Shown: positions 1 to 64,000 of the stretch, piece by piece
Position numbering within the stretch: position 1 is the first letter of the stretch
Layout of the letters: each line of letters begins with the position of its first letter
Assembly: GCA_021792615.1 (NCBI GenBank)
Contig: JAJYUJ010000007.1
Coordinates: 1-64,000, forward strand
Length of the DNA stretch: 64,000 nucleotides
Direction: 5' to 3'
DNA from: a bacterium
GTDB taxonomy: Bacteria > JAMCPX01
Position numbers and translations under genes: made by a program
The notes under the pieces: generated by a model
The model's input: the letters and a program-made list of their open reading frames with translations, nothing else
Told to the model about the DNA's origin: nothing
Databases searched by the model: none

Positions 1-56
1 TCTTACTCGATGCATTAGACATCTCCAATGAGATGTACACACGCTGGGGAAATTAA
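1..56 (+). CDS. C-terminal tail of a truncated gene (partial)
   Basis: Reading from base 3, an open frame gives a plausible helical protein end (LLDALDISNEMYTRWGN) and stops at TAA 54-56. The start lies outside the window. The run of 17 sense codons is too short to assign. The pattern faintly resembles the C-terminal helix of ZapA-like cell-division proteins, but that is a guess. It could also be chance. Confidence 0.28.
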   Translation, partial: LLDALDISNEMYTRWGN

Positions 57-179
57 CTGCCGGGCGTGCACATAAAGTTGGCCGTTCTGTAGAGTACATT
101 TTTTCTCAAGCTCCGCAAAACGCTTTTACAGTCATTATTTTATCATTCTCATCCCGCCTTCGGCGGGATAAACTCCGGC

Positions 180-459
180 GGAAATCCAGTTCTTTTCCCC
201 TCTAAGAAGAGGGGCCGGGGGGGTCTCAAGTTTTTGCACTCCAGCGTTATCCTCCTTAAGGTAAGGGCGGGGTATCCATCCGGGGGATGGGTCGAAGGGA
301 GTTATGATTCTTCATTGCAGAAACAGAGCTTGGGTCAGGGCTTTGTAACCCTCTGCTTGTCATTCCCGTGAAAACGGGAATCCAGTTCATAAGAGCGCAC
401 TATTACCTTGCCTTCCACTGGTCCTTTTGCCTGTACAACGTACAGACACAACCCCGTTT
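180..459. repeat. Long direct repeat, copy 1
   Basis: This roughly 280-base block recurs at 1400-1682 in the same orientation with only scattered differences, and partly at 2324-2476. It contains two hairpins: a CCCCTCT/AGAGGGG stem near 198-215, and ATTCCCGT/ACGGGAAT with a GAAA loop at 362-381. It ends in a shared AACCCCGTTT block. The hairpin content and multiple copies suggest a non-autonomous mobile or REP-like element. No transposase lies within it. Confidence 0.8.
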
Positions 460-520
460 ACTTCCGTTCTGTTCCAATCCAGCTTTGTCAAATGCGTAGT
501 CCAGACCCCGGTTCTGTTCT

Positions 521-747
521 CTCGGGGTGGAGGGCACGGTGCTTCTTACCCCAAACAAGTTCGACCTGAACAACATCGGGCTTTACGACAGGTGCAAGCG
601 CCGTTAGCCCGGAAATCGTATTAAAACTTCGGTATTTCATTGTAGGGATGATTCGGTGAAGCGCCTTCTTGAGAGCAATCCGAAGGTTTTACGGAGTATT
701 TTACTTTTCTTCCAGAAGATTAAAAAGCAAGTCCTTCCTCTCGCTTA
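521..747 (+). pseudogene. Possible decayed coding remnant
   Basis: One frame reads protein-like (LLTPNKFDLNNIGLYDRC and on), is interrupted by a TAG after about 28 codons, and then continues open to a TAA at 745-747. No start codon with a ribosome-binding site is evident and I do not recognise the family. It sits between a repeat copy and the ORF6N gene. The alternative is non-coding DNA that is open by chance. Confidence 0.2.
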
Positions 748-852
748 AGAATCTCGCTATTTAAGCCAGACCCAGACTACCCTAAAATTCTCTTTACATT
801 ATACGATTTAATGACGTATGGATAATAACACAGTATCTCGATCGGAGGTATA

Positions 853-1359
853 ATGAAAACAAAGGCACTTGTTCCGGTTGAAACGATAGAGCAGAAGATT
901 CTGCTGATCAGGGGACAAAAGGTTATGCTTGATAGAGATTTGGCAGTCCTTTATGGAGTGGCTACCAGGGATTTAAACAAGGCCGTAAATAGGAATCTAA
1001 CAAGATTTCCAAATGACTTTATGGTTCAACTGACAAGAAATGAATTTGAAAACTTGAAGTTCCATTTTGGAACATCAAGTTGGGGTGGTACTCGTAAATT
1101 ACCAAAAGCTTTTACAGAACAGGGTGTAGCAATGCTTTCAAGCGTACTGAATAGCGAAAGAGCCGTACAGGTTAATATTGCAATTATGAGAGCATTTGTA
1201 AAATTGCGTGAAATAATAGTGTCCAATAAAGACCTTGCGAGAAAGTTAAACGAACTTGAGAAAAAGTATGACACTCAATTTAGAATCGTTTTTGATGCCA
1301 TTCGTGAGCTTATGAAACCATCAGAACCCAAACACCGCAAGATAGGATTCATCTGGTAA
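853..1359 (+). CDS. ORF6N domain-containing protein
   Basis: A 168-residue protein whose first ~100 residues match the ORF6N domain, a probable DNA-binding module of phage antirepressor-like proteins. Visible hallmarks are [19 protein letters not shown], the [13 protein letters not shown] segment and [12 protein letters not shown]. The C-terminal ~60 residues form a probable coiled coil ([16 protein letters not shown]) and end in the family's usual PKHRKIGF-type tail. A GGAGG-containing ribosome-binding site lies just before the ATG. It stands alone between two copies of the long direct repeat. Such genes are common, mobile and often found beside toxin-antitoxin loci. Its target is unknown. 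Confidence 0.85.
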
Positions 1360-1399
1360 TAATAAAGTTCTTATTTTGCCATTCCACACTTGATGCGGG

Positions 1400-1682
1400 A
1401 GGAAATCCAGTTCTTTTCCCCTCTAAGAAGAGGGGCCGGGGGTGTGTCTCCAGTTCTTGCACTCCAGTGTTATCCTCCTTAAGGTAAGGGCGGGGGTACC
1501 CATCCGGGGGATGGGTCGAGAGAGCTATGATTCTTCATTGCAGAAACAGGGCTTGGGTCAGGGCTTTGTAACCCTCTGCTTGTCATTCCCGTGAAAACGG
1601 GAATCCAGTTCATAAGACCGTACTATCCCCTTGCCTTCCACTGGTTTTTTGCCTGTGCAACGTGCAGAGGTAACCCCGTTTC
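1400..1682. repeat. Long direct repeat, copy 2
   Basis: Near-identical to the copy at 180-459, including the CCCCTCT/AGAGGGG stem and the ATTCCCGT-GAAA-ACGGGAAT hairpin at 1585-1604. It occupies most of the 412-base gap between the ORF6N gene and hicB. Copies 1 and 2 flank the ORF6N gene in direct orientation, so recombination between them could delete or duplicate that gene. Confidence 0.8.
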
Positions 1683-1772
1683 ATTCCACCCCGGTTTCTT
1701 CTCATAATCAGCCTATATTGTTATGGTGAAAATGATTAAAATATGATAATAATTCTCCCAAAGGAGAAAGCA

Positions 1773-1997
1773 ATGTCCTATAAAGTAAGTATCGTAATTG
1801 AAACAGACGAATTCGGATACTATGCCTATTGTCCCGAACTTGAAGGTTGTCAGTCACAAGGCAATTCTTTAGAAGATGTTATGACCAATATCAAAGAGGC
1901 TATTGAATTATATCTGGAAACTCTTTCTGATGAGGAGAAAAAGACAGCCTTAAGTAAAGAGATCCTTACTACTGCCGTGGAGATTCAAGTTGCCTAA
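1773..1997 (+). CDS. hicB: HicB-type antitoxin
   Basis: A 74-residue HicB-family antitoxin. The N-terminal partly degraded RNase H-like fold is visible as DEFGYYAYCPELEGCQSQG followed by a helix (VMTNIKEAIELYLETL). It should bind and neutralise the HicA RNase encoded immediately downstream. The ATG at 1773 is chosen over one at 1743 because AAGGAG lies directly upstream of it and the protein then starts at the conserved MSYKVSIVIE. The protein ends soon after the HicB fold and has no ribbon-helix-helix or Xre DNA-binding domain, so autoregulation by HicB alone is not obvious. The order hicB-hicA is the reverse of that in E. coli. Confidence 0.87.
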   Translation: MSYKVSIVIETDEFGYYAYCPELEGCQSQGNSLEDVMTNIKEAIELYLETLSDEEKKTALSKEILTTAVEIQVA

Positions 1998-2193
1998 AAC
2001 GCCACGATTGACGGCGTCTGAAGCGGAGACAATGCTTTTGCAATCTGGTTTTAAAATGGTTCGGAGCAAGGGAAGCCACAGAATTTATATGAAAGGCAGC
2101 AAGAGAGTAGTTGTCCCCTTTCATAGCGGCAATGTATTGCATCCAAAAATAGTGAAGCAAGTTCTTAAATCTGTGGAAACTTCACAGCAATAA
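1990..2193 (+). CDS. hicA: HicA-type mRNA interferase toxin
   Basis: A 67-residue HicA toxin with a double-stranded RNA-binding-like fold. HicA proteins cleave mRNA using a conserved histidine, seen here as H30 in SKGSHRIY. The later strand VVVPFHSGNVLHPKIVKQVLK is also typical. Translation most likely starts at TTG 1990, which overlaps the end of hicB by 8 bases, so the two are probably translationally coupled with antitoxin first. The gene looks intact. It is followed by repeat copy 3. Confidence 0.87.
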   Translation: MPKTPRLTASEAETMLLQSGFKMVRSKGSHRIYMKGSKRVVVPFHSGNVLHPKIVKQVLKSVETSQQ

Positions 2194-2438
2194 AAGATCT
2201 GTACATCCGGGAAAAGCTAAAGGAGGAACTCACAACCCATCTGGGACCGAAACACCGTAATAGAGGAATCTTATGAAATGTTTTACTACCCCTTTATTGT
2301 TTTTCTTCTGCGGATAGGCTTCTGTGTTATCCACCTTAAGATAAGGGCGGGGTATCCATCCGGGGGATGGGTCGAAGGGGGTTATGTCACTTCATTACAG
2401 AAACAGAGCTTGGATCAGGATCGTTACGCTCATTACAT
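2194..2438. other. Gap after hicA with a short coding-like remnant and a repeat
   Basis: From about 2190 one frame reads AIKDLYIREKLKEELTT and ends in GPKHRNRGIL before a stop at 2273-2275. That ending resembles the PKHRKIGF tail of the ORF6N protein at 853, so it may be the end of a lost ORF6N-type gene. It is short and may be chance. The rest is repeat copy 3. Confidence 0.3.
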
Positions 2439-2476
2439 CTAGACCGTTTGTGCACTTTGCTGGCGTAACCCCGTTG
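2324..2476. repeat. Long direct repeat, copy 3 (shorter, diverged)
   Basis: Shares the GTTATCC-CCTTAAG, GGGCGGGGTATCCATCCGGG and CATTACAGAAACAGAGCTTGG blocks and the terminal AACCCCGTT with copies 1 and 2. It lacks the ATTCCCGT hairpin section and overlaps the 3' end of the minus-strand gene at 2439. With copies 1 and 2 it forms a repeat / ORF6N / repeat / hicBA / repeat layout. Confidence 0.65.
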
Positions 2477-3353
2477 CTTTTCTAAGTAAGTCAAAATAAG
2501 GCACACGAAGAAGACACCCTAATAATTCATGCTGAATTTCTGCAAGGATTTTGCTTAACAAGTCAAGCCCGAAGGAATGCGGAGGTGACACTTTGTATTC
2601 CATCATTGATGTTATAATATTCATGCCCTCATCTTTTGATTTCACAATCAAATCATACATATTAGAATAAAGAATTTCTTCAAATTCATATAATAATCTC
2701 ACATTTTTAGCACGCTCAATACGCAACATTAAAAATAAATAGGAGTTATTGAACATAAAATCGAAGTTGCTTTTGGCATTCGCTGAAAGGAGATGTTTCC
2801 AGATGTCGAATGCAATTCTTTTTTGTGTCAAAACAGAAAAGGCTGTTTTAGGAAATCCGCCTGATATATCTGTGAATTCCCTTATGTATTCATCAAAGAA
2901 CTCATAAACATGCGCCTGATTATTGAGATCTGTGGAAACACTGATATATTCATAGAATCTGTCTCGCATGAATTTGAGCGAGCTTGATTTTTCCATTTGT
3001 TTGAACATACCAATAAGGCCACTTAAGTTCCCACTATATTCGTTTCTGAGAACAGAATCACGGAGAATACTCAAAAAATATTCCAATCTTTGGTTTCGTG
3101 ACAAAGTATTTGACTCGTTAATCTTAGATGATTCCAATGCATTAACTCTTAATTCACATACGGATGAATAGGATTTAGCTTTTTCATAATGAGAAAGGTA
3201 ATGAGTTAGATTTCCCATCTCTTGATCGCGGATTACTTTAAAAACAGGTTCTTTGCAACAAGGGCAAACTATTTGGAATGATTTACAATCATTATAATCA
3301 ATAGATTCTGCCTTAATGTGTTCTCCTAACAAAATACTATACCCATATTTCAT
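2439..3353 (-). CDS. Hypothetical protein with CoiA-like N-terminal zinc motif
   Basis: A 304-residue protein of unknown function. The first ~70 residues contain a cysteine/histidine cluster (VCPCCKEPVF, then THYLSHYEK and a later Cys) that resembles the N-terminal zinc-binding part of CoiA-like competence proteins. No CoiA nuclease motif is apparent, and the remainder is mostly helical. A strong AGGAGG site precedes the ATG. The gene has lower GC content than the core genes to the right, in keeping with the accessory nature of the region. It could be a defence or DNA-handling protein, but nothing in the sequence proves that. Its end overlaps repeat copy 3. Confidence 0.6.
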   Translation of the reverse strand: MKYGYSILLGEHIKAESIDYNDCKSFQIVCPCCKEPVFKVIRDQEMGNLTHYLSHYEKAKSYSSVCELRVNALESSKINESNTLSRNQRLEYFLSILRDSVLRNEYSGNLSGLIGMFKQMEKSSSLKFMRDRFYEYISVSTDLNNQAHVYEFFDEYIREFTDISGGFPKTAFSVLTQKRIAFDIWKHLLSANAKSNFDFMFNNSYLFLMLRIERAKNVRLLYEFEEILYSNMYDLIVKSKDEGMNIITSMMEYKVSPPHSFGLDLLSKILAEIQHELLGCLLRVPYFDLLRKATGLRQQSAQTV

Positions 3354-3469
3354 GTTATTGCCTCCTACAAGTTCCCAGTATGCCCCATATTTTTAAATGA
3401 GGATTACGAGATTGATTCAGGTCAAAACTTTCTTTTTGTAATTATTTAAAAGCTTATGCTCCTTTATCT

Positions 3470-5149
3470 TCAATAGAAATTGCCTCCACTCGGATATTGA
3501 GGACCTGTATATGGAAAATATTGAGGACCTTTTGCTATACCGACTATTTTAGTGATTGTATTATCATTGTAATTTGTTACCCAAACATTACCTAATTTAT
3601 CTATCGCTATACCTACAGTACCCTGTCCTACATAATATTCTCCAATTATTGCACCAGACGGATTTAACTCGGCTACAATGGAACTATACGTCGTTATCCA
3701 CACATTACCGAATGCATCTATTGCTATGCCATTGGTAGTATTAATGACGGCATACGTTCCGATGAGTACGCCGGATGAACTTAATTTAATAACTGCACCA
3801 CCCCCCCAATTTGTTACCCATATATTACCAGATTGATCTATTGCGATACCTGTGGGGTAACTATTGGGAATGCCACCTAAAGAATAAGTCCCTATTGTTA
3901 CTCCCGCCAAACTTAATTTGGATAAGGTATTATCGTACCAATTTGCTATCCACACATTATCAGAATTATCTATCGCTATACCACACGGCCAACCACCTAC
4001 AGTAAAAGTCCCTATAGTTATACCAGATCCGTTTAATTTCTGTACTGTATTAGCGCTACTATTTGCTATCCATATATTTCCTAATGAATCTATTGCTATG
4101 CCTCCAAACCCACTATTTACAGCATAAGTCCCAATGGTTACCCCAAATGAATTTAATTTAGAGACTACAGCCATTAAATTACTTCTTACCAGTAAATTAC
4201 CAGATTGATCTATTGCTATAGCTTCAGGAGACGTATCTACGGTAAATGTGCCGACTGTTATACCATTAGTATTGAGCTCCGTTACAGTATTGTCCCGCTG
4301 ATTTGTGACCCACACATTATCAGACACATCTATTGCTATACCACGAGGACTACGACCTACAGGATATGTTACTGTTGTTGCTGGCGTAGCACTCGCCTGA
4401 TTTGAATATCCACTTTCGCCATACTTATTAACAGCAGTAACAACATAGTAGTAGGTTGTACTGTCTGTTAATCCAGTATCGAAATATAAAGTACCCGGAG
4501 TGTTCGCAAACTTAGAATATGGTCCACCAAAAATATGACTATGATATATATTATAACTTGTCGCATCTGTAGATGCAGTCCATGTTAGATTCACTTGGTT
4601 ATTGCTCCCAATAGCTACAAGATTTGTAGGTGCTAAGGGAGGATTATTTGGTGAAGCATTTGCCTCATTTGAATATCCGCTTTCTCCGTTAGCATTAACA
4701 GCGGTTACCACAAAGTAATAAGTATCTCCATTGGTTAAACCTGTGATTATATTTGATACGCTGGCAGTAGAGTTTACCTTTGAATATGGTCCTCCAAATG
4801 TAGCTTCTTCATAAATGTTATAACTTGTTGCACCAGATGAAGCATCCCAGCTTAGAGATACTTGGTTGTTACCGGCAGTCGCCTGAAGATTCGTGGGTGC
4901 TAAAGGTATAGAATTTGATGAAACAACACAGCTTCCATTCTGGCATACCTGACCATTCTGGCATTGTGCATTAGAGGTACAGGAATTAGTACTCTGAGCA
5001 ACGCACTGTCCGCTCTGACATATATAGCCTATGGAACAATTGGAGCTTGTTGTGCAGGAAGCCCCATTATTGCTACTTTTACTTCCCTTTCCGCTGCATC
5101 CCGCGATTAAGACAAAAAAGACCAGAAAGAAGAATAGATTTGTTTTCAT
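3470..5149 (-). CDS. Secreted lipoprotein with two FN3 domains and a seven-bladed propeller
   Basis: A 559-residue predicted lipoprotein. A signal peptide ends in the lipobox LIAGC, giving a lipidated Cys18. Next come two Cys-rich repeats of about 23 residues (CTTSSNC..GYIC..GQC and CTSNAQC..GQVC..GSC), then two fibronectin type III domains (each with SLSWDAS- or NLTWTAS-like strands and ending SGYSNEA or SGYSNQA). Last are seven repeats of about 42 residues of the form GIAID..GNVWVTN...NTV.KL...G..IGTY, a Vgb/NHL-type beta-propeller. The role is probably surface binding or sensing of polymers rather than catalysis. Streptogramin lyase-like annotation is common for such repeats but no lyase residues can be claimed. 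A GGAGG site precedes the ATG. Confidence 0.85.
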   Translation of the reverse strand: MKTNLFFFLVFFVLIAGCSGKGSKSSNNGASCTTSSNCSIGYICQSGQCVAQSTNSCTSNAQCQNGQVCQNGSCVVSSNSIPLAPTNLQATAGNNQVSLSWDASSGATSYNIYEEATFGGPYSKVNSTASVSNIITGLTNGDTYYFVVTAVNANGESGYSNEANASPNNPPLAPTNLVAIGSNNQVNLTWTASTDATSYNIYHSHIFGGPYSKFANTPGTLYFDTGLTDSTTYYYVVTAVNKYGESGYSNQASATPATTVTYPVGRSPRGIAIDVSDNVWVTNQRDNTVTELNTNGITVGTFTVDTSPEAIAIDQSGNLLVRSNLMAVVSKLNSFGVTIGTYAVNSGFGGIAIDSLGNIWIANSSANTVQKLNGSGITIGTFTVGGWPCGIAIDNSDNVWIANWYDNTLSKLSLAGVTIGTYSLGGIPNSYPTGIAIDQSGNIWVTNWGGGAVIKLSSSGVLIGTYAVINTTNGIAIDAFGNVWITTYSSIVAELNPSGAIIGEYYVGQGTVGIAIDKLGNVWVTNYNDNTITKIVGIAKGPQYFPYTGPQYPSGGNFY

Positions 5150-5220
5150 GCACCCTCCTTCTTTGTCATACCATTACCATTTATATTTCCTATTTGCAAA
5201 GAAAACGATGATGTCGCGGT

Positions 5221-5308
5221 TGGTAATTATCCCGCCGTATACGCTACGTTCCTGCCGCTGCCGGAGAGACGGTGATAGGTTGCAGTGGCAAAGGGCAGTT
5301 CGCTTACC
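5221..5308 (-). repeat. Short dispersed repeat, copy A (encodes SGxGxNVxYxxG-stop)
   Basis: The minus strand reads ...LSGSGRNVAYTAG and then TAA (5227-5229). The same ~60-base core recurs at 6151-6230 and 7878-7945, each time ending in a reading frame with the pattern SG-x-G-x-NV-x-Y-x-x-G-stop. This copy sits directly downstream of the HEPN pseudogene. An ATG inside that gene's 3' end would open a 30-codon frame into the repeat. Confidence 0.65.
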
Positions 5309-5719
5309 TTATTTGCCATGTTGTATGTCAAGGTAGTCTTTTACAGTTTTGATAAAAGTTTCAGCAGATACTATAAATGGCTCTACATCCTCATATTCAA
5401 GCTCGACATATTCACGATAATCGCCTCTCTGCCGTAATTCAAAAGCTGTGTTTATGGTACGGCCGAGGCTCTCATCGAAAATACCCTCTTTTATAAAACG
5501 CCTATTGAAATAGCTTAACACTCCGCTATGTTTGGACGAGGAATAAGGCTCATAAACGAGTAAGACCAATACTGCATAGAACATCGCATAGTATGTCCTG
5601 TTCACTATGGAACGCGGGCTTTTTCTTCCGGAGAGCAGAAACTATGCTTCCTCAAGGCTTTCCTCTGCCTGTTTTATTCTATACCGCGATAGCTGCTGCA
5701 GCTTCTCGTCTACAGTCAA
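5309..5719 (-). pseudogene. HEPN-domain toxin, broken by an in-frame TAG
   Basis: Partner of the MNT gene at 5716. Reading from TTG 5719, which overlaps the MNT stop, gives a classic HEPN N-terminus (LSRYRIKQAEESLEEA). Codon 26 is then TAG (plus-strand 5642-5644). The frame continues as FLLSGRKSPRS, NRTYYAMFYAVLVLL and GDYREY to the stop at 5309. HEPN proteins of this group are usually ~130 residues, and the full frame of 137 codons including stops fits. Only a 98-residue fragment from GTG 5605 remains open downstream of the TAG, and it lacks helix 1 and a ribosome-binding site. The likely lesion is AAG to TAG. Intact relatives act as RNase toxins silenced by MNT antitoxins. Confidence 0.8.
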
Positions 5720-6048
5720 ATTCTAATACCTTCTTTTTCTATTGCTTTATATATCGGAGATTCAGAAAGGGGTCCTTCTTCAAGTTCTTTTCTGCCAAAT
5801 ATTACTGTCGATATAAAACAATCGTATGCAAGGTTTATTACAAATACCATATTATCAATTTCGGATACCGTTTCCCGATTATACTCTTCAATCTCGATCA
5901 TAATGTCTATATCAGAGTCCTGTGCGGCATTACCTCTTGCCCTCGAACCAAATATGAGAAAGTCGATAAGATGAAATTTACCCTGTAAAGCTTCTTTTAG
6001 TTTTAGTACCGCTGATTTTTCGTTTTCTTTCAGTTCGGGTTCTTTCAT
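5716..6048 (-). CDS. MNT-type nucleotidyltransferase (antitoxin of a HEPN/MNT pair)
   Basis: A 110-residue minimal nucleotidyltransferase. The signature GSRARG (residues 34-39) followed by D46-x-D48 (DSDIDIMIE) provides the metal-binding aspartates of the polymerase-beta fold. In MntA-HepT systems such proteins AMPylate and silence the HEPN toxin. The ATG at 6048 gives the usual family length. The frame stays open upstream to TTG 6129, but that adds an unconserved N-terminus. Neither start has a strong Shine-Dalgarno sequence. The stop overlaps the likely HEPN start, as expected for a coupled pair. The antitoxin seems to have outlived its toxin. Confidence 0.82.
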   Translation of the reverse strand: MKEPELKENEKSAVLKLKEALQGKFHLIDFLIFGSRARGNAAQDSDIDIMIEIEEYNRETVSEIDNMVFVINLAYDCFISTVIFGRKELEEGPLSESPIYKAIEKEGIRI

Positions 6049-6150
6049 GTCTGAAAGTATATTGTATAAAGGCTGTTTTAGCAATCTTTTTATGGTATGA
6101 CTTGGGATAAGCACAAACTCATCCAGCAATGCTCGGGTATAAATTCTATT

Positions 6151-6230
6151 TCATCCCATCGTATACGTCACGTTTTTGCCGCTGCCGGAGACGGGCTCAT
6201 CGTCCCGGAAAGCAAAGAACAGATTCTTCG
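6151..6230 (-). repeat. Short dispersed repeat, copy B
   Basis: The minus strand reads ATKNLFFAFRDDEPVSGSG, then KNVTYTMG and TGA (6151-6153). The core matches copies at 5227 and 7878 at both DNA and protein level. It fills the gap between the MNT gene and the DUF5615 gene. The adjoining GTGGCGATCTGGTATCACTC block looks like another intergenic repeat, but no second copy is seen here. Confidence 0.65.
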
Positions 6231-6306
6231 TGGCGATCTGGTATCACTCAGAATGACACCGGGGGGAACAAATGGCGGTTCGTTAGAGGTGAAAGTTCTT
6301 TTGCTT

Positions 6307-6633
6307 TTATAAAAACTCGATATGATTTTCCATATCTTTGTCGGTCAAGATACTTGTAATCAATTCAACCCTGCTAATGCATTGTCCAATAGAAACATTC
6401 TTCGGATGACAGAATATTATTCCCCTGTGCGATATTTTTGAGCTGTTTGCCATCTTTACGAAATCAATATCGTGTGTCAGTATCACAGCTTTCGTTTCGA
6501 ATGCCTTCTTTAAATGGAATTCGTCAGACTTGCCGGAATAACCAAGTTCTAGGGCTGAGGCGATATCTACTCTGCGCCTTCTTAAGCCCTCAACTATAGA
6601 ACGCTCAATATTCTCGTCCGCATAAATCTTCAT
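6307..6633 (-). CDS. DUF5615 PIN-like toxin
   Basis: A 108-residue PIN-like protein of the DUF5615 family. It opens with the conserved KIYADENIERSIVEGLR strand-loop-helix carrying the acidic DEN motif, and continues with ILTHDIDFVKMA (second acidic site, HDxDF) and RGIIFCHP. These residues form the metal site of PIN-like RNases. Its ATG overlaps the stop of the upstream DUF433 gene (ATGA, 6630-6633), so it is second in a two-gene antitoxin-toxin operon. It appears intact, unlike two other toxin genes nearby. Confidence 0.85.
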   Translation of the reverse strand: MKIYADENIERSIVEGLRRRRVDIASALELGYSGKSDEFHLKKAFETKAVILTHDIDFVKMANSSKISHRGIIFCHPKNVSIGQCISRVELITSILTDKDMENHIEFL

Positions 6634-6941
6634 CCAATTTTTGCTTTTATCTTGGACGGGTAGTTTTTCTTGAGTTGATTGATCAATACCTGATCCAGAC
6701 GGTATTGCTTATCAAACATATCCTTGTGCTCATAATAGTAAGACAGTGCATCGTGAACTTGCTCCAGCCTGAGATGGGGGTACTCATCAATAATCATATC
6801 AACATTCTTGCCCATGAGTTCGTATTGGATCGCTATATCCATAACCTTTATGCGGGTCCCGCTGATAACATATTGATCGCCGGAAATTTTGGGTTCTGTA
6901 GATATATATGGGTGTCCTGTTTTTTTTACTGCAACAGACAT
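6630..6941 (-). CDS. DUF433 antitoxin-like protein
   Basis: A 103-residue DUF433 protein (VapB-like, winged-helix type). Family features are ISTEPKISGDQYVISGTRI and the later MIIDEYPHLRLEQVHDALSYYYEH. DUF433 genes are regularly paired with DUF5615 toxins, as here. A strong AAGGAGG site sits just before the ATG. It probably binds DNA, represses its own promoter and neutralises the downstream PIN-like protein, which is inferred from the family. Confidence 0.85.
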   Translation of the reverse strand: MSVAVKKTGHPYISTEPKISGDQYVISGTRIKVMDIAIQYELMGKNVDMIIDEYPHLRLEQVHDALSYYYEHKDMFDKQYRLDQVLINQLKKNYPSKIKAKIG

Positions 6942-7031
6942 GGTTGATCCTCCTTTTTTAAATTTATATTATTTTTCCCGTAAAATCAATCGTTGTCTGG
7001 TAAGAAGCAAAAAGACGGTTCATGAACCCCA

Positions 7032-7053
7032 TTAGAGATAACACAATCTCTAA
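7032..7053. promoter_or_regulatory. Inverted repeat upstream of the DUF433/DUF5615 operon
   Basis: A perfect inverted repeat, TTAGAGAT - six bases - ATCTCTAA, about 90 bases upstream of the DUF433 start. TTCTCTAACGG at 7074-7084 repeats its right half. It may be an operator bound by the antitoxin, or a weak terminator for the RelE-like gene ending at 7199. The 6942-7198 stretch contains nothing else that I can support. Confidence 0.3.
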
Positions 7054-7198
7054 CGGTTTATGCTCATACAGACTTCTCTAACGGGGTCAACCGCCGCTGC
7101 AAATGAAAGAATTTCCGGTAGGGGCGTTAAATTTGACGCCTTTACTGTATTGCTTTTAATAATATCAATGATTTTGTACGATTAGATAAATCAAATCA

Positions 7199-7467
7199 CT
7201 ACAATTTTTTTTCATAAACATCTTTCCTATGCCGCACAGCAATGATGTCTACCAGATGCTTATTATCATAGATTGCATAGACTACCCGGTAATCGCCTAT
7301 TCTAATGCGCCATAGGTATTTATTACCAACTATTTTTTACACCCGGATGGTCGTGGCTGTTTGGATAGTGCTTCAATTTTTGGAAAAATTCGATTTACTA
7401 TATTTTTCTCAAGTGCCTCCAGCTCTTTGCGTGCTGAACGAGCGAAGCATATCGTGTAATCAGGCAT
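7199..7467 (-). pseudogene. RelE/ParE-family toxin with a one-base frameshift
   Basis: The minus strand from ATG 7467 reads PDYTICFARSARKELEALEK, then RIFPKIEALSKQPRPSGCKK, and hits TAG. Shifting by one base directly after the A6 run (plus-strand T run 7333-7338) restores IVGNKYLWRIRIGDYRVVY and VDIIAVRHRKDVYEKKL to a stop at 7199. Together these make a complete ~89-residue RelE/ParE mRNA interferase, including the conserved WRIRIGDYRV and RHRKDVY motifs. A lost A in the homopolymer explains it. A sequencing error or phase-variable tract is the alternative. The start overlaps the antitoxin stop by 8 bases. Confidence 0.82.
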
Positions 7468-7651
7468 ACAATTTATGTTTTTTTTGCAGCAATTGCCTTA
7501 CAGATTCAAAAGATTCCCGTGGTTCTTTTGCCCGCTTTTTCATAAGCAGATTATCATAGAAGTCACTCCATATTTCACTAAATTTCTTTAAATCTATCTG
7601 GACAGCCACTTTTTTACCTTTTTCATTAGTAACAAATTGAATTCCTGTCAT
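7460..7651 (-). CDS. Antitoxin of the RelE/ParE-type pair
   Basis: A 63-residue protein (MTGIQFVTNEKGKKVAVQIDL, then EIWSDFYDNL and a charged C-terminal helix). It matches the small antitoxins commonly encoded directly before RelE-like toxins. It is expected to wrap the toxin with its C-terminal helix, while the N-terminal part resembles Phd/YefM-like dimerisation strands. AAGGAG precedes the ATG, and a consensus promoter lies 31-59 bases further up. Its partner gene is frameshifted, so this may now be an orphan antitoxin. Confidence 0.75.
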   Translation of the reverse strand: MTGIQFVTNEKGKKVAVQIDLKKFSEIWSDFYDNLLMKKRAKEPRESFESVRQLLQKKHKLYA

Positions 7652-7681
7652 GATTTGTTGTCTCCTTTATCCATTAGTTTA

Positions 7682-7710
7682 ATTATAGCTTTATAATAGA
7701 TGGTTTTCAA
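7682..7710 (-). promoter_or_regulatory. Sigma-70-type promoter of the RelE-pair operon
   Basis: On the minus strand, TTGAAA (7705-7710) and TATAAT (7682-7687) are separated by exactly 17 bases, about 30 bases upstream of the antitoxin ATG. This is the clearest housekeeping promoter in the window. Confidence 0.7.
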
Positions 7711-7870
7711 GTGAAATAAAAGCACAGATTCCATACCGGACGATGAAAAAACGATGTTTTTACAGCGGGGATTGCGCCGACCTCCCGTTCAGCGTGACAA
7801 AACAGAGATGTGTACCAATCCACTTTTATGGGGTCAAAAGGTTATTGTCGCATACATACAACCGCTATAG

Positions 7871-7945
7871 CTGGTAATTATCCCGCCAGGTACGTCACGT
7901 TCTTACCTCTGCCAGAGAGGGGCTTATCAGGCTCGACAATAAAAA
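7871..7945 (-). repeat. Short dispersed repeat, copy C
   Basis: The minus strand reads LFFIVEPDKPLSGRG, then KNVTYLAG and TAA (7878-7880), matching copies A and B. The flanking TGGTAATTATCCCGCC is shared almost exactly with copy A at 5221. It lies between the RelE-pair promoter and the large inverted-repeat element. Confidence 0.65.
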
Positions 7946-7958
7946 ATAGCTTCTTTAT

Positions 7959-8177
7959 CCCGAAAAATGCAATAAGGAAGTTTACTTATTCGCTCAATCC
8001 CGCGATCCACCTGATATCTATACGTTTCTTTATAGAAACGAGATTTAAGTCCTCTGTATGTTTATATGCTATTACCCGGTATGGTTTCCTCATCGGAATT
8101 TCGAAGAATCCCTTTATTTGACGCGGGATTATCGTTCATCACATAAACTTTCTTATTTTTCAAACGCATTTTTCGGG
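7959..8177. repeat. Inverted-repeat element, long form
   Basis: The ends are CCCGAAAAATGC (7959-7970) and GCATTTTTCGGG (8166-8177), extended inward by AATAAGGAAGTTTA and TAAACTTTCTTATT and by CAATCCCGCG/CGCGGGATTAT. The centre carries about 110 bases of unrelated DNA with no gene. The compact form lies at 35361-35456. Here the right arm abuts the stop codon of ctaB (8178-8180). It looks MITE-like and may also terminate transcription. With the rest of 7711-8177, it is the only structure seen in a gap of over 450 bases. Confidence 0.7.
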
Positions 8178-9071
8178 TTATTGTATTTTTGGGGTTGCAC
8201 TCAGCATTTTATCCATTATCAGCAACACCATAATCAGAAGGGCATAGGCATTTATAATCATAAAATCATATTTGCCCGGATATTCCCGTACCCTGAATAT
8301 CAAAAGTTCCGCCATATCTCCCAGCAGTATCAGGGTAACGGGGAAAAGGAGCAGTGCAGCCACCCGCAGGCTTATTATACCGTAGAGGGGCATCATGAGC
8401 GGGATCATCGCAGTGGAAATAATCCAGAGAAACGTCATCCTCGACAATTGCCGGGTTGTAAACACACGACTCAGCGATGGGAGCCTTGCCTTTTCGTAAT
8501 CTTTTCCGTACTTCATAACTATCAGCCAGAAATGCGGGATCTGCCAAACAACCATAAATACCACCAGTACCAGCAACCGCGGGTCTGTTAAATGCCCGCC
8601 GCCGGCTTCAAACCCCGCAACAGGCGGAACAGCGCCGGTTATGGAGCCTGGAATGGATGCGAATGCATTTTTTCTCTTTATTATAAGATAAACAGCGTTA
8701 TACCAGAAAACCGCAAACAGGCCGATACCTGCCGTCTCGAGACTTACAAAAAAGAACAGGAGAAGGAAACCTGCGGCAATGCATGACAATGAGAATGAGA
8801 TTACGGTAACGGATTTCACCCTGCCTGAGGGAAGGGGCCTTGACCTGGTACGGTCCATCAATGCATCTGTATTTCTTTCCTGATATTGATTCAGGGAAAG
8901 CGCACCGCATGCAAGAAGGAAAATGCCGCTCACGGGTGCCAGGATACCGGAGGAAAGCCTGTCCGCCGCCGTCATAAATCCGGTTGCAGCCGAGAATGCA
9001 GCAAGCAGGGCGATCCGAACTTTACTCAGCTCGATAAATAACCGTAAGGAATTCCTGATACGCCGGATCAT
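8178..9071 (-). CDS. ctaB: Heme O synthase (protoheme IX farnesyltransferase)
   Basis: A 297-residue UbiA-family membrane prenyltransferase that farnesylates heme b to heme O for the oxidase. The first acidic motif reads NQYQERNTDALMDRTRSRPLPSG with variation typical of CtaB/CyoE (N-x-x-x-D-x-x-M-x-R-T), and the second region contains WQIPHFW. About nine membrane helices are expected. Its start overlaps the ctaC stop (ATGA). No heme A synthase (CtaA) is encoded nearby, so either heme O is used or CtaA lies elsewhere. Confidence 0.93.
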   Translation of the reverse strand: MIRRIRNSLRLFIELSKVRIALLAAFSAATGFMTAADRLSSGILAPVSGIFLLACGALSLNQYQERNTDALMDRTRSRPLPSGRVKSVTVISFSLSCIAAGFLLLFFFVSLETAGIGLFAVFWYNAVYLIIKRKNAFASIPGSITGAVPPVAGFEAGGGHLTDPRLLVLVVFMVVWQIPHFWLIVMKYGKDYEKARLPSLSRVFTTRQLSRMTFLWIISTAMIPLMMPLYGIISLRVAALLLFPVTLILLGDMAELLIFRVREYPGKYDFMIINAYALLIMVLLIMDKMLSATPKIQ

Positions 9072-9994
9072 TTCAATGTCTTCAGGTACGCGATGATATC
9101 TTTGATGTCCCGGCCGGTAAGCCTGCCCTTGAATGACGGCATAACGTGCGGCGGGAAACCTATTACTTCGTTGACCCCGGGATCCAGGATACAGAGCTTA
9201 ATATACGCATCATTTGCCCTTACCGTTCGCTCCTTCCCGTTTGTGATAACCGTAATCCTGCTGTTGTACAACCCCTTGTAGGTCGGTCCCACAAGAGGTG
9301 AACCGTCGACGGTATGACATCCGGTACAGCCGTATTGCTTGATAAGCCTTTCACCCCGTTCAGCCGCTGCATTGGCCTGTGCGGGTACCTGCTGCCGTGC
9401 GTTGTACCACGAGTCGAAATCGGCTTCCGGAACAATAACGGCCTTCGATAGCATGTGTGCGTGTCCGATCCCGCAGTAAACGGTACAAAATATCTCATAC
9501 GTACCGGTTTTATCCGGTATGAACCATATGCTATTGACCACGCCCGGTACCGCGTCCTGTTTTATCCTGAACGCGGGTATAAAAAATCCATGGATTACAT
9601 CGGCGGACGTTATGTCGAGTTTTACCGGCTTACCGACCGGGAGCTCGAGGATGCCGCTGTTCCTGCCGTTTGCGTACGTAAACAGCCATGACCATTGACG
9701 TCCGGTCACCTTGACGATCATTGCATCCTTCGGTGCACCCTGTGTAAATTTATAATTTTTCCAACCGAGGTAGAACATCACGAGCACGATGCCTATGGGT
9801 ACGACCGTCCATACGATCTCCAGAACGGTACTGTCCTTGACGCTATCGGGCTCCGGATGTCTTTTTTTGTTATACTTTATCGAAAAGAAGATCATAAAAA
9901 ATGTAACAAGGCCGATGATAATGATGCCGGTTACTATGATGAACAGCAGAACACCGTCTACCCCGCTTGCTATGTTTGAAGCATCCGGGAGCAT
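9068..9994 (-). CDS. ctaC: Cytochrome c oxidase subunit II with fused heme c domain
   Basis: A 308-residue COX2. Two N-terminal membrane helices (about 13-40 and 60-85) precede the cupredoxin domain. The binuclear CuA site is seen as HGFFIPAF and CTVYCGIGHAHM (around residues 168-180). A C-terminal cytochrome c domain follows with CTGCH (around 221-225) and a distal Met in HVMPSFKGRL. The fusion defines a caa3-type oxidase, which accepts electrons through its own heme c. There is no typical lipobox. The gene lies 4 bases after the cox4 stop. Confidence 0.95.
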   Translation of the reverse strand: MLPDASNIASGVDGVLLFIIVTGIIIIGLVTFFMIFFSIKYNKKRHPEPDSVKDSTVLEIVWTVVPIGIVLVMFYLGWKNYKFTQGAPKDAMIVKVTGRQWSWLFTYANGRNSGILELPVGKPVKLDITSADVIHGFFIPAFRIKQDAVPGVVNSIWFIPDKTGTYEIFCTVYCGIGHAHMLSKAVIVPEADFDSWYNARQQVPAQANAAAERGERLIKQYGCTGCHTVDGSPLVGPTYKGLYNSRITVITNGKERTVRANDAYIKLCILDPGVNEVIGFPPHVMPSFKGRLTGRDIKDIIAYLKTLK

Positions 9995-9998
9995 ACCA

Positions 9999-10289
9999 TC
10001 ACCTCAGGTACGTATCGGAAAACGTCAGCGAAATGAATATTGCGAGTATAACGAGGGGTATGAATATCATAAACCCGAAATACCCCTTCTCATACTTCAG
10101 ATGCATAAAGAACAACAGGACAAGCAGTGCCTTGATAGCTGCGATGGACATGGATGTAACAGCGGCAAGGTGAAAAGGGTCGAGCTTTGCCAATACTACC
10201 GTAGCTGCAAGCAGTGCCATAAGCACCAGCCATACGATCAGATAGGTACCGTAACCCGCAGGTACTGTCTGTCTGGTTTCCTGTTTCAC
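9999..10289 (-). CDS. ctaF: Cytochrome c oxidase subunit IV
   Basis: A 96-residue protein with three predicted membrane helices (YLIVWLVLMALLAATVV, MSIAAIKALLVLLFFMHLKY, FMIFIPLVILAIFISLTF). The VLLFFMHLKYE motif is typical of the prokaryotic COX4/CtaF family, which stabilises the oxidase. It sits between subunits III and II in the operon, with only 9 and 4 bases separating it from its neighbours. Confidence 0.88.
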   Translation of the reverse strand: MKQETRQTVPAGYGTYLIVWLVLMALLAATVVLAKLDPFHLAAVTSMSIAAIKALLVLLFFMHLKYEKGYFGFMIFIPLVILAIFISLTFSDTYLR

Positions 10290-10298
10290 GTATCCCTC

Positions 10299-10928
10299 CT
10301 ATTTGATAAGATAAAAAAGCGGGAACAAAAAGATCCAGATGATATCGACAAGGTGCCAGTAGAGTCCTGCGTTCTCCAATGCTGCAAACCTGGTTTTGTC
10401 AATCTTTCCCGTATGTATCAACACAAGCATGACGGAAAGTACGGCCACGCCGATGAATACATGTATCCCGTGAAGCCCGGTCATTACATAATAGAGACCA
10501 AAAAACATGATCTCCCCTTTGCCAAGCCTGAGGAGCACCGGGGACCCGGGGTAAAGCCCGTGCTGGAAGTGTGCGAGCCATTCAAACGATTTGATGACCA
10601 GAAACGAGATGCCGAGCACGATGGTGATGCTTAAAAAGATCTCTGTGAGCCTTTTCCTGCCATCCCGGATCGCGTGTACCGATAGGGCCATGAACAGGCT
10701 GCTCGTGAGCAGTACCGCGGTATTGAGCGTACCGATTGCGGTATCCATGTTGAGTGCGGCCGCATGAAATGCCGCGTCATGCCTGGTTCTATACACTGCA
10801 TACAGAAGGAACAGCATGCCGAAGAACATAATCTCCGAGAACAGGAACAGCCACATGCCGAGCTTTACGCCGGTCCCGTCGTATACCTGATCGCGCAGGT
10901 GAGGAAAGGGTTCATTCATTTCCCGCAC
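10299..10928 (-). CDS. ctaE: Cytochrome c oxidase subunit III
   Basis: A 209-residue five-helix COX3. KLGMWLFLFSEIMFFGML, GLHGIHVFIG and YWHLVDIIWIFLFPLFYL are the diagnostic stretches. The short five-helix form, lacking the first two helices of the mitochondrial protein, is usual in caa3 oxidases. Its start overlaps the ctaD end by 17 bases, so the two genes are tightly coupled. Confidence 0.95.
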   Translation of the reverse strand: MREMNEPFPHLRDQVYDGTGVKLGMWLFLFSEIMFFGMLFLLYAVYRTRHDAAFHAAALNMDTAIGTLNTAVLLTSSLFMALSVHAIRDGRKRLTEIFLSITIVLGISFLVIKSFEWLAHFQHGLYPGSPVLLRLGKGEIMFFGLYYVMTGLHGIHVFIGVAVLSVMLVLIHTGKIDKTRFAALENAGLYWHLVDIIWIFLFPLFYLIK

Positions 10929-12540
10929 CAGTGTTGAATATGTAGGGTCTTTCCGTAATCACGGGTATCTCCCGGAAGTTTTCCCGCGGTGGCGGGGACG
11001 GGATCTTCCATTCGAGCGTAACGCCGCCCCATGGGTTTGCAGGGGCTTTCGGCCCTTTGAACAGGGCGTAGATCAGATTGGCGAACATTATGATGAGACC
11101 CGGAACAAGTATCCACGATCCTATGATGGATATGAGCTGACCCGTATGGAACTGCGGAAGGTAGTCGTACGACCTCCTCGGCATGCCTTCCCATCCCAGG
11201 ACGAACATGGGAAAGTACAGGGTATTGAATCCTATGAACATAACAAGTAATGCCAGCTTCGCCACGTTTTTATTGTACATCTTTCCGAACATCTTCGGGA
11301 ACCAGTAATGGATACCTGCAAACAATGCGAACGCAGTGCCCCCGAACATCACATAGTGCAGATGTCCGACGACGAAGTAAGTATCGTGGACCTGCACATC
11401 AACGGCAAGCGCACCCTGCATCAGCCCGGTGAATCCGCCTATCGAGAACAAAAAAATAAAAGCGAATGTAAAAAGCAGGGGAGGCTCCAGTTCGATCGAC
11501 CCGCCATAAAGGCTCGCAACCCAGTTGAATACCTTGACACCGCTCGGCACTGCAACAATGAACGTGAGGAGAGAAAAGAGCCACTTTGCCGTCTGACTCA
11601 TTCCGCTGGTGAACATGTGGTGCCCCCACACCAGGGAGCCGAAGAATGCTATGGCAAGGCTTGACATAGCTATCGCAGTATATCCGAAGATAGGCTTCTT
11701 TGAGAAAGTAGGGATTATTTCCGTAACGACCCCCATGGCAGGAAGGATCATGATATAGACCGCGGGATGCGAGTACATCCAAAAGAGGTGCTGATACAGC
11801 AGCGGATCGCCGCCGCTGGCGGGATCAAAAAGGTATATACCGAACACCCTGCCCGCTATGATCAGGAGCAGCGTTATGGCTATGACCGGTGTCGCAAGGA
11901 TCTGCACCCATCCGGTTGCATAGAGAGACCAGGCAAACAACGGCATGCGGAACCACTTCATGCCCGGCGCCCTGTATCGGTGGATCGTTGTAATGAAGTT
12001 GATACCGGTGAGCATGGAGGAGAAGCCGATCAGGAAAACGGAGAATGCAGCAAGTGTGACATTGGTACCGGTCTGTATGCTGTACGGTACATAGAAAGTC
12101 CAGCCCGTATCGATCGGACCTCCTCCCGTGAAGAGCGATACCATGGCGAGGACTGCACCGATAACGAAAACATACCATGAAAGCAGATTGAGCCTCGGAA
12201 ACGCAACGTCCTTTGCGCCTATCAGGATGGGGAGAAAAAAATTCCCGAGGAAAGCGGGGATGCTGGGTATAATGAATATGAAGATCATGATAACCCCGTG
12301 AATGGTAAAGAGTGCGTCATAGGTCTGAGCGGAGAGGATCTTGTGTCCCGGTTCAATCAATGCAAGCCTCATGGTGAATCCTATGGACACAGCTACCGCA
12401 AAAAAAGAGAACATCACTATCGCATACAAAAGTCCTATCCGCTTGTGGTCCGTCGACAGAATCCATGCGAGAATGCCGCGGCCGTTGGCGGTCTTATCGA
12501 GATAACCCATGCCGCCGGTATCATTCGTATTATTTTCCAC
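10912..12540 (-). CDS. ctaD: Cytochrome c oxidase subunit I (A2-type heme-copper oxidase)
   Basis: A 542-residue COX1, the catalytic subunit that reduces oxygen and pumps protons. Visible heme and copper ligands include HGVIMIF, the CuB His and cross-linked Tyr in YSHPAVYI, WGHHMFTSG, and the paired HDTYFVVGHLHYV. YSHPAVY replaces the GHPEVY glutamate motif, which marks the A2 class of heme-copper oxidases, as in Thermus and Rhodothermus caa3. The gene overlaps the SCO gene upstream by 11 bases and ctaE downstream by 17, giving one compact operon. Confidence 0.96.
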   Translation of the reverse strand: MENNTNDTGGMGYLDKTANGRGILAWILSTDHKRIGLLYAIVMFSFFAVAVSIGFTMRLALIEPGHKILSAQTYDALFTIHGVIMIFIFIIPSIPAFLGNFFLPILIGAKDVAFPRLNLLSWYVFVIGAVLAMVSLFTGGGPIDTGWTFYVPYSIQTGTNVTLAAFSVFLIGFSSMLTGINFITTIHRYRAPGMKWFRMPLFAWSLYATGWVQILATPVIAITLLLIIAGRVFGIYLFDPASGGDPLLYQHLFWMYSHPAVYIMILPAMGVVTEIIPTFSKKPIFGYTAIAMSSLAIAFFGSLVWGHHMFTSGMSQTAKWLFSLLTFIVAVPSGVKVFNWVASLYGGSIELEPPLLFTFAFIFLFSIGGFTGLMQGALAVDVQVHDTYFVVGHLHYVMFGGTAFALFAGIHYWFPKMFGKMYNKNVAKLALLVMFIGFNTLYFPMFVLGWEGMPRRSYDYLPQFHTGQLISIIGSWILVPGLIIMFANLIYALFKGPKAPANPWGGVTLEWKIPSPPPRENFREIPVITERPYIFNTGAGNE

Positions 12541-13363
12541 CTTTGTCTTCCCTCCTGTATTTTTTCCCGGTAATGAGGAGAAAGGCTATGAAGCCAAGAG
12601 CTGTGAGCAGACAAACGGCACCGGTAACCCTCAGTACATCAAACACATAGCTGTTTGTATGCGGGTCGAAGGAATAGCAGACGTCCAGGAGCCTGTTGAC
12701 CGTAGGGCCTATCCGGCCCTGCGAAGCCTCTATGAGCGCCATCTTGACTTGAAACGGCAGGAAGGTGTCCCCGTAAATATAGCGTATGATCTTTCCATCG
12801 TGTGAAAGAACGATAAGACCGACCGGATGCTCATAGTCGTCTCCGACCTTTACATAGCCGAACCCCACGGCCTTTGTCAGTCTGTCAATGTTTTTTTGAT
12901 CGCCTGTTAAGAATCTCCACGTTGTTTCCGGGTAACCTGCGGGCAGGGTATTGTAAAAATTGATTTTCTTTTTCATTGCCTGCGCCGTGGTTTCGGTAGG
13001 ATCGAAGCTGAGGGTAATGACCCTGTACTCATGAGGCGGTACATCGAGCTTTGACAGCATATTGGCCATACCGGCGAGAAGGAGATTACATTCATCGGGA
13101 CAATGAAAGTAGACCAGGGAGAGGATTGTAGGCCTGTCGATGAGCTTGCCGAGCTGCACGTCTTTGCCGTTTTCATCTTTAAATGTAAGGTCCAGGGGAA
13201 CGTATGCTCCCAGTTTTTCCTTGAACCCGATTACCGGCCTTTTTTTTGTCATATTCGCCATGTCCATGTGAGCATAGGTACTTCTGCACATTCCGATTAG
13301 AAAAAGGCCTGCCGCTATACATGTCAAAAACATCTTTCTTATGTGCACCGTTTTTCTGCACAT
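12530..13363 (-). CDS. SCO1/SenC copper chaperone
   Basis: A 277-residue SCO-family protein that inserts copper into the CuA site of subunit II. An N-terminal signal or anchor helix (MFLTCIAAGLFLIGM) precedes a thioredoxin fold with the copper ligands in CPDEC and the distal histidine in YEHPVG. A second C-terminal membrane helix (VTGAVCLLTALGFIAFLLITG) is less usual and would tether both ends. The ATG at 13363, with GAGAGG upstream, is preferred to the GTG one codon earlier. It is the first gene of the oxidase operon, which starts only 9 bases after dnaB. Confidence 0.9.
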   Translation of the reverse strand: MCRKTVHIRKMFLTCIAAGLFLIGMCRSTYAHMDMANMTKKRPVIGFKEKLGAYVPLDLTFKDENGKDVQLGKLIDRPTILSLVYFHCPDECNLLLAGMANMLSKLDVPPHEYRVITLSFDPTETTAQAMKKKINFYNTLPAGYPETTWRFLTGDQKNIDRLTKAVGFGYVKVGDDYEHPVGLIVLSHDGKIIRYIYGDTFLPFQVKMALIEASQGRIGPTVNRLLDVCYSFDPHTNSYVFDVLRVTGAVCLLTALGFIAFLLITGKKYRREDKGGK

Positions 13364-13372
13364 CACAACCTC

Positions 13373-14743
13373 TCAATTTTCGGCAAGTTCGACTTTCTCC
13401 GGGGTAAAATTCTCGAACCGCGTAAACTCGCCGATAAATGTAAGTTTTATGTTCTTCGTGGGACCGTTCCTGTGTTTGGCGATAAGGATCTCCGCTATGC
13501 CGTGGTCCTTGGTCGGGTTGTCCTCTTTGCTGTAAAGCTCCGGCCGGTGGATGAATATGATAAGATCGGCATCCTGCTCTATGGCGCCCGACCCCCGCAA
13601 GTCCGACAACTGCGGCCTTTTGAAGTCCCTTTTCTCTCCTTCCCTGTTCAGCTGGGAAAGCAGAAGCACGGGGACATCGAGTTCCTTTGCAAGGGCCTTC
13701 AAGGAGCCCGATAGCGCGGCTATTGCAGCCTGGGTACTTTCCGACTCTCTCGGCTGTTCCATGATCTGCAGGTAGTCTATGATGAGTAATTTCAATTTAT
13801 TCTCGGCCTTGAGCCGCCGGGCCTTTGCCCTGATCTCGAGCATAGAGATTGCAGGCTTATCATCGATGATGATAGGGGCATTCTGGATAATCGAAGCCGC
13901 TTTATTCAATCTTTGGAATTCCGCGAACTCAAGATAGCCCCTCAGGATACTCATGTACCTTACCCTTGCTTCCATGGAAAGCAGACGCAGCGCAAGCTGC
14001 TGCTTGCTCATCTCGAGAGAAAAGATCGCAACCGGGTTTTGGTGTTTCACGGATGCGTTCATGGCTATGTTCAGAGCGAGGGATGTTTTCCCGACACCCG
14101 GCCTTGCCGCAATAACAATCAGGTCGGATGCCTGGAATCCCGAGGTTATATCGTCAAGTGCGTCGAACCCGCTCGGAACGCCGGTTACTGCCATTTTATT
14201 TTTTCTGCGTTCCTCGATAATCTGGTACGCCTTTTCTATGAGCTCCTTTGAAGTAACCATGGTGGAGGTAAACCTTTTCTGGGTTATATCGAAGATCAAT
14301 TTCACGGAGCCGTCGAGATAATTGTCTATCTCTATGGACGGGTCGTACCCCATTTTTGCGATCTGCATCGAGTTCGTTATAAGCTCGCGCCGGATGGCCT
14401 TTTCTTTTATGATGTTGGCATACGTCGTAATATTCGTCGTCACCGGCGCGAGATCGATCAATGAAGCGACATACGATTCGCCGCCCGCAACCTCGAGCGA
14501 ACCGTTGTTTTTGAGATATTCGGTTATGGTCAGCACATCGACGGGAACACTTTTTTTGTTGAGTTCGATGAGGGCCGCATAGATCAACCGGTGCGAAGGA
14601 GTATAAAAGTCGTCGACCCGGAGTATATCCATGACCTTGTAGATAGCATCCTGATCAAAAAGTATATTCCCCAGGACCGCCCTTTCCGCATCGAGGTTCT
14701 GCGGCAATACGCTTTCAATAAAAGATGTTTCCGTTTTAGCCAT
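13373..14743 (-). CDS. dnaB: Replicative DNA helicase DnaB
   Basis: A 456-residue DnaB, the hexameric 5'-3' fork helicase. The N-terminal helical domain (QNLDAERAVLGNILFD) is followed by the RecA-like motor with Walker A (ARPGVGKTS), Walker B (LLIIDYLQIM), the SQLNREGEKR motif and the arginine finger region (SDLRGSGAIEQDADLIIFIHR). Length is normal and no intein interrupts the usual site. It is last in the rpsF-ssb-rpsR-rplI-dnaB block and starts 6 bases after rplI. Confidence 0.97.
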   Translation of the reverse strand: MAKTETSFIESVLPQNLDAERAVLGNILFDQDAIYKVMDILRVDDFYTPSHRLIYAALIELNKKSVPVDVLTITEYLKNNGSLEVAGGESYVASLIDLAPVTTNITTYANIIKEKAIRRELITNSMQIAKMGYDPSIEIDNYLDGSVKLIFDITQKRFTSTMVTSKELIEKAYQIIEERRKNKMAVTGVPSGFDALDDITSGFQASDLIVIAARPGVGKTSLALNIAMNASVKHQNPVAIFSLEMSKQQLALRLLSMEARVRYMSILRGYLEFAEFQRLNKAASIIQNAPIIIDDKPAISMLEIRAKARRLKAENKLKLLIIDYLQIMEQPRESESTQAAIAALSGSLKALAKELDVPVLLLSQLNREGEKRDFKRPQLSDLRGSGAIEQDADLIIFIHRPELYSKEDNPTKDHGIAEILIAKHRNGPTKNIKLTFIGEFTRFENFTPEKVELAEN

Positions 14744-14749
14744 CTTGTC

Positions 14750-15202
14750 TTATTCGGATACCCTGCCTACAACCTTCACCTTTAAATTCGCTATTATCTC
14801 GGGATGCAATTTTACGACGATATTGTACAATCCGATGCTGTGTATCGGGGTATCAAGCTCTATCTTCCTCTTATCTATCTTTAGTCCGCTCTTTTCGAGA
14901 GCCTCGGATATATCCTGTGCGGTAACCGCGCCGAAAAGTTTTTCCTGATCCCCCATGGGTTTCTCCAGCACAAGTTCCGTATTTTCTATCCTCTGCTTTA
15001 TATCCGTTGTACTCTTCAGGAACTTTTTCTTGATATGCTCTACCATCATCTTCTGGTGATTGATTGCCTTAACGCTGCCCGTGTCCGCTATCATGGCAAG
15101 CTGTTTCGGTATAAGATAGTTGATGGCATACCCGTCTTTTACGTTGATTACGTCCCCGACCTTACCCAGTGTTGGAATCTCGCTTTTTAATATAACCTTC
15201 AT
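14750..15202 (-). CDS. rplI: Ribosomal protein bL9
   Basis: A 150-residue bL9 of the large subunit. The N-terminal rRNA-binding domain shows the conserved LGKVGDVINVKDGYA-NYLIPK signature, followed by the long connecting helix and the C-terminal domain (KLFGAVTAQDISEAL). AGAGGAG lies before the ATG. It lies between rpsR and dnaB, as in many bacteria. Confidence 0.97.
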   Translation of the reverse strand: MKVILKSEIPTLGKVGDVINVKDGYAINYLIPKQLAMIADTGSVKAINHQKMMVEHIKKKFLKSTTDIKQRIENTELVLEKPMGDQEKLFGAVTAQDISEALEKSGLKIDKRKIELDTPIHSIGLYNIVVKLHPEIIANLKVKVVGRVSE

Positions 15203-15214
15203 CCGTCGTCTCCT

Positions 15215-15481
15215 CTATAATTCAAGTTTTTCGTTTACCGTCGTAAACGGTAAAAGGGCGAGTATCCTCGCACGCTTAATAGCAACAGTCAATGTCCTCT
15301 GGTGACGCGCGCATGTCCCCGTCAACCGCCGCGGCAATATTTTTCCTCTCTCCGATATAAAACTCATCAACATGTCCGGGTTCTTATAATCGATGGTACT
15401 CTGCTTGTCATTGCAGAACCTGCAAACCCTCTTTTTTACTACGATAGCCTTTCTTCTTGTATTTGGCCTTCTCTCTTCCAT
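15215..15481 (-). CDS. rpsR: Ribosomal protein bS18
   Basis: An 88-residue bS18, a small-subunit platform protein that pairs with bS6. The conserved [21 protein letters not shown]-type core and [11 protein letters not shown] segment are present. A Cys pair in CRFC, with a later Cys in TGTCARHQ, suggests the zinc-binding (C+) form. AGGAGG precedes the ATG. Confidence 0.97.
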
Positions 15482-15509
15482 CTTTTCCTCCTATACTTAT
15501 TACTTCGTA

Positions 15510-15881
15510 TCAATACTCAATCGTACCCTTGTCCTCTATTGTTTTGTCCGTATGCATATTGACGGGAAATATGCTGTTGACAACTATCTCCACCCTGGAT
15601 CGCGTCTTTTCCTCGCCGCCGACCTTGATGTTGTACTTAACCTGTCTCAACCTGCCGTCTATGAGTATCTGATCCGCTTTTTTGACGTTCTGTTCGATAA
15701 ACTCCGCGACCTTTCCAAAAGCGACGGCGTCGAAGAAACTGGCCTCGGATTCCTGCCGGTCTTTCGCGTAATGATTAACGGCCAGTTTAAGATTTGCGAC
15801 AGCTATTCCATCCGCGGTATATTTTATCGTTGGATCTTCCGTCAGCCTTCCGGCGATCACTACCTTGTTGAGTTCCGGCAT
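15510..15881 (-). CDS. ssb: Single-stranded DNA-binding protein, short tail
   Basis: A 123-residue OB-fold SSB: NKVVIAGRLTEDPTIKYTADG, a strand region with FDAVAFGKVAEF, and GRLRQVKY. Its position between rpsF and rpsR is the standard one. The protein ends DKTIEDKGTIEY and lacks the acidic DDDIPF-type tip through which most bacterial SSBs recruit partner proteins. The disordered linker is also almost absent. It may be a minimal SSB, with a second full-length SSB encoded elsewhere. The Shine-Dalgarno sequence is weak. Confidence 0.93.
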   Translation of the reverse strand: MPELNKVVIAGRLTEDPTIKYTADGIAVANLKLAVNHYAKDRQESEASFFDAVAFGKVAEFIEQNVKKADQILIDGRLRQVKYNIKVGGEEKTRSRVEIVVNSIFPVNMHTDKTIEDKGTIEY

Positions 15882-15891
15882 AGAACATTTC

Positions 15892-16185
15892 TTAAGCTGT
15901 TGTGTCTGGCCGTATCGTCAGATATCTCAGTACTCCGTCCGTGATTTTGAGGGTTCTTTCGGCTTCGCTTATAGTATTGTTTTCACCTTTGATAATGTTC
16001 AATATATAGGTGCCCCTTTGTTTCCTTTTGATGGGGTAAGCCAGCTTTTTATCGCCTAAGTTCTGCTGATCCAGAAGTTCACCGTTACGCTTAATGGTGC
16101 TGCTGATCTTTTCTATCACAGTTTTCATGTTCTCTTCCGGCAGAGAACTGTCGACGATGTACATCAACTCATACGTTCTTATCAT
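15892..16185 (-). CDS. rpsF: Ribosomal protein bS6
   Basis: A 97-residue bS6 (MIRTYELMYIVDSSLPEE, GDKKLAYPIKRKQRGTYI, TLKITDGVLRYLTIR). It binds bS18 on the small-subunit platform and in many bacteria also regulates its own operon. First gene of the rpsF-ssb-rpsR-rplI-dnaB block, with a GGGAGG site before the ATG. Confidence 0.97.
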   Translation of the reverse strand: MIRTYELMYIVDSSLPEENMKTVIEKISSTIKRNGELLDQQNLGDKKLAYPIKRKQRGTYILNIIKGENNTISEAERTLKITDGVLRYLTIRPDTTA

Positions 16186-16288
16186 CTTATCCTCCCTTTG
16201 GATTTTATAAGCCCTTCTTTTTTGAAGAGCAGAGATTATCTACTATTTAAATTAACTTTGTATAAAGTCAAGGACATTCAATTCTCCA

Positions 16289-16324
16289 ACAAAAAACGGG
16301 CGGTCAGATACCCGGCCGCCCGTT
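16289..16324 (-). terminator. Rho-independent terminator after hsp20
   Basis: On the minus strand, AACGGGCGG (16316-16324) pairs with CCGCCCGTT (16295-16303) around a 12-base loop and is followed by a T tract. It lies just past the hsp20 stop and separates the dnaK-hsp20 unit from rpsF. Confidence 0.85.
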
Positions 16325-16342
16325 GAGGAGAAGGCTTTCGCC

Positions 16343-16792
16343 TTATTCAATTTCCACGTTTACCTGTTTTGGTTTCGCTGCCTCTGTCTTGGGTATGGTT
16401 ACCTCCAGTACACCGTCCTTGAATTTCGCCTTCACCTTGTCTTTGTCAACGGATGCAGGAAGAGTAAAGGAGCGGGTAAAAGAACCATAGGCTCTTTCCA
16501 TCCGGTAGTAGTTTTCCTCTTTCGTCTCTTTTTCGGATTTTCTCTCACCCTTGAGGGTCAGCATATTGTCTTTTACTTCTATGGAAAAATCTTTTTTCTC
16601 CATGCCTGGCAATTCAGCTTTCAGCACAACATTGTCCTTGGTTTCATAAATATCAACGGCCGGATTCCATGATCCTGCTGATAGCTCAACATCGGGGAAC
16701 CTAACCCTCCCCATATTCTCGTCAAACAACCTGTTGATCCTGTCCTGAATGGTGGTAAGCTCTTTAAAGGGGTCCCACTTCATTATCGCCAT
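16343..16792 (-). CDS. Small heat-shock protein, Hsp20 family
   Basis: A 149-residue alpha-crystallin-type holdase. It opens MAIMKWDPFKELTTIQDRINRLF and has the crystallin domain (PAVDIYETKDNVVLKAELPG, ending FKDGVLEVTIPK). The ATG at 16792 is chosen because GGGAGGTG lies 8 bases before it; the open frame extends to TTG 16813 only by reading through that site. It follows dnaK on the same strand and ends at a strong terminator, suggesting a co-transcribed heat-shock unit. Confidence 0.93.
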   Translation of the reverse strand: MAIMKWDPFKELTTIQDRINRLFDENMGRVRFPDVELSAGSWNPAVDIYETKDNVVLKAELPGMEKKDFSIEVKDNMLTLKGERKSEKETKEENYYRMERAYGSFTRSFTLPASVDKDKVKAKFKDGVLEVTIPKTEAAKPKQVNVEIE

Positions 16793-16853
16793 GTTTTTTT
16801 CACCTCCCTTCAACGAATTTATTCAACGAAAAGCCTCAACCTTTCTGGCGGGT

Positions 16854-18761
16854 TTACTTTTTCTCCTCAAATTCAGCATCTATTACATCTTCTTTCTTGG
16901 CTGACTCTTCGCCCTGAGCGGATTGTGCCTGTTCCGCATCAGGAGCACCTTTGCCTGCTGCCGATGCCTTTTTATACATCTCCTCTGCAAGATGGTGTGA
17001 GTCTTTGTTCAGCTGCTCAATGGATGCCTTCATCTTATCGATATCCCTTTCCTGGAGTACTGCTTTGGCCTTTTCTATGCTTTCTTCCAGCCTTTTGGTT
17101 TCATCCGGGTTCAGTTTGTCTTTATTCTCGTTAATCAGCTTCTGAATACTGTAGATGAGGCTGTCCAAATTGTTGGCAACCTCTATGGTCTCTTTGTTCT
17201 TTTTGTCTTCTTCCGCATGTTTCTCGGCCTCTTTTACCATCTTCTCGACGTCCTCTTTCGCAAGGCCGCTTGATGCCGTGATAACGATCTTCTGCTCTTT
17301 CGCTGTTGCGAGATCCTTTGCCGATACATTCAGGATACCGTTTGCGTCGATATCGAAGGTAACCTCAACCTGAGGTATCCCCCTCGGTGCCGGAGGTAAG
17401 CCTACAAGCTGGAACCTGCCGAGCGTCCTGTTTGCGCCTGCCATCTCCCGTTCACCCTGCAGTATGTGTATTTCTACACTTGTCTGATTGTCTGCTGCGG
17501 TCGTGAAGATCTCGCTCTTCCGTGTCGGTATCGTCGTATTCCTGTTGATGAGTTTCGTCATGACGCCGCCGAGGGTCTCTATGCCGAGTGAAAGCGGCGT
17601 AACATCGAGCAAAAGCACATCCTTTACCTCGCCGGAAAGCACGGCCGCCTGTATGGCTGCACCGACAGCAACAACCTCGTCCGGATTCACCCCTTTATGG
17701 GGTTCCTTGCCGAAGAATTCCTTTACCATCTGCTGGATCTTGGGCATTCTTGTTTGTCCGCCGACCAGCACAACCTCGTTGATTTCAGATGCTTTCAGCC
17801 CTGCATCTTTTAAAGCCTGCTTCATGGGTTCAAAGCTCAGCTCAAGAAGATCCATACACAACTGTTCCAGCTTTGCCCTGCTCAATTTCAGAATCAAGTG
17901 TTTTGGTCCTGCTGCGTCTGCCGTAATAAAGGGCAGGTTTATCTCCGATTCCATGGTGGATGAAAGCTCTATCTTTGCCTTTTCCGCAGCTTCTTTCAGA
18001 CGCTGTATGGCCATGATATCTTTACTGAGGTCTATGCCCTGGTCTTTCTTAAACTCGCCGATGATCCATTCAACAATGCGCTGGTCCACATTATCGCCCC
18101 CGAGGTGCGTATTCCCGTTCGTGGATTTGACTTCTACGATATTCTCGCCGACTTCAAGGATCGATATATCGAACGTGCCGCCTCCGAAATCATAGACCGC
18201 TATTACTTCTTCCTTCTTTTTATCAAGACCGTATGCAAGTGCAGCTGCCGTAGGTTCATTGATTATCCTTTTTACATCAAGCCCTGCTATCTTGCCCGCA
18301 TCCTTTGTCGCCTGTCGCTGACTGTCATTAAAATATGCCGGAACGGTTATGACCGCCTCTGTAACCTTTTCACCCAGGTATGCCTCGGCAGCCTTTTTCA
18401 GCTTCTGAAGAATCATTGCGGATATTTCCGGGGGAGAATAAAGTTTTCCCTTTATATTGACCCGTACGTCCTGGTTATCCGCGGAGACAACCTTGTACGG
18501 TACCATCTTCATCTCTTCCGTTACCTCGTTATATCGTCTTCCCATGAACCTCTTTATAGAATAAACCGTATTTTCTGCGTTGGTCACCGCCTGCCTTTTT
18601 GCAACCTGGCCGACAAGGATCTCTCCTTCCTTTGTAAAACCGACGACCGATGGTGTTAACCTGCTCCCCTCTTCATTGGGGATAACAACCGGTTCGCCCT
18701 TTTCAACAAAGGCCACAACAGAATTAGTAGTACCTAAATCAATACCTATGACTTTTCCCAT
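16854..18761 (-). CDS. dnaK: Chaperone DnaK (Hsp70)
   Basis: A 635-residue Hsp70. The nucleotide-binding domain shows [13 protein letters not shown], the [11 protein letters not shown] phosphate loop and [11 protein letters not shown]. The substrate domain starts after [14 protein letters not shown], and the protein ends in the acidic [10 protein letters not shown] tail of bacterial DnaK. grpE and dnaJ are not adjacent. hsp20 follows after about 60 bases. A CIRCE element is not seen upstream. Confidence 0.98.
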
Positions 18762-18782
18762 GACTTTACTCCTTTACCTTTA

Positions 18783-18810
18783 AAAATAATCATTTCTCGG
18801 CTATCGTCAA
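18783..18810 (-). promoter_or_regulatory. Candidate dnaK promoter
   Basis: On the minus strand, TTGACG (18805-18810) and TATTTT (18783-18788) lie 16 bases apart, just upstream of the dnaK ribosome-binding site. The match is fair. No CIRCE inverted repeat and no clear sigma-32 sequence are visible, so how heat-shock control is achieved is unresolved. Confidence 0.4.
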
Positions 18811-18910
18811 TATTTGCAGGCTATATTGCAATATTTGTCATTTTTACAAATAAGCACTACTTTTAACAGATACAAGGACAGGTAAAAGTGGAATGAATCT
18901 TTCAAAGTGT

Positions 18911-18918
18911 GCTATACT
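18911..18918 (+). promoter_or_regulatory. Extended -10 promoter of the HEAT/HD-GYP operon
   Basis: TGCTATACT (TGn plus TATACT at 18913-18918) lies about 30 bases upstream of the gene at 18945. There is no good -35 box, as is acceptable for extended -10 promoters. It faces away from dnaK. Confidence 0.42.
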
Positions 18919-18944
18919 ATACATGAACGTAACCTATAAAAAAT

Positions 18945-20474
18945 ATGGATATTAAAAACAAAACACCGGAAACCCTGATACTGACCGAACTGGAAAAGCT
19001 GATTCGGCTGTTTTCCTTTTATCCCGCGGGACACTCCTATTTACAGGTAGCTTCTGTACGTATACTGACGGCAATAAAACAGCAGTTCGGCACCTTAAAA
19101 AACGTGCTGTATACCATAGACCGAAGGCATGTTTTCATAAACGACAACCCGCTCGACGGCTTTGAAAAACTTTCCAAATTGCTTTTTTACAAAAGGATAA
19201 AGACCCTGATACTGCACAGTACGGTCAAATCCGAAGAGTTGCTCACCTTTATTCATGAGATATCCTCCGGGGATCTTATTTTACCGAAGGACAAGAGTAT
19301 CAAACAGATGCTGTTCAAACATAATATCACCGGCATCGAGGTGGATGAGGTAGATTACGATACAATCCGGGAAGAGCTTGACAACGACATGGATCAGCAG
19401 GCAGACAATGCCGAGGAAGAGGTAAACCTCGAGAACGTTGTACAGGACCTTACCAATGACGAGCAGGAAGCGATACGGCTTATAAACCTTATCGAAAAGG
19501 AAAATGCGCCCCAGCGGTACAGCGATCTGTCGGATGCGCTGGCCGTCATCATAGAAAGGCTCTCGGAGATAGAACGGTACGAGATCCCGCTTATAGCCAT
19601 ACGGACATTCACCCAGCATGTATACCAAAAAAACAAGGACAGGGATATTGCCGCGAGGGCAAAAACCATGGTTGAGGTCATATCCGCAGGAAAGGGTATA
19701 ATCCCGAAAATTATAGAGCCAATCGTAACAGGTAACCCCTATTATTATGCGTCATCCGTCAAAACGGTAACTATCGTGGGAGAACCCGCACTCGACGAAC
19801 TGACCGGTATCATGATCACTACCGATGTACTGCAATCCATCAAATTTATTGCAAGGGCACTATCCGTATTTCAAAAGCAGGCATACATGCATTTACAGAA
19901 GGTTATCCTTTCCGATAACTATAAATCCTCTCTGGTGGCTATAGATACTGCAGTGCATATAAAGACCGGTTCGGAACCGACTCTATCCGCGGGGCTCACC
20001 CACAAAGATATGCGGATCCGGAAAAGGGCACTGCAGGCATTGTTCGAGGTCAACACGGCACACGGGAACATTATAATCGAAAAACTGCTAACCACCAATA
20101 AAGAGCAGAGAATGACCGACCTTATCATCACGCTGATAGGAAAGTACAAACGACAGATGTTTATTCCATGGATCAAGCACATGCTGCGCGACCCTGCTGT
20201 TGCATACTCCATTAAACACGATGCCCTGCTCGTCCTCGGAGAGCTCGGCAGCAAGGAGGCAACAAGCGTCATCATCGAATCCGCTTTTGATCCGTCTGCA
20301 TTCCTGCCGAAGCAATACCCGGACATAAAGATTGCCGGTATAAAAGCGCTCGGAGCTGCCATGAATGAAATTGCTATTGCAAATCTTGTAAAGTTGTTGG
20401 AACATAAGGAAGAACGCATAAGGACGACGACGTGGAATACGCTCAATGAAATCGGGAAGAAATTAAATGCATGA
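18945..20474 (+). CDS. HEAT-repeat protein paired with an HD-GYP protein
   Basis: A 509-residue cytoplasmic protein with no signal peptide. Its N-terminus (LEKLIRLFSFYPAGHSYLQ) resembles the N-terminus of the downstream HD-GYP protein (SVRNLSLYPRTHPTVQTA), with a shared phrase on a short helical-strand domain, so the two probably share an N-terminal module. Residues ~130-170 are acidic and probably flexible. The C-terminal ~300 residues form HEAT-like helical repeats (for example AVAYSIKHDALLVLGELGSKEA and IAIANLVKLLEHKEERIR). Its end overlaps the next ORF by 8 bases, so the products are likely made together and may form a complex. Function is unknown. The Shine-Dalgarno sequence is weak. Confidence 0.72.
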   Translation: MDIKNKTPETLILTELEKLIRLFSFYPAGHSYLQVASVRILTAIKQQFGTLKNVLYTIDRRHVFINDNPLDGFEKLSKLLFYKRIKTLILHSTVKSEELLTFIHEISSGDLILPKDKSIKQMLFKHNITGIEVDEVDYDTIREELDNDMDQQADNAEEEVNLENVVQDLTNDEQEAIRLINLIEKENAPQRYSDLSDALAVIIERLSEIERYEIPLIAIRTFTQHVYQKNKDRDIAARAKTMVEVISAGKGIIPKIIEPIVTGNPYYYASSVKTVTIVGEPALDELTGIMITTDVLQSIKFIARALSVFQKQAYMHLQKVILSDNYKSSLVAIDTAVHIKTGSEPTLSAGLTHKDMRIRKRALQALFEVNTAHGNIIIEKLLTTNKEQRMTDLIITLIGKYKRQMFIPWIKHMLRDPAVAYSIKHDALLVLGELGSKEATSVIIESAFDPSAFLPKQYPDIKIAGIKALGAAMNEIAIANLVKLLEHKEERIRTTTWNTLNEIGKKLNA

Positions 20475-21825
20475 GAACGAACAATTGAATGAATTTATAA
20501 CGCTTATCACCGGGAGCGTTAGAAACCTGTCTCTGTATCCCAGAACACACCCAACGGTTCAAACCGCGGTAAAAAGAGCGAACACCATACTGCACAAGCT
20601 GCTGTCTACGCAGCGGGAGATCGTCGTTGCGGTCATAAAGAATACCCTCCTTATAGAAAAGACACCGTTTTATACCACGACCAAGGGCATAGAGGAGTTC
20701 ATTGACCGGCTTGCAAGGATAGGAATCAACGGGATCGTATTTTACAGGACGATCAACGAGAAGGAAATACTCATCCTGCTTGAAAGCATGATAATTCCGC
20801 CCGAAGATCTCAACAAACAGGGCGGCATAGCGCTCAGACTCAAGAACCTCGGGGTAAAAGGCATCGAGATCAAAAAAATAGAAGAGGATATCAAAACGGA
20901 GATTTTCAAAACATACACGGCAGCACGGGATGAGATCTTCAACATCATGAGCGAGCTGCGACTCGGACATATACCCGAAAAGACGACGATAAAGGAAATT
21001 ATCAGTGACCTGAACGATGCTATGCTGAAAGACAAAAACACCCTCCTCTGTCTTACTATGCTTCAGGACTATGACGAATACACGTTCAACCATTCCGTGA
21101 ATGTCGGCATACTGTCGCTCTCACTCGCACAGGAACTGGGATTTAAGAGCGACGAGCTTTTACATGTCGGGCTTGCTGGTATGCTTCACGATATAGGTAA
21201 AACAAGGGTACAAAGGGACATCATACTCAAACCTTCAAAGCTCAGTTCTGAAGAATGGGTCGAGATGAAAAAGCACCCGGTTCACAGCAGAAACATTATA
21301 AAAGAAATAGGCGGCATAAGCGATACGACGGCTACCTACGTTTTGTATCATCATCTCAGGCGGAACCTTTCGGGATATCCGGACTCAAACGGCATACCGG
21401 AACAGCCCGATGGATCGAAAATAGTAGCCATTGCGGACACCTATGACTCTATGACAACCCTGCGGCCGTATCAAAAAAGATTTGATCCCCGGGAATCCAT
21501 CGAATTCATCAATAACAGGGCAGGAGAAGATTTCGAACAGAATTATGTCAAGGCGTTCATAAAAGCACTCGGTATATACCCTGTCGGTTCCGTGGTCAGG
21601 TTTGATACAAACGAAATCGGTGTCGTGACAAAGATCAGCGATTCGGACCCTCTCCGGCCTTCCGTAAAACTCATCATGGATGAAAATGGAGGCACGATAA
21701 ATAAAATAGAAGAGGTATCTCTTGAGGAAAAAGACCCCTCGACCCGCCGGTATAAGCGTACCATAGCCGGTACCGTCGGCACAGCGCAGCAGGGCCTGCT
21801 CGATCTGAACAAATACCTGAAATAA
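20467..21825 (+). CDS. HD-GYP domain phosphodiesterase-like protein
   Basis: A 452-residue protein. The N-terminal ~190 residues form the module shared with the preceding protein, and an HD-GYP domain follows. H241-D242 lie in GMLHDIGKTRV, a second His pair is in LYHHLRRNLSGYPDSNG (GYP at 303-305), and IVAIADTYDSMTTLRPYQ gives the later metal-site Asp. Active HD-GYP proteins hydrolyse cyclic di-GMP. The usual HH-x-x-x-D-G-x-GYP is altered to HHLRRNLSGYP, so activity should not be assumed. The C-terminus adds a small SH3-like tail (YPVGSVVRFDTNEIGVV), common in this group. Confidence 0.85.
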   Translation: MHENEQLNEFITLITGSVRNLSLYPRTHPTVQTAVKRANTILHKLLSTQREIVVAVIKNTLLIEKTPFYTTTKGIEEFIDRLARIGINGIVFYRTINEKEILILLESMIIPPEDLNKQGGIALRLKNLGVKGIEIKKIEEDIKTEIFKTYTAARDEIFNIMSELRLGHIPEKTTIKEIISDLNDAMLKDKNTLLCLTMLQDYDEYTFNHSVNVGILSLSLAQELGFKSDELLHVGLAGMLHDIGKTRVQRDIILKPSKLSSEEWVEMKKHPVHSRNIIKEIGGISDTTATYVLYHHLRRNLSGYPDSNGIPEQPDGSKIVAIADTYDSMTTLRPYQKRFDPRESIEFINNRAGEDFEQNYVKAFIKALGIYPVGSVVRFDTNEIGVVTKISDSDPLRPSVKLIMDENGGTINKIEEVSLEEKDPSTRRYKRTIAGTVGTAQQGLLDLNKYLK

Positions 21826-21829
21826 CGCT

Positions 21830-22897
21830 CTAATTCTTTGCTCTACTGTACTGTTTTGGCCATGGTATATCGGCTTTGAGCACTTTGGCGGCATACAGGG
21901 GCCAGTACGGGTTTCTCAACACTTCTCTTCCCATAACAACCGCATCTGCAACGCCCGTTGCGATGATCTGCTCCGCCTGAAACGGATCGGTAATCATACC
22001 CACGGTCCCTGTTGCTATACCGGCATCCTTTCTTACTGCATAGGCAAAGGGTGTCTGATACCCCGGGCCCTCGGGTATAACCGCATACGGCACCAGACCA
22101 CCGCTCGAGCAATCGATCAGGTCTATGCCGGACTGTTTGAGCATGGATGCAAACCGCACGGTTTGCTCAATATCCCAGCCACCCTCAACCCAATCTGTCG
22201 AGGATACCCGCACAAAGACAGGCAGGTTGTCCGGCCATTGTTTCCGTACAGTTTGGGCAACCAGCAACGGCATCCTGATGCGGTTGTCGAAACCGCCTCC
22301 ATAAGCATCGGTCCGGTGATTTGAAAGCGGAGACAGAAATTCATGAAGCAGGTAACCGTGTGCCATGTGTATCTCTATGACCTCAAACCCGGCTTCGATG
22401 CTTCGTTGAACAGCGGATGAAAACTGTGTTACTACCTCATGGATTTGATCTTGTGTCATCTCCACCGGTGTCTGGTAATATTCGGCAAACGGGATCGACG
22501 AGGGTGCCATGGGCTGCCATGCCTGGTCTCCCCGCGGGATAGGTTTACCGCCGTTCCACGGGGCATACGTCGAAGCCTTGCGTCCAGCATGTGCGAGCTG
22601 GACGCCCGGCACGGCTCCCTGTGCCTTGATAAAAGCGGTTATGCGTTTAAGCTGCTGGATGTGCTCGTCCGACCACAAGCCGAGGTCATCCGGCGAAATA
22701 CGGCCCTCGGGCGAAACAGCCGTGGCCTCGGTCATCACCAGTCCTGCCCCGCCGACCGCTCGGCTGCCCAGATGTACCAGATGCCAGTCTGAGGCCATGC
22801 CATTCTCGCACGAATACTGGCACATCGGCGACATAAAAATGCGGTTCTTGAATTCGATTTCACGCAACGTCAGTTTGGAAAATAATTTTGCTTCCAT
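21830..22897 (-). CDS. namA: NADPH dehydrogenase, old yellow enzyme family
   Basis: A 355-residue FMN-dependent ene-reductase of the YqjM/NamA class. It opens with LFSKLTLREIEFKNRIFMSPMCQYS (active-site Cys and Tyr region) and contains QLAHAGRKAS, the catalytic HMAHGYLLHEFLSP histidine segment, RTDAYGGGFDNR and the C-terminal FMN site (MVMGREVLRNPYW). It reduces activated C=C bonds of enals, enones and nitro compounds. The ATG at 22897 with GGAGG just before it is chosen over the GTG two codons earlier. It faces the HD-GYP gene with a 4-base gap and no visible terminator. Confidence 0.92.
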   Translation of the reverse strand: MEAKLFSKLTLREIEFKNRIFMSPMCQYSCENGMASDWHLVHLGSRAVGGAGLVMTEATAVSPEGRISPDDLGLWSDEHIQQLKRITAFIKAQGAVPGVQLAHAGRKASTYAPWNGGKPIPRGDQAWQPMAPSSIPFAEYYQTPVEMTQDQIHEVVTQFSSAVQRSIEAGFEVIEIHMAHGYLLHEFLSPLSNHRTDAYGGGFDNRIRMPLLVAQTVRKQWPDNLPVFVRVSSTDWVEGGWDIEQTVRFASMLKQSGIDLIDCSSGGLVPYAVIPEGPGYQTPFAYAVRKDAGIATGTVGMITDPFQAEQIIATGVADAVVMGREVLRNPYWPLYAAKVLKADIPWPKQYSRAKN

Positions 22898-23044
22898 AAA
22901 CACCTCCAGCCTTTATTTATTCCTTTTATAGTAATGCACTATGAACAATTCGTAAAGTCGCGGTATCGGAATGATGATCGTTTTATTCCGGGATCCGGGT
23001 TACCGGCTTTATGGAGGGATGAATGGTTGCATGCAAAAAAAACA

Positions 23045-23073
23045 TTGACTTAATGGAAACATTTCTCTATTTA
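23045..23073 (+). promoter_or_regulatory. Candidate promoter of the homospermidine operon
   Basis: TTGACT (23045-23050) and TATTTA (23068-23073) are 17 bases apart. Initiation would then fall only about ten bases before the ATG at 23090, and there is no Shine-Dalgarno sequence, so the message may be nearly leaderless. Confidence 0.45.
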
Positions 23074-23089
23074 TTGCAGTACATAATCC

Positions 23090-24535
23090 ATGAAACTAAC
23101 CTTCAACAACAAAATTTTAATTATAGGGTACGGCGCCGTTTCCCGGTGCACGCTCCCCATTTTTCTCGATCATATCGATGCACCGAGGAAAAACATCACG
23201 ATCATAGATTTTGAGGACAAATCAGGCCCGCTGAAACCATTTACCGATACGGGAATAAATTTCGTCCATAAAAAGATAACGCCGGAAAACCTGACATCGG
23301 TTTTGGATACCTATGCAGGCAAAAATGCGCTCATCGTCGATCTGGCATGGAATATAGAAACCACGGACACCTTGACATGGTGTCATCGTAATAACGCTTT
23401 GTACGTAGATACCTCGATCGAATTATGGAATCCCTACAAGAACGACGATATTTTCGAGAAAACCCTTTACCGGAGACAGATGCGGATCAAAGAGCTGAAA
23501 GAAAAGTTCGGGGATTCACCGACAGCTATTTTAGATCATGGAGCGAACCCGGGTTTGATCTCTCATTTTACGAAACAGGGGTTAATGGATATCGCAGACG
23601 CCGTTATAAGAGATAAAAAGTTTTCAGGGGCATTGCTCGAGGAATTATCGGGCTACAAAAAAGGAAAAGATTTTGCAAACTTAGCCAGGGTACTCGGCGT
23701 CAAGGTCATTCATTGCAGCGAACGGGACACCCAGGTGACCAACAAGCCGAAAGAGGTCGATGAATTCGTGAATACCTGGAGTATAGAAGGTTTCCGGGAA
23801 GAAGGGATAGCACCGGCTGAGATGGGCTGGGGTACCCATGAAAAAAAACATCCACCGCTCACCTTCGAGGCACCCTATGGCCCGAAAAACCAGATATTCC
23901 TTGCCCGTATGGGCATGAACACCCGCATTAAATCTTTTGTTCCTGAAGTCGGGCCTATAGAAGGTATGATCGTACGGCACGGAGAGGCATTCGGCATATC
24001 AGACCGGCTGACGGTCTACGATAAAAACGGCGATCCGATCTACAGACCCACCGTGCATTATGCGTACATGCCCTGCCATGAAGCACTGGTTTCCCTGGAT
24101 GAATTGAGGGCAAGAAATTATGAATTGCAGCCGAAGCTCAGGATCATGACCGATGAGATTACCTCGGGGAAAGATATTCTCGGCGCATTATTGATGGGGC
24201 ACCCCTATGATTCCTGGTGGACAGGCTCGATCCTCAGCATCGAAGAAACGAGGAAGATAGCACCCGGACAGAATGCAACAACACTGCAGGTAGCTGCGGG
24301 TGTCGTCTCGGCAGTAAGATACATGATTGAGAACCCCCAAAAGGGCATCCTAATCCCCGACGATATACCCCATGATTATATTTTAACGATAGCAAAGCCT
24401 TATCTTGGAGAACTCCATTCAAAACCGTATGATTGGAATCCGCTGAAAAGCAGACCGGTATTTTTTAAGGAAAACCCGAGACATGCCGTCGACGAAGATC
24501 CGTGGCAGTTCGAGTGTTTCATGCCTTTACCGTGA
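23090..24535 (+). CDS. hss: Homospermidine synthase
   Basis: A 481-residue member of the saccharopine dehydrogenase-like family. A Rossmann NAD site opens the protein (ILIIGYGAVSRCTLPIFL), followed by LIVDLAWNIETTDTLTWCH, DTSIELWNPY and the homospermidine synthase hallmarks ILDHGANPGLISHF, AEMGWGTHE and VPEVGPIEGMIVRHGEA. It condenses two putrescines (or putrescine with spermidine) into homospermidine using NAD. It lies 3 bases before the decarboxylase that would supply putrescine, forming a two-gene pathway. Confidence 0.93.
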   Translation: MKLTFNNKILIIGYGAVSRCTLPIFLDHIDAPRKNITIIDFEDKSGPLKPFTDTGINFVHKKITPENLTSVLDTYAGKNALIVDLAWNIETTDTLTWCHRNNALYVDTSIELWNPYKNDDIFEKTLYRRQMRIKELKEKFGDSPTAILDHGANPGLISHFTKQGLMDIADAVIRDKKFSGALLEELSGYKKGKDFANLARVLGVKVIHCSERDTQVTNKPKEVDEFVNTWSIEGFREEGIAPAEMGWGTHEKKHPPLTFEAPYGPKNQIFLARMGMNTRIKSFVPEVGPIEGMIVRHGEAFGISDRLTVYDKNGDPIYRPTVHYAYMPCHEALVSLDELRARNYELQPKLRIMTDEITSGKDILGALLMGHPYDSWWTGSILSIEETRKIAPGQNATTLQVAAGVVSAVRYMIENPQKGILIPDDIPHDYILTIAKPYLGELHSKPYDWNPLKSRPVFFKENPRHAVDEDPWQFECFMPLP

Positions 24536-24538
24536 ACA

Positions 24539-25729
24539 ATGAATAAGAAAATCATCAAACAATTAGCCGAAGAACACGGGACGCCTCTCCTGATCATCGA
24601 TCACGAGCAGATACGGAAGAACTACCGTGAATTCAGAAAACGGCTTCCGAGAATACAGGTCTACTATGCAATAAAGGCAAACTCGGATCCCGAAATTATA
24701 AAAACACTGCTGAAGCTCGGCGCGAGCTTTGATGTGGCTTCTCTGAACGAATTCAACCTGATCTTCGATCAGGTAAAACACCTCGAGCCCCGGGAACTGC
24801 AGAATTTCATCTGGGACAACATCATTTACGCAAACCCGGTTAAAAAGCCTGATTCCCTGCACGTTTTAAATTTATACAAGCCGCTCCTGACCTTTGACAG
24901 CATCGAGGAGATGAGGAAGATAAAACTACACTCACCGGATGCCGGCCTTTTGCTGAGGATAAAGATTTCGGATGAAGGTTCTGTCGTAAAATTTTCCAAT
25001 AAGTTTGGCATTGACCCAAAACAGGCATTGGATTTGATAAAAAAAACAAAAGAAAACCGCATGACCATCGAGGGCATCAGCTTCCATGCCGGGAGTCAAT
25101 GCAACCAGCCCGGGAATTTCGTGAAGGCATTGAGGACCGTTGCCGGGATCTTCAAACAGGCGGACGCAAAAGGCTATGAGATCGGAGAAACGGTAACCAG
25201 GGGATACCCGATAAAGATCGTGGACATCGGGGGAGGCTTTCCGGTCAAATATAAAGGAGACGAGCAGTCTTTCGAGGGACTCGCTGCCATCATCAACAAG
25301 GAGGTGGACAAGTTATTCCCCAGGGACAAGGTACTGCTGCTCGCAGAGCCCGGGAGGTTTTTAGTCGCGAACGCAGGCACAGAGGTTGCCAGCGTGGTGC
25401 TGGCAAAGCATTCAACGAATCCTCCCTCCTATCATATCGATGACGGTGTCTATCATACCTTTTCGGCATTGGTCTACGACCACATCCCGATAACTGTGCG
25501 CGCCATTAAAGGCGGAACCCCGAAAGAATGCAGGTTATTCGGACCGACCTGCGACGGATTGGATACTCTGTCCGAGAACGAATATATCCATAATACAGGA
25601 AAGGTCTTCCTGCCGTATCTCCAGGAGGGGGATCTCGTGTATACGGAAAATATGGGTGCTTATACAACAGCCTCTTCGACAAATTTCAACGGCATGCCGC
25701 CCGCAAAGGTCGTCCATATCAATCTGTAA
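24539..25729 (+). CDS. Ornithine/lysine decarboxylase-like enzyme (fold type III)
   Basis: A 396-residue alanine-racemase-fold PLP decarboxylase. K46 in VYYAIKANSD should hold PLP. SFHAGSQC, VDIGGGFPV and LLAEPGRFLVANAG bind the cofactor phosphate. C338 in GPTCDGLDTL matches the catalytic Cys region of eukaryotic-type ornithine decarboxylases, and YTTASSTNFNG closes the site. It probably decarboxylates ornithine to putrescine for the preceding homospermidine synthase. Lysine, diaminopimelate or carboxynorspermidine decarboxylase activity cannot be excluded from sequence alone. It overlaps no neighbour and converges on radA. Confidence 0.88.
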   Translation: MNKKIIKQLAEEHGTPLLIIDHEQIRKNYREFRKRLPRIQVYYAIKANSDPEIIKTLLKLGASFDVASLNEFNLIFDQVKHLEPRELQNFIWDNIIYANPVKKPDSLHVLNLYKPLLTFDSIEEMRKIKLHSPDAGLLLRIKISDEGSVVKFSNKFGIDPKQALDLIKKTKENRMTIEGISFHAGSQCNQPGNFVKALRTVAGIFKQADAKGYEIGETVTRGYPIKIVDIGGGFPVKYKGDEQSFEGLAAIINKEVDKLFPRDKVLLLAEPGRFLVANAGTEVASVVLAKHSTNPPSYHIDDGVYHTFSALVYDHIPITVRAIKGGTPKECRLFGPTCDGLDTLSENEYIHNTGKVFLPYLQEGDLVYTENMGAYTTASSTNFNGMPPAKVVHINL

Positions 25730-25838
25730 TACCCGTTCTTCCTTAAGGTCGTCTGCAATGTTTTCGAAAAGGAGGCCGTGCCAGAATCCTGAAATCAGTT
25801 ACGTTCGGCCGTTTCGACAGTACCGGTCATCCGGTTCA

Positions 25839-27188
25839 TCACCCTCCCTGTATCCACCTGTCGAACAGAAGTTCAATGTTCTTTACCTGCACGATCTCAA
25901 TGCCCCTGATATCGATGCCTTTTGTGCCGTTTTCGGGCACATACGCCCTTTTGAACCCGAGCTTGTACGCCTCTTTCAAACGCTTTTCCATCATACCCAC
26001 AGCGCGTATCTCTCCGGTCAGACCGACCTCTCCTATAAAAACAGCATCGGCCTGCAAGGGCTTTCTTTTATAACTTGATAGAAGTGCCGACACAACACAC
26101 AGGTCAGCACCCGGCTCGTCGATACTCACGCCGCCCACGACATTGATATAAATATCCTGCCCTCCGAGATTCAGTCCCGCCCTCTTGTCCAATACCGCTA
26201 CCAGCATGGACAGCCGTGTCTGATCGATACCGACCGCGGTCCTGCGCGGCATTGCGAGGTAACTCTGGCTCACCAGCGATTGTATCTCCACCAGCAAAGC
26301 CCTGGTCCCCTCGATGCTCGCAAATACGGCGGAGCCCTCCTTGGGCTGCTGCCGGTCCGAGAGAAACAGGAACGACGGGTTTTTGATCTCCGTCAACCCG
26401 GTTTCCGTCATCTCAAAAACGCCTATCTCATTGGTAGATCCAAACCTGTTTTTTATGGCGCGAAGGATCCTGAAGTTCGTGTTCCTGTCTCCTTCGAAAT
26501 ACAGTACCGTGTCCACCATGTGTTCGAGGAGCTTTGGCCCTGCTATGACACCTTCTTTCGTTACGTGACCTATGATAAGGAAGCTGACGTTGTTCTCTTT
26601 CGAGAAACGCATGAGTCTGTCCGTGATCTCCTTGAGCTGGGCAACACTCCCCCGCGGTGCCGCCGTGGTCGGGCTTTCGACGGTCTGTATGGAATCGATG
26701 ACCACCACACCGGGCTTGTTCTTATCTATTACATCGAAGATTGCATCCAGCTCAGTTTCCGCAAGTGCATCCATCGCTCCGTCCACCCCGAGCCTTCCCG
26801 CCCTGAGCTTGAGCTGCTGCAGGGACTCCTCTCCTGTCACATACAGGACTTTCTTCCCTGCCTTCAGAATGCCGTCCATGGCAACCAGCGCAAGCGTCGA
26901 TTTGCCGATCCCGGGGTCCCCGCCGATGAGTGTAAGCCCTCCGCGTACGATACCGCCTCCCAGCACCCTGTCGAACTCTTCCATGCCTGTCGAAACCCTG
27001 TCCTGCTGCTCCGACGTTATGTCGTTCAGCCTGATGCTGTGCGATCCTTTTGATTCCCTCTTCGCCTGCTTCTCATGGGCTACCTGAACAAAGGTATTCC
27101 ACTCTCCGCAGTTCGGGCACCTGCCGAGCCATTTTCCGGAGGTGTACGAGCACGAGCTGCAAACAAACTCTCTGTTCTTATCATTCAT
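25839..27188 (-). CDS. radA: DNA repair protein RadA (Sms)
   Basis: A 449-residue RadA, a RecA-like helicase promoting branch migration in recombination. A C4 zinc finger (CSSCSYTSGKWLGRCPNC) is followed by the ATPase core with Walker A (GGDPGIGKST) and Walker B (VVVIDSIQTV), the RadA-specific KNRFG motif (IKNRFGSTNE), and a Lon-like C-terminal domain (INVVGGVSIDEPGADL). Length is typical. Confidence 0.97.
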   Translation of the reverse strand: MNDKNREFVCSSCSYTSGKWLGRCPNCGEWNTFVQVAHEKQAKRESKGSHSIRLNDITSEQQDRVSTGMEEFDRVLGGGIVRGGLTLIGGDPGIGKSTLALVAMDGILKAGKKVLYVTGEESLQQLKLRAGRLGVDGAMDALAETELDAIFDVIDKNKPGVVVIDSIQTVESPTTAAPRGSVAQLKEITDRLMRFSKENNVSFLIIGHVTKEGVIAGPKLLEHMVDTVLYFEGDRNTNFRILRAIKNRFGSTNEIGVFEMTETGLTEIKNPSFLFLSDRQQPKEGSAVFASIEGTRALLVEIQSLVSQSYLAMPRRTAVGIDQTRLSMLVAVLDKRAGLNLGGQDIYINVVGGVSIDEPGADLCVVSALLSSYKRKPLQADAVFIGEVGLTGEIRAVGMMEKRLKEAYKLGFKRAYVPENGTKGIDIRGIEIVQVKNIELLFDRWIQGG

Positions 27189-27252
27189 TCTGATACATCT
27201 TTAATTTGATAATCGGAAAAAGGCAATAAAACAAAAAGAGCAGCAACAGAAT

Positions 27253-28197
27253 CTAATACAGGTGGCACGCAACCGAATGCCCGGGTGACACTTCTTTCAG
27301 ATCAGGGCTGATATCCATGCAGATGTCCTTCGCAAGTCCGCATCTCGGATAAAACACGCATCCGTGCTCATGCCCGTTGGCTTGTTCTTTCTGATCGGTT
27401 GTCCTGCGATCCTTTGATGGAATACTCGAGAGCAAGAGCTTTGTATAGGGATGCAACGGGCCGGTGATCAGCTCTTTCGTCTGCGCAAGCTCCATGATCC
27501 TGCCGAGGTACATAACGGCAACACGGTGGGCAATAAACGCAACGGTCCTGAGATCATGCGAAATAAACAGGTAACTCACGCCCTCTTTTTCCTGGATCTC
27601 TTTAAAGAGATTCAAAAGCTGCGCCTGGATCGAGATGTCGAGGCTCGAAACCGGTTCATCCGCCACAATGAACCTCGGACCTATGGACAGGGCCCGTGCT
27701 ATGCTGATCCTCTGCCTCTGTCCGCCGGAAAACGCGTAGGGGTAGGTATCATAAGCAGAGGCAGGAAGCCCGACAAGCTCCAGGAGACGCAAGGCTTTTT
27801 CTTTCAGAACTTTCCTTCCTCTAACACCGTGCACCCGCAGGGGATCCGCTATAATCTTACCCACTTTCATCCTCGGGTTTAAAGAACCGTAAGGGTCCTG
27901 AAATACAATCTGGGCTTCCCGTCTGAACTTTTTCATTGCCGGCCTGTTTTTATGCACGGCGGCATTTACGATATCGACGCCGTCAAAGAGGATACTGCCG
28001 GCTGTCGGCTTGATCAGCAGCAGTGCGGCCCTGCCCAGCGTGGATTTGCCCGATCCGCTTTCGCCGACGAGCCCCAGAGTTTCGTGATCGTTTACAAACA
28101 AAGAAACCCCGTCAACTGCCTTTGTAACGGATTGTTTGCGAAACAGGCCGTGACCTGTATAGTAGACTTTCAGATCCTGTATACGTATAAGAGACAT
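27253..28197 (-). CDS. Oligopeptide/dipeptide ABC transporter ATP-binding protein
   Basis: A 314-residue DppF/OppF-type ATPase. Walker A is GESGSGKST, the signature is FSGGQRQR and Walker B is RFIVADEPVSSLD. It ends with the oligopeptide-transporter C-terminal region carrying clustered cysteines (CVFYPRCGLAKDIC, CHLY). Its partner ATPase, permeases and binding protein are not encoded beside it, so it is either an orphan or serves a transporter elsewhere. It lies head-to-head with ndk. Confidence 0.9.
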   Translation of the reverse strand: MSLIRIQDLKVYYTGHGLFRKQSVTKAVDGVSLFVNDHETLGLVGESGSGKSTLGRAALLLIKPTAGSILFDGVDIVNAAVHKNRPAMKKFRREAQIVFQDPYGSLNPRMKVGKIIADPLRVHGVRGRKVLKEKALRLLELVGLPASAYDTYPYAFSGGQRQRISIARALSIGPRFIVADEPVSSLDISIQAQLLNLFKEIQEKEGVSYLFISHDLRTVAFIAHRVAVMYLGRIMELAQTKELITGPLHPYTKLLLSSIPSKDRRTTDQKEQANGHEHGCVFYPRCGLAKDICMDISPDLKEVSPGHSVACHLY

Positions 28198-28299
28198 GCG
28201 GTATTCATAGCTTGAACCTTGAGATTATGCAAGTCTCGATTGCTTGAAACTACGGCAATAATTGTTATGTTGATACATAAAAAACAAAAAGGAGATACT

Positions 28300-28716
28300 G
28301 TGCAAAGAACACTTTCAATCGTAAAACCGGACGGAGTCAGGAAACAGGTAATAGGGAAGGTTGTTTCCCTGTTTGAGGAAAAGGGTATAAAGGTCGTCGG
28401 TATGAAGATGCTGTCCCTGACCAGGGAAAAGGCAATGGGCTTTTACCGGGTACATAAAGACAGGCCTTTTTTTGGCAGCCTTACAACGTTTATGTCGTCG
28501 GGACCTGTTGTGGTCATGGTTCTGGAGGGAGAGGACGCCATCACTAAGGTCAGGACCATCATGGGTGCAACAGACCCGAAAAAGGCTGATAAAGGCACCA
28601 TCCGGAACATGTTCGCATCGGACATCGAGCAGAACATCGTACACGGTTCGGACAGCCCTGAAAGCGCGGCAACCGAGATCCCGTACTTTTTTTCTGAAAT
28701 GGAGATCAACGGATAA
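28300..28716 (+). CDS. ndk: Nucleoside diphosphate kinase
   Basis: A 138-residue Ndk that balances NTP pools through a phosphohistidine. [14 protein letters not shown] opens the fold and the active-site His is in [12 protein letters not shown]. The GTG at 28300 is chosen because AAGGAG lies 5 bases before it and the conserved sequence begins right there; the open frame extends upstream without conservation. Followed by rlmN on the same strand. Confidence 0.95.
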
Positions 28717-28810
28717 AAGGACAAATTGCACAGCGCAGGAAACGGCAGGATAATCGAAGAATGAACGCTTGTCAGGTGAAAATCGCGGAAAGCAACACTA
28801 TATTCATGGT

Positions 28811-29854
28811 ATGAACAAGATTGATATAAAAAACCTTTCCCAGGAAGACCTTGAGCAGGCACTCAAACAGCTTGGCTTGCCTGCCTACAGTGCAAAGCAG
28901 ATATTTATATGGCTTTATAAAAAGCATATTTCTGATTTCGGACAGATGACAAATCTGTCCCTGTCATCGCGACGCCTGCTCGCAGAGCAGTTCGAAATTC
29001 CTTCCCTCGCCATACACCAGAAAAAAATCAGTCGCGACCGTACGACAAAGTATCAATTCTTTCTGAACGACGGTACTGCAGTAGAATCCGTGCTCATACC
29101 CATGGGCAGATGGCATACGCTGTGCGTGTCCTCGCAGGCTGGCTGCGCTCTGGGGTGCAAGTTCTGCCTTACCGGTATAAAAGGATTCAAACGCAACCTC
29201 AGCGTCTCCGAGATTACGGACCAGCTCGCTGCCGTGCAGGCTGAAAGCCGGGACACCCCGATATCCCACATTGTGTTCATGGGTATGGGAGAGCCCTTTG
29301 CGAATTACGACAACACGCTGAAGGCTATAGACATCCTGACATCTGAATTCGGGTATCAATACTCACACCGCAGGATCACGGTATCAACAGCAGGGCTTGT
29401 CCCGCAGATAAAACGGTTTATCGGAGAATCCAAAGCAAACCTAGCCGTGTCCCTGAACGCACTGTATGATGATACGAGGACTGCCCTCATGCCCATCAAT
29501 GCAAGATACCCTCTGGATAAGCTGACGGCTGTCCTGAAAGATTATCATCAGAAAAGAAAGGGCTGGGTCACTTTTGAGTACGTCATGATTAAAGATATAA
29601 ATGACGGGATAGCGCATGCGATACAGCTCGCAAAGCTGCTTAAGGAATTCCCCTTCAAGGTAAATCTTATCCCCTTTAATGAGCACTGGGGTACCGGCTA
29701 TAAACGGCCCGATGAGGAGCATATCCGGGCATTTCAGGAATACCTTGTAAACCACACCATCGCATGCATGGTCAGGACCACACACGGTGAGGAGATCGAG
29801 GCTGCATGCGGACAACTGGGAGGCATCAAAGTTCCACAGGAGGATGTCCAATGA
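28811..29854 (+). CDS. rlmN: Dual-specificity RNA methyltransferase RlmN
   Basis: A 347-residue radical SAM enzyme that methylates C2 of A2503 in 23S rRNA and A37 in some tRNAs. The Fe-S cluster cysteines are in CALGCKFC. GMGEPFANY, ITVSTAGLVP and AVSLNAL belong to the radical SAM core, and the C-terminal active-site Cys is in EIEAACGQL. The ATG at 28811 (MNKIDIKNL) gives the normal length; a TTG at 28769 would add 14 unconserved residues. No strong Shine-Dalgarno sequence is visible for either. It overlaps the next gene by 4 bases. Confidence 0.95.
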   Translation: MNKIDIKNLSQEDLEQALKQLGLPAYSAKQIFIWLYKKHISDFGQMTNLSLSSRRLLAEQFEIPSLAIHQKKISRDRTTKYQFFLNDGTAVESVLIPMGRWHTLCVSSQAGCALGCKFCLTGIKGFKRNLSVSEITDQLAAVQAESRDTPISHIVFMGMGEPFANYDNTLKAIDILTSEFGYQYSHRRITVSTAGLVPQIKRFIGESKANLAVSLNALYDDTRTALMPINARYPLDKLTAVLKDYHQKRKGWVTFEYVMIKDINDGIAHAIQLAKLLKEFPFKVNLIPFNEHWGTGYKRPDEEHIRAFQEYLVNHTIACMVRTTHGEEIEAACGQLGGIKVPQEDVQ

Positions 29855-30738
29855 AGATAACCATTCTGGACCTCAATTTTTTTAAATCGGAGTCAATCGC
29901 AAGCTTCCTGATAGAGACCGGCGATGGACCGGTACTGATCGAGACGGGACCGGACACCACCTATAACAATCTTACGGGATTGCTGAAAAAATCCGGGTAT
30001 GCGCCGAAGGATGTACGCGGTGTTTTTGTGAGCCATATCCATCTCGACCATGCCGGTGCTGCATGGCACTTTGCGGATGAAGGTGCAACAGTATACGTTC
30101 ACGCAAACGGTGCACGGCACATGGCGGATCCCTCGAAACTGTTTGCATCGGCAAAGCAGATCTATAAAGACGACATGGACCGGCTGTGGGGACAGCTCAA
30201 ACCCATTTCTCAGGACCGTATCCACCCGACCGAAGACGGAGAAAAAATCACTATAGGGGGCGTTACCATTCAGGCATTTGCAACCCCGGGACATGCGTCC
30301 CATCACAATGTATATCTTATCGACGGCATGATGTTTACCGGCGATGTCGGAGGCATCCGCATCAACGACGGCCCCATCTTTGCACCCACACCCCCGCCGG
30401 ATATCAATATTGAGGTCTGGCAGCAGTCCCTCCAGAAGATGCGCCAGATAGGCCCGTCGGCCCTTTACCTTACCCATTTCGGCGTGTTCAATGATGTCCG
30501 GGAACACCTAAGACTGCTCGAGGACATGCTTCTGCAATGGACGGCTTGGATCGGGGAAAGGTTAAAGCAGGGCAATCCCGACGCGGAGATCGTGAAAGAG
30601 TTCGAAGCCTATTTTAAAGACCTCATTCGTCATAAGAATACCGACCAGGTGCTTTTTGAGCGCTACGAACTTGCCGATCCGGCATACATGAATGCACCTG
30701 GACTCATCCGCTATTGGAGAAAGTTCAGAGGTATATAA
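29851..30738 (+). CDS. MBL-fold metallo-hydrolase
   Basis: A 295-residue metallo-beta-lactamase-fold hydrolase. Zinc ligands are in SHIHLDHAGAA (HxHxDH), TPGHASHHN and FTGDVGGIRI. The enzyme class cannot be narrowed from the motif alone. The C-terminal ~80 residues are helical and extend beyond the minimal fold. Its ATG overlaps the rlmN stop (ATGA), with AGGAGG upstream, so co-translation is likely. Confidence 0.87.
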   Translation: MKITILDLNFFKSESIASFLIETGDGPVLIETGPDTTYNNLTGLLKKSGYAPKDVRGVFVSHIHLDHAGAAWHFADEGATVYVHANGARHMADPSKLFASAKQIYKDDMDRLWGQLKPISQDRIHPTEDGEKITIGGVTIQAFATPGHASHHNVYLIDGMMFTGDVGGIRINDGPIFAPTPPPDINIEVWQQSLQKMRQIGPSALYLTHFGVFNDVREHLRLLEDMLLQWTAWIGERLKQGNPDAEIVKEFEAYFKDLIRHKNTDQVLFERYELADPAYMNAPGLIRYWRKFRGI

Positions 30739-30915
30739 TCGGCTTGCCCTGTGGTGTACAGACCTGTCCTCTGGATACGCTGACGCAGATTGTTTAAAAC
30801 GGCATGGATTCTTCGTCGGTATGGAATATATCAATCGTATAGTTTGCCCGACCCAGCTTAGCTGTGTGCCCGCCACTATAAATAGCGTGGATTGCGGCGA
30901 ACACCAGTTCACGGG

Positions 30916-31302
30916 TTAAATAAGGATGTCCTGTTCGTCTTTTTGAACATGTTTTTTTACTGCTTCGGCAATGGCCTGTTCGTGGATCGGTTTATGTATG
31001 ATAGCAGCACACCCAGCCTGAGTAAACCGCTCTATCTCCTGCTTCGTGCACATCGCTGAAAGGGCAATTACCGGGACATGATGGGTGCGGGTACTCGTTT
31101 TGAATAGCTTTGTAAGCGTGGTGCCGTCAATCCCGGGCAAAGACATATCCACCAATATCAGGTCGGGGATATTGTCATTGATAATCCTCATGGCTGACAG
31201 TCCATTGCCGGCCTCCAATACAACATACTTGTATGATTCGAGTATGCCCTTAATGAGCCTCGCGTGCTTTACATCGTCTTCAACAACAAGCACCTTGATC
31301 AT
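30916..31302 (-). CDS. Single-domain response regulator
   Basis: A 128-residue receiver domain alone. The phosphoacceptor is D52 (LILVDMSLPGIDG), with the acidic pair near the N-terminus (VEDD) and the conserved Lys in IIHKPI. The ATG at 31302 has an excellent AAGGAGG site; the longer frame from 31374 does not. No histidine kinase is adjacent. It could serve the chemosensory or another two-component pathway. Confidence 0.88.
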   Translation of the reverse strand: MIKVLVVEDDVKHARLIKGILESYKYVVLEAGNGLSAMRIINDNIPDLILVDMSLPGIDGTTLTKLFKTSTRTHHVPVIALSAMCTKQEIERFTQAGCAAIIHKPIHEQAIAEAVKKHVQKDEQDILI

Positions 31303-31446
31303 ACACTCCTCCTTCAATCGGATATCGGTCCATACCTGCATCATGTTTTTATCATGCAATACCTTACAGATCACTTACAGGGCTATGGAAACGGTGAAAA
31401 TGCAGCTGCAGCCGCTGGGAGGAAGGGTTGAATGAGCTCAGTTTTT

Positions 31447-31755
31447 CTACCGGGGCTTCCGGGACAACCTCTGCGCGCCCCATGACAGCCCGGCGCACAG
31501 CAAGACCATGATGAGCAGCCACAGGTATGCAACGTGGTGTACCAAAAAGAAGATGGTAGTCCGGTGTAGTGTTATAATAAAAGGAACACACAATCCCAGA
31601 GCGAGAACAAACGCAAGGACCTTCATGCCGGAATGCGCACTTTTGAAGAGCTTGATCAATGCCCTGTACGCAACAAGAATGAACAGAATATCGGCAACTA
31701 CGCTGAGCAGTAAGATACCCATAACAGCTATGCCTTCGACACTCAGCCAATGCAT
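31447..31755 (-). CDS. Small membrane protein, three predicted helices
   Basis: A 102-residue protein of unknown function with three hydrophobic segments (about 5-28, 43-62 and 68-90) and a basic C-terminus (RLSRKPR). The ATG at 31755 lies two bases past the pyrD stop, suggesting translational coupling. An upstream extension of the frame runs inside pyrD and is not supported. I recognise no family. Confidence 0.6.
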   Translation of the reverse strand: MHWLSVEGIAVMGILLLSVVADILFILVAYRALIKLFKSAHSGMKVLAFVLALGLCVPFIITLHRTTIFFLVHHVAYLWLLIMVLLCAGLSWGAQRLSRKPR

Positions 31756-31756
31756 A

Positions 31757-32686
31757 TCAACTGCCAATACTACTCTTTGCCGCACCGACGATTGATGCGA
31801 ATGACCTGATACCGGCACCGGTAAGGTAATCATGCAGATCCGATGCAAGCTTTGCCGTAATCTCCGGATTTATGAAGTTCGCCGTACCTGTCTGTATTGC
31901 CGCCGCGCCAGCAAACGCATACTCCAGGACGTCCTCTGCGCTCGATATTCCGCCGACACCGATGATCGGTATATTGATCTTGCCGAAGGCGTCGTAAACA
32001 AGTTTTAATGTTATGGGTTTGATCGCAGGTCCGGACAATCCTCCTGTTTTTGCGCCGAGAAACGGCTTCCTGCTCTTGAGGTCCATCGCCATCGCGGGAT
32101 AGGTATTTGCGATACTCACGGCATCGGCCCCGCCTTCCTGCGCAGCAACTGCCACATCAACGATGCTCGTTACCATGGGCGACAACTTAACGATGAGAGG
32201 CTTATTCGTTACGTCCCTTACCTTCTGCGTAATGGTCTGCACAACCAGCGGGTCTTTCCCGAACTCCGCTCCCCCTGCCTTCACGTTCGGACAGGATATG
32301 TTCAGTTCGATGCCGTCTATCCGTTTGATCCTGTTCAGTCTGTGTGCAAGCTCCACGTACTCGTCCATGGCAGTGCCGAAGATGTTGACGATGATCGCAG
32401 TACCGGCATCCTCTATCCCCGGCATAACGTCCCTGAGGAATGCATCCATGCCTATGTTCTCAAGTCCAATGGAGTTTATCAGCCCGGAAGGGGTTTCTTT
32501 AATCCTCGGCTCCGGGTTGCCCTTGCGCGGTTCCAGGGACAGCCCCTTCGTTACAAAACCACCGATACTCCCGAGGGAGATAAATTTTTTATACTCCGCT
32601 CCGTAACCAAAGGTACCGGAAGCGCCGATAATGGGGTTCTTGAGAACCATGCTCCCGATTTTTACCTGTAATAATTTTTTATTCAT
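31757..32686 (-). CDS. pyrD: Dihydroorotate dehydrogenase, class 1B catalytic subunit
   Basis: A 309-residue FMN enzyme of pyrimidine synthesis. PIIGASGTFGYG opens the barrel, the catalytic base is the Cys in LNISCPNVKAGG (class 1B uses Cys, class 2 Ser), and GVGGISSAEDVLEYAFAGA with TGTANF binds FMN. Class 1B enzymes normally use a PyrK Fe-S/FAD subunit to pass electrons to NAD. pyrK is not in the window. Confidence 0.95.
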   Translation of the reverse strand: MNKKLLQVKIGSMVLKNPIIGASGTFGYGAEYKKFISLGSIGGFVTKGLSLEPRKGNPEPRIKETPSGLINSIGLENIGMDAFLRDVMPGIEDAGTAIIVNIFGTAMDEYVELAHRLNRIKRIDGIELNISCPNVKAGGAEFGKDPLVVQTITQKVRDVTNKPLIVKLSPMVTSIVDVAVAAQEGGADAVSIANTYPAMAMDLKSRKPFLGAKTGGLSGPAIKPITLKLVYDAFGKINIPIIGVGGISSAEDVLEYAFAGAAAIQTGTANFINPEITAKLASDLHDYLTGAGIRSFASIVGAAKSSIGS

Positions 32687-32804
32687 GTCTTTTTACCGCT
32701 GCGATTTTGCATCATTGACCAAAAAAATGCAACAAGAAGGGTTGCATCATTGTCCGTGCTTTTATTGACGCTTGCACCGCGGGTCTGATAGACGTGAGCT
32801 TATC

Positions 32805-35363
32805 ATGGAGCAGGATACAGACGGCATAACGGGCCTTTCATCCGCAGAGGTATTGCAAAGGCTGAAACAGGACGGTTATAATGAACTCCCGTCTTCAAAA
32901 AGGAGAAATATCTTCAGGATCGCCTTGGATGTCGTGAAGGAACCCATGCTCCTTTTATTGGTTGCATGCGGTACGCTCTATTTCGCAATCGGTGATATAA
33001 AAGAAGCGGTGATCCTGATCAGCTTTGTGTTCGTGGTCATCGGCATCACCCTCTATCAGGAACGGAAAACCGAGAGGGCGCTCGAGGCACTCCGCGACCT
33101 CTCCAGTCCAAGGGCCATGGTCATACGGGACAACATGCACGTACGGATCCCGGGCAGAGAGGTGGTGACCGGAGACATCGTGATAGTATCCGAGGGCGAC
33201 CGCGTCCCCGCGGATGCCGTGCTGCTCAACGCCAATAATATTACCGTTGATGAGTCGCTTTTGACCGGGGAATCGGTCCCGGTACGCAAATCATCCTGGG
33301 ACGGAAAACAGGAGATGAACACTCCCGGAGGAGACGACCTGCCGTTCATATACTCGGGCACTCTTATCGTACAGGGCCAGGGCACAGCCAGGGTCCTGAA
33401 AACAGGGCTCAACACCGAGCTGGGGAAAATAGGCAAGATACTGCAGGTCCTGGAACCCGAGGAAACCCTTCTCCATAAAGAGGTGCGAAGACTCGTGCGT
33501 AACTTCACGATCTTTGCGGTTACTCTCTCGGCCCTTGTCATAGTCGTCTACGGCATAACACGGGCGAACTGGTCCAACGGATTTCTCGCGGGACTTACCC
33601 TAGCCATGGCTATATTGCCCGAGGAGTTTCCCGTTGTTCTTACCATATTCCTCGCACTCGGTGCATGGCGGATCTCGAAAGAGCACGTTCTTACCCGCAG
33701 GGTATCTGCCATCGAGACCCTCGGTGCCGCGACTGTACTCTGCGTGGACAAAACAGGCACGTTGACGCAGAACAGGATGTCCGTGGAAAAATTATTCTGC
33801 AATAATGAATTCTATGATCTCAACCGGGACCATGCCAAACCGCTGCCCGAGAACTTCCACCAGCTCCTCGAATTTGCAATCCTTTCAAGTCAGAGCGATC
33901 CCAGGGACCCGATGGAAAGCGCCCTGAAGGGTCTCGGTAATGAACTACTGTCTCACACGGAACACCTTCATACGGACTGGAACATGGAACATGAATATCC
34001 TCTTTCAAAGGAGCTTCTTGCCATGTCCAGGGTATGGAAATCCGCAGACGGCAAGGATTATGTCATAGCTGCCAAAGGAGCTCCCGAGGCGATAGCGGAC
34101 CTATGCCACATGAGCCCGGAAGAAAAACAGCACCTCTCGGATCAGGTAAGCATCATGGCCGGAGAAGGCCTGCGTGTGCTCGGCATAGCCAAGGCGTATT
34201 TCAGTCTGCATAACCTGCCGAGGATCCAGCATGACTTTGACTTCCAGTTCATCGGCCTTACCGGATTTGCGGACCCCATCAGGCCTTCCGTTCCCGGGGC
34301 GCTGCAGGAATGTTACGGTGCTGGCATACGCGTGATCATGATAACGGGCGACTATCCGGTTACCGCAAAAAGCATAGCGGCACAGATCGGACTCAGCGGC
34401 GCTGACGACGTAATCACGGGACAGGAGCTTGATACCCTGCGTGACGAAGAACTGAGGGAACGGCTAAAGGCCGTGAACATCTTTGCGCGGGTTGTGCCGG
34501 AACAGAAACTGCGCATCGTCGATGCACTCAAGGCGAACGGCGAGATCGTCGCCATGACCGGTGACGGGGTCAATGATGCACCTGCACTCAAGTCCGCTCA
34601 CATCGGCATAGCCATGGGAGCGCGGGGAACGGATGTTGCCAGAGAAGCGGCATCCCTCGTGCTGCTCGATGACGATTTCTCCTCAATCGTAAAGTCCGTC
34701 AGGATGGGCAGGAGGATTTACGACAATCTAAAAAAGGCAATGGCATACATCCTTGCCATCCACGTACCGATAGCGGGTATTTCCCTTATACCCGTGCTGT
34801 TCGGATGGCCTCTCATCCTTATGCCCGTACATATAGCGTTTCTCGAACTCATCATAGACCCGTCAAGCTCGGTCGTATTCGAAGCAGAGGCGGAAGAAAC
34901 AGACACCATGAAGCGCAAGCCGCGAAGGTTTGACGAACGGCTTTTCAATAAGCGGACGTTCGGCATAAGCCTGCTGCAGGGCTGTGTCGTACTTGCAATC
35001 GTGCTCGGGATCTTCATCGTGTCCATGCATCTGGGTCAAACAGAAACGCAATCAAGGGCGCTGACGTTTACGACGCTGATCATCGCGAACCTCGGGCTTA
35101 TCCTCACCAACCGTTCCTGGTCCAGGACCATCGTATCGACGCTGGGCATAAAAAACAGGGCACTCTGGGGGGTCGTTTCGGGCGCAATGGTGTTCCTTGC
35201 CCTTACTATCTACGTACCTTTCCTGCAAACTCTTTTCAGGTTCTCAACGCTTCATCCGTTTGATATCGGCATCGGTTTTGGCGCAGGGCTGCTCAGCGTA
35301 GGGTGGTTTGAGACAATGAAACTGTATGCACAATTGAAAAATAAAAAGGTAAACCGGGATTAA
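32805..35363 (+). CDS. P-type cation-transporting ATPase (PII-like)
   Basis: An 852-residue P-type ATPase with the N-terminal cation ATPase domain (GLSSAEVLQRLKQDGYNELP), the actuator TGES loop (LLTGESVPV), the phosphorylation site CVDKTGTLTQN, and the hinge MTGDGVNDAPALKSA. The ion-binding helix reads LPEEFPVVLT instead of the calcium-pump PEGLP, which marks a distinct subgroup with untested specificity, possibly Ca2+, Mn2+ or another divalent ion. C-terminal helices make ten in all. The ATG at 32805 fits the domain start; a TTG at 32772 is also open. The stop codon lies in an inverted-repeat element. Confidence 0.93.
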   Translation: MEQDTDGITGLSSAEVLQRLKQDGYNELPSSKRRNIFRIALDVVKEPMLLLLVACGTLYFAIGDIKEAVILISFVFVVIGITLYQERKTERALEALRDLSSPRAMVIRDNMHVRIPGREVVTGDIVIVSEGDRVPADAVLLNANNITVDESLLTGESVPVRKSSWDGKQEMNTPGGDDLPFIYSGTLIVQGQGTARVLKTGLNTELGKIGKILQVLEPEETLLHKEVRRLVRNFTIFAVTLSALVIVVYGITRANWSNGFLAGLTLAMAILPEEFPVVLTIFLALGAWRISKEHVLTRRVSAIETLGAATVLCVDKTGTLTQNRMSVEKLFCNNEFYDLNRDHAKPLPENFHQLLEFAILSSQSDPRDPMESALKGLGNELLSHTEHLHTDWNMEHEYPLSKELLAMSRVWKSADGKDYVIAAKGAPEAIADLCHMSPEEKQHLSDQVSIMAGEGLRVLGIAKAYFSLHNLPRIQHDFDFQFIGLTGFADPIRPSVPGALQECYGAGIRVIMITGDYPVTAKSIAAQIGLSGADDVITGQELDTLRDEELRERLKAVNIFARVVPEQKLRIVDALKANGEIVAMTGDGVNDAPALKSAHIGIAMGARGTDVAREAASLVLLDDDFSSIVKSVRMGRRIYDNLKKAMAYILAIHVPIAGISLIPVLFGWPLILMPVHIAFLELIIDPSSSVVFEAEAEETDTMKRKPRRFDERLFNKRTFGISLLQGCVVLAIVLGIFIVSMHLGQTETQSRALTFTTLIIANLGLILTNRSWSRTIVSTLGIKNRALWGVVSGAMVFLALTIYVPFLQTLFRFSTLHPFDIGIGFGAGLLSVGWFETMKLYAQLKNKKVNRD

Positions 35364-35456
35364 CCTGAAAAATGCAATAAGGAGGTTTACGTATTCGTTC
35401 AACCACGCGCATTGCATAAACCTCCTTATTTTACAATCGCATTTTTCGGGTTAACC
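35361..35456. repeat. Inverted-repeat element, compact form, between convergent genes
   Basis: TTAACCTGAAAAATGC and GCATTTTTCGGGTTAA form the outer arms, with an inner perfect 14-base pair AATAAGGAGGTTTA/TAAACCTCCTTATT around a 27-base loop. The stop codons of both the P-type ATPase (35361-35363) and cheB (35451-35453) lie in its arms. It is the short version of the element at 7959-8177 and probably ends transcription from both sides. Confidence 0.75.
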
Positions 35457-36545
35457 TTTTGCCCAGCGGTTGAGTTCCATAGCAATAAGATAATAGGGCA
35501 GTACCCGGTCGACCTTTCCCGTGGCTATTGCCTCCCGGGGCATGCCGAAGATAACTGCGGTCTCTTCGGACTCTGCTATCGTGTAACCTCCTGCATCTTT
35601 TATCTTTTCTATGCCTTTTTTGCCGTCATCCCCCATTCCGGTGAGAACGACTCCGGCGCACATCTTACCGAACTCCTGGGCTGCAGAGGCAAACATTTCA
35701 TTGACCGATGGTATGAATTTATCCTCTTGCCTGCGCGGTATCAATTTGAGTATCCTTTTATTGTCGAGGAACATTATCGAAATACTGTACCCGCCCGGGC
35801 ACACGAAGATCATACCCTGCCTGAGCGGCTCGTTATCTTCCGCTTCTTTGACACTGAGACTTGTATACTTGTTTAGTCTCTGTGCAAAGGTTGCCGTAAA
35901 GCCCGGAGGCATGTGCTGTGAAACGATAACACTGATCTTCATATTTTTATCCAGGCCCGATATCACCCTCTGTAATGCCGAAGGGCCTCCGGTGGAGGAA
36001 CCAATTGCGATCAACTTGAACCCGGCATAAATGCCAGAAGGCTCGTTTCCTGCGCCGGTAATCTTTACTATGGGTTTTGCCGCCGTATCTATGCCGAGAC
36101 TCAGTTTTAAATTAATATCCGCTATTCTTCTCTGGACGTTTTTCAGATTAATGTTCCGTACGTTCAGCACTTTTTTTATAACGTCCTCTTTTATCGAGTA
36201 GAGTTCCATGGACGCCCTGTTTACCGGCTTTGGAATAAAATCAACCGCGCCGAGCTCCATTGCCTTGAATACGCTTTCGGAATCCGCTTTTGAGCTGATC
36301 ACAATGGTCGGCGTAGGCTTTGTCCTCATGAGGATCCTCAGGAACGTAAATCCGTCCATGCGAGGCATTTCGAGATCCAGCGTGACAACGTCGGGGTCAA
36401 GGTCATTCAGTTTTTTCAGACCGTCCTCTCCGTCCGTAGCGGTACCTACAACCCTGATGGTACGGTTCGATTCCAGCATCGTCTTCAACGAGCGCCGGTT
36501 AAACGCCGAATCATCTATAATAAGCACCTTGATCTGATCGGTCAT
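35451..36545 (-). CDS. cheB: Chemotaxis protein CheB (methylesterase/deamidase)
   Basis: A 364-residue CheB. The N-terminal receiver has D57 (VVTLDLEMP), and the C-terminal esterase shows the catalytic Ser in IGSSTGGPSA, His in SQHMPPGFT and Asp in GMGDDGKKG. It removes methyl groups from the MCP, activated by phosphorylation from CheA. ATG 36545 overlaps the cheR stop (ATGA). It is last in the operon. Confidence 0.96.
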   Translation of the reverse strand: MTDQIKVLIIDDSAFNRRSLKTMLESNRTIRVVGTATDGEDGLKKLNDLDPDVVTLDLEMPRMDGFTFLRILMRTKPTPTIVISSKADSESVFKAMELGAVDFIPKPVNRASMELYSIKEDVIKKVLNVRNINLKNVQRRIADINLKLSLGIDTAAKPIVKITGAGNEPSGIYAGFKLIAIGSSTGGPSALQRVISGLDKNMKISVIVSQHMPPGFTATFAQRLNKYTSLSVKEAEDNEPLRQGMIFVCPGGYSISIMFLDNKRILKLIPRRQEDKFIPSVNEMFASAAQEFGKMCAGVVLTGMGDDGKKGIEKIKDAGGYTIAESEETAVIFGMPREAIATGKVDRVLPYYLIAMELNRWAKG

Positions 36546-37411
36546 TTTTGCGGCTTCCTGTAAACAAGATCGTTTTTGAGCTGTACCAGCTTGAACAGAC
36601 TGGTAATATTTATTAAAGACTCCGCATGTCCCAGCAAGAGCCATCCGTTACTGCCCAGTTTGTCATAGAATTTTTCGATAAGCTTTTTCTTCGATTCAAG
36701 ATCGAAGTATATGAGAACATTGCGGCATATAATCACATCCATCGATGAGAGCAGGTTAATGACCGTGCTGTCCATAAGGTTGATATGGGAAATCTTGATC
36801 ATATTTTTGATCTCGTCTTTTATTTTCAGCTTATCCCCGTACGGCTCGAAATATTTTTTTTTGTAATACTCGTCGGTGACCCTGAAAGAAGCATTCCCAT
36901 AGATGCCCTTTCTGGATATGGATAAAACTCTCTGACTTATGTCCGTAGCGTAGATCTCTATATTGAAGTCTTTATCTATACCGTATTCCTTTGCCATGAT
37001 CGAGACCGTATACGGCTCCTCGCCGGTGGAGGAACCTGCACTCCATATCCGCAACGATGGCCTGCTGATGTAGGACTTTTCTGCCTTTATGATCGGTATA
37101 ATTTCTTCAAAGAGCGCCTTGAGCTGCAATATTTCTCTGAAAAAGTACGTCTCATTCGTTGTGAGGAGATCGACGACGATGCTCAATTCATCTTCCCGCT
37201 CCTTGTCATATTTCAGGAAGAAGTAATAATCCTTAAAAGAATTCAGTTTTCTTATGCCCAATCTGCTCGTAAGCCTGGATACGAATATGTATTTTTGCTC
37301 ATCGGAAAAGAAGATACCGCTGTACTCTTTTATAAAATCCCTGAGTCTGCGGAAATCATCATCCTCGAGATCGACAGCCGTATTGCTTGTATGCGTCAAG
37401 GTACTGTACAT
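36542..37411 (-). CDS. cheR: Chemotaxis protein CheR (MCP methyltransferase)
   Basis: A 289-residue CheR that methylates receptor glutamates with SAM. The N-terminal helical domain (DFRRLRDFIKEYSGIFF) is followed by the methyltransferase core with SAGSSTGEEPYT, IYATDISQRVL and CRNVLIYFD. ATG 37411 lies just after the upstream stop; a second ATG at 37438 would overlap the HEAT gene by 23 bases and is equally possible. Confidence 0.95.
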   Translation of the reverse strand: MYSTLTHTSNTAVDLEDDDFRRLRDFIKEYSGIFFSDEQKYIFVSRLTSRLGIRKLNSFKDYYFFLKYDKEREDELSIVVDLLTTNETYFFREILQLKALFEEIIPIIKAEKSYISRPSLRIWSAGSSTGEEPYTVSIMAKEYGIDKDFNIEIYATDISQRVLSISRKGIYGNASFRVTDEYYKKKYFEPYGDKLKIKDEIKNMIKISHINLMDSTVINLLSSMDVIICRNVLIYFDLESKKKLIEKFYDKLGSNGWLLLGHAESLINITSLFKLVQLKNDLVYRKPQK

Positions 37412-37415
37412 AGGT

Positions 37416-39356
37416 TCAGCGATCTTCCGAATGCGCATACCGTCCGAGAACGGACAACGCTTTCTCCCTGATTTTTTGCTCCGGACCCGAAGCGAGCCTC
37501 TTCAATATGCCGTGAGAAGTCTTGTTGTTTGCCTTCCCCAGCATATAAATGACCTCCATAACAATGTCCTGATCCTTGCTTGAAAGTACTTGTTCTATCT
37601 CACCGGTACAATCCTCGACGGAAATGTCCATCAGGACCTGGAGGGCTGACAGGACAACCGCAGGCGATTCATCCCGGATGTACTTCGTCAAGATACCCTT
37701 TGCCTCACCCGTCTGCGGAGAATGCTTGAGGTGTTTGATAATTTCTATCTTCACCCATTGATCGTCGTCATTGATAAGCCATTTGACGGTATCGATAAAT
37801 TTTTCCGGTATGAGGATGGCCGTTGTCCGTACCGCTTCAATTCTTACGTCCCTGTTTTCATCGGCCAGCGCCATCTGGATGTCTTCGCCAAAGTTGTTGA
37901 GTGATAGGGTACCGATCGACGCGATAATTGCCGCGCGCACGGCAGCCTCACTGTCATTGAGCAGTGTTTTTATGTCTTCAGCCATATCTTCTTTGTAAAA
38001 GCTTGCAACGAGTTTTGCCGAGGCAAGCCGTAACAGATAATCGCTGCTGTGCACCATACCATGGATCATGACCAGCGCCTGATCCGGAATATTCTTGCCG
38101 ACCTTGACGAAGCTGTCGATCGAAGCCGCGGTTACCGCCTTATTGTCGGATCCCATCAGCTTGACCAGCAGTTTGAGACTGTGCGGATCAAGGAAGGTAC
38201 CGAAGATGCGGGCAAGGAGCACGGGGATTTCCTCAGTTTCATCCGACTCGAGGAGGTAGGATAACCCTTCCGGAGGTGCATCCGGAGAGTCCGGTAATTG
38301 AGACAGATAGAGAAGGCCTGCCTTGATCTGGGACACACTCTTGTTCCCGACGAGCAGTGCGACAACGTCAGCCCTGATGGAATCACCCCGGTCTATCAGT
38401 GCCGCCACACACGCGACGGCAAGATCGGGATCGTCGGCATATTTCAGGATCGTCCCGGGAGCGCTTTTTTCGCCGGACCAGCCGAGGATCCTGATACCGG
38501 CCTTGACCGTTGCACTGTCGACGCTCGAGAGCATTTTTTCCATGATATACGAGTCATGGATGTTCGATTGCCGTACTGAACTTCTTACAAAAGCAGCGTC
38601 CTGTTCGTTCAGGCTGTCATAGAGCTGAAGCAATGATCTTGCCGCTGCATCTCTGTTGGATCGTTTGTTGTCTTTTATTCCCTCAATAAGATAGGACGCG
38701 ACAACGGGATCATGGGTTGCACCGAGCAGGTCGAACACAGCTTTTTTGAGGAGCGGGTCTTCCATGAGAGGCACGATGTCCGCTATGGGGATCTTGAATC
38801 CTTTTTTGCCGAGATTGGCAAGGGCTTCGATGGCTGAGAAAACGATATAAATCTCTTTTTGTTTCAGGAGCCCTGTTATGGAGAGAATGACATCTTCTGT
38901 ACCGATCTTGCCGAGCGCCTCCGTAGCTGCCGTAGACAAATTCTGCTGGGGGCTCGATGTCAGTTTTATGAGAACGGGAATTACCTCGGGATCTCCTATG
39001 TCTCCCAGAACATCGACGAGAAGCTTCGATAACTCCCACTGGTCTGCATCGATCGCCCGTATAATGTGTTTGATGGCTTTTTTACCGGTTTTTGTCAGTC
39101 CTTCAACCCCGGCCGTTCTCAGCCCGGCATTATCCTGAGAATTTATTATATCTATAAAAAGACCGGTAAGTTTGTCCGGATCCTGCGCTCTCAAGAGCGA
39201 CTCCAGAGCGGTTTTCCGTACTCTGAAACTCTCGTCGCCGAGCAACACCGTAAAGAGCTCCCTGTTGTCATCGAACAGCAGGGTACCGATGCTTCCGGCA
39301 AAGGCAACCTTTTCCTCTTCAGACATACTGCCTACATCGTACCGTGTTTCCGTCAT
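37416..39356 (-). CDS. HEAT-repeat protein of the chemosensory cluster
   Basis: A 646-residue protein built almost wholly of HEAT-type repeats (for example KLLVDVLGDIGDPEVIPVLIKL, AATEALGKIGTEDVI and IEAVRTTAILIPEKFIDTV). No signal peptide or membrane helix is evident. Its place between the zinc-ribbon/receiver gene and cheR, with 4-base overlaps or short gaps, implies a structural or scaffold role in the signalling complex. Relatives of PBS-lyase/HEAT type occur in many deltaproteobacterial Che clusters, but a defined function is not known to me. Its C-terminus overlaps the longer possible cheR start. Confidence 0.82.
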   Translation of the reverse strand: MTETRYDVGSMSEEEKVAFAGSIGTLLFDDNRELFTVLLGDESFRVRKTALESLLRAQDPDKLTGLFIDIINSQDNAGLRTAGVEGLTKTGKKAIKHIIRAIDADQWELSKLLVDVLGDIGDPEVIPVLIKLTSSPQQNLSTAATEALGKIGTEDVILSITGLLKQKEIYIVFSAIEALANLGKKGFKIPIADIVPLMEDPLLKKAVFDLLGATHDPVVASYLIEGIKDNKRSNRDAAARSLLQLYDSLNEQDAAFVRSSVRQSNIHDSYIMEKMLSSVDSATVKAGIRILGWSGEKSAPGTILKYADDPDLAVACVAALIDRGDSIRADVVALLVGNKSVSQIKAGLLYLSQLPDSPDAPPEGLSYLLESDETEEIPVLLARIFGTFLDPHSLKLLVKLMGSDNKAVTAASIDSFVKVGKNIPDQALVMIHGMVHSSDYLLRLASAKLVASFYKEDMAEDIKTLLNDSEAAVRAAIIASIGTLSLNNFGEDIQMALADENRDVRIEAVRTTAILIPEKFIDTVKWLINDDDQWVKIEIIKHLKHSPQTGEAKGILTKYIRDESPAVVLSALQVLMDISVEDCTGEIEQVLSSKDQDIVMEVIYMLGKANNKTSHGILKRLASGPEQKIREKALSVLGRYAHSEDR

Positions 39357-40288
39357 TGCTCAATCCCCAGTTCTTTTTTCTTTTTCTGCACCAGCTCGTC
39401 GAGAGATTCTTTTAAAAAATCCTCCTGCTGACGTATGTGTTCTGCGATCCTTTTTTTAAAGAGCTTCTTCCCTTCTTCGAGATCTTTTTCCAGAACCTCT
39501 TCAACCATATTCTGCCGGATGCCCTGTTCAAGGACATCCTGATTGTACAGTGCAATATCGGATATAATAATGCGCGCAAGTCTTCTTGCCTTTTCTCTAT
39601 CCTGCATATCTGCCGGTGTTTGTACGAGCTCTTCTTCGTTGAACTTCTCGGTATCGCTGGTTTTCACCTCGGGCGAGGGTGATTCACTCACTCCCACACC
39701 GACCTGGGCTGCTTCCGCTACCGCGGGTGTTTCCTGAACCTCTTCCTGCCTGCTGATCAGCCTGTTTATTTTGGCTGCCAGGCTGTCCCTGATATGGTGC
39801 TTCTCTATAAAATCATCCGCGCCGTAAAGGCTCTGCGGTATGCGCTTGTAGCGTGTTTTATCGTATATCGACGCCACGAGTATGACCTTGATGCTCTGCA
39901 AACGTTTATCTTTCTTGATCAGCTCCGGGAATTCGAAGCCGAATATGTCCGGCAGTGCGACATCCACGATCACCACTTCGGGGTGGGTGTCCTCCATAAT
40001 GGAGACCGCCTCGACACCGTTCTTTGCATACAGGGGGAAGAATTTCTCCTCCCGGAGGAGCTCCCCCATCATTTCCCGCATTGAACTCGAGGGATGCGCA
40101 ATCAGTACCTTCCTTCCTTCCGCAATAACCGGCAGTTCCTCTTTCGCTCTTTCCGGAACTGGAACTGCCTTCTTCTTCAGGAGGAATATCTGTCCGCACT
40201 TCGAACATCTCAGTTTCAGGCTGTCGCCGGATATTCTGTTATCGTCCACTTTATAGGTTGTAGCGCATTGGGGGCAGCGTATGATCAT
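39353..40288 (-). CDS. Zinc-ribbon/receiver protein
   Basis: A 311-residue protein. Residues 1-38 are an MJ0042-type zinc ribbon (CPQCATTYKVDDNRISG, then CSKCGQIF). A receiver domain follows (~65-190) with the phosphoacceptor region VVIVDVALPDIFGFEF and a Lys-bearing C-terminal strand. The final ~100 residues are a charged helical tail (probable coiled coil, DLEEGKKLFKKRIAEHIRQQ). No DNA-binding or enzymatic output domain is present. It overlaps the HEAT gene by 4 bases, and the two probably act together as a CheA-driven output or adaptation module. Confidence 0.85.
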   Translation of the reverse strand: MIIRCPQCATTYKVDDNRISGDSLKLRCSKCGQIFLLKKKAVPVPERAKEELPVIAEGRKVLIAHPSSSMREMMGELLREEKFFPLYAKNGVEAVSIMEDTHPEVVIVDVALPDIFGFEFPELIKKDKRLQSIKVILVASIYDKTRYKRIPQSLYGADDFIEKHHIRDSLAAKINRLISRQEEVQETPAVAEAAQVGVGVSESPSPEVKTSDTEKFNEEELVQTPADMQDREKARRLARIIISDIALYNQDVLEQGIRQNMVEEVLEKDLEEGKKLFKKRIAEHIRQQEDFLKESLDELVQKKKKELGIEQ

Positions 40289-40295
40289 GGTACCG

Positions 40296-42410
40296 TTACA
40301 CCTTAAACATTTTTAATATGTCCTGCAGGACACTGGACTGCTTATCGAGGAGTTTTGATATCTCGTTGAGCTGGGAAACATTCGAGACGTTTTCACCGGA
40401 CGATGTTTTGATCCTTCCCAGCGAAGACATAACAAATTCGTTTGTCTTTGCCTGTTCCTGCGTTGCCTTATTAATAAAATTAACCATCTCCGAGATATTT
40501 TCTATAGCCTGGCTGATGAATTTGCTGCTCTTTGACTGCTCCTCCATTGAATTCTTCACCTGCTCGGAAACGCTCCGCATCCTCTCCGATGCTTTGGTGA
40601 TCTGTTCCGATCCCCGTGCCTGTTCCTGCGTTGCCTTGGCTATCTCTACCATCATCGTCGTTATATTGGTTATTGCGTTGGTTACTTCTTTGGAAGCCTT
40701 TGTCTGATCCTGCGTTGCCCGTGCTATCTCTCCGGACATCAGGCTCGCCTGGGAAGAACTTTCGGATATTTTCAACAATGCCGTTCCCGCGGAGTTCGCA
40801 AGCTCGCTTCCCTTCTCTACTGCTTTATTGACGGAAACTACGGAATCCTGCGCTTGTATGGATTCGGACTGGACTGCCCGTATAATGTTCGTTATCTCCT
40901 TGGTTGAAGACGCTGTCCTCTCTGCGAGTTCTTTTATCTCATCTGCGACAACCGCAAAACTCTTTCCGTATTCTCCGGACTGGGAGGCGATAATAGCGGC
41001 ATTGAGGGCAAGGAGGTTGGTCTGTGCGGTAACCTCTTCTATTACATTCAGGATCTTGCCTATATCGTCGACCTTCTGGACGAAACTGCCGATTGTTTCC
41101 GCCACATGATTCGAGGCCTCCTTGATCTGCTTCATGCCCTCTATCGTTATGTTTACGGAAGAGACCCCTTCTTGCGCGTCTGCCATAACCTTGTTCGCTA
41201 TGACAAAGGTTTCATTCGTATTGGCCTCTATTTGCTTTGTCGAGGCATCCATCTCAACGATGGATGTCGCGGTCTCGTCGGTTATCCTGAGCAGTTGCTC
41301 GACGTTGCCGGCCACCTGTTTTATCGATGCACTCATCTCTTCTATGGATGATGTTGTTTCCTCTATGGCCGAAGACAGCATCTCCACGTTTTCGAGCACC
41401 TCTTCGATACTCGACGAAAGCTCCAGTACCGAAGACGCACTCTCTGTCGATGAGTTATGCAGGGTATCGGTGTTCTTGGCTATGTCCTTTATAGATGCAT
41501 TGAGCTCGGTCATGGATGATGTCGTGTCCTCTACGGATTTTTGCTGTATCTCCGAAGACTCAAGCAGGGATACGGCGTTCTTGGTTATCTTATGCACAAC
41601 ATCCACGATGGCCTCCGACGTAGCCCGGACATTGCTCAAGACCTGTCTCAGGTTTTCCGACATGGCATTAAAAGAACCGGCAAGAAGCCCTATTTCATCT
41701 TTCGATCTCGACGGTACGGTCTGGGTAAGATCGCCCTCCGAAAGTGCGGATGCCCTCTCCGCAATCACCGGTATCTGCCCGACGATGCGCTGCACAAAAA
41801 AGAACGTCAGCACGGTACCGATAATGAAGTTTATCAGTACAATCAGAACAGCCCCGAGCATAAGCGATCTAAATTTTTTGCTGATACTGTTGAACGACAT
41901 GCCGAGATATACATATCCCCGTACCGTTTTCGACTGCCCGGACTCGTTTTGCCCGTTCAACGAAGAACTGGTTGTAACGACGTCCTTATTTATCTCCAGG
42001 AATTTTCCCGACGTGCCCAGACTGACCGTTTCACTCTTGCCTTTCGGACTCGCAAGTATCGAACTCAACTCATTGGAAAGCCCCGATTGCCTGAACCTCG
42101 ATACGAGCACATTGTCCTTTCCGTCCGTAACTACGACGTACGCGATATCCCCGTCCTTTAAGATATTATCCATGAGCTCGTTCAACAGTACTTTGTCTTC
42201 CGCAATGACGCCGAACCGTATGTTGTAAGCGAAATTTTCCGCTATCATGTCCCCCCGTTTTTTGAGCTCATCCGTAGACAGGGATCTCGTCAGGAGGAGA
42301 TAATATCCGCTGTAAACGATACTCAGTGCAATGATGCCCCAAATGATATAAAAAATAAATTTCAATCTCAGGCTGTGCCGTATATTCTGGAATTCCCCGA
42401 TAAATTTCAT
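40296..42410 (-). CDS. Methyl-accepting chemotaxis protein
   Basis: A 704-residue receptor. Membrane helices at about 17-40 and 184-206 bracket a ~140-residue periplasmic sensor of uncertain fold. A HAMP domain and a very long signalling coiled coil follow. The hairpin tip reads [30 protein letters not shown], in two parts separated by the variable ASQSGE; many receptors have EAARAGE there. After the tip the coil continues with repeated SSSQASL and ATQEQA blocks, far longer on the return strand than in E. coli Tsr. It is the only MCP in the window. Confidence 0.93.
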
Positions 42411-42952
42411 TCTTTGCCTCCTGTTTCCTGTTTTTTGTTTTTAAAAACAAGATTCTTAAATTGGACCCTTTCAGTCGTCGTCAATATCCGGTCCAGATTC
42501 AGCACCAATATGATTCTGCCCCGATCGCTGACAACGCTCGATAAATACTCCGATTCTATACCCTGAACGATCCTGGGCGGAGGTAAAACCTTTTTTGCAG
42601 GCACCCGTAAAACCTCTTTCACCCCGTCGACGATAAGCCCCGCTACTTTATCAATGACCTTTATGATAACTATCCGTAGCTTGTCCTGTGTGTCGCCGGC
42701 GGGGACCTCGAAGCGTTTTCTCATATCTATGACGGGTATAATATCGCCCCGAAGATCGATGACGCCCTCTAAAAACTCCGGGGCTCTCGGTACAGGCGTT
42801 ACCGGCATATATTTGATGATTTCGACTATCTTCATAATATCTATCGCATAAAACGCGCTGCCAATGCTTATAAGAATAAGCTGCACGCTGTCTTCCGCGG
42901 TGGATGCCGTCTTGATGTTGTTTTGTGTATTCATATCTGCCATACTGTTCAT
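42407..42952 (-). CDS. CheW-like coupling protein (1)
   Basis: A 181-residue CheW ([58 protein letters not shown]). CheW bridges receptors and CheA. A short basic C-terminal tail ([11 protein letters not shown]) follows. Its start overlaps the second cheW stop (ATGA), and its own stop overlaps the MCP start. Confidence 0.9.
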
Positions 42953-43677
42953 TTTGCCTTGAGCATGTCGGATTGCTTCAGTATTTCTTCGAGTTTCAGC
43001 AGGACAGTAAATCCACCCTTGCTGGTACTGATTCCTGAAAGGAACCGGATATCCACACTGCCGACCATGTCTGCCGATTGTATTGATCCGGCCGCCACCC
43101 TTTTTACGTCCGGTATGCTGTCTACCACGAGTCCGGTCATCGCGCCCTCGAAAGAAATCATGACAAACCTCGTGCTGGCTGTAAAATCCAAAAAGGGCAG
43201 TCCTATGCGTTTCCTTAAATCGATAACAGGAATAATTTCCCCGCGCAGGACCGTAATGCCGAGAACGAAATCAGCAGTGTTCGGTACAGGCGTTATCTCC
43301 TTTATTCTGATGATCTCCTTCACGGTACTCAGGTCTATGGCATACTCCGCCTCTCCAAGTCGGAAACAAAGCAATTCCCTGTCCTGAACATCCGGTGAAT
43401 GCTTTTTCAATTCATCCTTCGCCAGTTCCGCGAACGGCTTCTCCTCTCCCCCGGAGAGTTTCTCCGCCGGGCTGTTGTCCTCTATTTTTATCTCCTGTTC
43501 ACGGACAGCGATCTCCGGTTGCGGACTGTGCGCTTCAACTCCCGGAGCACCGGCCGCCGGCGGTTGGGCCTGCATCAGCTGCTCATGATCGGGAACTTTG
43601 TGCTCTTTATCCCCCACCTGCCGCTTCATGGCTGCTTGCTGTTCTTTTGCTTTTTTTCTCAGTTTTGAAATATCCAT
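42949..43677 (-). CDS. CheW-like coupling protein (2) with long N-terminal extension
   Basis: A 242-residue CheW whose CheW domain begins near residue 95 (CFRLGEAEYAIDLSTVKEIIRI, FVLGITVLRGEIIPVIDLRKRI). The first ~95 residues are charged, Gln/Pro-rich and probably disordered. Having two CheW proteins of unequal length in one operon suggests separate interactions, one possibly with the AAA ATPase encoded next to it. ATGA overlap with cheW (1). Confidence 0.88.
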   Translation of the reverse strand: MDISKLRKKAKEQQAAMKRQVGDKEHKVPDHEQLMQAQPPAAGAPGVEAHSPQPEIAVREQEIKIEDNSPAEKLSGGEEKPFAELAKDELKKHSPDVQDRELLCFRLGEAEYAIDLSTVKEIIRIKEITPVPNTADFVLGITVLRGEIIPVIDLRKRIGLPFLDFTASTRFVMISFEGAMTGLVVDSIPDVKRVAAGSIQSADMVGSVDIRFLSGISTSKGGFTVLLKLEEILKQSDMLKAK

Positions 43678-43680
43678 ACC

Positions 43681-44490
43681 TTATGCCAGACTTATCCTTA
43701 TATCGTCTATGATAGCCTCTATAACACGGGCGTCTATGGCGTTAAGTTCTTCCCCATACCCATACAGCAAGGCATTGTTGCAAAGGGTGTTTATCGTCCT
43801 CGGGATCCCGTTCGAATACTTGTGAATAAGTTCTACCGCAGATGCCGTAAAGAGGGGTTCTGACCTGCCCGCTATGCGGAGCCTGAACTCTATATATTTA
43901 GCCGTGTCCTCGGGACCGAGGGACCCGAGATGATATGACATGCCTATCCGCTGCCTGAATGCGGTGTAGTGTTTTGCCTGCAGCCTTTCTCTGAATTCTG
44001 TCTGGCCGATGAGGATGATCGTTATGAGGTTCATATTGTCGAGCTGGTAATTCGTCAGGAGACGGATCTCATCTATGGTATCTTTTGAAGGTATCAACTG
44101 TGCCTCATCCACAAACACGACAGGGGTAATATGCTGCTCGTAGAGTTCCGCTATCCGCTCGCTCATTTGTTCTATGATGTCCTGTTTAAAGTACTTGATA
44201 TCCTTGATGCCGAGCCTTTTCGAGATTGTTTTTAAAAACTGGGCCGGTGAAAGCCTCGGGTTTATTATGTTGACGACCAGAGAGCTGTCGTCGAGTGAAT
44301 CCATTGCTGTCCTGGATATCGTTGTCTTACCGGAACCTATATCGCCCGTCAACACGGCAAGTTCTTTTTCCTGAATCGCAAAGAGTATACGTTCGAGGGC
44401 TTCTTCATGCTGACGCGATTTGTAGAGATACCGGGGATCGGGCGTTTTGCTGAAAGGCTTCTCCTGTAATCCATAGAAACGTTCGTACAT
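43681..44490 (-). CDS. ExeA/GspA/MshM-type AAA ATPase
   Basis: A 269-residue AAA ATPase. YGLQEKPFSKTPDPRYLY opens the ExeA/MshM family, followed by Walker A (GDIGSGKTT), Walker B (VVFVDEAQLI) and a sensor region (LILIGQTEFRERL); this is the fold found in type II secretion and MSHA pilus assembly. Unlike ExeA, the peptidoglycan-binding C-terminal domain is absent. It lies between cheA and cheW with 2-3 base gaps. A role linking signalling to pilus or secretion assembly, or to ATP-driven complex remodelling, is an inference. Confidence 0.87.
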   Translation of the reverse strand: MYERFYGLQEKPFSKTPDPRYLYKSRQHEEALERILFAIQEKELAVLTGDIGSGKTTISRTAMDSLDDSSLVVNIINPRLSPAQFLKTISKRLGIKDIKYFKQDIIEQMSERIAELYEQHITPVVFVDEAQLIPSKDTIDEIRLLTNYQLDNMNLITIILIGQTEFRERLQAKHYTAFRQRIGMSYHLGSLGPEDTAKYIEFRLRIAGRSEPLFTASAVELIHKYSNGIPRTINTLCNNALLYGYGEELNAIDARVIEAIIDDIRISLA

Positions 44491-44492
44491 AG

Positions 44493-46499
44493 TTATACCT
44501 TCACCGCCTCTTCTATAAAGACCGACACATCCAGTACAAGCACAATCTCTCCCGAGCCTATGTCGGCGGCACCGGATATCCCCCTCGTACCTTTTAACAG
44601 TTTTCCGAGAGGTTTGATAACGACGTCCTGCTGCCCGACAAACCTGTCCGCCAGTATGCCTATCCAGCGCTCCCCGCTTCCGACAACTACGATATAATAA
44701 TTATCTGCTTTTTCCGGTTTCTCCGTATGAAAGTTAAAGAACCTCGGGAGCCGGATGACCGGGATAACGCTTTCCCTGAGCTTTATAACTTCTTTGTTTT
44801 CAATAATCCTTATTTCGTCCGCACCGATGGAGAGGCTTTCGTTGATGGAATTCAGCGGCACCGCATAACGCTTCCCCTCGGACTCGATAAGGAGTGCCTG
44901 TATGATTGCAAGGGTAACCGGAAGGGTCAGGGTAAACCTTGTCCATTTGCCCTCCTGCGTATCGACATCTATCATTCCACTGATGACCCGTAAGTTCGTT
45001 TTTACGACATCGAGTCCGACGCCCCTTCCCGATACCTCGCTCACATCCGATTTTGTGGAAAAACCGGGAAGGAACAGCAGGTTAAAAAGCTCTTCACGCG
45101 TAGGCTTCGCCGTATTACTCAGTAATCCTTTTTCCACAGCCTTGCGTTGTACCGAGGAGAGCGAGACACCCCTGCCGTCATCCTCCACCTCTATAAGGAC
45201 ATGGTTGCCTTTTTGGTAGGCACGAATGGTTATCTTACCCTTGGAAGGCTTGCCCGCTATGATCCTTTCGTCAGCGGGCTCGATGCCGTGATCAATCGAA
45301 TTGCGGATTATGTGCATCATGGGATCGGTCAGTTCCTCGATAATAAGCTTGTCCAGCTCCGTATCTGCCCCGTAAAATTCCAATTCTATTTCCTTCCCGA
45401 GGTCCTTTGCTATTCTTGTTGCCGTTCTCGTGAGTTTGTCGAAAAGCTGACTCAACGGTATCATTCTTATTTCAATGACCCCTGTCTGGAGATCCCGCAT
45501 TTTTCTTTCCATGTCCTTTATGGTCTTGTTGAGTTCAACCGCTATGCCTTTAAACCCTATCTCTTGCCGTATACTCTCCGCTATCTTCATAAGGTTGGTC
45601 TTCGAGAGTACGAGTTCACCGACGATATTCATGATATAATCGAGTTTGGATATATCTACCCGCACAGTCTGCGCTATGCCCTTTATCGAGGTGGTCTCAT
45701 CCAGAACCCCCCTGGCACCATTGTTCACATCAGCACTTTTCTTTTCCTCCGCAGCAACAACGGTTTGTTTTCTTATGTTTTGTATTTTTATATTTTTAAA
45801 ATCGATTCCTGCGGTCAATTGTTCTTCCCGCACCTTTGTTCCGAGAAGTATATCGAATTTTATCTCTCCTTCTTTCGCCTCGGTCGTACTGGGGAGGGTT
45901 GTAATGATTTCGCCGAAATTCTTCATCTGGGCGGTAAGGTCGGCAAGTTCTTTGTCGAAACTTAGCAGGCTGAACGAAACGTCTATTTTAAAAAGGTTGT
46001 TCTGGTCCTTGATATTCTCCCGCAATCTTGATTCTTCATATTCGGTGAGTACCGAGAGTATGTCTTTGTTTAGGGTAAGCCCGTCGAAAAGGGTATCCTT
46101 CTGTTCAGCCTGTTTGCCAATTTCGGCATCTTTCAACTGTTTGAGCAGAGGCTCCACATCCATTCCTTTGCCAAACGTGTCGGAAGATATCATGGTTCTC
46201 AGCATATCGCCCGCTGCATACAGCGTCTTTATCAGTTGATCCGTGATCGCTACCTTGCTCAGCCTGACCTTGTCCAGGAGATCTTCCATCTTGTGGCTCG
46301 TCTCCGTGATCTCCTTATATCCGAACATACTCGAGATTCCTTTTAAGGAATGAGCCGAGCGGAACAGCTCGTTGATGGTATCGGGATTCGGCTTACCTGT
46401 TTTTCTGACAGAGTCTATTTCATTAATGTCTTTGAATATCTTGTCGATTAATTCTTCCGATTCTGCAACAAACTCTTTTGCTGCCTTGTTTTGTTCCAT
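44493..46499 (-). CDS. cheA: Chemotaxis histidine kinase CheA
   Basis: A 668-residue CheA. The HPt domain carries H50 (FRSAHSLKGISSMFG). A P2-like linker region, the dimerisation helices (KLDYIMNIVGELVLSKTNLMK), the kinase core (IRNSIDHGIE, DDGRGVS, GRGVGLDVVKTNL) and the C-terminal CheW domain follow. It phosphorylates CheY, CheB and probably the receiver proteins encoded in the same operon. It overlaps neither neighbour but is separated by 2-3 bases. Confidence 0.96.
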   Translation of the reverse strand: MEQNKAAKEFVAESEELIDKIFKDINEIDSVRKTGKPNPDTINELFRSAHSLKGISSMFGYKEITETSHKMEDLLDKVRLSKVAITDQLIKTLYAAGDMLRTMISSDTFGKGMDVEPLLKQLKDAEIGKQAEQKDTLFDGLTLNKDILSVLTEYEESRLRENIKDQNNLFKIDVSFSLLSFDKELADLTAQMKNFGEIITTLPSTTEAKEGEIKFDILLGTKVREEQLTAGIDFKNIKIQNIRKQTVVAAEEKKSADVNNGARGVLDETTSIKGIAQTVRVDISKLDYIMNIVGELVLSKTNLMKIAESIRQEIGFKGIAVELNKTIKDMERKMRDLQTGVIEIRMIPLSQLFDKLTRTATRIAKDLGKEIELEFYGADTELDKLIIEELTDPMMHIIRNSIDHGIEPADERIIAGKPSKGKITIRAYQKGNHVLIEVEDDGRGVSLSSVQRKAVEKGLLSNTAKPTREELFNLLFLPGFSTKSDVSEVSGRGVGLDVVKTNLRVISGMIDVDTQEGKWTRFTLTLPVTLAIIQALLIESEGKRYAVPLNSINESLSIGADEIRIIENKEVIKLRESVIPVIRLPRFFNFHTEKPEKADNYYIVVVGSGERWIGILADRFVGQQDVVIKPLGKLLKGTRGISGAADIGSGEIVLVLDVSVFIEEAVKV

Positions 46500-46502
46500 A
46501 GC

Positions 46503-46871
46503 TTACCCGATATACCTTTTCAGGATCCCCTGCAGTTCTTCAGGCTTAAAGGGTTTGACCAGGTATTCGTTGGCTCCGAGCGCCATGCCTTTCTGCCTGT
46601 CCATTTCCGTGCCTTCGGTGGAAATGATAATGAGCGGTATGTCTTTGTATTGCTGATTTTTTCTTACAAAACTGATGAGTTCAAGGCCGTTTATATCCGG
46701 CATATTGATGTCGGTCACGATCATGTTGAAATCTACCTGCGGCAGGAGTTTGAGCGCTTCAAAGCCCGTGGCGCTCTCGTACACTTCATAACTACCATAA
46801 CTCTCTATGGCGGAAGATATGAACGCTCTCATCGTAGGAGAGTCTTCTACGATAAGTATGTTTTTACTCAT
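46503..46871 (-). CDS. cheY: CheY-like response regulator
   Basis: A 122-residue receiver domain with phosphoacceptor D54 (VTDINMPDING), acidic pocket ILIVEDSPTM and K106 (EYLVKPFKP). No output domain. It is the most typical CheY in the window and lies directly before cheA. Its ATG overlaps the stop of the DUF4388 gene (ATGA). Confidence 0.94.
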   Translation of the reverse strand: MSKNILIVEDSPTMRAFISSAIESYGSYEVYESATGFEALKLLPQVDFNMIVTDINMPDINGLELISFVRKNQQYKDIPLIIISTEGTEMDRQKGMALGANEYLVKPFKPEELQGILKRYIG

Positions 46872-48550
46872 TGTTCATCCTTTCGCTCCCTTATTATCCT
46901 TTCGAGATACGCCTTCTCCATAACGATGCTTGCCTGACTCATGAAAATCTCAAACGTCGTCATGTCCGGTATCTTCTTCTTGAGAGGTACATTATCACCA
47001 TAAAATACGGCCGCAACTCTATTCGCCGTTAAAAGGGGCACGACATAGGATTCCACAGGCCATTCCCCGCCTATCTGCCCCAAAAAATTTTTGTTGCCCT
47101 CCGTTTGTTCGGGTGCTTCTTTCAGGGACACTTTGTATTTTAAGACCTTCCCTATCAGAGAATGTTCGTCCACTTCTATTTCCATTTTTTTAACCACAAC
47201 ATTGGGATTATCAAAAAAGGCCTCGAGGCCGAATTGACCGAGTCCCTTGATCTTATTTCTTGTTACCAGGAACAGAATTCCCCTGTTCAATAACTCGCTG
47301 GCGAATCTCATGATCAAAAGGGTAACCTCTCCGGTAAAATTCGGGCTCATAAGTTCATCTATCATGGATTTCAAGGTAAGCAAACCGGGGCTCGTATCCG
47401 CGCGCTGTTCAGTCGTCTCGGGCAGGAGTTCTGTTTCGTCCTGAAATTCTTTTGTAAGCTCCTCCGTTATGTCCTGAACAAACCGGGACCCTGTATCTTC
47501 CTCGTCCGGAACGACATCCGCTCTTGGTTTGACATCCTTCATACCCGGCTTGAACGTAAAGCCCGCTTCCTGATATTGCCGGAAAAGGGTTGTTACCTTC
47601 TCCAGTATCTCCATGAATATATCGATGTCCGGAGAAGTCCTCGAGAATTTTTTCGGTTTTTTCAAATAGGCATAGACCCCGCTCAGTTTTGCCTCTTTTA
47701 AGACCTCTTCATTGTTGACACTGCTTAAAAGGATAACGGGCACCTTCATCTTCTTGTCAAGGATCCATTCCAGCAATTCCATCCCGCCCAGCATTCCCTC
47801 GCCCTTTGCTTTCGGTATGGTAAGGTCCGCTATTACCATGGGGAATCTCGGGGAATCTTTGATCGTTTCGAGATATTCATACAGTGCGTTCAAATCGGCC
47901 ATGGCCGACGTCCTGAATCCTCTCGATTCAAGACTGTCCTTGAGGAATGTCTGGGAATCCGCATTTTGATCGATAATAATGAATTCTTCCATCTCCCGGA
48001 TCTGATCTGCAAATTCGTCCTTTTGTTCTGGCTCGAACCCCCGATCTCGTCGTTTCTCATCTGACTTCCGTGCTCCTTCTATGGCAACATACTGCGGATT
48101 CAGCGGCACCGCGAGATAGCTTTCCCTCTGGGGTTTGTAAACATCCTTCAGATTTTCGGTAATTTCAAAATCGAAATTGCCCTCGGTCCATGAAAAAAAA
48201 CCGAAAATGATTCCGTTCATGTAGGTTTGTACGACCTCTTCCGCAACATCTTCGTTTACAATTTTTGATTGAATAAGAAATGATTTTGCATCGGAGGTTC
48301 CGCTCTTATCAATCTGGTTGCCCAGTTCTTCCATGAACTTGTCCTCTATAATGCCCTTCTCGTGCAGTAATCGAAGGATATCATTGGAATCGGTACTGTT
48401 TGAAGCGGAGATGATCTGGCCGTCGATGAAAACGATCTTTCCCTCTTCTCCTTTCCTTGTCAGATAGAGAATACCGGAGCGTCTGCTCAAACTGAGGATT
48501 TGGAGTATATCTCCCAGCGCCAGATCTTCAAGGCTACCAATTAAACTCAT
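46868..48550 (-). CDS. DUF4388/receiver protein
   Basis: A 560-residue protein. The N-terminal DUF4388 (PATAN) domain (GSLEDLALGDILQILSLSRRSG, then LYLTRKGEEGKIVF) is followed by a receiver-like domain around residues 190-310 (EFIIIDQNADSQTFL, VIADLTIPKAKG). A GAF-like C-terminal part (NRGILFLVTRNKIKGLGQFGLE) resembles the sensory region of PATAN proteins. The ATG at 48550 is chosen over the upstream frame because the domain starts there and AGAGGAG lies before it. First gene of the chemosensory operon; DUF4388 proteins act in surface motility regulators such as FrzS/PilG-type pathways. Confidence 0.85.
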   Translation of the reverse strand: MSLIGSLEDLALGDILQILSLSRRSGILYLTRKGEEGKIVFIDGQIISASNSTDSNDILRLLHEKGIIEDKFMEELGNQIDKSGTSDAKSFLIQSKIVNEDVAEEVVQTYMNGIIFGFFSWTEGNFDFEITENLKDVYKPQRESYLAVPLNPQYVAIEGARKSDEKRRDRGFEPEQKDEFADQIREMEEFIIIDQNADSQTFLKDSLESRGFRTSAMADLNALYEYLETIKDSPRFPMVIADLTIPKAKGEGMLGGMELLEWILDKKMKVPVILLSSVNNEEVLKEAKLSGVYAYLKKPKKFSRTSPDIDIFMEILEKVTTLFRQYQEAGFTFKPGMKDVKPRADVVPDEEDTGSRFVQDITEELTKEFQDETELLPETTEQRADTSPGLLTLKSMIDELMSPNFTGEVTLLIMRFASELLNRGILFLVTRNKIKGLGQFGLEAFFDNPNVVVKKMEIEVDEHSLIGKVLKYKVSLKEAPEQTEGNKNFLGQIGGEWPVESYVVPLLTANRVAAVFYGDNVPLKKKIPDMTTFEIFMSQASIVMEKAYLERIIRERKDEQ

Positions 48551-48699
48551 GTATTTTGTTTTTCTCCTCTTCTGTTCTCTCGTACTTTTCCTATCATACC
48601 CTATGTCCTGTGTAAAGCAACACACAGACTCACGGGCATGCAGATCTCCCTGAGTAAAACGGATTTCCACGAACAGATGCCACGATTGGCTGTCGTGGA
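48551..48699. other. Short gap between the SMC-like ATPase and the chemosensory operon
   Basis: The 149 bases hold no gene and no convincing terminator hairpin. Both flanking genes are on the minus strand, so read-through from the SMC-like gene into the operon is possible. Confidence 0.45.
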
Positions 48700-50658
48700 T
48701 TATAACGATATAAAGGTATCAGCGAATGGTTTTAGATTGCCGTCTTTTGTTAAGAAAAGTACCTGGGTTTCCTTTGAGAGGTTTTTTACCATACGGTAAA
48801 CTGCGGCTCTGTTGGCATCATCGAGCAGCATAATGGGGTCATCCATGACAAGAGGCCATGGCCACTTCTCGGCGGCAAGTTCCGAGACGGCTACAATCAC
48901 GGAGAGCATGCCCCTTTCCCGGACCGAACCCGATACATTGTTCAATTCAACTTCTCTGCCCGTATCCGTGATGCAAACGATCCTGTTGTCTGCGATCGAA
49001 ATTTCCTGAAATTTTCCGAAGGTCAGCGTTTTAAAATGGGAACTCGCAGTTGTTCCTATGAGAGACAGAATTTTGTCTTTTCCTTCCCCGATAATGTCTG
49101 CCATGCTGTTTATATTCTTCATAAAAGCCGGCACCGGCACCTGCCGGGGCTGACGGACTTCTTCATAGTGTTTTTGCTGCACCGGGGGTTCTTTTTTTTG
49201 TTGCACCGCTTCGTTCCCCGTCTTGCTGAGTTTGTTTTTCAGGCTTTCTATCTGCTGGGATATCGAGTAAGGGTCCATGCCGGACATTGCCATCGTCCTT
49301 ACTTCTTCCTGCACCGCTTCCAGATCCGATTTTAGCTTGTCCTCCCGTTGTTTGAGAATATCCGGTCCGTTCTCGGTTACTGCGGTGTTATACCTCGACT
49401 TGGCCTTTGCAAATTCCTCGAGAACCTCCCTGTACCTCTTGATGCCTTCTTTCAATGAGGCGGGCGATTCGAGTTTCATGGAGCTTATGATGCTCTTAAT
49501 AACAGAGCCTTCAATTTCATACTTATTCCTCTGTTCTTTTATCTGTTTCTCAAGTGCGGCAACAGCCACTTTCCTTTTTTTGATTTCTCCTCTTTTCCCC
49601 GCATCTTTCCAGAGGGCATATCCCATCGTACCCAGGCCGGCAAACACACCCGCCGAGAAGTACATACCCCAGGAACCTGCAAAGATTGATAAGAGGATGG
49701 GTATCACGATAAACGATAAAACCAGTCCGGCGCCTGCAATAAAAATTTTATCCTTGTAAAAGGGAGGCATATCTGCACTCACCGATTCAAACTGCGTCCT
49801 CTGCCGCTCTATCTCATCTATTTCTTTTTTTATCCTTCCTTCAAATTTTAAGTATTCATCTATCTTGGTCTCGATATCGTCGGGTAAATCCGAGAACTTG
49901 TTCAAGGTGTTTACCTGTTTTTCTATGTCCTGTAACGTCGTTTGGAGATCGTTTATGACCCTGATTTTATCCTGAACGTCCGTAATCTCCGATTCCAGTT
50001 GTTCTGCCTTATCCTGCTTCTCTGTCGCAGCAGACGCGCGTTTAAGCTCATCCTCGAGCTTTCCAATTTCCGAAAGGATCTCTTCCCCGGTCATGGCATT
50101 TTGATGCAGGTCTTCGACCGCTGCATACGACGAGGGCTCGAAGTCATTGACACCGCCGAAACCGGTGTTTACATCTCCGGTTAGGGTAAATTGCTCCGGC
50201 TCCCGGGTAATCGAAGACTCCTCACTGGGAGATGAATCCATACTGCTGTAAGGATTGATCAGGAAAAGGTCTTTGTACACATCCAGGGGTTTGAACAAAA
50301 GATCCCGTTTGAAAAATTCCCTTATCTCTTTTTTATCCTTTGAAACAAAGTCGAATTTTTTGGTCTCCTGATTGTATTTCGACAATAGTACCGCATCGGT
50401 GCTTACATCCATAAGAAGCCTGAAATTATCAGGACCGTCTCTCAGGGTAATGCCGAGTCTTGTCTCCTTTGCACCGTCGCTTACCAGTCTTTCCTGTTGC
50501 TCCCCGGTCAGGGAAAGTAAAAAGAAAATGGCATCTGCTATTGTCGTTTTCCCTTTCTCATTGCCGCCAAAAAATACATTCAACCCGTTGCTCAGCTGGA
50601 ACCGTATCGGTTCCCTGAATCTTCCGACCCCCTGAAGGATAAATTCCTTTATTACCAT
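48700..50658 (-). CDS. RecF/SMC-type ATPase with central membrane hairpin
   Basis: A 652-residue AAA_23/SMC-like protein. Walker A is split by the family pattern (GGNEKGKTT, residues 31-39), with FILQGVGRFREPI before it. A coiled coil (~195-290) is followed by two closely spaced hydrophobic segments (~303-350). A second coiled coil comes next, and the C-terminus carries Walker B (VMDDPIMLLDDANR near 605-617). A central membrane hairpin between two coiled coils is also found in the YhaN family. It lies 149 bases upstream of the DUF4388 gene and 13 bases after rplS. Function unknown; a membrane-tethered SMC-like clamp is the structural inference. Confidence 0.82.
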   Translation of the reverse strand: MVIKEFILQGVGRFREPIRFQLSNGLNVFFGGNEKGKTTIADAIFFLLSLTGEQQERLVSDGAKETRLGITLRDGPDNFRLLMDVSTDAVLLSKYNQETKKFDFVSKDKKEIREFFKRDLLFKPLDVYKDLFLINPYSSMDSSPSEESSITREPEQFTLTGDVNTGFGGVNDFEPSSYAAVEDLHQNAMTGEEILSEIGKLEDELKRASAATEKQDKAEQLESEITDVQDKIRVINDLQTTLQDIEKQVNTLNKFSDLPDDIETKIDEYLKFEGRIKKEIDEIERQRTQFESVSADMPPFYKDKIFIAGAGLVLSFIVIPILLSIFAGSWGMYFSAGVFAGLGTMGYALWKDAGKRGEIKKRKVAVAALEKQIKEQRNKYEIEGSVIKSIISSMKLESPASLKEGIKRYREVLEEFAKAKSRYNTAVTENGPDILKQREDKLKSDLEAVQEEVRTMAMSGMDPYSISQQIESLKNKLSKTGNEAVQQKKEPPVQQKHYEEVRQPRQVPVPAFMKNINSMADIIGEGKDKILSLIGTTASSHFKTLTFGKFQEISIADNRIVCITDTGREVELNNVSGSVRERGMLSVIVAVSELAAEKWPWPLVMDDPIMLLDDANRAAVYRMVKNLSKETQVLFLTKDGNLKPFADTFISL

Positions 50659-50671
50659 TGAGTCTTATGCG

Positions 50672-51079
50672 TTATTTCGTATCGCCCGCAACCGGCTGCC
50701 CGGCATCTGCTTCCTGTACAAGGAGTTCCGTGTCTTTCATCCGCTTCAGCCTGCTCGATTTTGAACTCAGCCCTCTTAAATAATATAACTTCGCTCTTTT
50801 GACCTTCATTCTCTGAACAACATCGACCTTCTCTATGAACGGGGAGTAAAGCGGAAAAATCCTCTCGACACCGACGCCGTAAGATACTTTCCTTATGGTG
50901 AAGTTCGTGTTAATCCCCCCGCCGCTTATACCGATCACCACGCCTTCGAATTGCTGGACCCTTGTCTTATCGCCTTCTTTGTATTTGGTAAACACCTTTA
51001 CCGTGTCGCCTGCCCTGAAATCTATCCGTTTCTTTTCACTGCCCGTTATCTCTTTTTCCATGAATGTAAGATTGTCCAT
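50672..51079 (-). CDS. rplS: Ribosomal protein bL19
   Basis: A 135-residue bL19 of the large subunit, near the bridge with 16S r[28 protein letters not shown] and [17 protein letters not shown]-x-KV are diagnostic. The C-terminal extension of about 20 residues is longer than the usual ~115-residue form. Preceded closely by trmD, as in most bacteria. Confidence 0.97.
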
Positions 51080-51087
51080 TTTTCCTC

Positions 51088-51822
51088 CTAATTTGTTTTC
51101 TCTATGGTTTCAATAATACGTAAAATATCCCGATCCTGTTTAGCCTTTTCCAGAAGGTCCGGCCTTTTGTCTGCGGTCTGCCTGACCGATTGTTCCATAC
51201 GCCATTTTTCCACTTCCTTGTGATTGCCGGATAATAATACCGGGGGTACTTCGTGACCCTCAAACGTCCTCGGCTTTGTATACTGCGGGTATTCCAGCAG
51301 TCCTTTCTCATAGGATTCACGGACGATGGATTCCTCATTGCCGATAAAACCCGGTACCAGTCTCGAAACACTTTCTATAAAAACGAGCGCTGCTGCCTCG
51401 CCTCCGGAAAGCACATAGTCGCCTATCGATAATTCTTCGTCCGCATAAAAGGCAGGCACCCTGTCATCGATGCCCTCATACCTTCCGCACACCAGGACAA
51501 ATTTCCTCGATCGGGAAAACCGCTTTGCCTCATGTTGATCGAATCTTTTTCCCCTGGGGGAAAACACAATGACCTTATATTCTTTATCATCCGCCCTGGC
51601 GTTTCGTATGGCAGACACGATGGGTTCCGGCTTCATGACCATACCGGCACCTCCGCCATACGGCGTATCATCAACTGTTCTGTGTTTATCATGTGCAAAG
51701 TCCCTTATATCCGTTATATCTATTTTCAGATTACCTTTGCCTATCGCCTGTTTCAGCAAGCCATCCATAAATGGTGATGCAAAGTATTTTGGAAAAATGC
51801 TCAGGATCTTAAAATGAAGCAT
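51088..51822 (-). CDS. trmD: tRNA (guanine-N1)-methyltransferase TrmD
   Basis: A 244-residue SPOUT-knot enzyme that methylates G37 in tRNAs reading CNN and CGG codons, preventing frameshifting. [13 protein letters not shown] opens the protein; the knot with the SAM site shows [12 protein letters not shown] and [13 protein letters not shown]. The ATG at 51822 is chosen rather than the GTG at 51834. rimM, which usually lies just upstream, is absent. Confidence 0.96.
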
Positions 51823-51865
51823 ACAACATCGCACAACGTAATACGGTAACGGTTCGGTAAACCGT

Positions 51866-52096
51866 TCAATCCAATATTTCCAGCACGAATCTCTTCTTCA
51901 GCTTATTACCGGCAGCACTCAGGATAGTCCGTATGGCTTTCGCCGTTTTTCCTTCCTTACCGATTACCTTACCCATGTCTTCCTTATCAACCCTGAGTTC
52001 AATGACCGATGTGTGTTCACTTTCTACGATCTTAACCTCAACCTTCTCCGGTTTATCAACGAGCTGCTTTGCAATGCTTTCTACCAGGTCCTTCAT
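51866..52096 (-). CDS. khpA: KH-domain RNA-binding protein KhpA
   Basis: A 76-residue single KH domain ([21 protein letters not shown], then [18 protein letters not shown]). The GxxG loop in GKEGKT binds RNA. KhpA proteins bind RNA with KhpB (Jag) and affect cell size in Firmicutes. Its location between rpsP and trmD is conserved. Confidence 0.93.
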
Positions 52097-52108
52097 GGTT
52101 AACCTCCA

Positions 52109-52348
52109 TCATACGATCTTTTGAGCCTCCAGTAAGCTCTTCACCCGTGAAGAGAGTTGGGCGCCTTTCCCTACCCATTGTTTTATTTTTTCAGCATCGA
52201 TCTTGAGCGTGTACGGATCCGTTTTGGGGCTGAAATTCCCCAGCACCTCGAGTACCCTGCCGCCGGCCGTATACCGGGAATCTTCAACGACGATCCTGTA
52301 CTGCTGAATATGCTTTCTGCCGAATTTTTTAAGCCTGATTGCTATCAT
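52109..52348 (-). CDS. rpsP: Ribosomal protein bS16
   Basis: A 79-residue bS16 of the small subunit (IRLKKFGRKHIQQYRIVVEDSR, RVLEVLGNFSPK). Second gene of the ffh-rpsP-khpA-trmD-rplS unit, 16 bases after ffh. Confidence 0.96.
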   Translation of the reverse strand: MIAIRLKKFGRKHIQQYRIVVEDSRYTAGGRVLEVLGNFSPKTDPYTLKIDAEKIKQWVGKGAQLSSRVKSLLEAQKIV

Positions 52349-52364
52349 CCTTTTTCCTCCATTC

Positions 52365-53681
52365 CTAATGTAGATATTTCTTTATTCCTTTTATACCACC
52401 TTTTTGAAGAATGTCCATCATACGCTGTGATTCATAAAAACGCTTTATAAGCCTGTTCACGTCCTCCGGCTTCGTGCCGCTCCCTTTTGCTATCCTCTGT
52501 TTCCTTTTCCCGTTCAAAAGATCGGGATTGCTCCGCTCCTGGCCGGTCATGGAATTGATAATCGCTTCATATACTTTCATATCTTTCTTTACCGCATCCG
52601 GCTGTATGTTGTTTTTTATCTTGCCGAACCCGGGTACCATATCAAACAACGATTCTATGGACCCGATCTTTTTCACCATCTTCAGTTGCTTTATGAAATC
52701 CTGGAAGGTAAACTTTCCCTTTGCAAGATGCTTGGCATCCTCTACGTCTTCCTGCGTTACAACCTCGGTCATTTTTTCTACAAGGCCGCTCAGATCTCCA
52801 CTGCCGATAATCCGAGCAACGAGCTTGTCCGGATCGAATGGCTCCAGTGCGGAAACAGCCTCTCCGATTCCGGTATAAAAAATGGGCTTATCGATAATCT
52901 TCCTGAACGATATGACGGCTCCGCCCCTGGTGTCGCCTTCGAATTTCGTAAATATTGCCCCGTCGTATCCGACTCCCTGCATGAAGCCTTCCGCCATTTT
53001 GAGGACATCGTGTCCCATCATAGAATCAACGACCAGTACGGTCTGCGCCGGATTCAGCGTTTCCTTCACCTGTTTGAGTTCGCTCACCAGTGCCGTATCG
53101 ATATGCAGTCTGCCCGCCGTATCGACGATGATAAAATCGCACCCCTGGCGTGCGGAAACGAGACGCAGGTCCTTCAATGCTTCGTATCCTTTCGAGGAAA
53201 TATCCTCGTTCACAGGGAACCCGTTTGCCTTTGCAAGCGTTATGAGCTGCTCCTGTGCGGCAGGCCGGTTGAAATCAATGGACACGAGGTACGGCTTTAA
53301 CCCCCGCTTGTCCTTCATATACTTTGCAAGTTTGACCGCTGTCGTGGTTTTGCCCGTACCCTGAAGCCCGACCAGCATGACAATGTCCCCCGTACCGTTG
53401 ATTTTGACGGGTGCGGGATCACCCATGATGCGTATCAGCTCGGCCTTCAGGATACCGAGGAGGAACTGTGACGGATTGATGCTTTTCGCTAATTCCTCGC
53501 CCATGACCTTCTGCTTGACGCTTTCGAGCAGCTCTTTGACGACGCGGTAATGAACATCCGCTTCAAGCAAGGCAATCCTGATGTCTTTCAGGGCATCGTC
53601 TATGTCTTGTTCCGAAAGCAATCCCCTCTTGGACAGTTTATCAAAAAGTTTTGTAATTTTTTCCTGAAGAAACTCTAACAT
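52365..53681 (-). CDS. ffh: Signal recognition particle GTPase Ffh
   Basis: A 438-residue SRP54. N domain helices are followed by the G domain with P-loop (GLQGTGKTT), DTAGRLHID and TKFEGDTRGG, then the Met-rich M domain binding 4.5S RNA and signal peptides (NSMTGQERSNPDLLNGKRKQRIAKGSGT). Length is typical. Confidence 0.97.
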   Translation of the reverse strand: MLEFLQEKITKLFDKLSKRGLLSEQDIDDALKDIRIALLEADVHYRVVKELLESVKQKVMGEELAKSINPSQFLLGILKAELIRIMGDPAPVKINGTGDIVMLVGLQGTGKTTTAVKLAKYMKDKRGLKPYLVSIDFNRPAAQEQLITLAKANGFPVNEDISSKGYEALKDLRLVSARQGCDFIIVDTAGRLHIDTALVSELKQVKETLNPAQTVLVVDSMMGHDVLKMAEGFMQGVGYDGAIFTKFEGDTRGGAVISFRKIIDKPIFYTGIGEAVSALEPFDPDKLVARIIGSGDLSGLVEKMTEVVTQEDVEDAKHLAKGKFTFQDFIKQLKMVKKIGSIESLFDMVPGFGKIKNNIQPDAVKKDMKVYEAIINSMTGQERSNPDLLNGKRKQRIAKGSGTKPEDVNRLIKRFYESQRMMDILQKGGIKGIKKYLH

Positions 53682-53805
53682 TATTACTCCGTTTTATCGA
53701 ACTTATCTTTGTATTTTATAAAAAGTGGCTTGTCAAGGATATGCAGTTTTTTATTGTCAAAACGAACCGATTGGAATGATCGAATCATTTTTAATCTTCC
53801 GGGAC
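53682..53805. other. Gap between ffh and the sterol reductase gene
   Basis: About 120 bases. Both flanking genes are on the minus strand. The stretch is AT-rich and should contain the ffh operon promoter, but I do not see a clear -35/-10 pair. Confidence 0.4.
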
Positions 53806-54891
53806 TCAATAGATGCCGGGAATTATTCTCCGGGGAACGCGGCGCACGTACTCCGTCCACAGGCCGCCGTACTTTGCTGCACACCGGCGCTCGTCGGAAC
53901 GCTCTCTCGGAAAAAGCAATGCGATATAATACAGGGGATACAGCCATGCCGCCCATAACGCCGGCCGTCCCAGAACCAGGGTCAGGCCAACGGCCATCAG
54001 GATCTCGCCAAGGTAGTTTACGTGCCGGGCAACCTTCCAGAACCCGCTGCACAGAAGCATGTGCCTGCCATCGCTTAGAACCCCGGGTTTCATGATACCG
54101 AGGAATGCATGGTCCGGCCTGGTTTTGAAATAATATTTCTGCATGTTTGCACCCCGGGAAAGCATCCAGCCCGCGAAAAAAATGCAGGTGTAGATCACGA
54201 GGAGCCACGGGGCAGTAACCGGGCAGGGCCGATCCACCACCGCCCATAGTCCAATCATATAAAAATAAGGATAGAAGGCAAGACTGCCCCATCCGAGCTT
54301 GAAACCCACGCGTTCGGCGAAGATATCATAAGTATAGAGGTGTACCCGTTCAAAGAAGAGATAGTCGATCACAAACCAGAAGAAAAGAAAGCTATACAAC
54401 AGTACTCCCTGCGACGAGCCCATTCCAAATATCAGCAGGTGATGCGCCAGAAAAGAGCTGATATTCAAAGCGAGCAGGATCGCACCTGCCAGATAGAGAA
54501 ACATCTTGGCATCGACCCGGCCGCGAAAAAATTGGATGTTTTCGGAGCGTCCCGAATAGAGATCGACAACAAATTTCCGTCCCGTACCTCTGGCCGGTAA
54601 AACGACAGCAACGCTGAAGAGCACCCCCAGTACGCAGGAGCCTGTGAGACTCGACCAGCGGTGTAAATAGAGCCAGTCCCACGGCAGTAAGCCTGAGTAT
54701 CCGATGAGCGCCCATAGAGCGACGGTCATCGCCATGACCGGCAGTCCATTGAGCCTGTACCGGAGCGGTTCGCCTGTACGGGTGTCGTGAACATAGCCCG
54801 TGATCTCCCGTGCGGGAAGCACAAGATGCATGACCAGGATGGACGCAGCGATGATCCAGGGTGCAAAGAATCCGGCAAGAAAGCCGCTCAT
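53806..54891 (-). CDS. Sterol reductase-like protein (ERG4/ERG24 family)
   Basis: A 361-residue membrane protein with about nine or ten hydrophobic segments. The C-terminal region contains NYLGEILMAVGLTL, RDERRCAAKYG-like ERSDERRCAAKYGGLW, and Y-x-x-RVPRRIIPGIY, which match the active-site end of eukaryotic C14/C24 sterol reductases and Coxiella-type bacterial homologues. These enzymes use NADPH. Bacterial substrates can be host-derived or endogenous sterols, and other polycyclic substrates are possible. ATGA overlap with the upstream SDR gene. Confidence 0.83.
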   Translation of the reverse strand: MSGFLAGFFAPWIIAASILVMHLVLPAREITGYVHDTRTGEPLRYRLNGLPVMAMTVALWALIGYSGLLPWDWLYLHRWSSLTGSCVLGVLFSVAVVLPARGTGRKFVVDLYSGRSENIQFFRGRVDAKMFLYLAGAILLALNISSFLAHHLLIFGMGSSQGVLLYSFLFFWFVIDYLFFERVHLYTYDIFAERVGFKLGWGSLAFYPYFYMIGLWAVVDRPCPVTAPWLLVIYTCIFFAGWMLSRGANMQKYYFKTRPDHAFLGIMKPGVLSDGRHMLLCSGFWKVARHVNYLGEILMAVGLTLVLGRPALWAAWLYPLYYIALLFPRERSDERRCAAKYGGLWTEYVRRVPRRIIPGIY

Positions 54892-55733
54892 GACGATACC
54901 TTCGATGTTCCGGACCGGGCAAGATCCTTCGTGGAACGTGCCATGATACCGATAGCCGCTTTCCGCGGCAGCAGGCGGCCCATAATCGCGTAAGCCACTC
55001 CATTGATAAACCCCGGAACGACCAAAGGCTTTCGTCCCAAAGCTCGCAGTGTCTTCTCAACAACAACCCCGGGATCAAGGGTGCCCGGGGCATCCTTGCC
55101 AACCGTATTCGCATAGCCCGGTGTGCGTACAGCTCCGGCAAAACATGAGATTACCTCTATCCCTTTATCCTTGAGCTCATACCACAAGCCTTCGGCTAAA
55201 ACCCTGTTAAATGCCTTACTTGCGGCGTAGGCCGCTATCCTCGGTGTTCCCTGATTTCCGGCGAGCGAGGACATCAGAATGATCGCTCCGCGCTTTCGCT
55301 CAATCATGGAGGGCAGGAGCATCCGCAGCAGAGTAACCGGCCCCCGCACATTGACATCCACCACCCGCATGAGATCCAGGACATCTACGCCGGCAAAATC
55401 CCCGACCGGCGCATGGGCTGCATTGTACACAAGCATGCCGAGATCGAGTCTCGAGGTCACGCGCCGCAGGTTTTCAAGAAAATCCGGCACTGCAAGATCA
55501 CCATCAACGCAGAGCGTTTCTATGCCAAACCGTGCATGTAAATCCTTCGCGAGTTCATCCAGTAATGCCCTTCTTCTTGCTACCAGCACGATGTTCATAC
55601 CGCGCTGAGCCAGCGCTTGTGCGAACGCCACCCCAATACCCTCGGACGCACCCGCTACCAACGCCCATTCACCATACCGGTCCGGAAACCCGTTATGACC
55701 TGTCCGGCCGGTGCTTTTGGTATGATTTAACAT
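54888..55733 (-). CDS. Short-chain dehydrogenase/reductase
   Basis: A 281-residue classical SDR. The NAD(P)-binding turn is LVAGASEGIGVAFA, followed by VYNAAHAP, and the catalytic Ser-Tyr-Lys are in LMSSLAG and YAASK. The overall pattern is close to 17-beta-hydroxysteroid/3-ketoacyl-type SDRs that act on lipids. Coupling to the sterol reductase by overlapping codons suggests the two act on the same substrate class. The substrate itself is not identifiable. Confidence 0.87.
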   Translation of the reverse strand: MLNHTKSTGRTGHNGFPDRYGEWALVAGASEGIGVAFAQALAQRGMNIVLVARRRALLDELAKDLHARFGIETLCVDGDLAVPDFLENLRRVTSRLDLGMLVYNAAHAPVGDFAGVDVLDLMRVVDVNVRGPVTLLRMLLPSMIERKRGAIILMSSLAGNQGTPRIAAYAASKAFNRVLAEGLWYELKDKGIEVISCFAGAVRTPGYANTVGKDAPGTLDPGVVVEKTLRALGRKPLVVPGFINGVAYAIMGRLLPRKAAIGIMARSTKDLARSGTSKVSS

Positions 55734-56018
55734 TTTTATCCTTTTTGCCTGTCATCTCACCGGTGCTCCCGTCAGTCCTATTCCCTGCATCCGTACTGTT
55801 TTACGTGCCCCTCCAGCGAAAATTCGACAGGCCGCTTCACCGGTATATCCTTTTGTTTTTTTTGAAACGATTGTTTTATAAAATCACAACAGACCATCTT
55901 TTTCAACCGTTTGAACAGGATACAGCGGTCACCGGTTTTACCGTTTTTTCCAAAAACCTCGTGAGACAAGCCCTCGTGCGTCCTTGACACTCCTCACCGC
56001 TTGTGGTTTTAATGGAGT
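55734..56018. other. Divergent intergenic region upstream of the SDR and TPR genes
   Basis: Nearly 290 bases separating divergently transcribed genes, so it should hold promoters for both. A minus-strand frame at 55778-55990 could encode 70 basic residues from a GTG, but no ribosome-binding site or family is recognised. I see no clear operator. Confidence 0.4.
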
Positions 56019-57575
56019 ATGGAAGAAAAGCGGCAGCCACAGCCAGATAAAAAAGAAATCAAATTTGTTATGTCACCCGAGATAGAGCGGCACATGCAGA
56101 TCCTGCGCAAGGATCCGAAATCCCCTGTCTTTGCAATACTGAGCGAGGCTTACAGAAAGGGAGGCTTGCTGGACGAGGCGATAGCTACGGCCGTTGAGGG
56201 ACTAAAGTTCAACCCGAATTATATAAGCGGAAGGGTTGCGCTGGGCAGGGCATATTTTGATAAAGGCGAGATGGACAAGGCTATAGAAGAGTTGAAAAAA
56301 GTCACAAAAGCAACGCCGGACAATATTATATCCCACAAGCTTATAGCGGATATCTATATAAAAAAATCAGATACGTCCTCTGCACTGCAGGAGTTGAAAA
56401 CCATCCTCTACCTGTCACCCGATGATAAGGAAGCAAAAACATTGATGGCTGCCTTATCAAAGCCATTGCCTGCGGAAGAAAAAGAACCGCAGGCTGCAAA
56501 ACCTCCCGTACCAGAACAGCAGGCGGAAAGACCAATGGAACAACCACAAGAACCCTTGCCGCAGGAACAGAAGGAAACGCCTGCCGTACCGCAGCACGTT
56601 GAGGAACACGGGACACCGGTAGTTGAACATCTTCCAGAGGCCGGGCTGGCAGAACCCGGACACCGGGTTGGGGAACAGGACCATGGGCCTGCGGAAGAAC
56701 CGCCTGCCGTTGCTCAGACAACTGAAACAGAACCGGGACATAAGGTAATAACAGAGCCGCAAAACGAAGTTATACAAAGTCCGGAAATCGATCAGCAAAT
56801 ACCGGGTGAAGAACCTGCTGCCGCAGCGGCCGGGAACGTGCCGTCAATAGACAGCGAGCTGGAAAACGCTCTGAACAATCCGATAAGCGAATCAAAAACA
56901 GACGAAATACCGGTTAAACCGGAACAGGACATTATAGAACCTGAAGTCCCGGTCACCCCGGTCCAGGAGCCGGATCAAAAAACAGCGTTTACCGGAACAA
57001 GGACAGATGAACAAGCCGGTGTGAAAGAAGAAGAGCTCGAGGCTGTTTTCGAAGACTTGGCACAGACTGCCGAAACCCCGTCCCAGCCACAGTCCGCTCC
57101 ATCCCAGCCGCAACTAAGAGAAGAAGAGCAGCCTTCCGGGGTTGAACACACTCAAACCCAAGAAATTGACGGGATTGAGATAGCCTCCCCTCATACGGAT
57201 GCACCAGAACCCGCATCTCCATTGCAGGAACAAGCATCATTGGAAAATCAAAAAACTTCCGAACTGCATGGAGAGGATATCCAGACCGTAACCATGGCGG
57301 ATCTCTACATTAAACAGGGTCATCTCGACAAGGCATACCATATTTACAGGACAATTCTTTTAAAAGCACCTGATAGCCCGGTCATCAGGGCAAAACTCGT
57401 AAAAGTCAAAAAACTTATGGAGTCGAAACAGCAAGAGGAACTCGACAAAAAGAAGCTTGAAGCATTAAGGGAACGTGAACCAAAACCAGCGGTGATAGCG
57501 GAACAATCCGACTCCATGAAGGATAACATGAAAAGACTGAACGCCTGGCTGGAAAAAATCAAAAAAGGAGGATAA
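56019..57575 (+). CDS. TPR protein with long acidic linker
   Basis: A 518-residue protein. The N-terminus has about three tetratricopeptide repeats (SPVFAILSEAYRKGGLLDEAI, GRAYFDKGEMDKAIEELKKV, ADIYIKKSDTSSALQELKTIL). Residues ~150-420 form a low-complexity Pro/Glu/Gln-rich linker. A final TPR (MADLYIKQGHLDKAYHIYRTIL) and a basic coiled coil end the protein. There is no signal peptide. The stop abuts the ATG of the roadblock gene. It probably acts as a scaffold; the target is not known. Confidence 0.82.
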   Translation: MEEKRQPQPDKKEIKFVMSPEIERHMQILRKDPKSPVFAILSEAYRKGGLLDEAIATAVEGLKFNPNYISGRVALGRAYFDKGEMDKAIEELKKVTKATPDNIISHKLIADIYIKKSDTSSALQELKTILYLSPDDKEAKTLMAALSKPLPAEEKEPQAAKPPVPEQQAERPMEQPQEPLPQEQKETPAVPQHVEEHGTPVVEHLPEAGLAEPGHRVGEQDHGPAEEPPAVAQTTETEPGHKVITEPQNEVIQSPEIDQQIPGEEPAAAAAGNVPSIDSELENALNNPISESKTDEIPVKPEQDIIEPEVPVTPVQEPDQKTAFTGTRTDEQAGVKEEELEAVFEDLAQTAETPSQPQSAPSQPQLREEEQPSGVEHTQTQEIDGIEIASPHTDAPEPASPLQEQASLENQKTSELHGEDIQTVTMADLYIKQGHLDKAYHIYRTILLKAPDSPVIRAKLVKVKKLMESKQQEELDKKKLEALREREPKPAVIAEQSDSMKDNMKRLNAWLEKIKKGG

Positions 57576-57935
57576 ATGGCATTTTTAGATATCCTGAAGC
57601 AAATAGTCGATAGTTTTGAGGGCTGTATAGGCGGTATCGTGATCGGTATAGACGGGATAGCCGTCGAGCAATACATGAAGGGAAATGAGAACATAGATTT
57701 TCAGAATATCGGCGCAGAATTTATGAATCTTATGAAAACCGTTACGGAAACATCAAACACCCTGGGATTCGAAGAACCCGAGCAGCTTATTGTTGAATAC
57801 CGTGAAACTACCCTGATTGTGCGCAGCATAAACAAAGACTATTTCGTGATACTGGCTGCGAAAAACAGCGGCAATGTGGGCAAAGGGCGGTTTCTCCTCA
57901 GAAAGAATATCCTTAATTTCTCCAAAGAATTCTGA
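57576..57935 (+). CDS. Roadblock/LC7-like protein
   Basis: A 119-residue protein (IVDSFEGCIGGIVIGIDGIAVEQYM and QLIVEYRETTLIVRSINKDYFVILAA) with the alpha-beta-alpha pattern of roadblock/LC7 folds. In Myxococcus, MglB of this fold is the GAP of the polarity GTPase MglA. No Ras-like GTPase is encoded in the window, so any MglA partner lies elsewhere. It is coupled to the TPR gene at zero distance, GGAGG lies before the ATG, and pepP follows at 35 bases. Confidence 0.75.
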   Translation: MAFLDILKQIVDSFEGCIGGIVIGIDGIAVEQYMKGNENIDFQNIGAEFMNLMKTVTETSNTLGFEEPEQLIVEYRETTLIVRSINKDYFVILAAKNSGNVGKGRFLLRKNILNFSKEF

Positions 57936-57970
57936 TCGTTCGATAAAAACATCAGGACTCTGCATTTTTT

Positions 57971-59038
57971 ATGAACCAGCCTTTAAAAACGCTGCTGAAA
58001 TTACTCGATCGGTTGAATCTCGACACCGCTGTAGTCGTTTCGAGGTCTAATAAGTTTTATCTCACCGGTTATGAGTACGATGAAGGCTACCTCCTCATCA
58101 ACGCTTCGGGCATACGGTTATTCGTCGATCCAAGGTTCAGCATCTATGCACGGAAGCAGGTTTCCGATGCCGAGGTAATCGAATCAAGGCAGCCGTTGAT
58201 TGAACTGAATAAACATTTACGGAAATCAAAGCATATAGGTTTTGACGGATCCGCACTCATGCATAAAGACTTTATGATAATGACATCGGAATTAAACGGG
58301 AAAAAGTTTCTCTTTATAGACCAGCACCTGTTGAAGATGCGGGCGGTAAAAAGCACCGGCGAGATTGGCCATATCAAGAAGGCTTCCTCTATATCCGGTG
58401 CCGCAATAAAACGATTGATATACAGGCTCTCCTCCGGCTGGACGGAAAAACAGGTGGCAGCAATGCTCGACCTCGAGCTTATAAATTCCGGGGCTGATGA
58501 TATCTCTTTCGATACGGTTATCGCTTTTGATGAGCGTGCAGCCTATGCGCATGCCCTGCCGTCAAATACGGTAACACTCAGGGACAAGCGGCTGATCCTC
58601 TGTGACTTCGGCGCCCTGTACAAAGGGTACCACTCGGATGAAACCCACACTTTTTTCGCCGGTACTCCGGGCAGGGATGAGAAAAAAGTATACGATGCCG
58701 TGCTCGGTGCGCATAACAGGGCTATCGATGCCGTTAAACCCGGCATGAAGGCATCCGAACTCGACAGGGTGGCAAGGGGCTTCCTTGACAAACAAGGTTA
58801 TGGCAAATACTTCGGTCATGCACTCGGTCACGGGGTAGGACTGGACGTTCATGAATCGCCGTCCATATCGTACCGATCGAAGGATGTTTTGAAATGCGGT
58901 ATGGTCTTTACCATTGAACCCGGCGTATACATACCGGACTGGGGTGGCGTACGGATAGAGAGTATGGTATATCTTTCCGATAGCGGGAAAGAGGTTTTAA
59001 CCGCAAGACATAATCCTGTTCTAAATCTGGAGGTGTAA
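57971..59038 (+). CDS. pepP: Xaa-Pro aminopeptidase (M24 family)
   Basis: A 355-residue aminopeptidase. A creatinase-like N-terminal domain precedes the pita-bread catalytic domain with metal ligands in CDFGALYKGYHSDETHTF (two Asp), GHALGHGVGLDVHESP (His), TIEPGVY and VRIESMVYL (Glu residues). It cleaves the N-terminal residue from peptides with Pro at position 2. The stop overlaps accB's ATG by one base (TAATG), a layout seen in many bacteria (pepP/efp/accBC). Confidence 0.92.
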   Translation: MNQPLKTLLKLLDRLNLDTAVVVSRSNKFYLTGYEYDEGYLLINASGIRLFVDPRFSIYARKQVSDAEVIESRQPLIELNKHLRKSKHIGFDGSALMHKDFMIMTSELNGKKFLFIDQHLLKMRAVKSTGEIGHIKKASSISGAAIKRLIYRLSSGWTEKQVAAMLDLELINSGADDISFDTVIAFDERAAYAHALPSNTVTLRDKRLILCDFGALYKGYHSDETHTFFAGTPGRDEKKVYDAVLGAHNRAIDAVKPGMKASELDRVARGFLDKQGYGKYFGHALGHGVGLDVHESPSISYRSKDVLKCGMVFTIEPGVYIPDWGGVRIESMVYLSDSGKEVLTARHNPVLNLEV

Positions 59039-59478
59039 TGGATATTCATGAAATAGAAGAACTTATCGAACTCATCGAAAACAAAGATATCATGGAGATA
59101 GAATACAGCAAAGGTGATGAAAAGATAAGGATAGTCAGAGCAGTTGAGATTACAAAGAAGGCCGGCAAAATACAACAGGAAAGACCTGATGAGATGCCGG
59201 GAGCCCTCCACCCGGATACGGGCGAGGGAAATGCTTTTATCAGTGTGAATTCTCCGTTCGTCGGCACATTTTACTGTGCACCCTCGCCGAGTGAAAAGCC
59301 CTTCGTTGAGATTGGAACTAAAGTCAAAAAAGGACAGACTATCGGCATCGTTGAGGCCATGAAACTCATGAATGCAATAGAGGCGGACGCCGACGGCGCT
59401 ATCAAACAGATCCTCAAGAAGGACGGTGATCCCGTAGAGTTCGGGGAGCCTCTTTTTATCATAGACCCCGAAGGCTGA
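59038..59478 (+). CDS. accB: Biotin carboxyl carrier protein of acetyl-CoA carboxylase
   Basis: A 146-residue BCCP. An N-terminal helix (IHEIEELIELIENKDIMEIEY) leads to a linker and the biotinyl domain with the modified Lys in VEAMKLMNAI; SPFVGTFY is the typical domain start. It carries CO2 between AccC and the carboxyltransferase. Directly followed by accC. Confidence 0.95.
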   Translation: MDIHEIEELIELIENKDIMEIEYSKGDEKIRIVRAVEITKKAGKIQQERPDEMPGALHPDTGEGNAFISVNSPFVGTFYCAPSPSEKPFVEIGTKVKKGQTIGIVEAMKLMNAIEADADGAIKQILKKDGDPVEFGEPLFIIDPEG

Positions 59479-59480
59479 CA

Positions 59481-60815
59481 GTGTTTACCAAGGTACTTGT
59501 TGCAAACAGGGGCGAGATTGCAATAAGGATCATTCGCGCTCTCAAGGAACTCGGCATACGGTCCGTGGCTGTATACTCTACGGCGGATAAGAACGCTTTG
59601 CACACGAGAATTGCCGATGAAAAGGTCTGCATAGGTTCCGCACAGAGCAAAAACAGCTACCTCAATGCACCTGCCCTCATCAGTGCGGCACAGATAAAAG
59701 GTGTCGATGCCATACATCCGGGCTACGGTTTTCTGTCCGAAGATGCCGGTTTTGCGGAGGTATGCGAAGCTGCTGGCATAAAGTTTATAGGACCCAAACC
59801 CCAGGACATAGAGCTCATGGGCAACAAACTCAAGGCGCGGGAGCATGTAAACAAGCTCGGCATCCAGGTCATGCCCGGCACGTTTCAGGAGATAGAGGAC
59901 GAGCAGCACGCCATCCGGATTGCGAAAGAGATCGGCCTGCCCCTCATGGTCAAAGCAGCCGAAGGAGGCGGTGGTAGGGGTATGAAGATCATCTACGAAG
60001 AAGACCAGATACCGAATATCATCAAGATCGCCAGGGCAGAGGCAAAGACCGCGTTCGGCAACACCTCGTTGTACATAGAAAAATACTTTGAGAACGTGCG
60101 CCATGTCGAGATCCAGATTATCGGGGACGGGAACGGAGGCGTGGTTTCCCTTGGAGAGAGGGAGTGCTCCATACAGAGGAGACACCAGAAGTTTATAGAA
60201 GAGTCCCCGTCGGTTGCAGTGGACGATAAACTCAGGAACAAAATGAACGATGCGGCACTCAGGATCACAAAGCATATCAATTACCGCGGTGTCGGCACCA
60301 TAGAATTCCTGCTCGATGAAAAGGGAAAGTTCTATTTCATGGAGATGAACACCCGGCTTCAGGTAGAGCATCCGGTAACGGAGTTTGTTACGGGCATGGA
60401 CATCGTGGCCGAACAAATAAACATTGCCGGCGGGCAGAAGATGTCTGTCTCGCAAAAAGATATCAAACTCAAAGGACACGCCATAGAGTGCAGGATAAAT
60501 GCCGAAGACCCGGAAACCCTTGTTCCCTCTTCCGGTATAATCCATACCTACATACAACCCGGAGGTCCATGGGTACGGGTTGACGGCCATGTCTATTGCG
60601 GCTATGAAGTACCTCCCTATTACGATTCACTTATTGCGAAGCTCATCGTCTGGGCCGAAGACCGCGACAGTGCCATCAGGCGGATGCAGAGGTCACTCGA
60701 TGAGTTCATCATAGAAGGCATAAAAACAAACATCCCCCTTCACAAGAAGATACTTGCGAGCAAGGAATTCCTGCTCGGCAACATATCCACACGGTTCATA
60801 GAAAAGTTTATTTGA
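59481..60815 (+). CDS. accC: Biotin carboxylase
   Basis: A 444-residue AccC that carboxylates biotin on AccB using ATP and bicarbonate. FTKVLVANRGEIAIRIIRA opens the protein; the ATP-grasp signature includes KAAEGGGGRGM, RDCSIQRRHQK-type ERECSIQRRHQK and EMNTRLQVEHPVTE. The start is GTG 59481, two bases after the accB stop, in an operon with 1-2 base gaps. Confidence 0.97.
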   Translation: MFTKVLVANRGEIAIRIIRALKELGIRSVAVYSTADKNALHTRIADEKVCIGSAQSKNSYLNAPALISAAQIKGVDAIHPGYGFLSEDAGFAEVCEAAGIKFIGPKPQDIELMGNKLKAREHVNKLGIQVMPGTFQEIEDEQHAIRIAKEIGLPLMVKAAEGGGGRGMKIIYEEDQIPNIIKIARAEAKTAFGNTSLYIEKYFENVRHVEIQIIGDGNGGVVSLGERECSIQRRHQKFIEESPSVAVDDKLRNKMNDAALRITKHINYRGVGTIEFLLDEKGKFYFMEMNTRLQVEHPVTEFVTGMDIVAEQINIAGGQKMSVSQKDIKLKGHAIECRINAEDPETLVPSSGIIHTYIQPGGPWVRVDGHVYCGYEVPPYYDSLIAKLIVWAEDRDSAIRRMQRSLDEFIIEGIKTNIPLHKKILASKEFLLGNISTRFIEKFI

Positions 60816-60816
60816 T

Positions 60817-61482
60817 ATGAACCGGATGAGGTACCTTGGCTTTTCCAGCCTTGAACCCGCCTTAACGATGGCGATCGATGAAATCCTTTTCAACAGGGCC
60901 GTGGAAAACAACGGCTCCGCATCCCTGAGGTTTTTTACCTTTAACAAACCATGCATCTCGATCGGCAGGAACCAGCGCACGGAAAACCTGCCTGCGGGTT
61001 TTATCCGGGACAACACGGAGATCGTAAGAAGACCTACCGGGGGCGGTGCCGTGTTCCACGGCAGCGACCTGTGCTACAGCATTGTTATGCCGGAAGCCTA
61101 CCTTGGAAAGGCCGGCTCGTTGTTGAAGAGCTATAGTATGATAACCCATGGACTGAAAGACGGATTTAACTTATGCGGTATCGATGTCCAGTACGGGAAC
61201 AGTACCATAGATTCCGAACAACCACTCTGCTTCAACCAGGCTCTTTCTTACGAATTGACCGTGAGCGGTAAAAAACTTGTCGGGAGTGCTCAGAGAAGGG
61301 CAAAGGGCATACTGCTCCAGCAGGGCTCCATAGCATATGATCACAGAGTAACGCAGGACATTCTTATCAAGGCACTGCTTGAAGGATTGAAGTCCTCCCT
61401 GCACTTAGAATACGTCCGCGAGCCGTTGACCGGGGATGAGATAGCGGCATCGAAAGCACACATTCACCTTTTTTCGGTTTAA
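60817..61482 (+). CDS. lipM: Octanoyltransferase / lipoate-protein ligase family (LipM-like)
   Basis: A 221-residue BPL/LplA-fold enzyme. FFTFNKPCISIGRNQ, RRPTGGGAVFHG and the Cys-containing SEQPLCFNQALSYELTVSGKKLVGSAQ match the LipM/LipL group, where the Cys in the third motif carries the acyl intermediate. LipM moves octanoate from ACP to GcvH or E2 for lipoate synthesis. LplA activity, using free lipoate with ATP, is the main alternative. It starts 1 base after accC, linking lipoylation to fatty-acid synthesis. Confidence 0.85.
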   Translation: MNRMRYLGFSSLEPALTMAIDEILFNRAVENNGSASLRFFTFNKPCISIGRNQRTENLPAGFIRDNTEIVRRPTGGGAVFHGSDLCYSIVMPEAYLGKAGSLLKSYSMITHGLKDGFNLCGIDVQYGNSTIDSEQPLCFNQALSYELTVSGKKLVGSAQRRAKGILLQQGSIAYDHRVTQDILIKALLEGLKSSLHLEYVREPLTGDEIAASKAHIHLFSV

Positions 61483-61499
61483 TCCGCTTTTTGTTTTTC

Positions 61500-62648
61500 T
61501 TACGGATAATAGATCCCGCCCGGCACGAATGCCCGGGATGAGCCTGTTATTTTTTTGAAGCTAACCGGTATTTTATTGATCCCGAGATACCCGAGGTATG
61601 CGAAGAGCATGGGTTCTATCGCAGATGAGCTGTAGCCGAGTTCTTCTACGGTCTTTATAGTTACCCCCGGCATCAACCCGGAAAGCTGTTTCAGTATCGC
61701 TCCGTTGCGGGCACCGCCACCGCACACGATAAGATGCTTCATGCGCCCTTTGACAAAACGATCTATATTGTAGGCAACGGCGTGCGCCGTAAAAGCGGTT
61801 AATGTCGCAATGGTATCGAGATCACCCGAAGGCACGGCATTCGCGGCAAAATAGGACATATTGTAATACTCCCGCCCCGTGCTTTTGGGCGGTGTTTTTT
61901 TGACAAATCGATCGCGCATGAGCCGTTCAAGCAATAAAGCATTTATCCCTCCCCTGCTGGCAAACCTTCCGTTTCTGTCAAATGTCTTTCTTCCCTGTGT
62001 GTAGGCTTCGACAGCCATGTCGATCAGCCTGTTCCCGGGGCCAGTATCAAACCCGTAGACTCTGGAAAAATCGTCCTGCAAGGGTATCACGGTTATATTG
62101 GCGATGCCTCCAATGTTCAGGACAACGGCTGGCGCGTAATTCCTGAACAGTTCGAAGTGGAGAACCGGTGCAAGGGGTGCACCCTGGCCGCCGGAAGCGA
62201 CATCCTTTTGTCTGAAATGCGCGACAACCGGAATGCCGGTCGTCTCTGCAACAACAGACGGACTGCCGAGCTGAATCGTTGAACCGCCCGCAAACCGCCT
62301 GCTGCCGGAGCGTCCCGGTGCGTGCCAGACCGTTTGTCCGTGGGAGCCGATGCAGGCAACAGCAGATCGTTTTATACCCGAGGACTGCATGGCTTTTGCT
62401 ACGGCATCGGAAAATGCAATGCCAAGACCGGAATCGAACCGTCCTGCCATATCGAACCATGCCGGAGCTGTGATCGTATTTGCACTATCAACCAGATTCA
62501 AATACAATCGCTTGAGCTGTGCGGGATAAGGATAGGTGCCTGACCACAGAAGGTTAACCGGAGGATGAGAGCGCGCCCTTCCGAACTCCACCATCGCGAC
62601 ATCGATTCCATCAGCCGATGTCCCTGTATTGATACCAATGACAATCAT
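61500..62648 (-). CDS. anmK: Anhydro-N-acetylmuramic acid kinase
   Basis: A 382-residue AnmK that phosphorylates anhydroMurNAc while opening its ring, for peptidoglycan recycling. NTGTSADGIDVAM near the N-terminus and FDTGPGNRLIDMAVE in the middle are the family ATPase/sugar motifs; VCGGGARNG is the late glycine-rich loop. Convergent with lipM at a 17-base gap. Confidence 0.95.
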   Translation of the reverse strand: MIVIGINTGTSADGIDVAMVEFGRARSHPPVNLLWSGTYPYPAQLKRLYLNLVDSANTITAPAWFDMAGRFDSGLGIAFSDAVAKAMQSSGIKRSAVACIGSHGQTVWHAPGRSGSRRFAGGSTIQLGSPSVVAETTGIPVVAHFRQKDVASGGQGAPLAPVLHFELFRNYAPAVVLNIGGIANITVIPLQDDFSRVYGFDTGPGNRLIDMAVEAYTQGRKTFDRNGRFASRGGINALLLERLMRDRFVKKTPPKSTGREYYNMSYFAANAVPSGDLDTIATLTAFTAHAVAYNIDRFVKGRMKHLIVCGGGARNGAILKQLSGLMPGVTIKTVEELGYSSSAIEPMLFAYLGYLGINKIPVSFKKITGSSRAFVPGGIYYP

Positions 62649-62895
62649 AAAGCTTCCTTAAAATCCATAGGGAGATACTATCACAAGCAGGCTACAAATC
62701 AAAACCCGTTCAATCCCGGATCTCGGCAAGGGGGTAAGGGCCGCTCATGGATTAGGTTCGCATCAAAACGCTGCCTGACGAGCAAAGGTGACTGACACCT
62801 CCCCCTCGATGCCCCTGTTGCAGAACAAGCTTTCGCGTTGGCTTTTCCGGGTTAACTCAATGAGATGCTGATTTGGGAATATAAAATATACGTCG
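62649..62895. other. Gap between nadA and anmK
   Basis: About 250 bases, both flanking genes on the minus strand. I see no gene, RNA or convincing terminator in it. It should include the anmK promoter. Confidence 0.4.
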
Positions 62896-63822
62896 TCACT
62901 TGGCTGCAGGAACCGCTCCCACTTCGATCATCCGCTCGAGCGGGAGCCTTGCCTTTTCTATGATTGCCGGCGACAGCGTGATTTCGTATTGTTTTTTTTC
63001 CAGTGCCAGTACAATATCCTCAAGCCTTGTCTTCTTCATATTCGGGCATATAAACCCGTTCGAAGCGAGGATGAATTCCTTTTCAGGGCTGTTCTTCCTG
63101 AGCTGGTACATGATGCCTTCTTCAGTGCCAATGATAAACCGGTGATGCGGGTCTTCCTTCGTATACTTTATGATACCGGATGTAGATGTTACCTTGTCTG
63201 CGAGTTCGACGACATCGGGTCTGCATTCGGGGTGGCATACAAACGGCGCATCAGGATATTTCTCTTTCAGCAGCTTTATCTCTTCGGGGTAAATGTGGTG
63301 ATGGGTCGGGCAATAGCCGTTCCAGATAATCATATCCTTGTCTGAGAATTTTTTAACATAGCTGCCAAGGTTCTTGTCCGGGACAAAGATCACCTTTTTT
63401 GCAGGAACAGCCCTGACGATAGTCACCGCATTCGATGATGTACAACACACGTCCGATAGTGCCTTGACATCCGCATTGGTGTTTACATAGCTCACGACAT
63501 AGGCATCCGGGTACTGGGATCTCAGCCCTTCCAGTTGCTGTGCTGTAATCATATCGGCCATGGTGCAGCCTGCACCTGCATTGGGAAGGAGGACCGTCTT
63601 GCCGGGCGAGAGTATCTTTGCGCTCTCCGCCATGAACCGCACACCGCAAAATACTATTATATCAGCATCTGTCCTGGATGCCTTCACACTCAACTCGTAC
63701 GAATCGCCGGTAAGGTCTGCGATCTCCTGTATCTCTTCCCTCTGGTAGTTATGAGCAAGGAGTATTGCATTCTTTTCTTTTACCAGCCTGCGTATTCGAT
63801 CCTGAAGTTCTTTTTTCTCCAT
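62896..63822 (-). CDS. nadA: Quinolinate synthase A
   Basis: A 308-residue NadA that makes quinolinate from iminoaspartate and DHAP. LLAHNYQREEIQEIADLTGDS opens the protein. The [4Fe-4S] cysteines are in NAGAGCTMADMI, HPECRPDVV and NGFICPNMKKT; VVSYVNTNADVKALSDVCCTSSNA, read in two parts, contains the substrate-binding Ser. nadB and nadC are not adjacent. Confidence 0.95.
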   Translation of the reverse strand: MEKKELQDRIRRLVKEKNAILLAHNYQREEIQEIADLTGDSYELSVKASRTDADIIVFCGVRFMAESAKILSPGKTVLLPNAGAGCTMADMITAQQLEGLRSQYPDAYVVSYVNTNADVKALSDVCCTSSNAVTIVRAVPAKKVIFVPDKNLGSYVKKFSDKDMIIWNGYCPTHHHIYPEEIKLLKEKYPDAPFVCHPECRPDVVELADKVTSTSGIIKYTKEDPHHRFIIGTEEGIMYQLRKNSPEKEFILASNGFICPNMKKTRLEDIVLALEKKQYEITLSPAIIEKARLPLERMIEVGAVPAAK

Positions 63823-63873
63823 CGTAGAACTATGTTAATCACACAAACATAAAATTACAACCATACGCCCGCG

Positions 63874-64000
63874 TTATATCTTCACAAGCTTCCACTTGCC
63901 CCTCTTGAGCCCTATCAGCATCAACATGCTCAGTAAGAACACGTAGGTGTCCGCAGACAGCCATAGACCTACAATATTCAGACCTGCGACGACACCGAGT
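63874..64000 (-). CDS. C-terminus of a membrane protein (partial)
   Basis: The frame reads LGVVAGLNIVGLWLSADTYV, then FLLSMLMLIGLKRG and KWKLVKI to a TAA at 63874-63876; the start lies beyond the window. Two hydrophobic segments and a basic end suggest an integral membrane protein. A family cannot be assigned from so little; a glycosyltransferase tail is one possibility. Confidence 0.5.
   Translation of the reverse strand, partial: LGVVAGLNIVGLWLSADTYVFLLSMLMLIGLKRGKWKLVKI

Follow-up and report, generated by a model that had tools for sequence, protein, structure and literature searches.

A conserved chemosensory operon encoding a receiver protein with RomX homology: a variant of the Geobacter beta-group/Esn type with a putative output in type IV pilus polarity

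Chemosensory clusters of the beta group, which encode CheA, CheW, CheB and CheR and contain no mcp, have been described in Geobacter (including G. lovleyi), Myxococcus and other bacteria, and a matrix phenotype of the G. sulfurreducens cluster 5 mutants was mentioned as unpublished in the same report (Tran et al., 2008; PMC2577667). In a Tn-Seq study, GSU2220 (CheW, EsnB), GSU2221 (ATPase) and GSU2222 (CheA, EsnC) were needed for growth on electrodes, with defects of -2.4, -2.1 and -2.8, respectively; growth of the esnB and esnC deletion mutants on Fe(III) oxide was not impaired, and a c-di-GMP output was proposed for the Esn system (Chan et al., 2017; PMC5585712).

Several systems of Myxococcus xanthus and Synechocystis are also relevant for comparison. 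The Che8 cluster (MXAN_4751-4759) has the order CheY8b-CheA8-CheW8b-CheW8a-two genes-CheR8-CheB8-CheY8a, lacks an mcp and is uncharacterised (PMC3945109). MglA is the GTPase that sets the cell end at which pili grow. RomX stimulates nucleotide exchange on MglA, an activity enhanced by the receiver protein RomR, and MglA-GTP in turn stimulates pilus extension (PMC9481161); RomR also connects Frz, a chemosensory system, with MglA (PMC3441718). The HEAT protein Cpc7 binds CheY7 (cited in PMC11514114). In Synechocystis, PATAN-CheY proteins have been tied to type IV pili, and one of them, PixE, was reported to interact with PilB1 (the latter as cited; PMC7690835). Some genomes have PATAN genes in the neighbourhood of mglA or mglB (PMC4316618).

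The locus studied here belongs to a bacterium of the JAMCPX01 lineage (GCA_021792615.1, contig JAJYUJ010000007.1); "the window" denotes the whole stretch analysed, positions 1-64,000 of this contig (64,000 nt). Eleven closely packed open reading frames, each overlapping its neighbour or separated from it by a few bases, occupy positions 35451-48550 of the minus strand (Table 1), in agreement with the number, order and spacing given in an earlier note on this DNA. The domains named there were all borne out by Pfam, which gave, in operon order, DUF4388 plus Response_reg, Response_reg, CheA, AAA_22, CheW, CheW, HAMP plus MCPsignal, Zn_ribbon_4 plus Response_reg, HEAT_2, CheR and CheB. The DUF4388 gene starts with an ATG at 48550, which corresponds to residue 41 of a longer ORF opening with GTG, and the start of CheB is most likely at 36545 because this creates an ATGA overlap with CheR. 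The host genome (2.54 Mb, 99.55% complete) encodes no further CheW-domain protein outside the operon, which is thus its sole CheA/CheW system, and one of its four MCPs is the one encoded here.

Table 1. Genes and domains of the chemosensory operon in window coordinates, in operon order.
Feature	Position	Strand	Evidence
PATAN (DUF4388)-receiver-GAF-like response regulator	46868..48550	-	PF14332 E 1.1e-22, PF00072; GAF_2 in one orthologue
CheY, intact single-domain receiver	46503..46871	-	PF00072 E 1e-27
CheA, Hpt-dimerisation-HATPase-CheW, without receiver	44493..46499	-	Pfam (Hpt, H-kinase_dim, HATPase_c, CheW)
AAA_22 ATPase, GspA/ExeA/XrtA-associated kind	43681..44490	-	PF13401 E 5.4e-21
CheW1, N-terminal extension	42949..43677	-	PF01584 E 4.9e-34
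CheW2	42407..42952	-	PF01584 E 1.4e-35
MCP, two TM segments, HAMP, long signalling hairpin	40296..42410	-	PF00672, PF00015
Zinc ribbon (MJ0042)-degenerate receiver-RomX protein	39353..40288	-	PF13717 (Zn_ribbon_4), PF00072; RomX phmmer E 3.6e-14, profile E 6.5e-17
RomX domain, residues 225-311 of the zinc-ribbon/receiver protein	39353..39616	-	phmmer, Foldseek to PDB 8zna
HEAT-repeat protein	37416..39356	-	PF13646 (HEAT_2) E 1.2e-47
CheR methyltransferase	36542..37438	-	PF01739 E 2.2e-50
CheB methylesterase	35451..36545 (ORF open to 36644)	-	PF01339 E 2.9e-60, PF00072

The gene order is identical in four genera of the window's family wherever the contigs are long enough; the close relatives of the window genome are metagenome-assembled genomes. 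A CheA profile run over 386 genomes retrieved 20 further orthologues above 500 bits, from 16 families outside the window's phylum, and their neighbourhoods follow the plan PATAN-REC, CheY, CheA, AAA, CheW, (CheY-like), CheW, (MCP), zinc-ribbon/receiver, HEAT, CheR, CheB. Once clusters cut by contig ends were excluded, the HEAT gene was the most constant accessory gene of these distant clusters (14/14 complete ones), with PATAN-REC present in 15/16, the AAA gene immediately 3' of CheA in 13/18 and the zinc-ribbon/receiver gene in 12/16. Since the family's other genera share the order, which is also largely kept in about 20 families elsewhere, it is not a matter of chance. In a CheA tree the window's family grouped with several AAA-bearing clusters, the deeper forks being weak. 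The search for the same order in other genomes that had been suggested in the earlier note was thus productive within the family and in the 20 genomes of 16 other families, and it was equally so in Geobacterales.

In Geobacterales a strong CheA match was found in all 16 genomes tested, and 11 of the 12 neighbourhoods read showed the full plan, the zinc-ribbon gene aside; the latter was present in 6 of 11 complete clusters and missing from 5. As it is also missing from 4/16 distant clusters, the zinc-ribbon/receiver/RomX gene is not obligatory for the module. The genomes of Trichlorobacter (Geobacter) lovleyi SZ, a listed carrier of the beta group, and of Pelobacter propionicus DSM 2379 were identified through their plasmids (100% identity). 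Trichlorobacter lovleyi has the order PATAN-REC, CheY, CheA, AAA, CheW, CheW, HEAT, CheR, CheB and is without the zinc-ribbon/receiver/RomX gene; in Geobacterales an extra CheY-like gene often stands between the two cheW genes. In P. propionicus only PATAN-REC, CheA and CheW remain, at the same site adjoining der and leuS, and this reduced cluster agrees with the absence of the species from the published beta-group list. The G. sulfurreducens genome could not be matched through its PilA among 141 Geobacterales genomes. No HD-domain gene, the mark of the Geobacter alpha group, was present in the window cluster or among the scanned flanking genes in T. lovleyi. Plasmids searched by tblastn with CheA, the ATPase and the zinc-ribbon protein contained no cluster of this type, the CheA of a Deferribacter megaplasmid being rejected as part of a different system, and viral contigs scanned with the HEAT protein gave nothing.

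This cluster is therefore not new as a kind. Its core corresponds to GSU2222-2221-2220 of Esn (PMC5585712), with an orthologous CheA and the same CheA-ATPase-CheW order, and its layout is that of the delta-proteobacterial beta group (PMC2577667), so that the remark of the earlier note that no characterised system with this exact set could be named is not supported. The identical, functionally described cluster of a model species that was to count against the note is found for the most part in the Geobacter Esn/beta group; what differs, and what sets the window version apart, is the built-in MCP. Beta-group clusters of Geobacter contain no mcp, and because of this gene (40296-42410), the product of which has a hairpin length that fits class 64H, the window operon is a variant and not a strict member of the group. 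The receptor of Esn, EsnA, is in contrast a GAF receptor of class 40H. Che8 appears to share the plan of the distant clusters and probably belongs to the same type, as judged by the locus tags of its genes other than MXAN_4754/4755, but the space between cheA8 and cheW8b cannot hold an ATPase gene.

The MCP has transmembrane segments at residues 13-41 and 179-213, a periplasmic region without Pfam match, and a signalling hairpin of 224+224 residues around the tip, a length that fits the 64 heptads of class 64H. The Hpt histidine of CheA is found in every complete orthologue, and CheY keeps the acid pair, the phosphoacceptor D, T/S and K in 34/34 orthologues. The other two receivers are different: in PATAN-REC the acid pair is replaced by Q/N in the window's lineage and the phosphoacceptor is D, N or E among relatives, although the pair is still found in many distant orthologues, and the receiver of the zinc-ribbon protein has lost it as well (H/P in the window's lineage). 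Both were consequently rejected as canonical phospho-receivers in this lineage. With these acid pairs lost, CheY and CheB are likely the phosphate carriers here, as far as their residues predict, and PATAN-REC and the zinc-ribbon receiver look like docking receivers. Neither is devoid of output domains, as had been supposed, since one carries PATAN and a GAF-like tail and the other a RomX domain.

The latter occupies the C-terminal approximately 80 residues of the zinc-ribbon/receiver protein and matches M. xanthus RomX (PDB 8zna) by phmmer over 77/95 residues and also with a profile (Table 1); in a Foldseek fold search the segment matched 8zna with 37% identity and a TMt of 0.73. When the RomX segment was in turn searched against the 10,299 ORFs taken from all loci, every match was a zinc-ribbon/receiver protein, from the window's family and ten others, the weakest with an E of about 5e-4. 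For the zinc ribbon a match to that of AgmX was obtained (E 1.4e-5), and its CxxC pairs are kept in 25/25. An mglB gene (PF03259) adjoins mglA in the window genome, to which the MglA search was confined, and the encoded MglA matches that of M. xanthus with E=6.5e-100. As in the Frz-RomR/RomX-MglA/MglB polarity circuit, this genome combines a chemosensory system and a receiver protein with RomX, MglA and MglB. In M. xanthus, however, RomR and RomX are separate proteins and the Frz CheA has its own receiver (FrzE), whereas here receiver and RomX form one chain encoded inside the che operon and CheA is without a receiver. The zinc-ribbon/receiver protein thus carries RomX homology, and its role as an activator of MglA is putative.

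The first gene of the operon joins DUF4388 (PF14332), the PATAN domain, to a receiver (PF00072) in one chain with a GAF-like C-terminus, as indicated by a GAF_2 match in one orthologue. An AlphaFold model of this protein was unusable (pLDDT 33). The protein resembles the PATAN-receiver proteins of Synechocystis that work with chemotaxis-like systems and regulate type IV pili (Tax1/PixG, Tax3, PixE) but differs in its GAF-like tail and, in the window's lineage, its degraded receiver site, and PilB binding is putative here. The PATAN domain also occurs in Synechococcus elongatus.

The ATPase had been described in the earlier note as of secretion/pilus type, but we reject its assignment as a pilus or secretion motor: it is a member of the AAA_22 GspA/ExeA/XrtA-associated family without a predicted membrane segment. 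The nearest named family is the XrtA/PEP-CTERM-associated TIGR03015, which it matches over the whole length, with Walker A and B motifs, at 234.1 bits, below the curated equivalog cut-off of 324.5; the XrtA-associated ATPase is thus a remote relative. Walker A and B are invariant in 32/32 sequences, and identity within the family (73-99%) is on a par with that of CheA and MCP. No relative of known structure was found by sequence, and a scan of genome contigs with the ATPase alignment returned family members only, its patterns being too narrow. The similar electrode-growth defects of GSU2220, GSU2221 and GSU2222 indicate that CheA, CheW and the ATPase act together.

On balance, this operon probably encodes a chemosensory module with a non-flagellar output that steers MglA-dependent polarity and pilus activity; the module is of the Geobacter beta-group/Esn type, to which Che8 probably belongs too, and has one added in-operon receptor. 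Gene content, order and conservation, the intact catalytic residues of CheA and CheY, the Walker motifs of the ATPase, the RomX homology, mglB-mglA, the pilus motor ATPases and the lack of FliM are directly established, and the link from CheA to MglA is what we infer from them. The array of MCP, CheW and CheA, adapted by CheR and CheB, would phosphorylate the intact-site receivers CheY and CheB, and phosphorylated CheY would relay the signal via the HEAT protein and both adaptors that have degenerate receivers. The zinc-ribbon/receiver/RomX protein may, in one chain, take the part of the RomR/RomX complex and promote MglA-GTP at one pole, and the PATAN-receiver protein may target the pilus motor or MglA/MglB; together they would control the place and timing of type IV pilus extension, and hence surface attachment. 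In the least certain step, the ATPase could use ATP to assemble or position the CheA/CheW array itself. On the combined evidence of the RomX and PATAN domains, MglA-dependent pilus polarity is the best-supported output.

It can be proposed, tentatively, that a widespread che module carries its own MglA activator, a single ZnR-REC-RomX polypeptide doing the job of RomR and RomX, so that a receptor may signal straight to the Ras-like control of type IV pilus polarity in many lineages outside Myxococcota, the AAA ATPase being an array component absent from textbook chemotaxis. In Myxococcus the route from chemosensory kinases to the MglA polarity switch is still disputed, and a receiver-RomX fusion encoded in a che operon would be a compact, testable wire to MglA. 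It would also supply a mechanism for Che8 and for the Esn/beta-group cluster of Geobacter, of which only an electrode phenotype has been known, and give a place to the ATPase that scored in Tn-Seq.

The main alternative is a matrix or biofilm switch in which the module controls exopolysaccharide or c-di-GMP instead of pilus polarity, as proposed for Esn, and the ATPase, being related to the exopolysaccharide ATPase of XrtA/PEP-CTERM, reflects a role in the matrix. The sole phenotypes on record, those of Geobacter, concern the colonisation of electrodes and, in unpublished remarks, the extracellular matrix (the cluster 5 mutants mentioned above); the Esn genes are needed for colonisation of electrodes and not for growth on Fe(III) oxide or fumarate, and the system includes the diguanylate cyclase EsnD (PMC5585712). 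The proximity of the ATPase to TIGR03015, and a second copy in the genome that adjoins glycosyltransferase and asparagine synthase genes, point in the same direction. We nevertheless consider this explanation unlikely, if deserving of serious weight, as the conserved module contains no GGDEF, PilZ or polysaccharide gene and its conserved accessory domains, PATAN and RomX, point to the pilus motor and MglA. As regulation of pili and of matrix is often shared, both explanations can hold, and the matrix/electrode phenotype of Geobacter could lie downstream of pilus polarity.

A developmental or stress pathway like Che7, with phosphorylated CheY binding the HEAT protein as main effector, is distinctly improbable: the constancy of the HEAT gene and the Cpc7-CheY7 precedent (cited in PMC11514114) speak for it, but it leaves the PATAN, RomX and ATPase genes, all of them conserved, unexplained. 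Che7 likewise has a HEAT-repeat protein in its operon; its gene set is different (PMC3945109) and is not known to include a PATAN or RomX gene. Among the outputs suggested in the earlier note (pili, surface motility or development), pili and surface behaviour are retained as the best candidate and development is kept as a rival of less weight.

Ordinary chemotaxis to a flagellar motor, suggested by the full CheA/W/Y/R/B set, is refuted for the window genome unless FliM lies in the missing 0.5%, since FliM was absent from all 8 family members searched (the window genome and 7 relatives) and the operon is the sole CheA/CheW cluster, as the earlier note had anticipated in proposing an output other than flagellar. 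Among module-bearing genomes FliM occurred in only 6/30 and was absent from 24/30, which means that most carriers have an output other than flagellar; FliM occurred in 7 of 20 genomes without the module.

The type IV pilus genes that the earlier note had advised looking for are present in the window genome, as PilB/PilT. PilT was found in 30/30 module-bearing genomes and also in 17/20 without the module, so pili are not a specific associate of it. Pili are a target on hand in every module-bearing genome searched.

The che module is carried in full by T. lovleyi in the interval between der and leuS, whereas in Pelobacter propionicus just three of its genes, those for PATAN-REC, CheA and CheW, are kept at the same place, and the P. 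propionicus cluster is a decayed copy of the module. In several of the distant clusters the genes after cheB code for a GAF protein and for another CheY; in one Geobacterales genome (L140) the next gene encodes a multihaem c7-type cytochrome of 713 residues. A Rad50/SMC-like ATPase with a centrally located membrane segment separates the che operon from rplS (L19) in two of the family's genera, and a phosphofructokinase gene occupies this interval in a third (G006).

Features in the window, elsewhere in its genome (G000) and in distant genomes
Feature	Position	Strand	Source
Rad50/SMC-like ATPase region	48700-50658 and 50672-51079	both (-)	window
Second AAA_22 ATPase	L041:8344-9420		G000 contig C25
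Pair of neighbouring large MCP-like proteins	L151:6819-11881		G000 contig C21
GAF protein and second CheY after cheB, then cytochrome	L140:14564-17939		Geobacterales genome
Reduced che module (PATAN-REC, CheA, CheW)	L150:2990-7363		Pelobacter propionicus

Elsewhere in G000, two MCP-like proteins (842 and 846 aa), both devoid of HAMP, presumably signal into the CheA of the operon; recO adjoins the pair. PATAN (PF14332) has eight further matches (contigs C32, C37, C46, C62, C66 and C71), none of them on the contigs carrying the main pilus motor genes. The second AAA_22 ATPase shares 40% identity with that of the operon, and its locus looks like an XrtA-type exopolysaccharide locus. A TPR protein adjoins this ATPase, and genes for a glycosyltransferase and for an asparagine synthase are close by.
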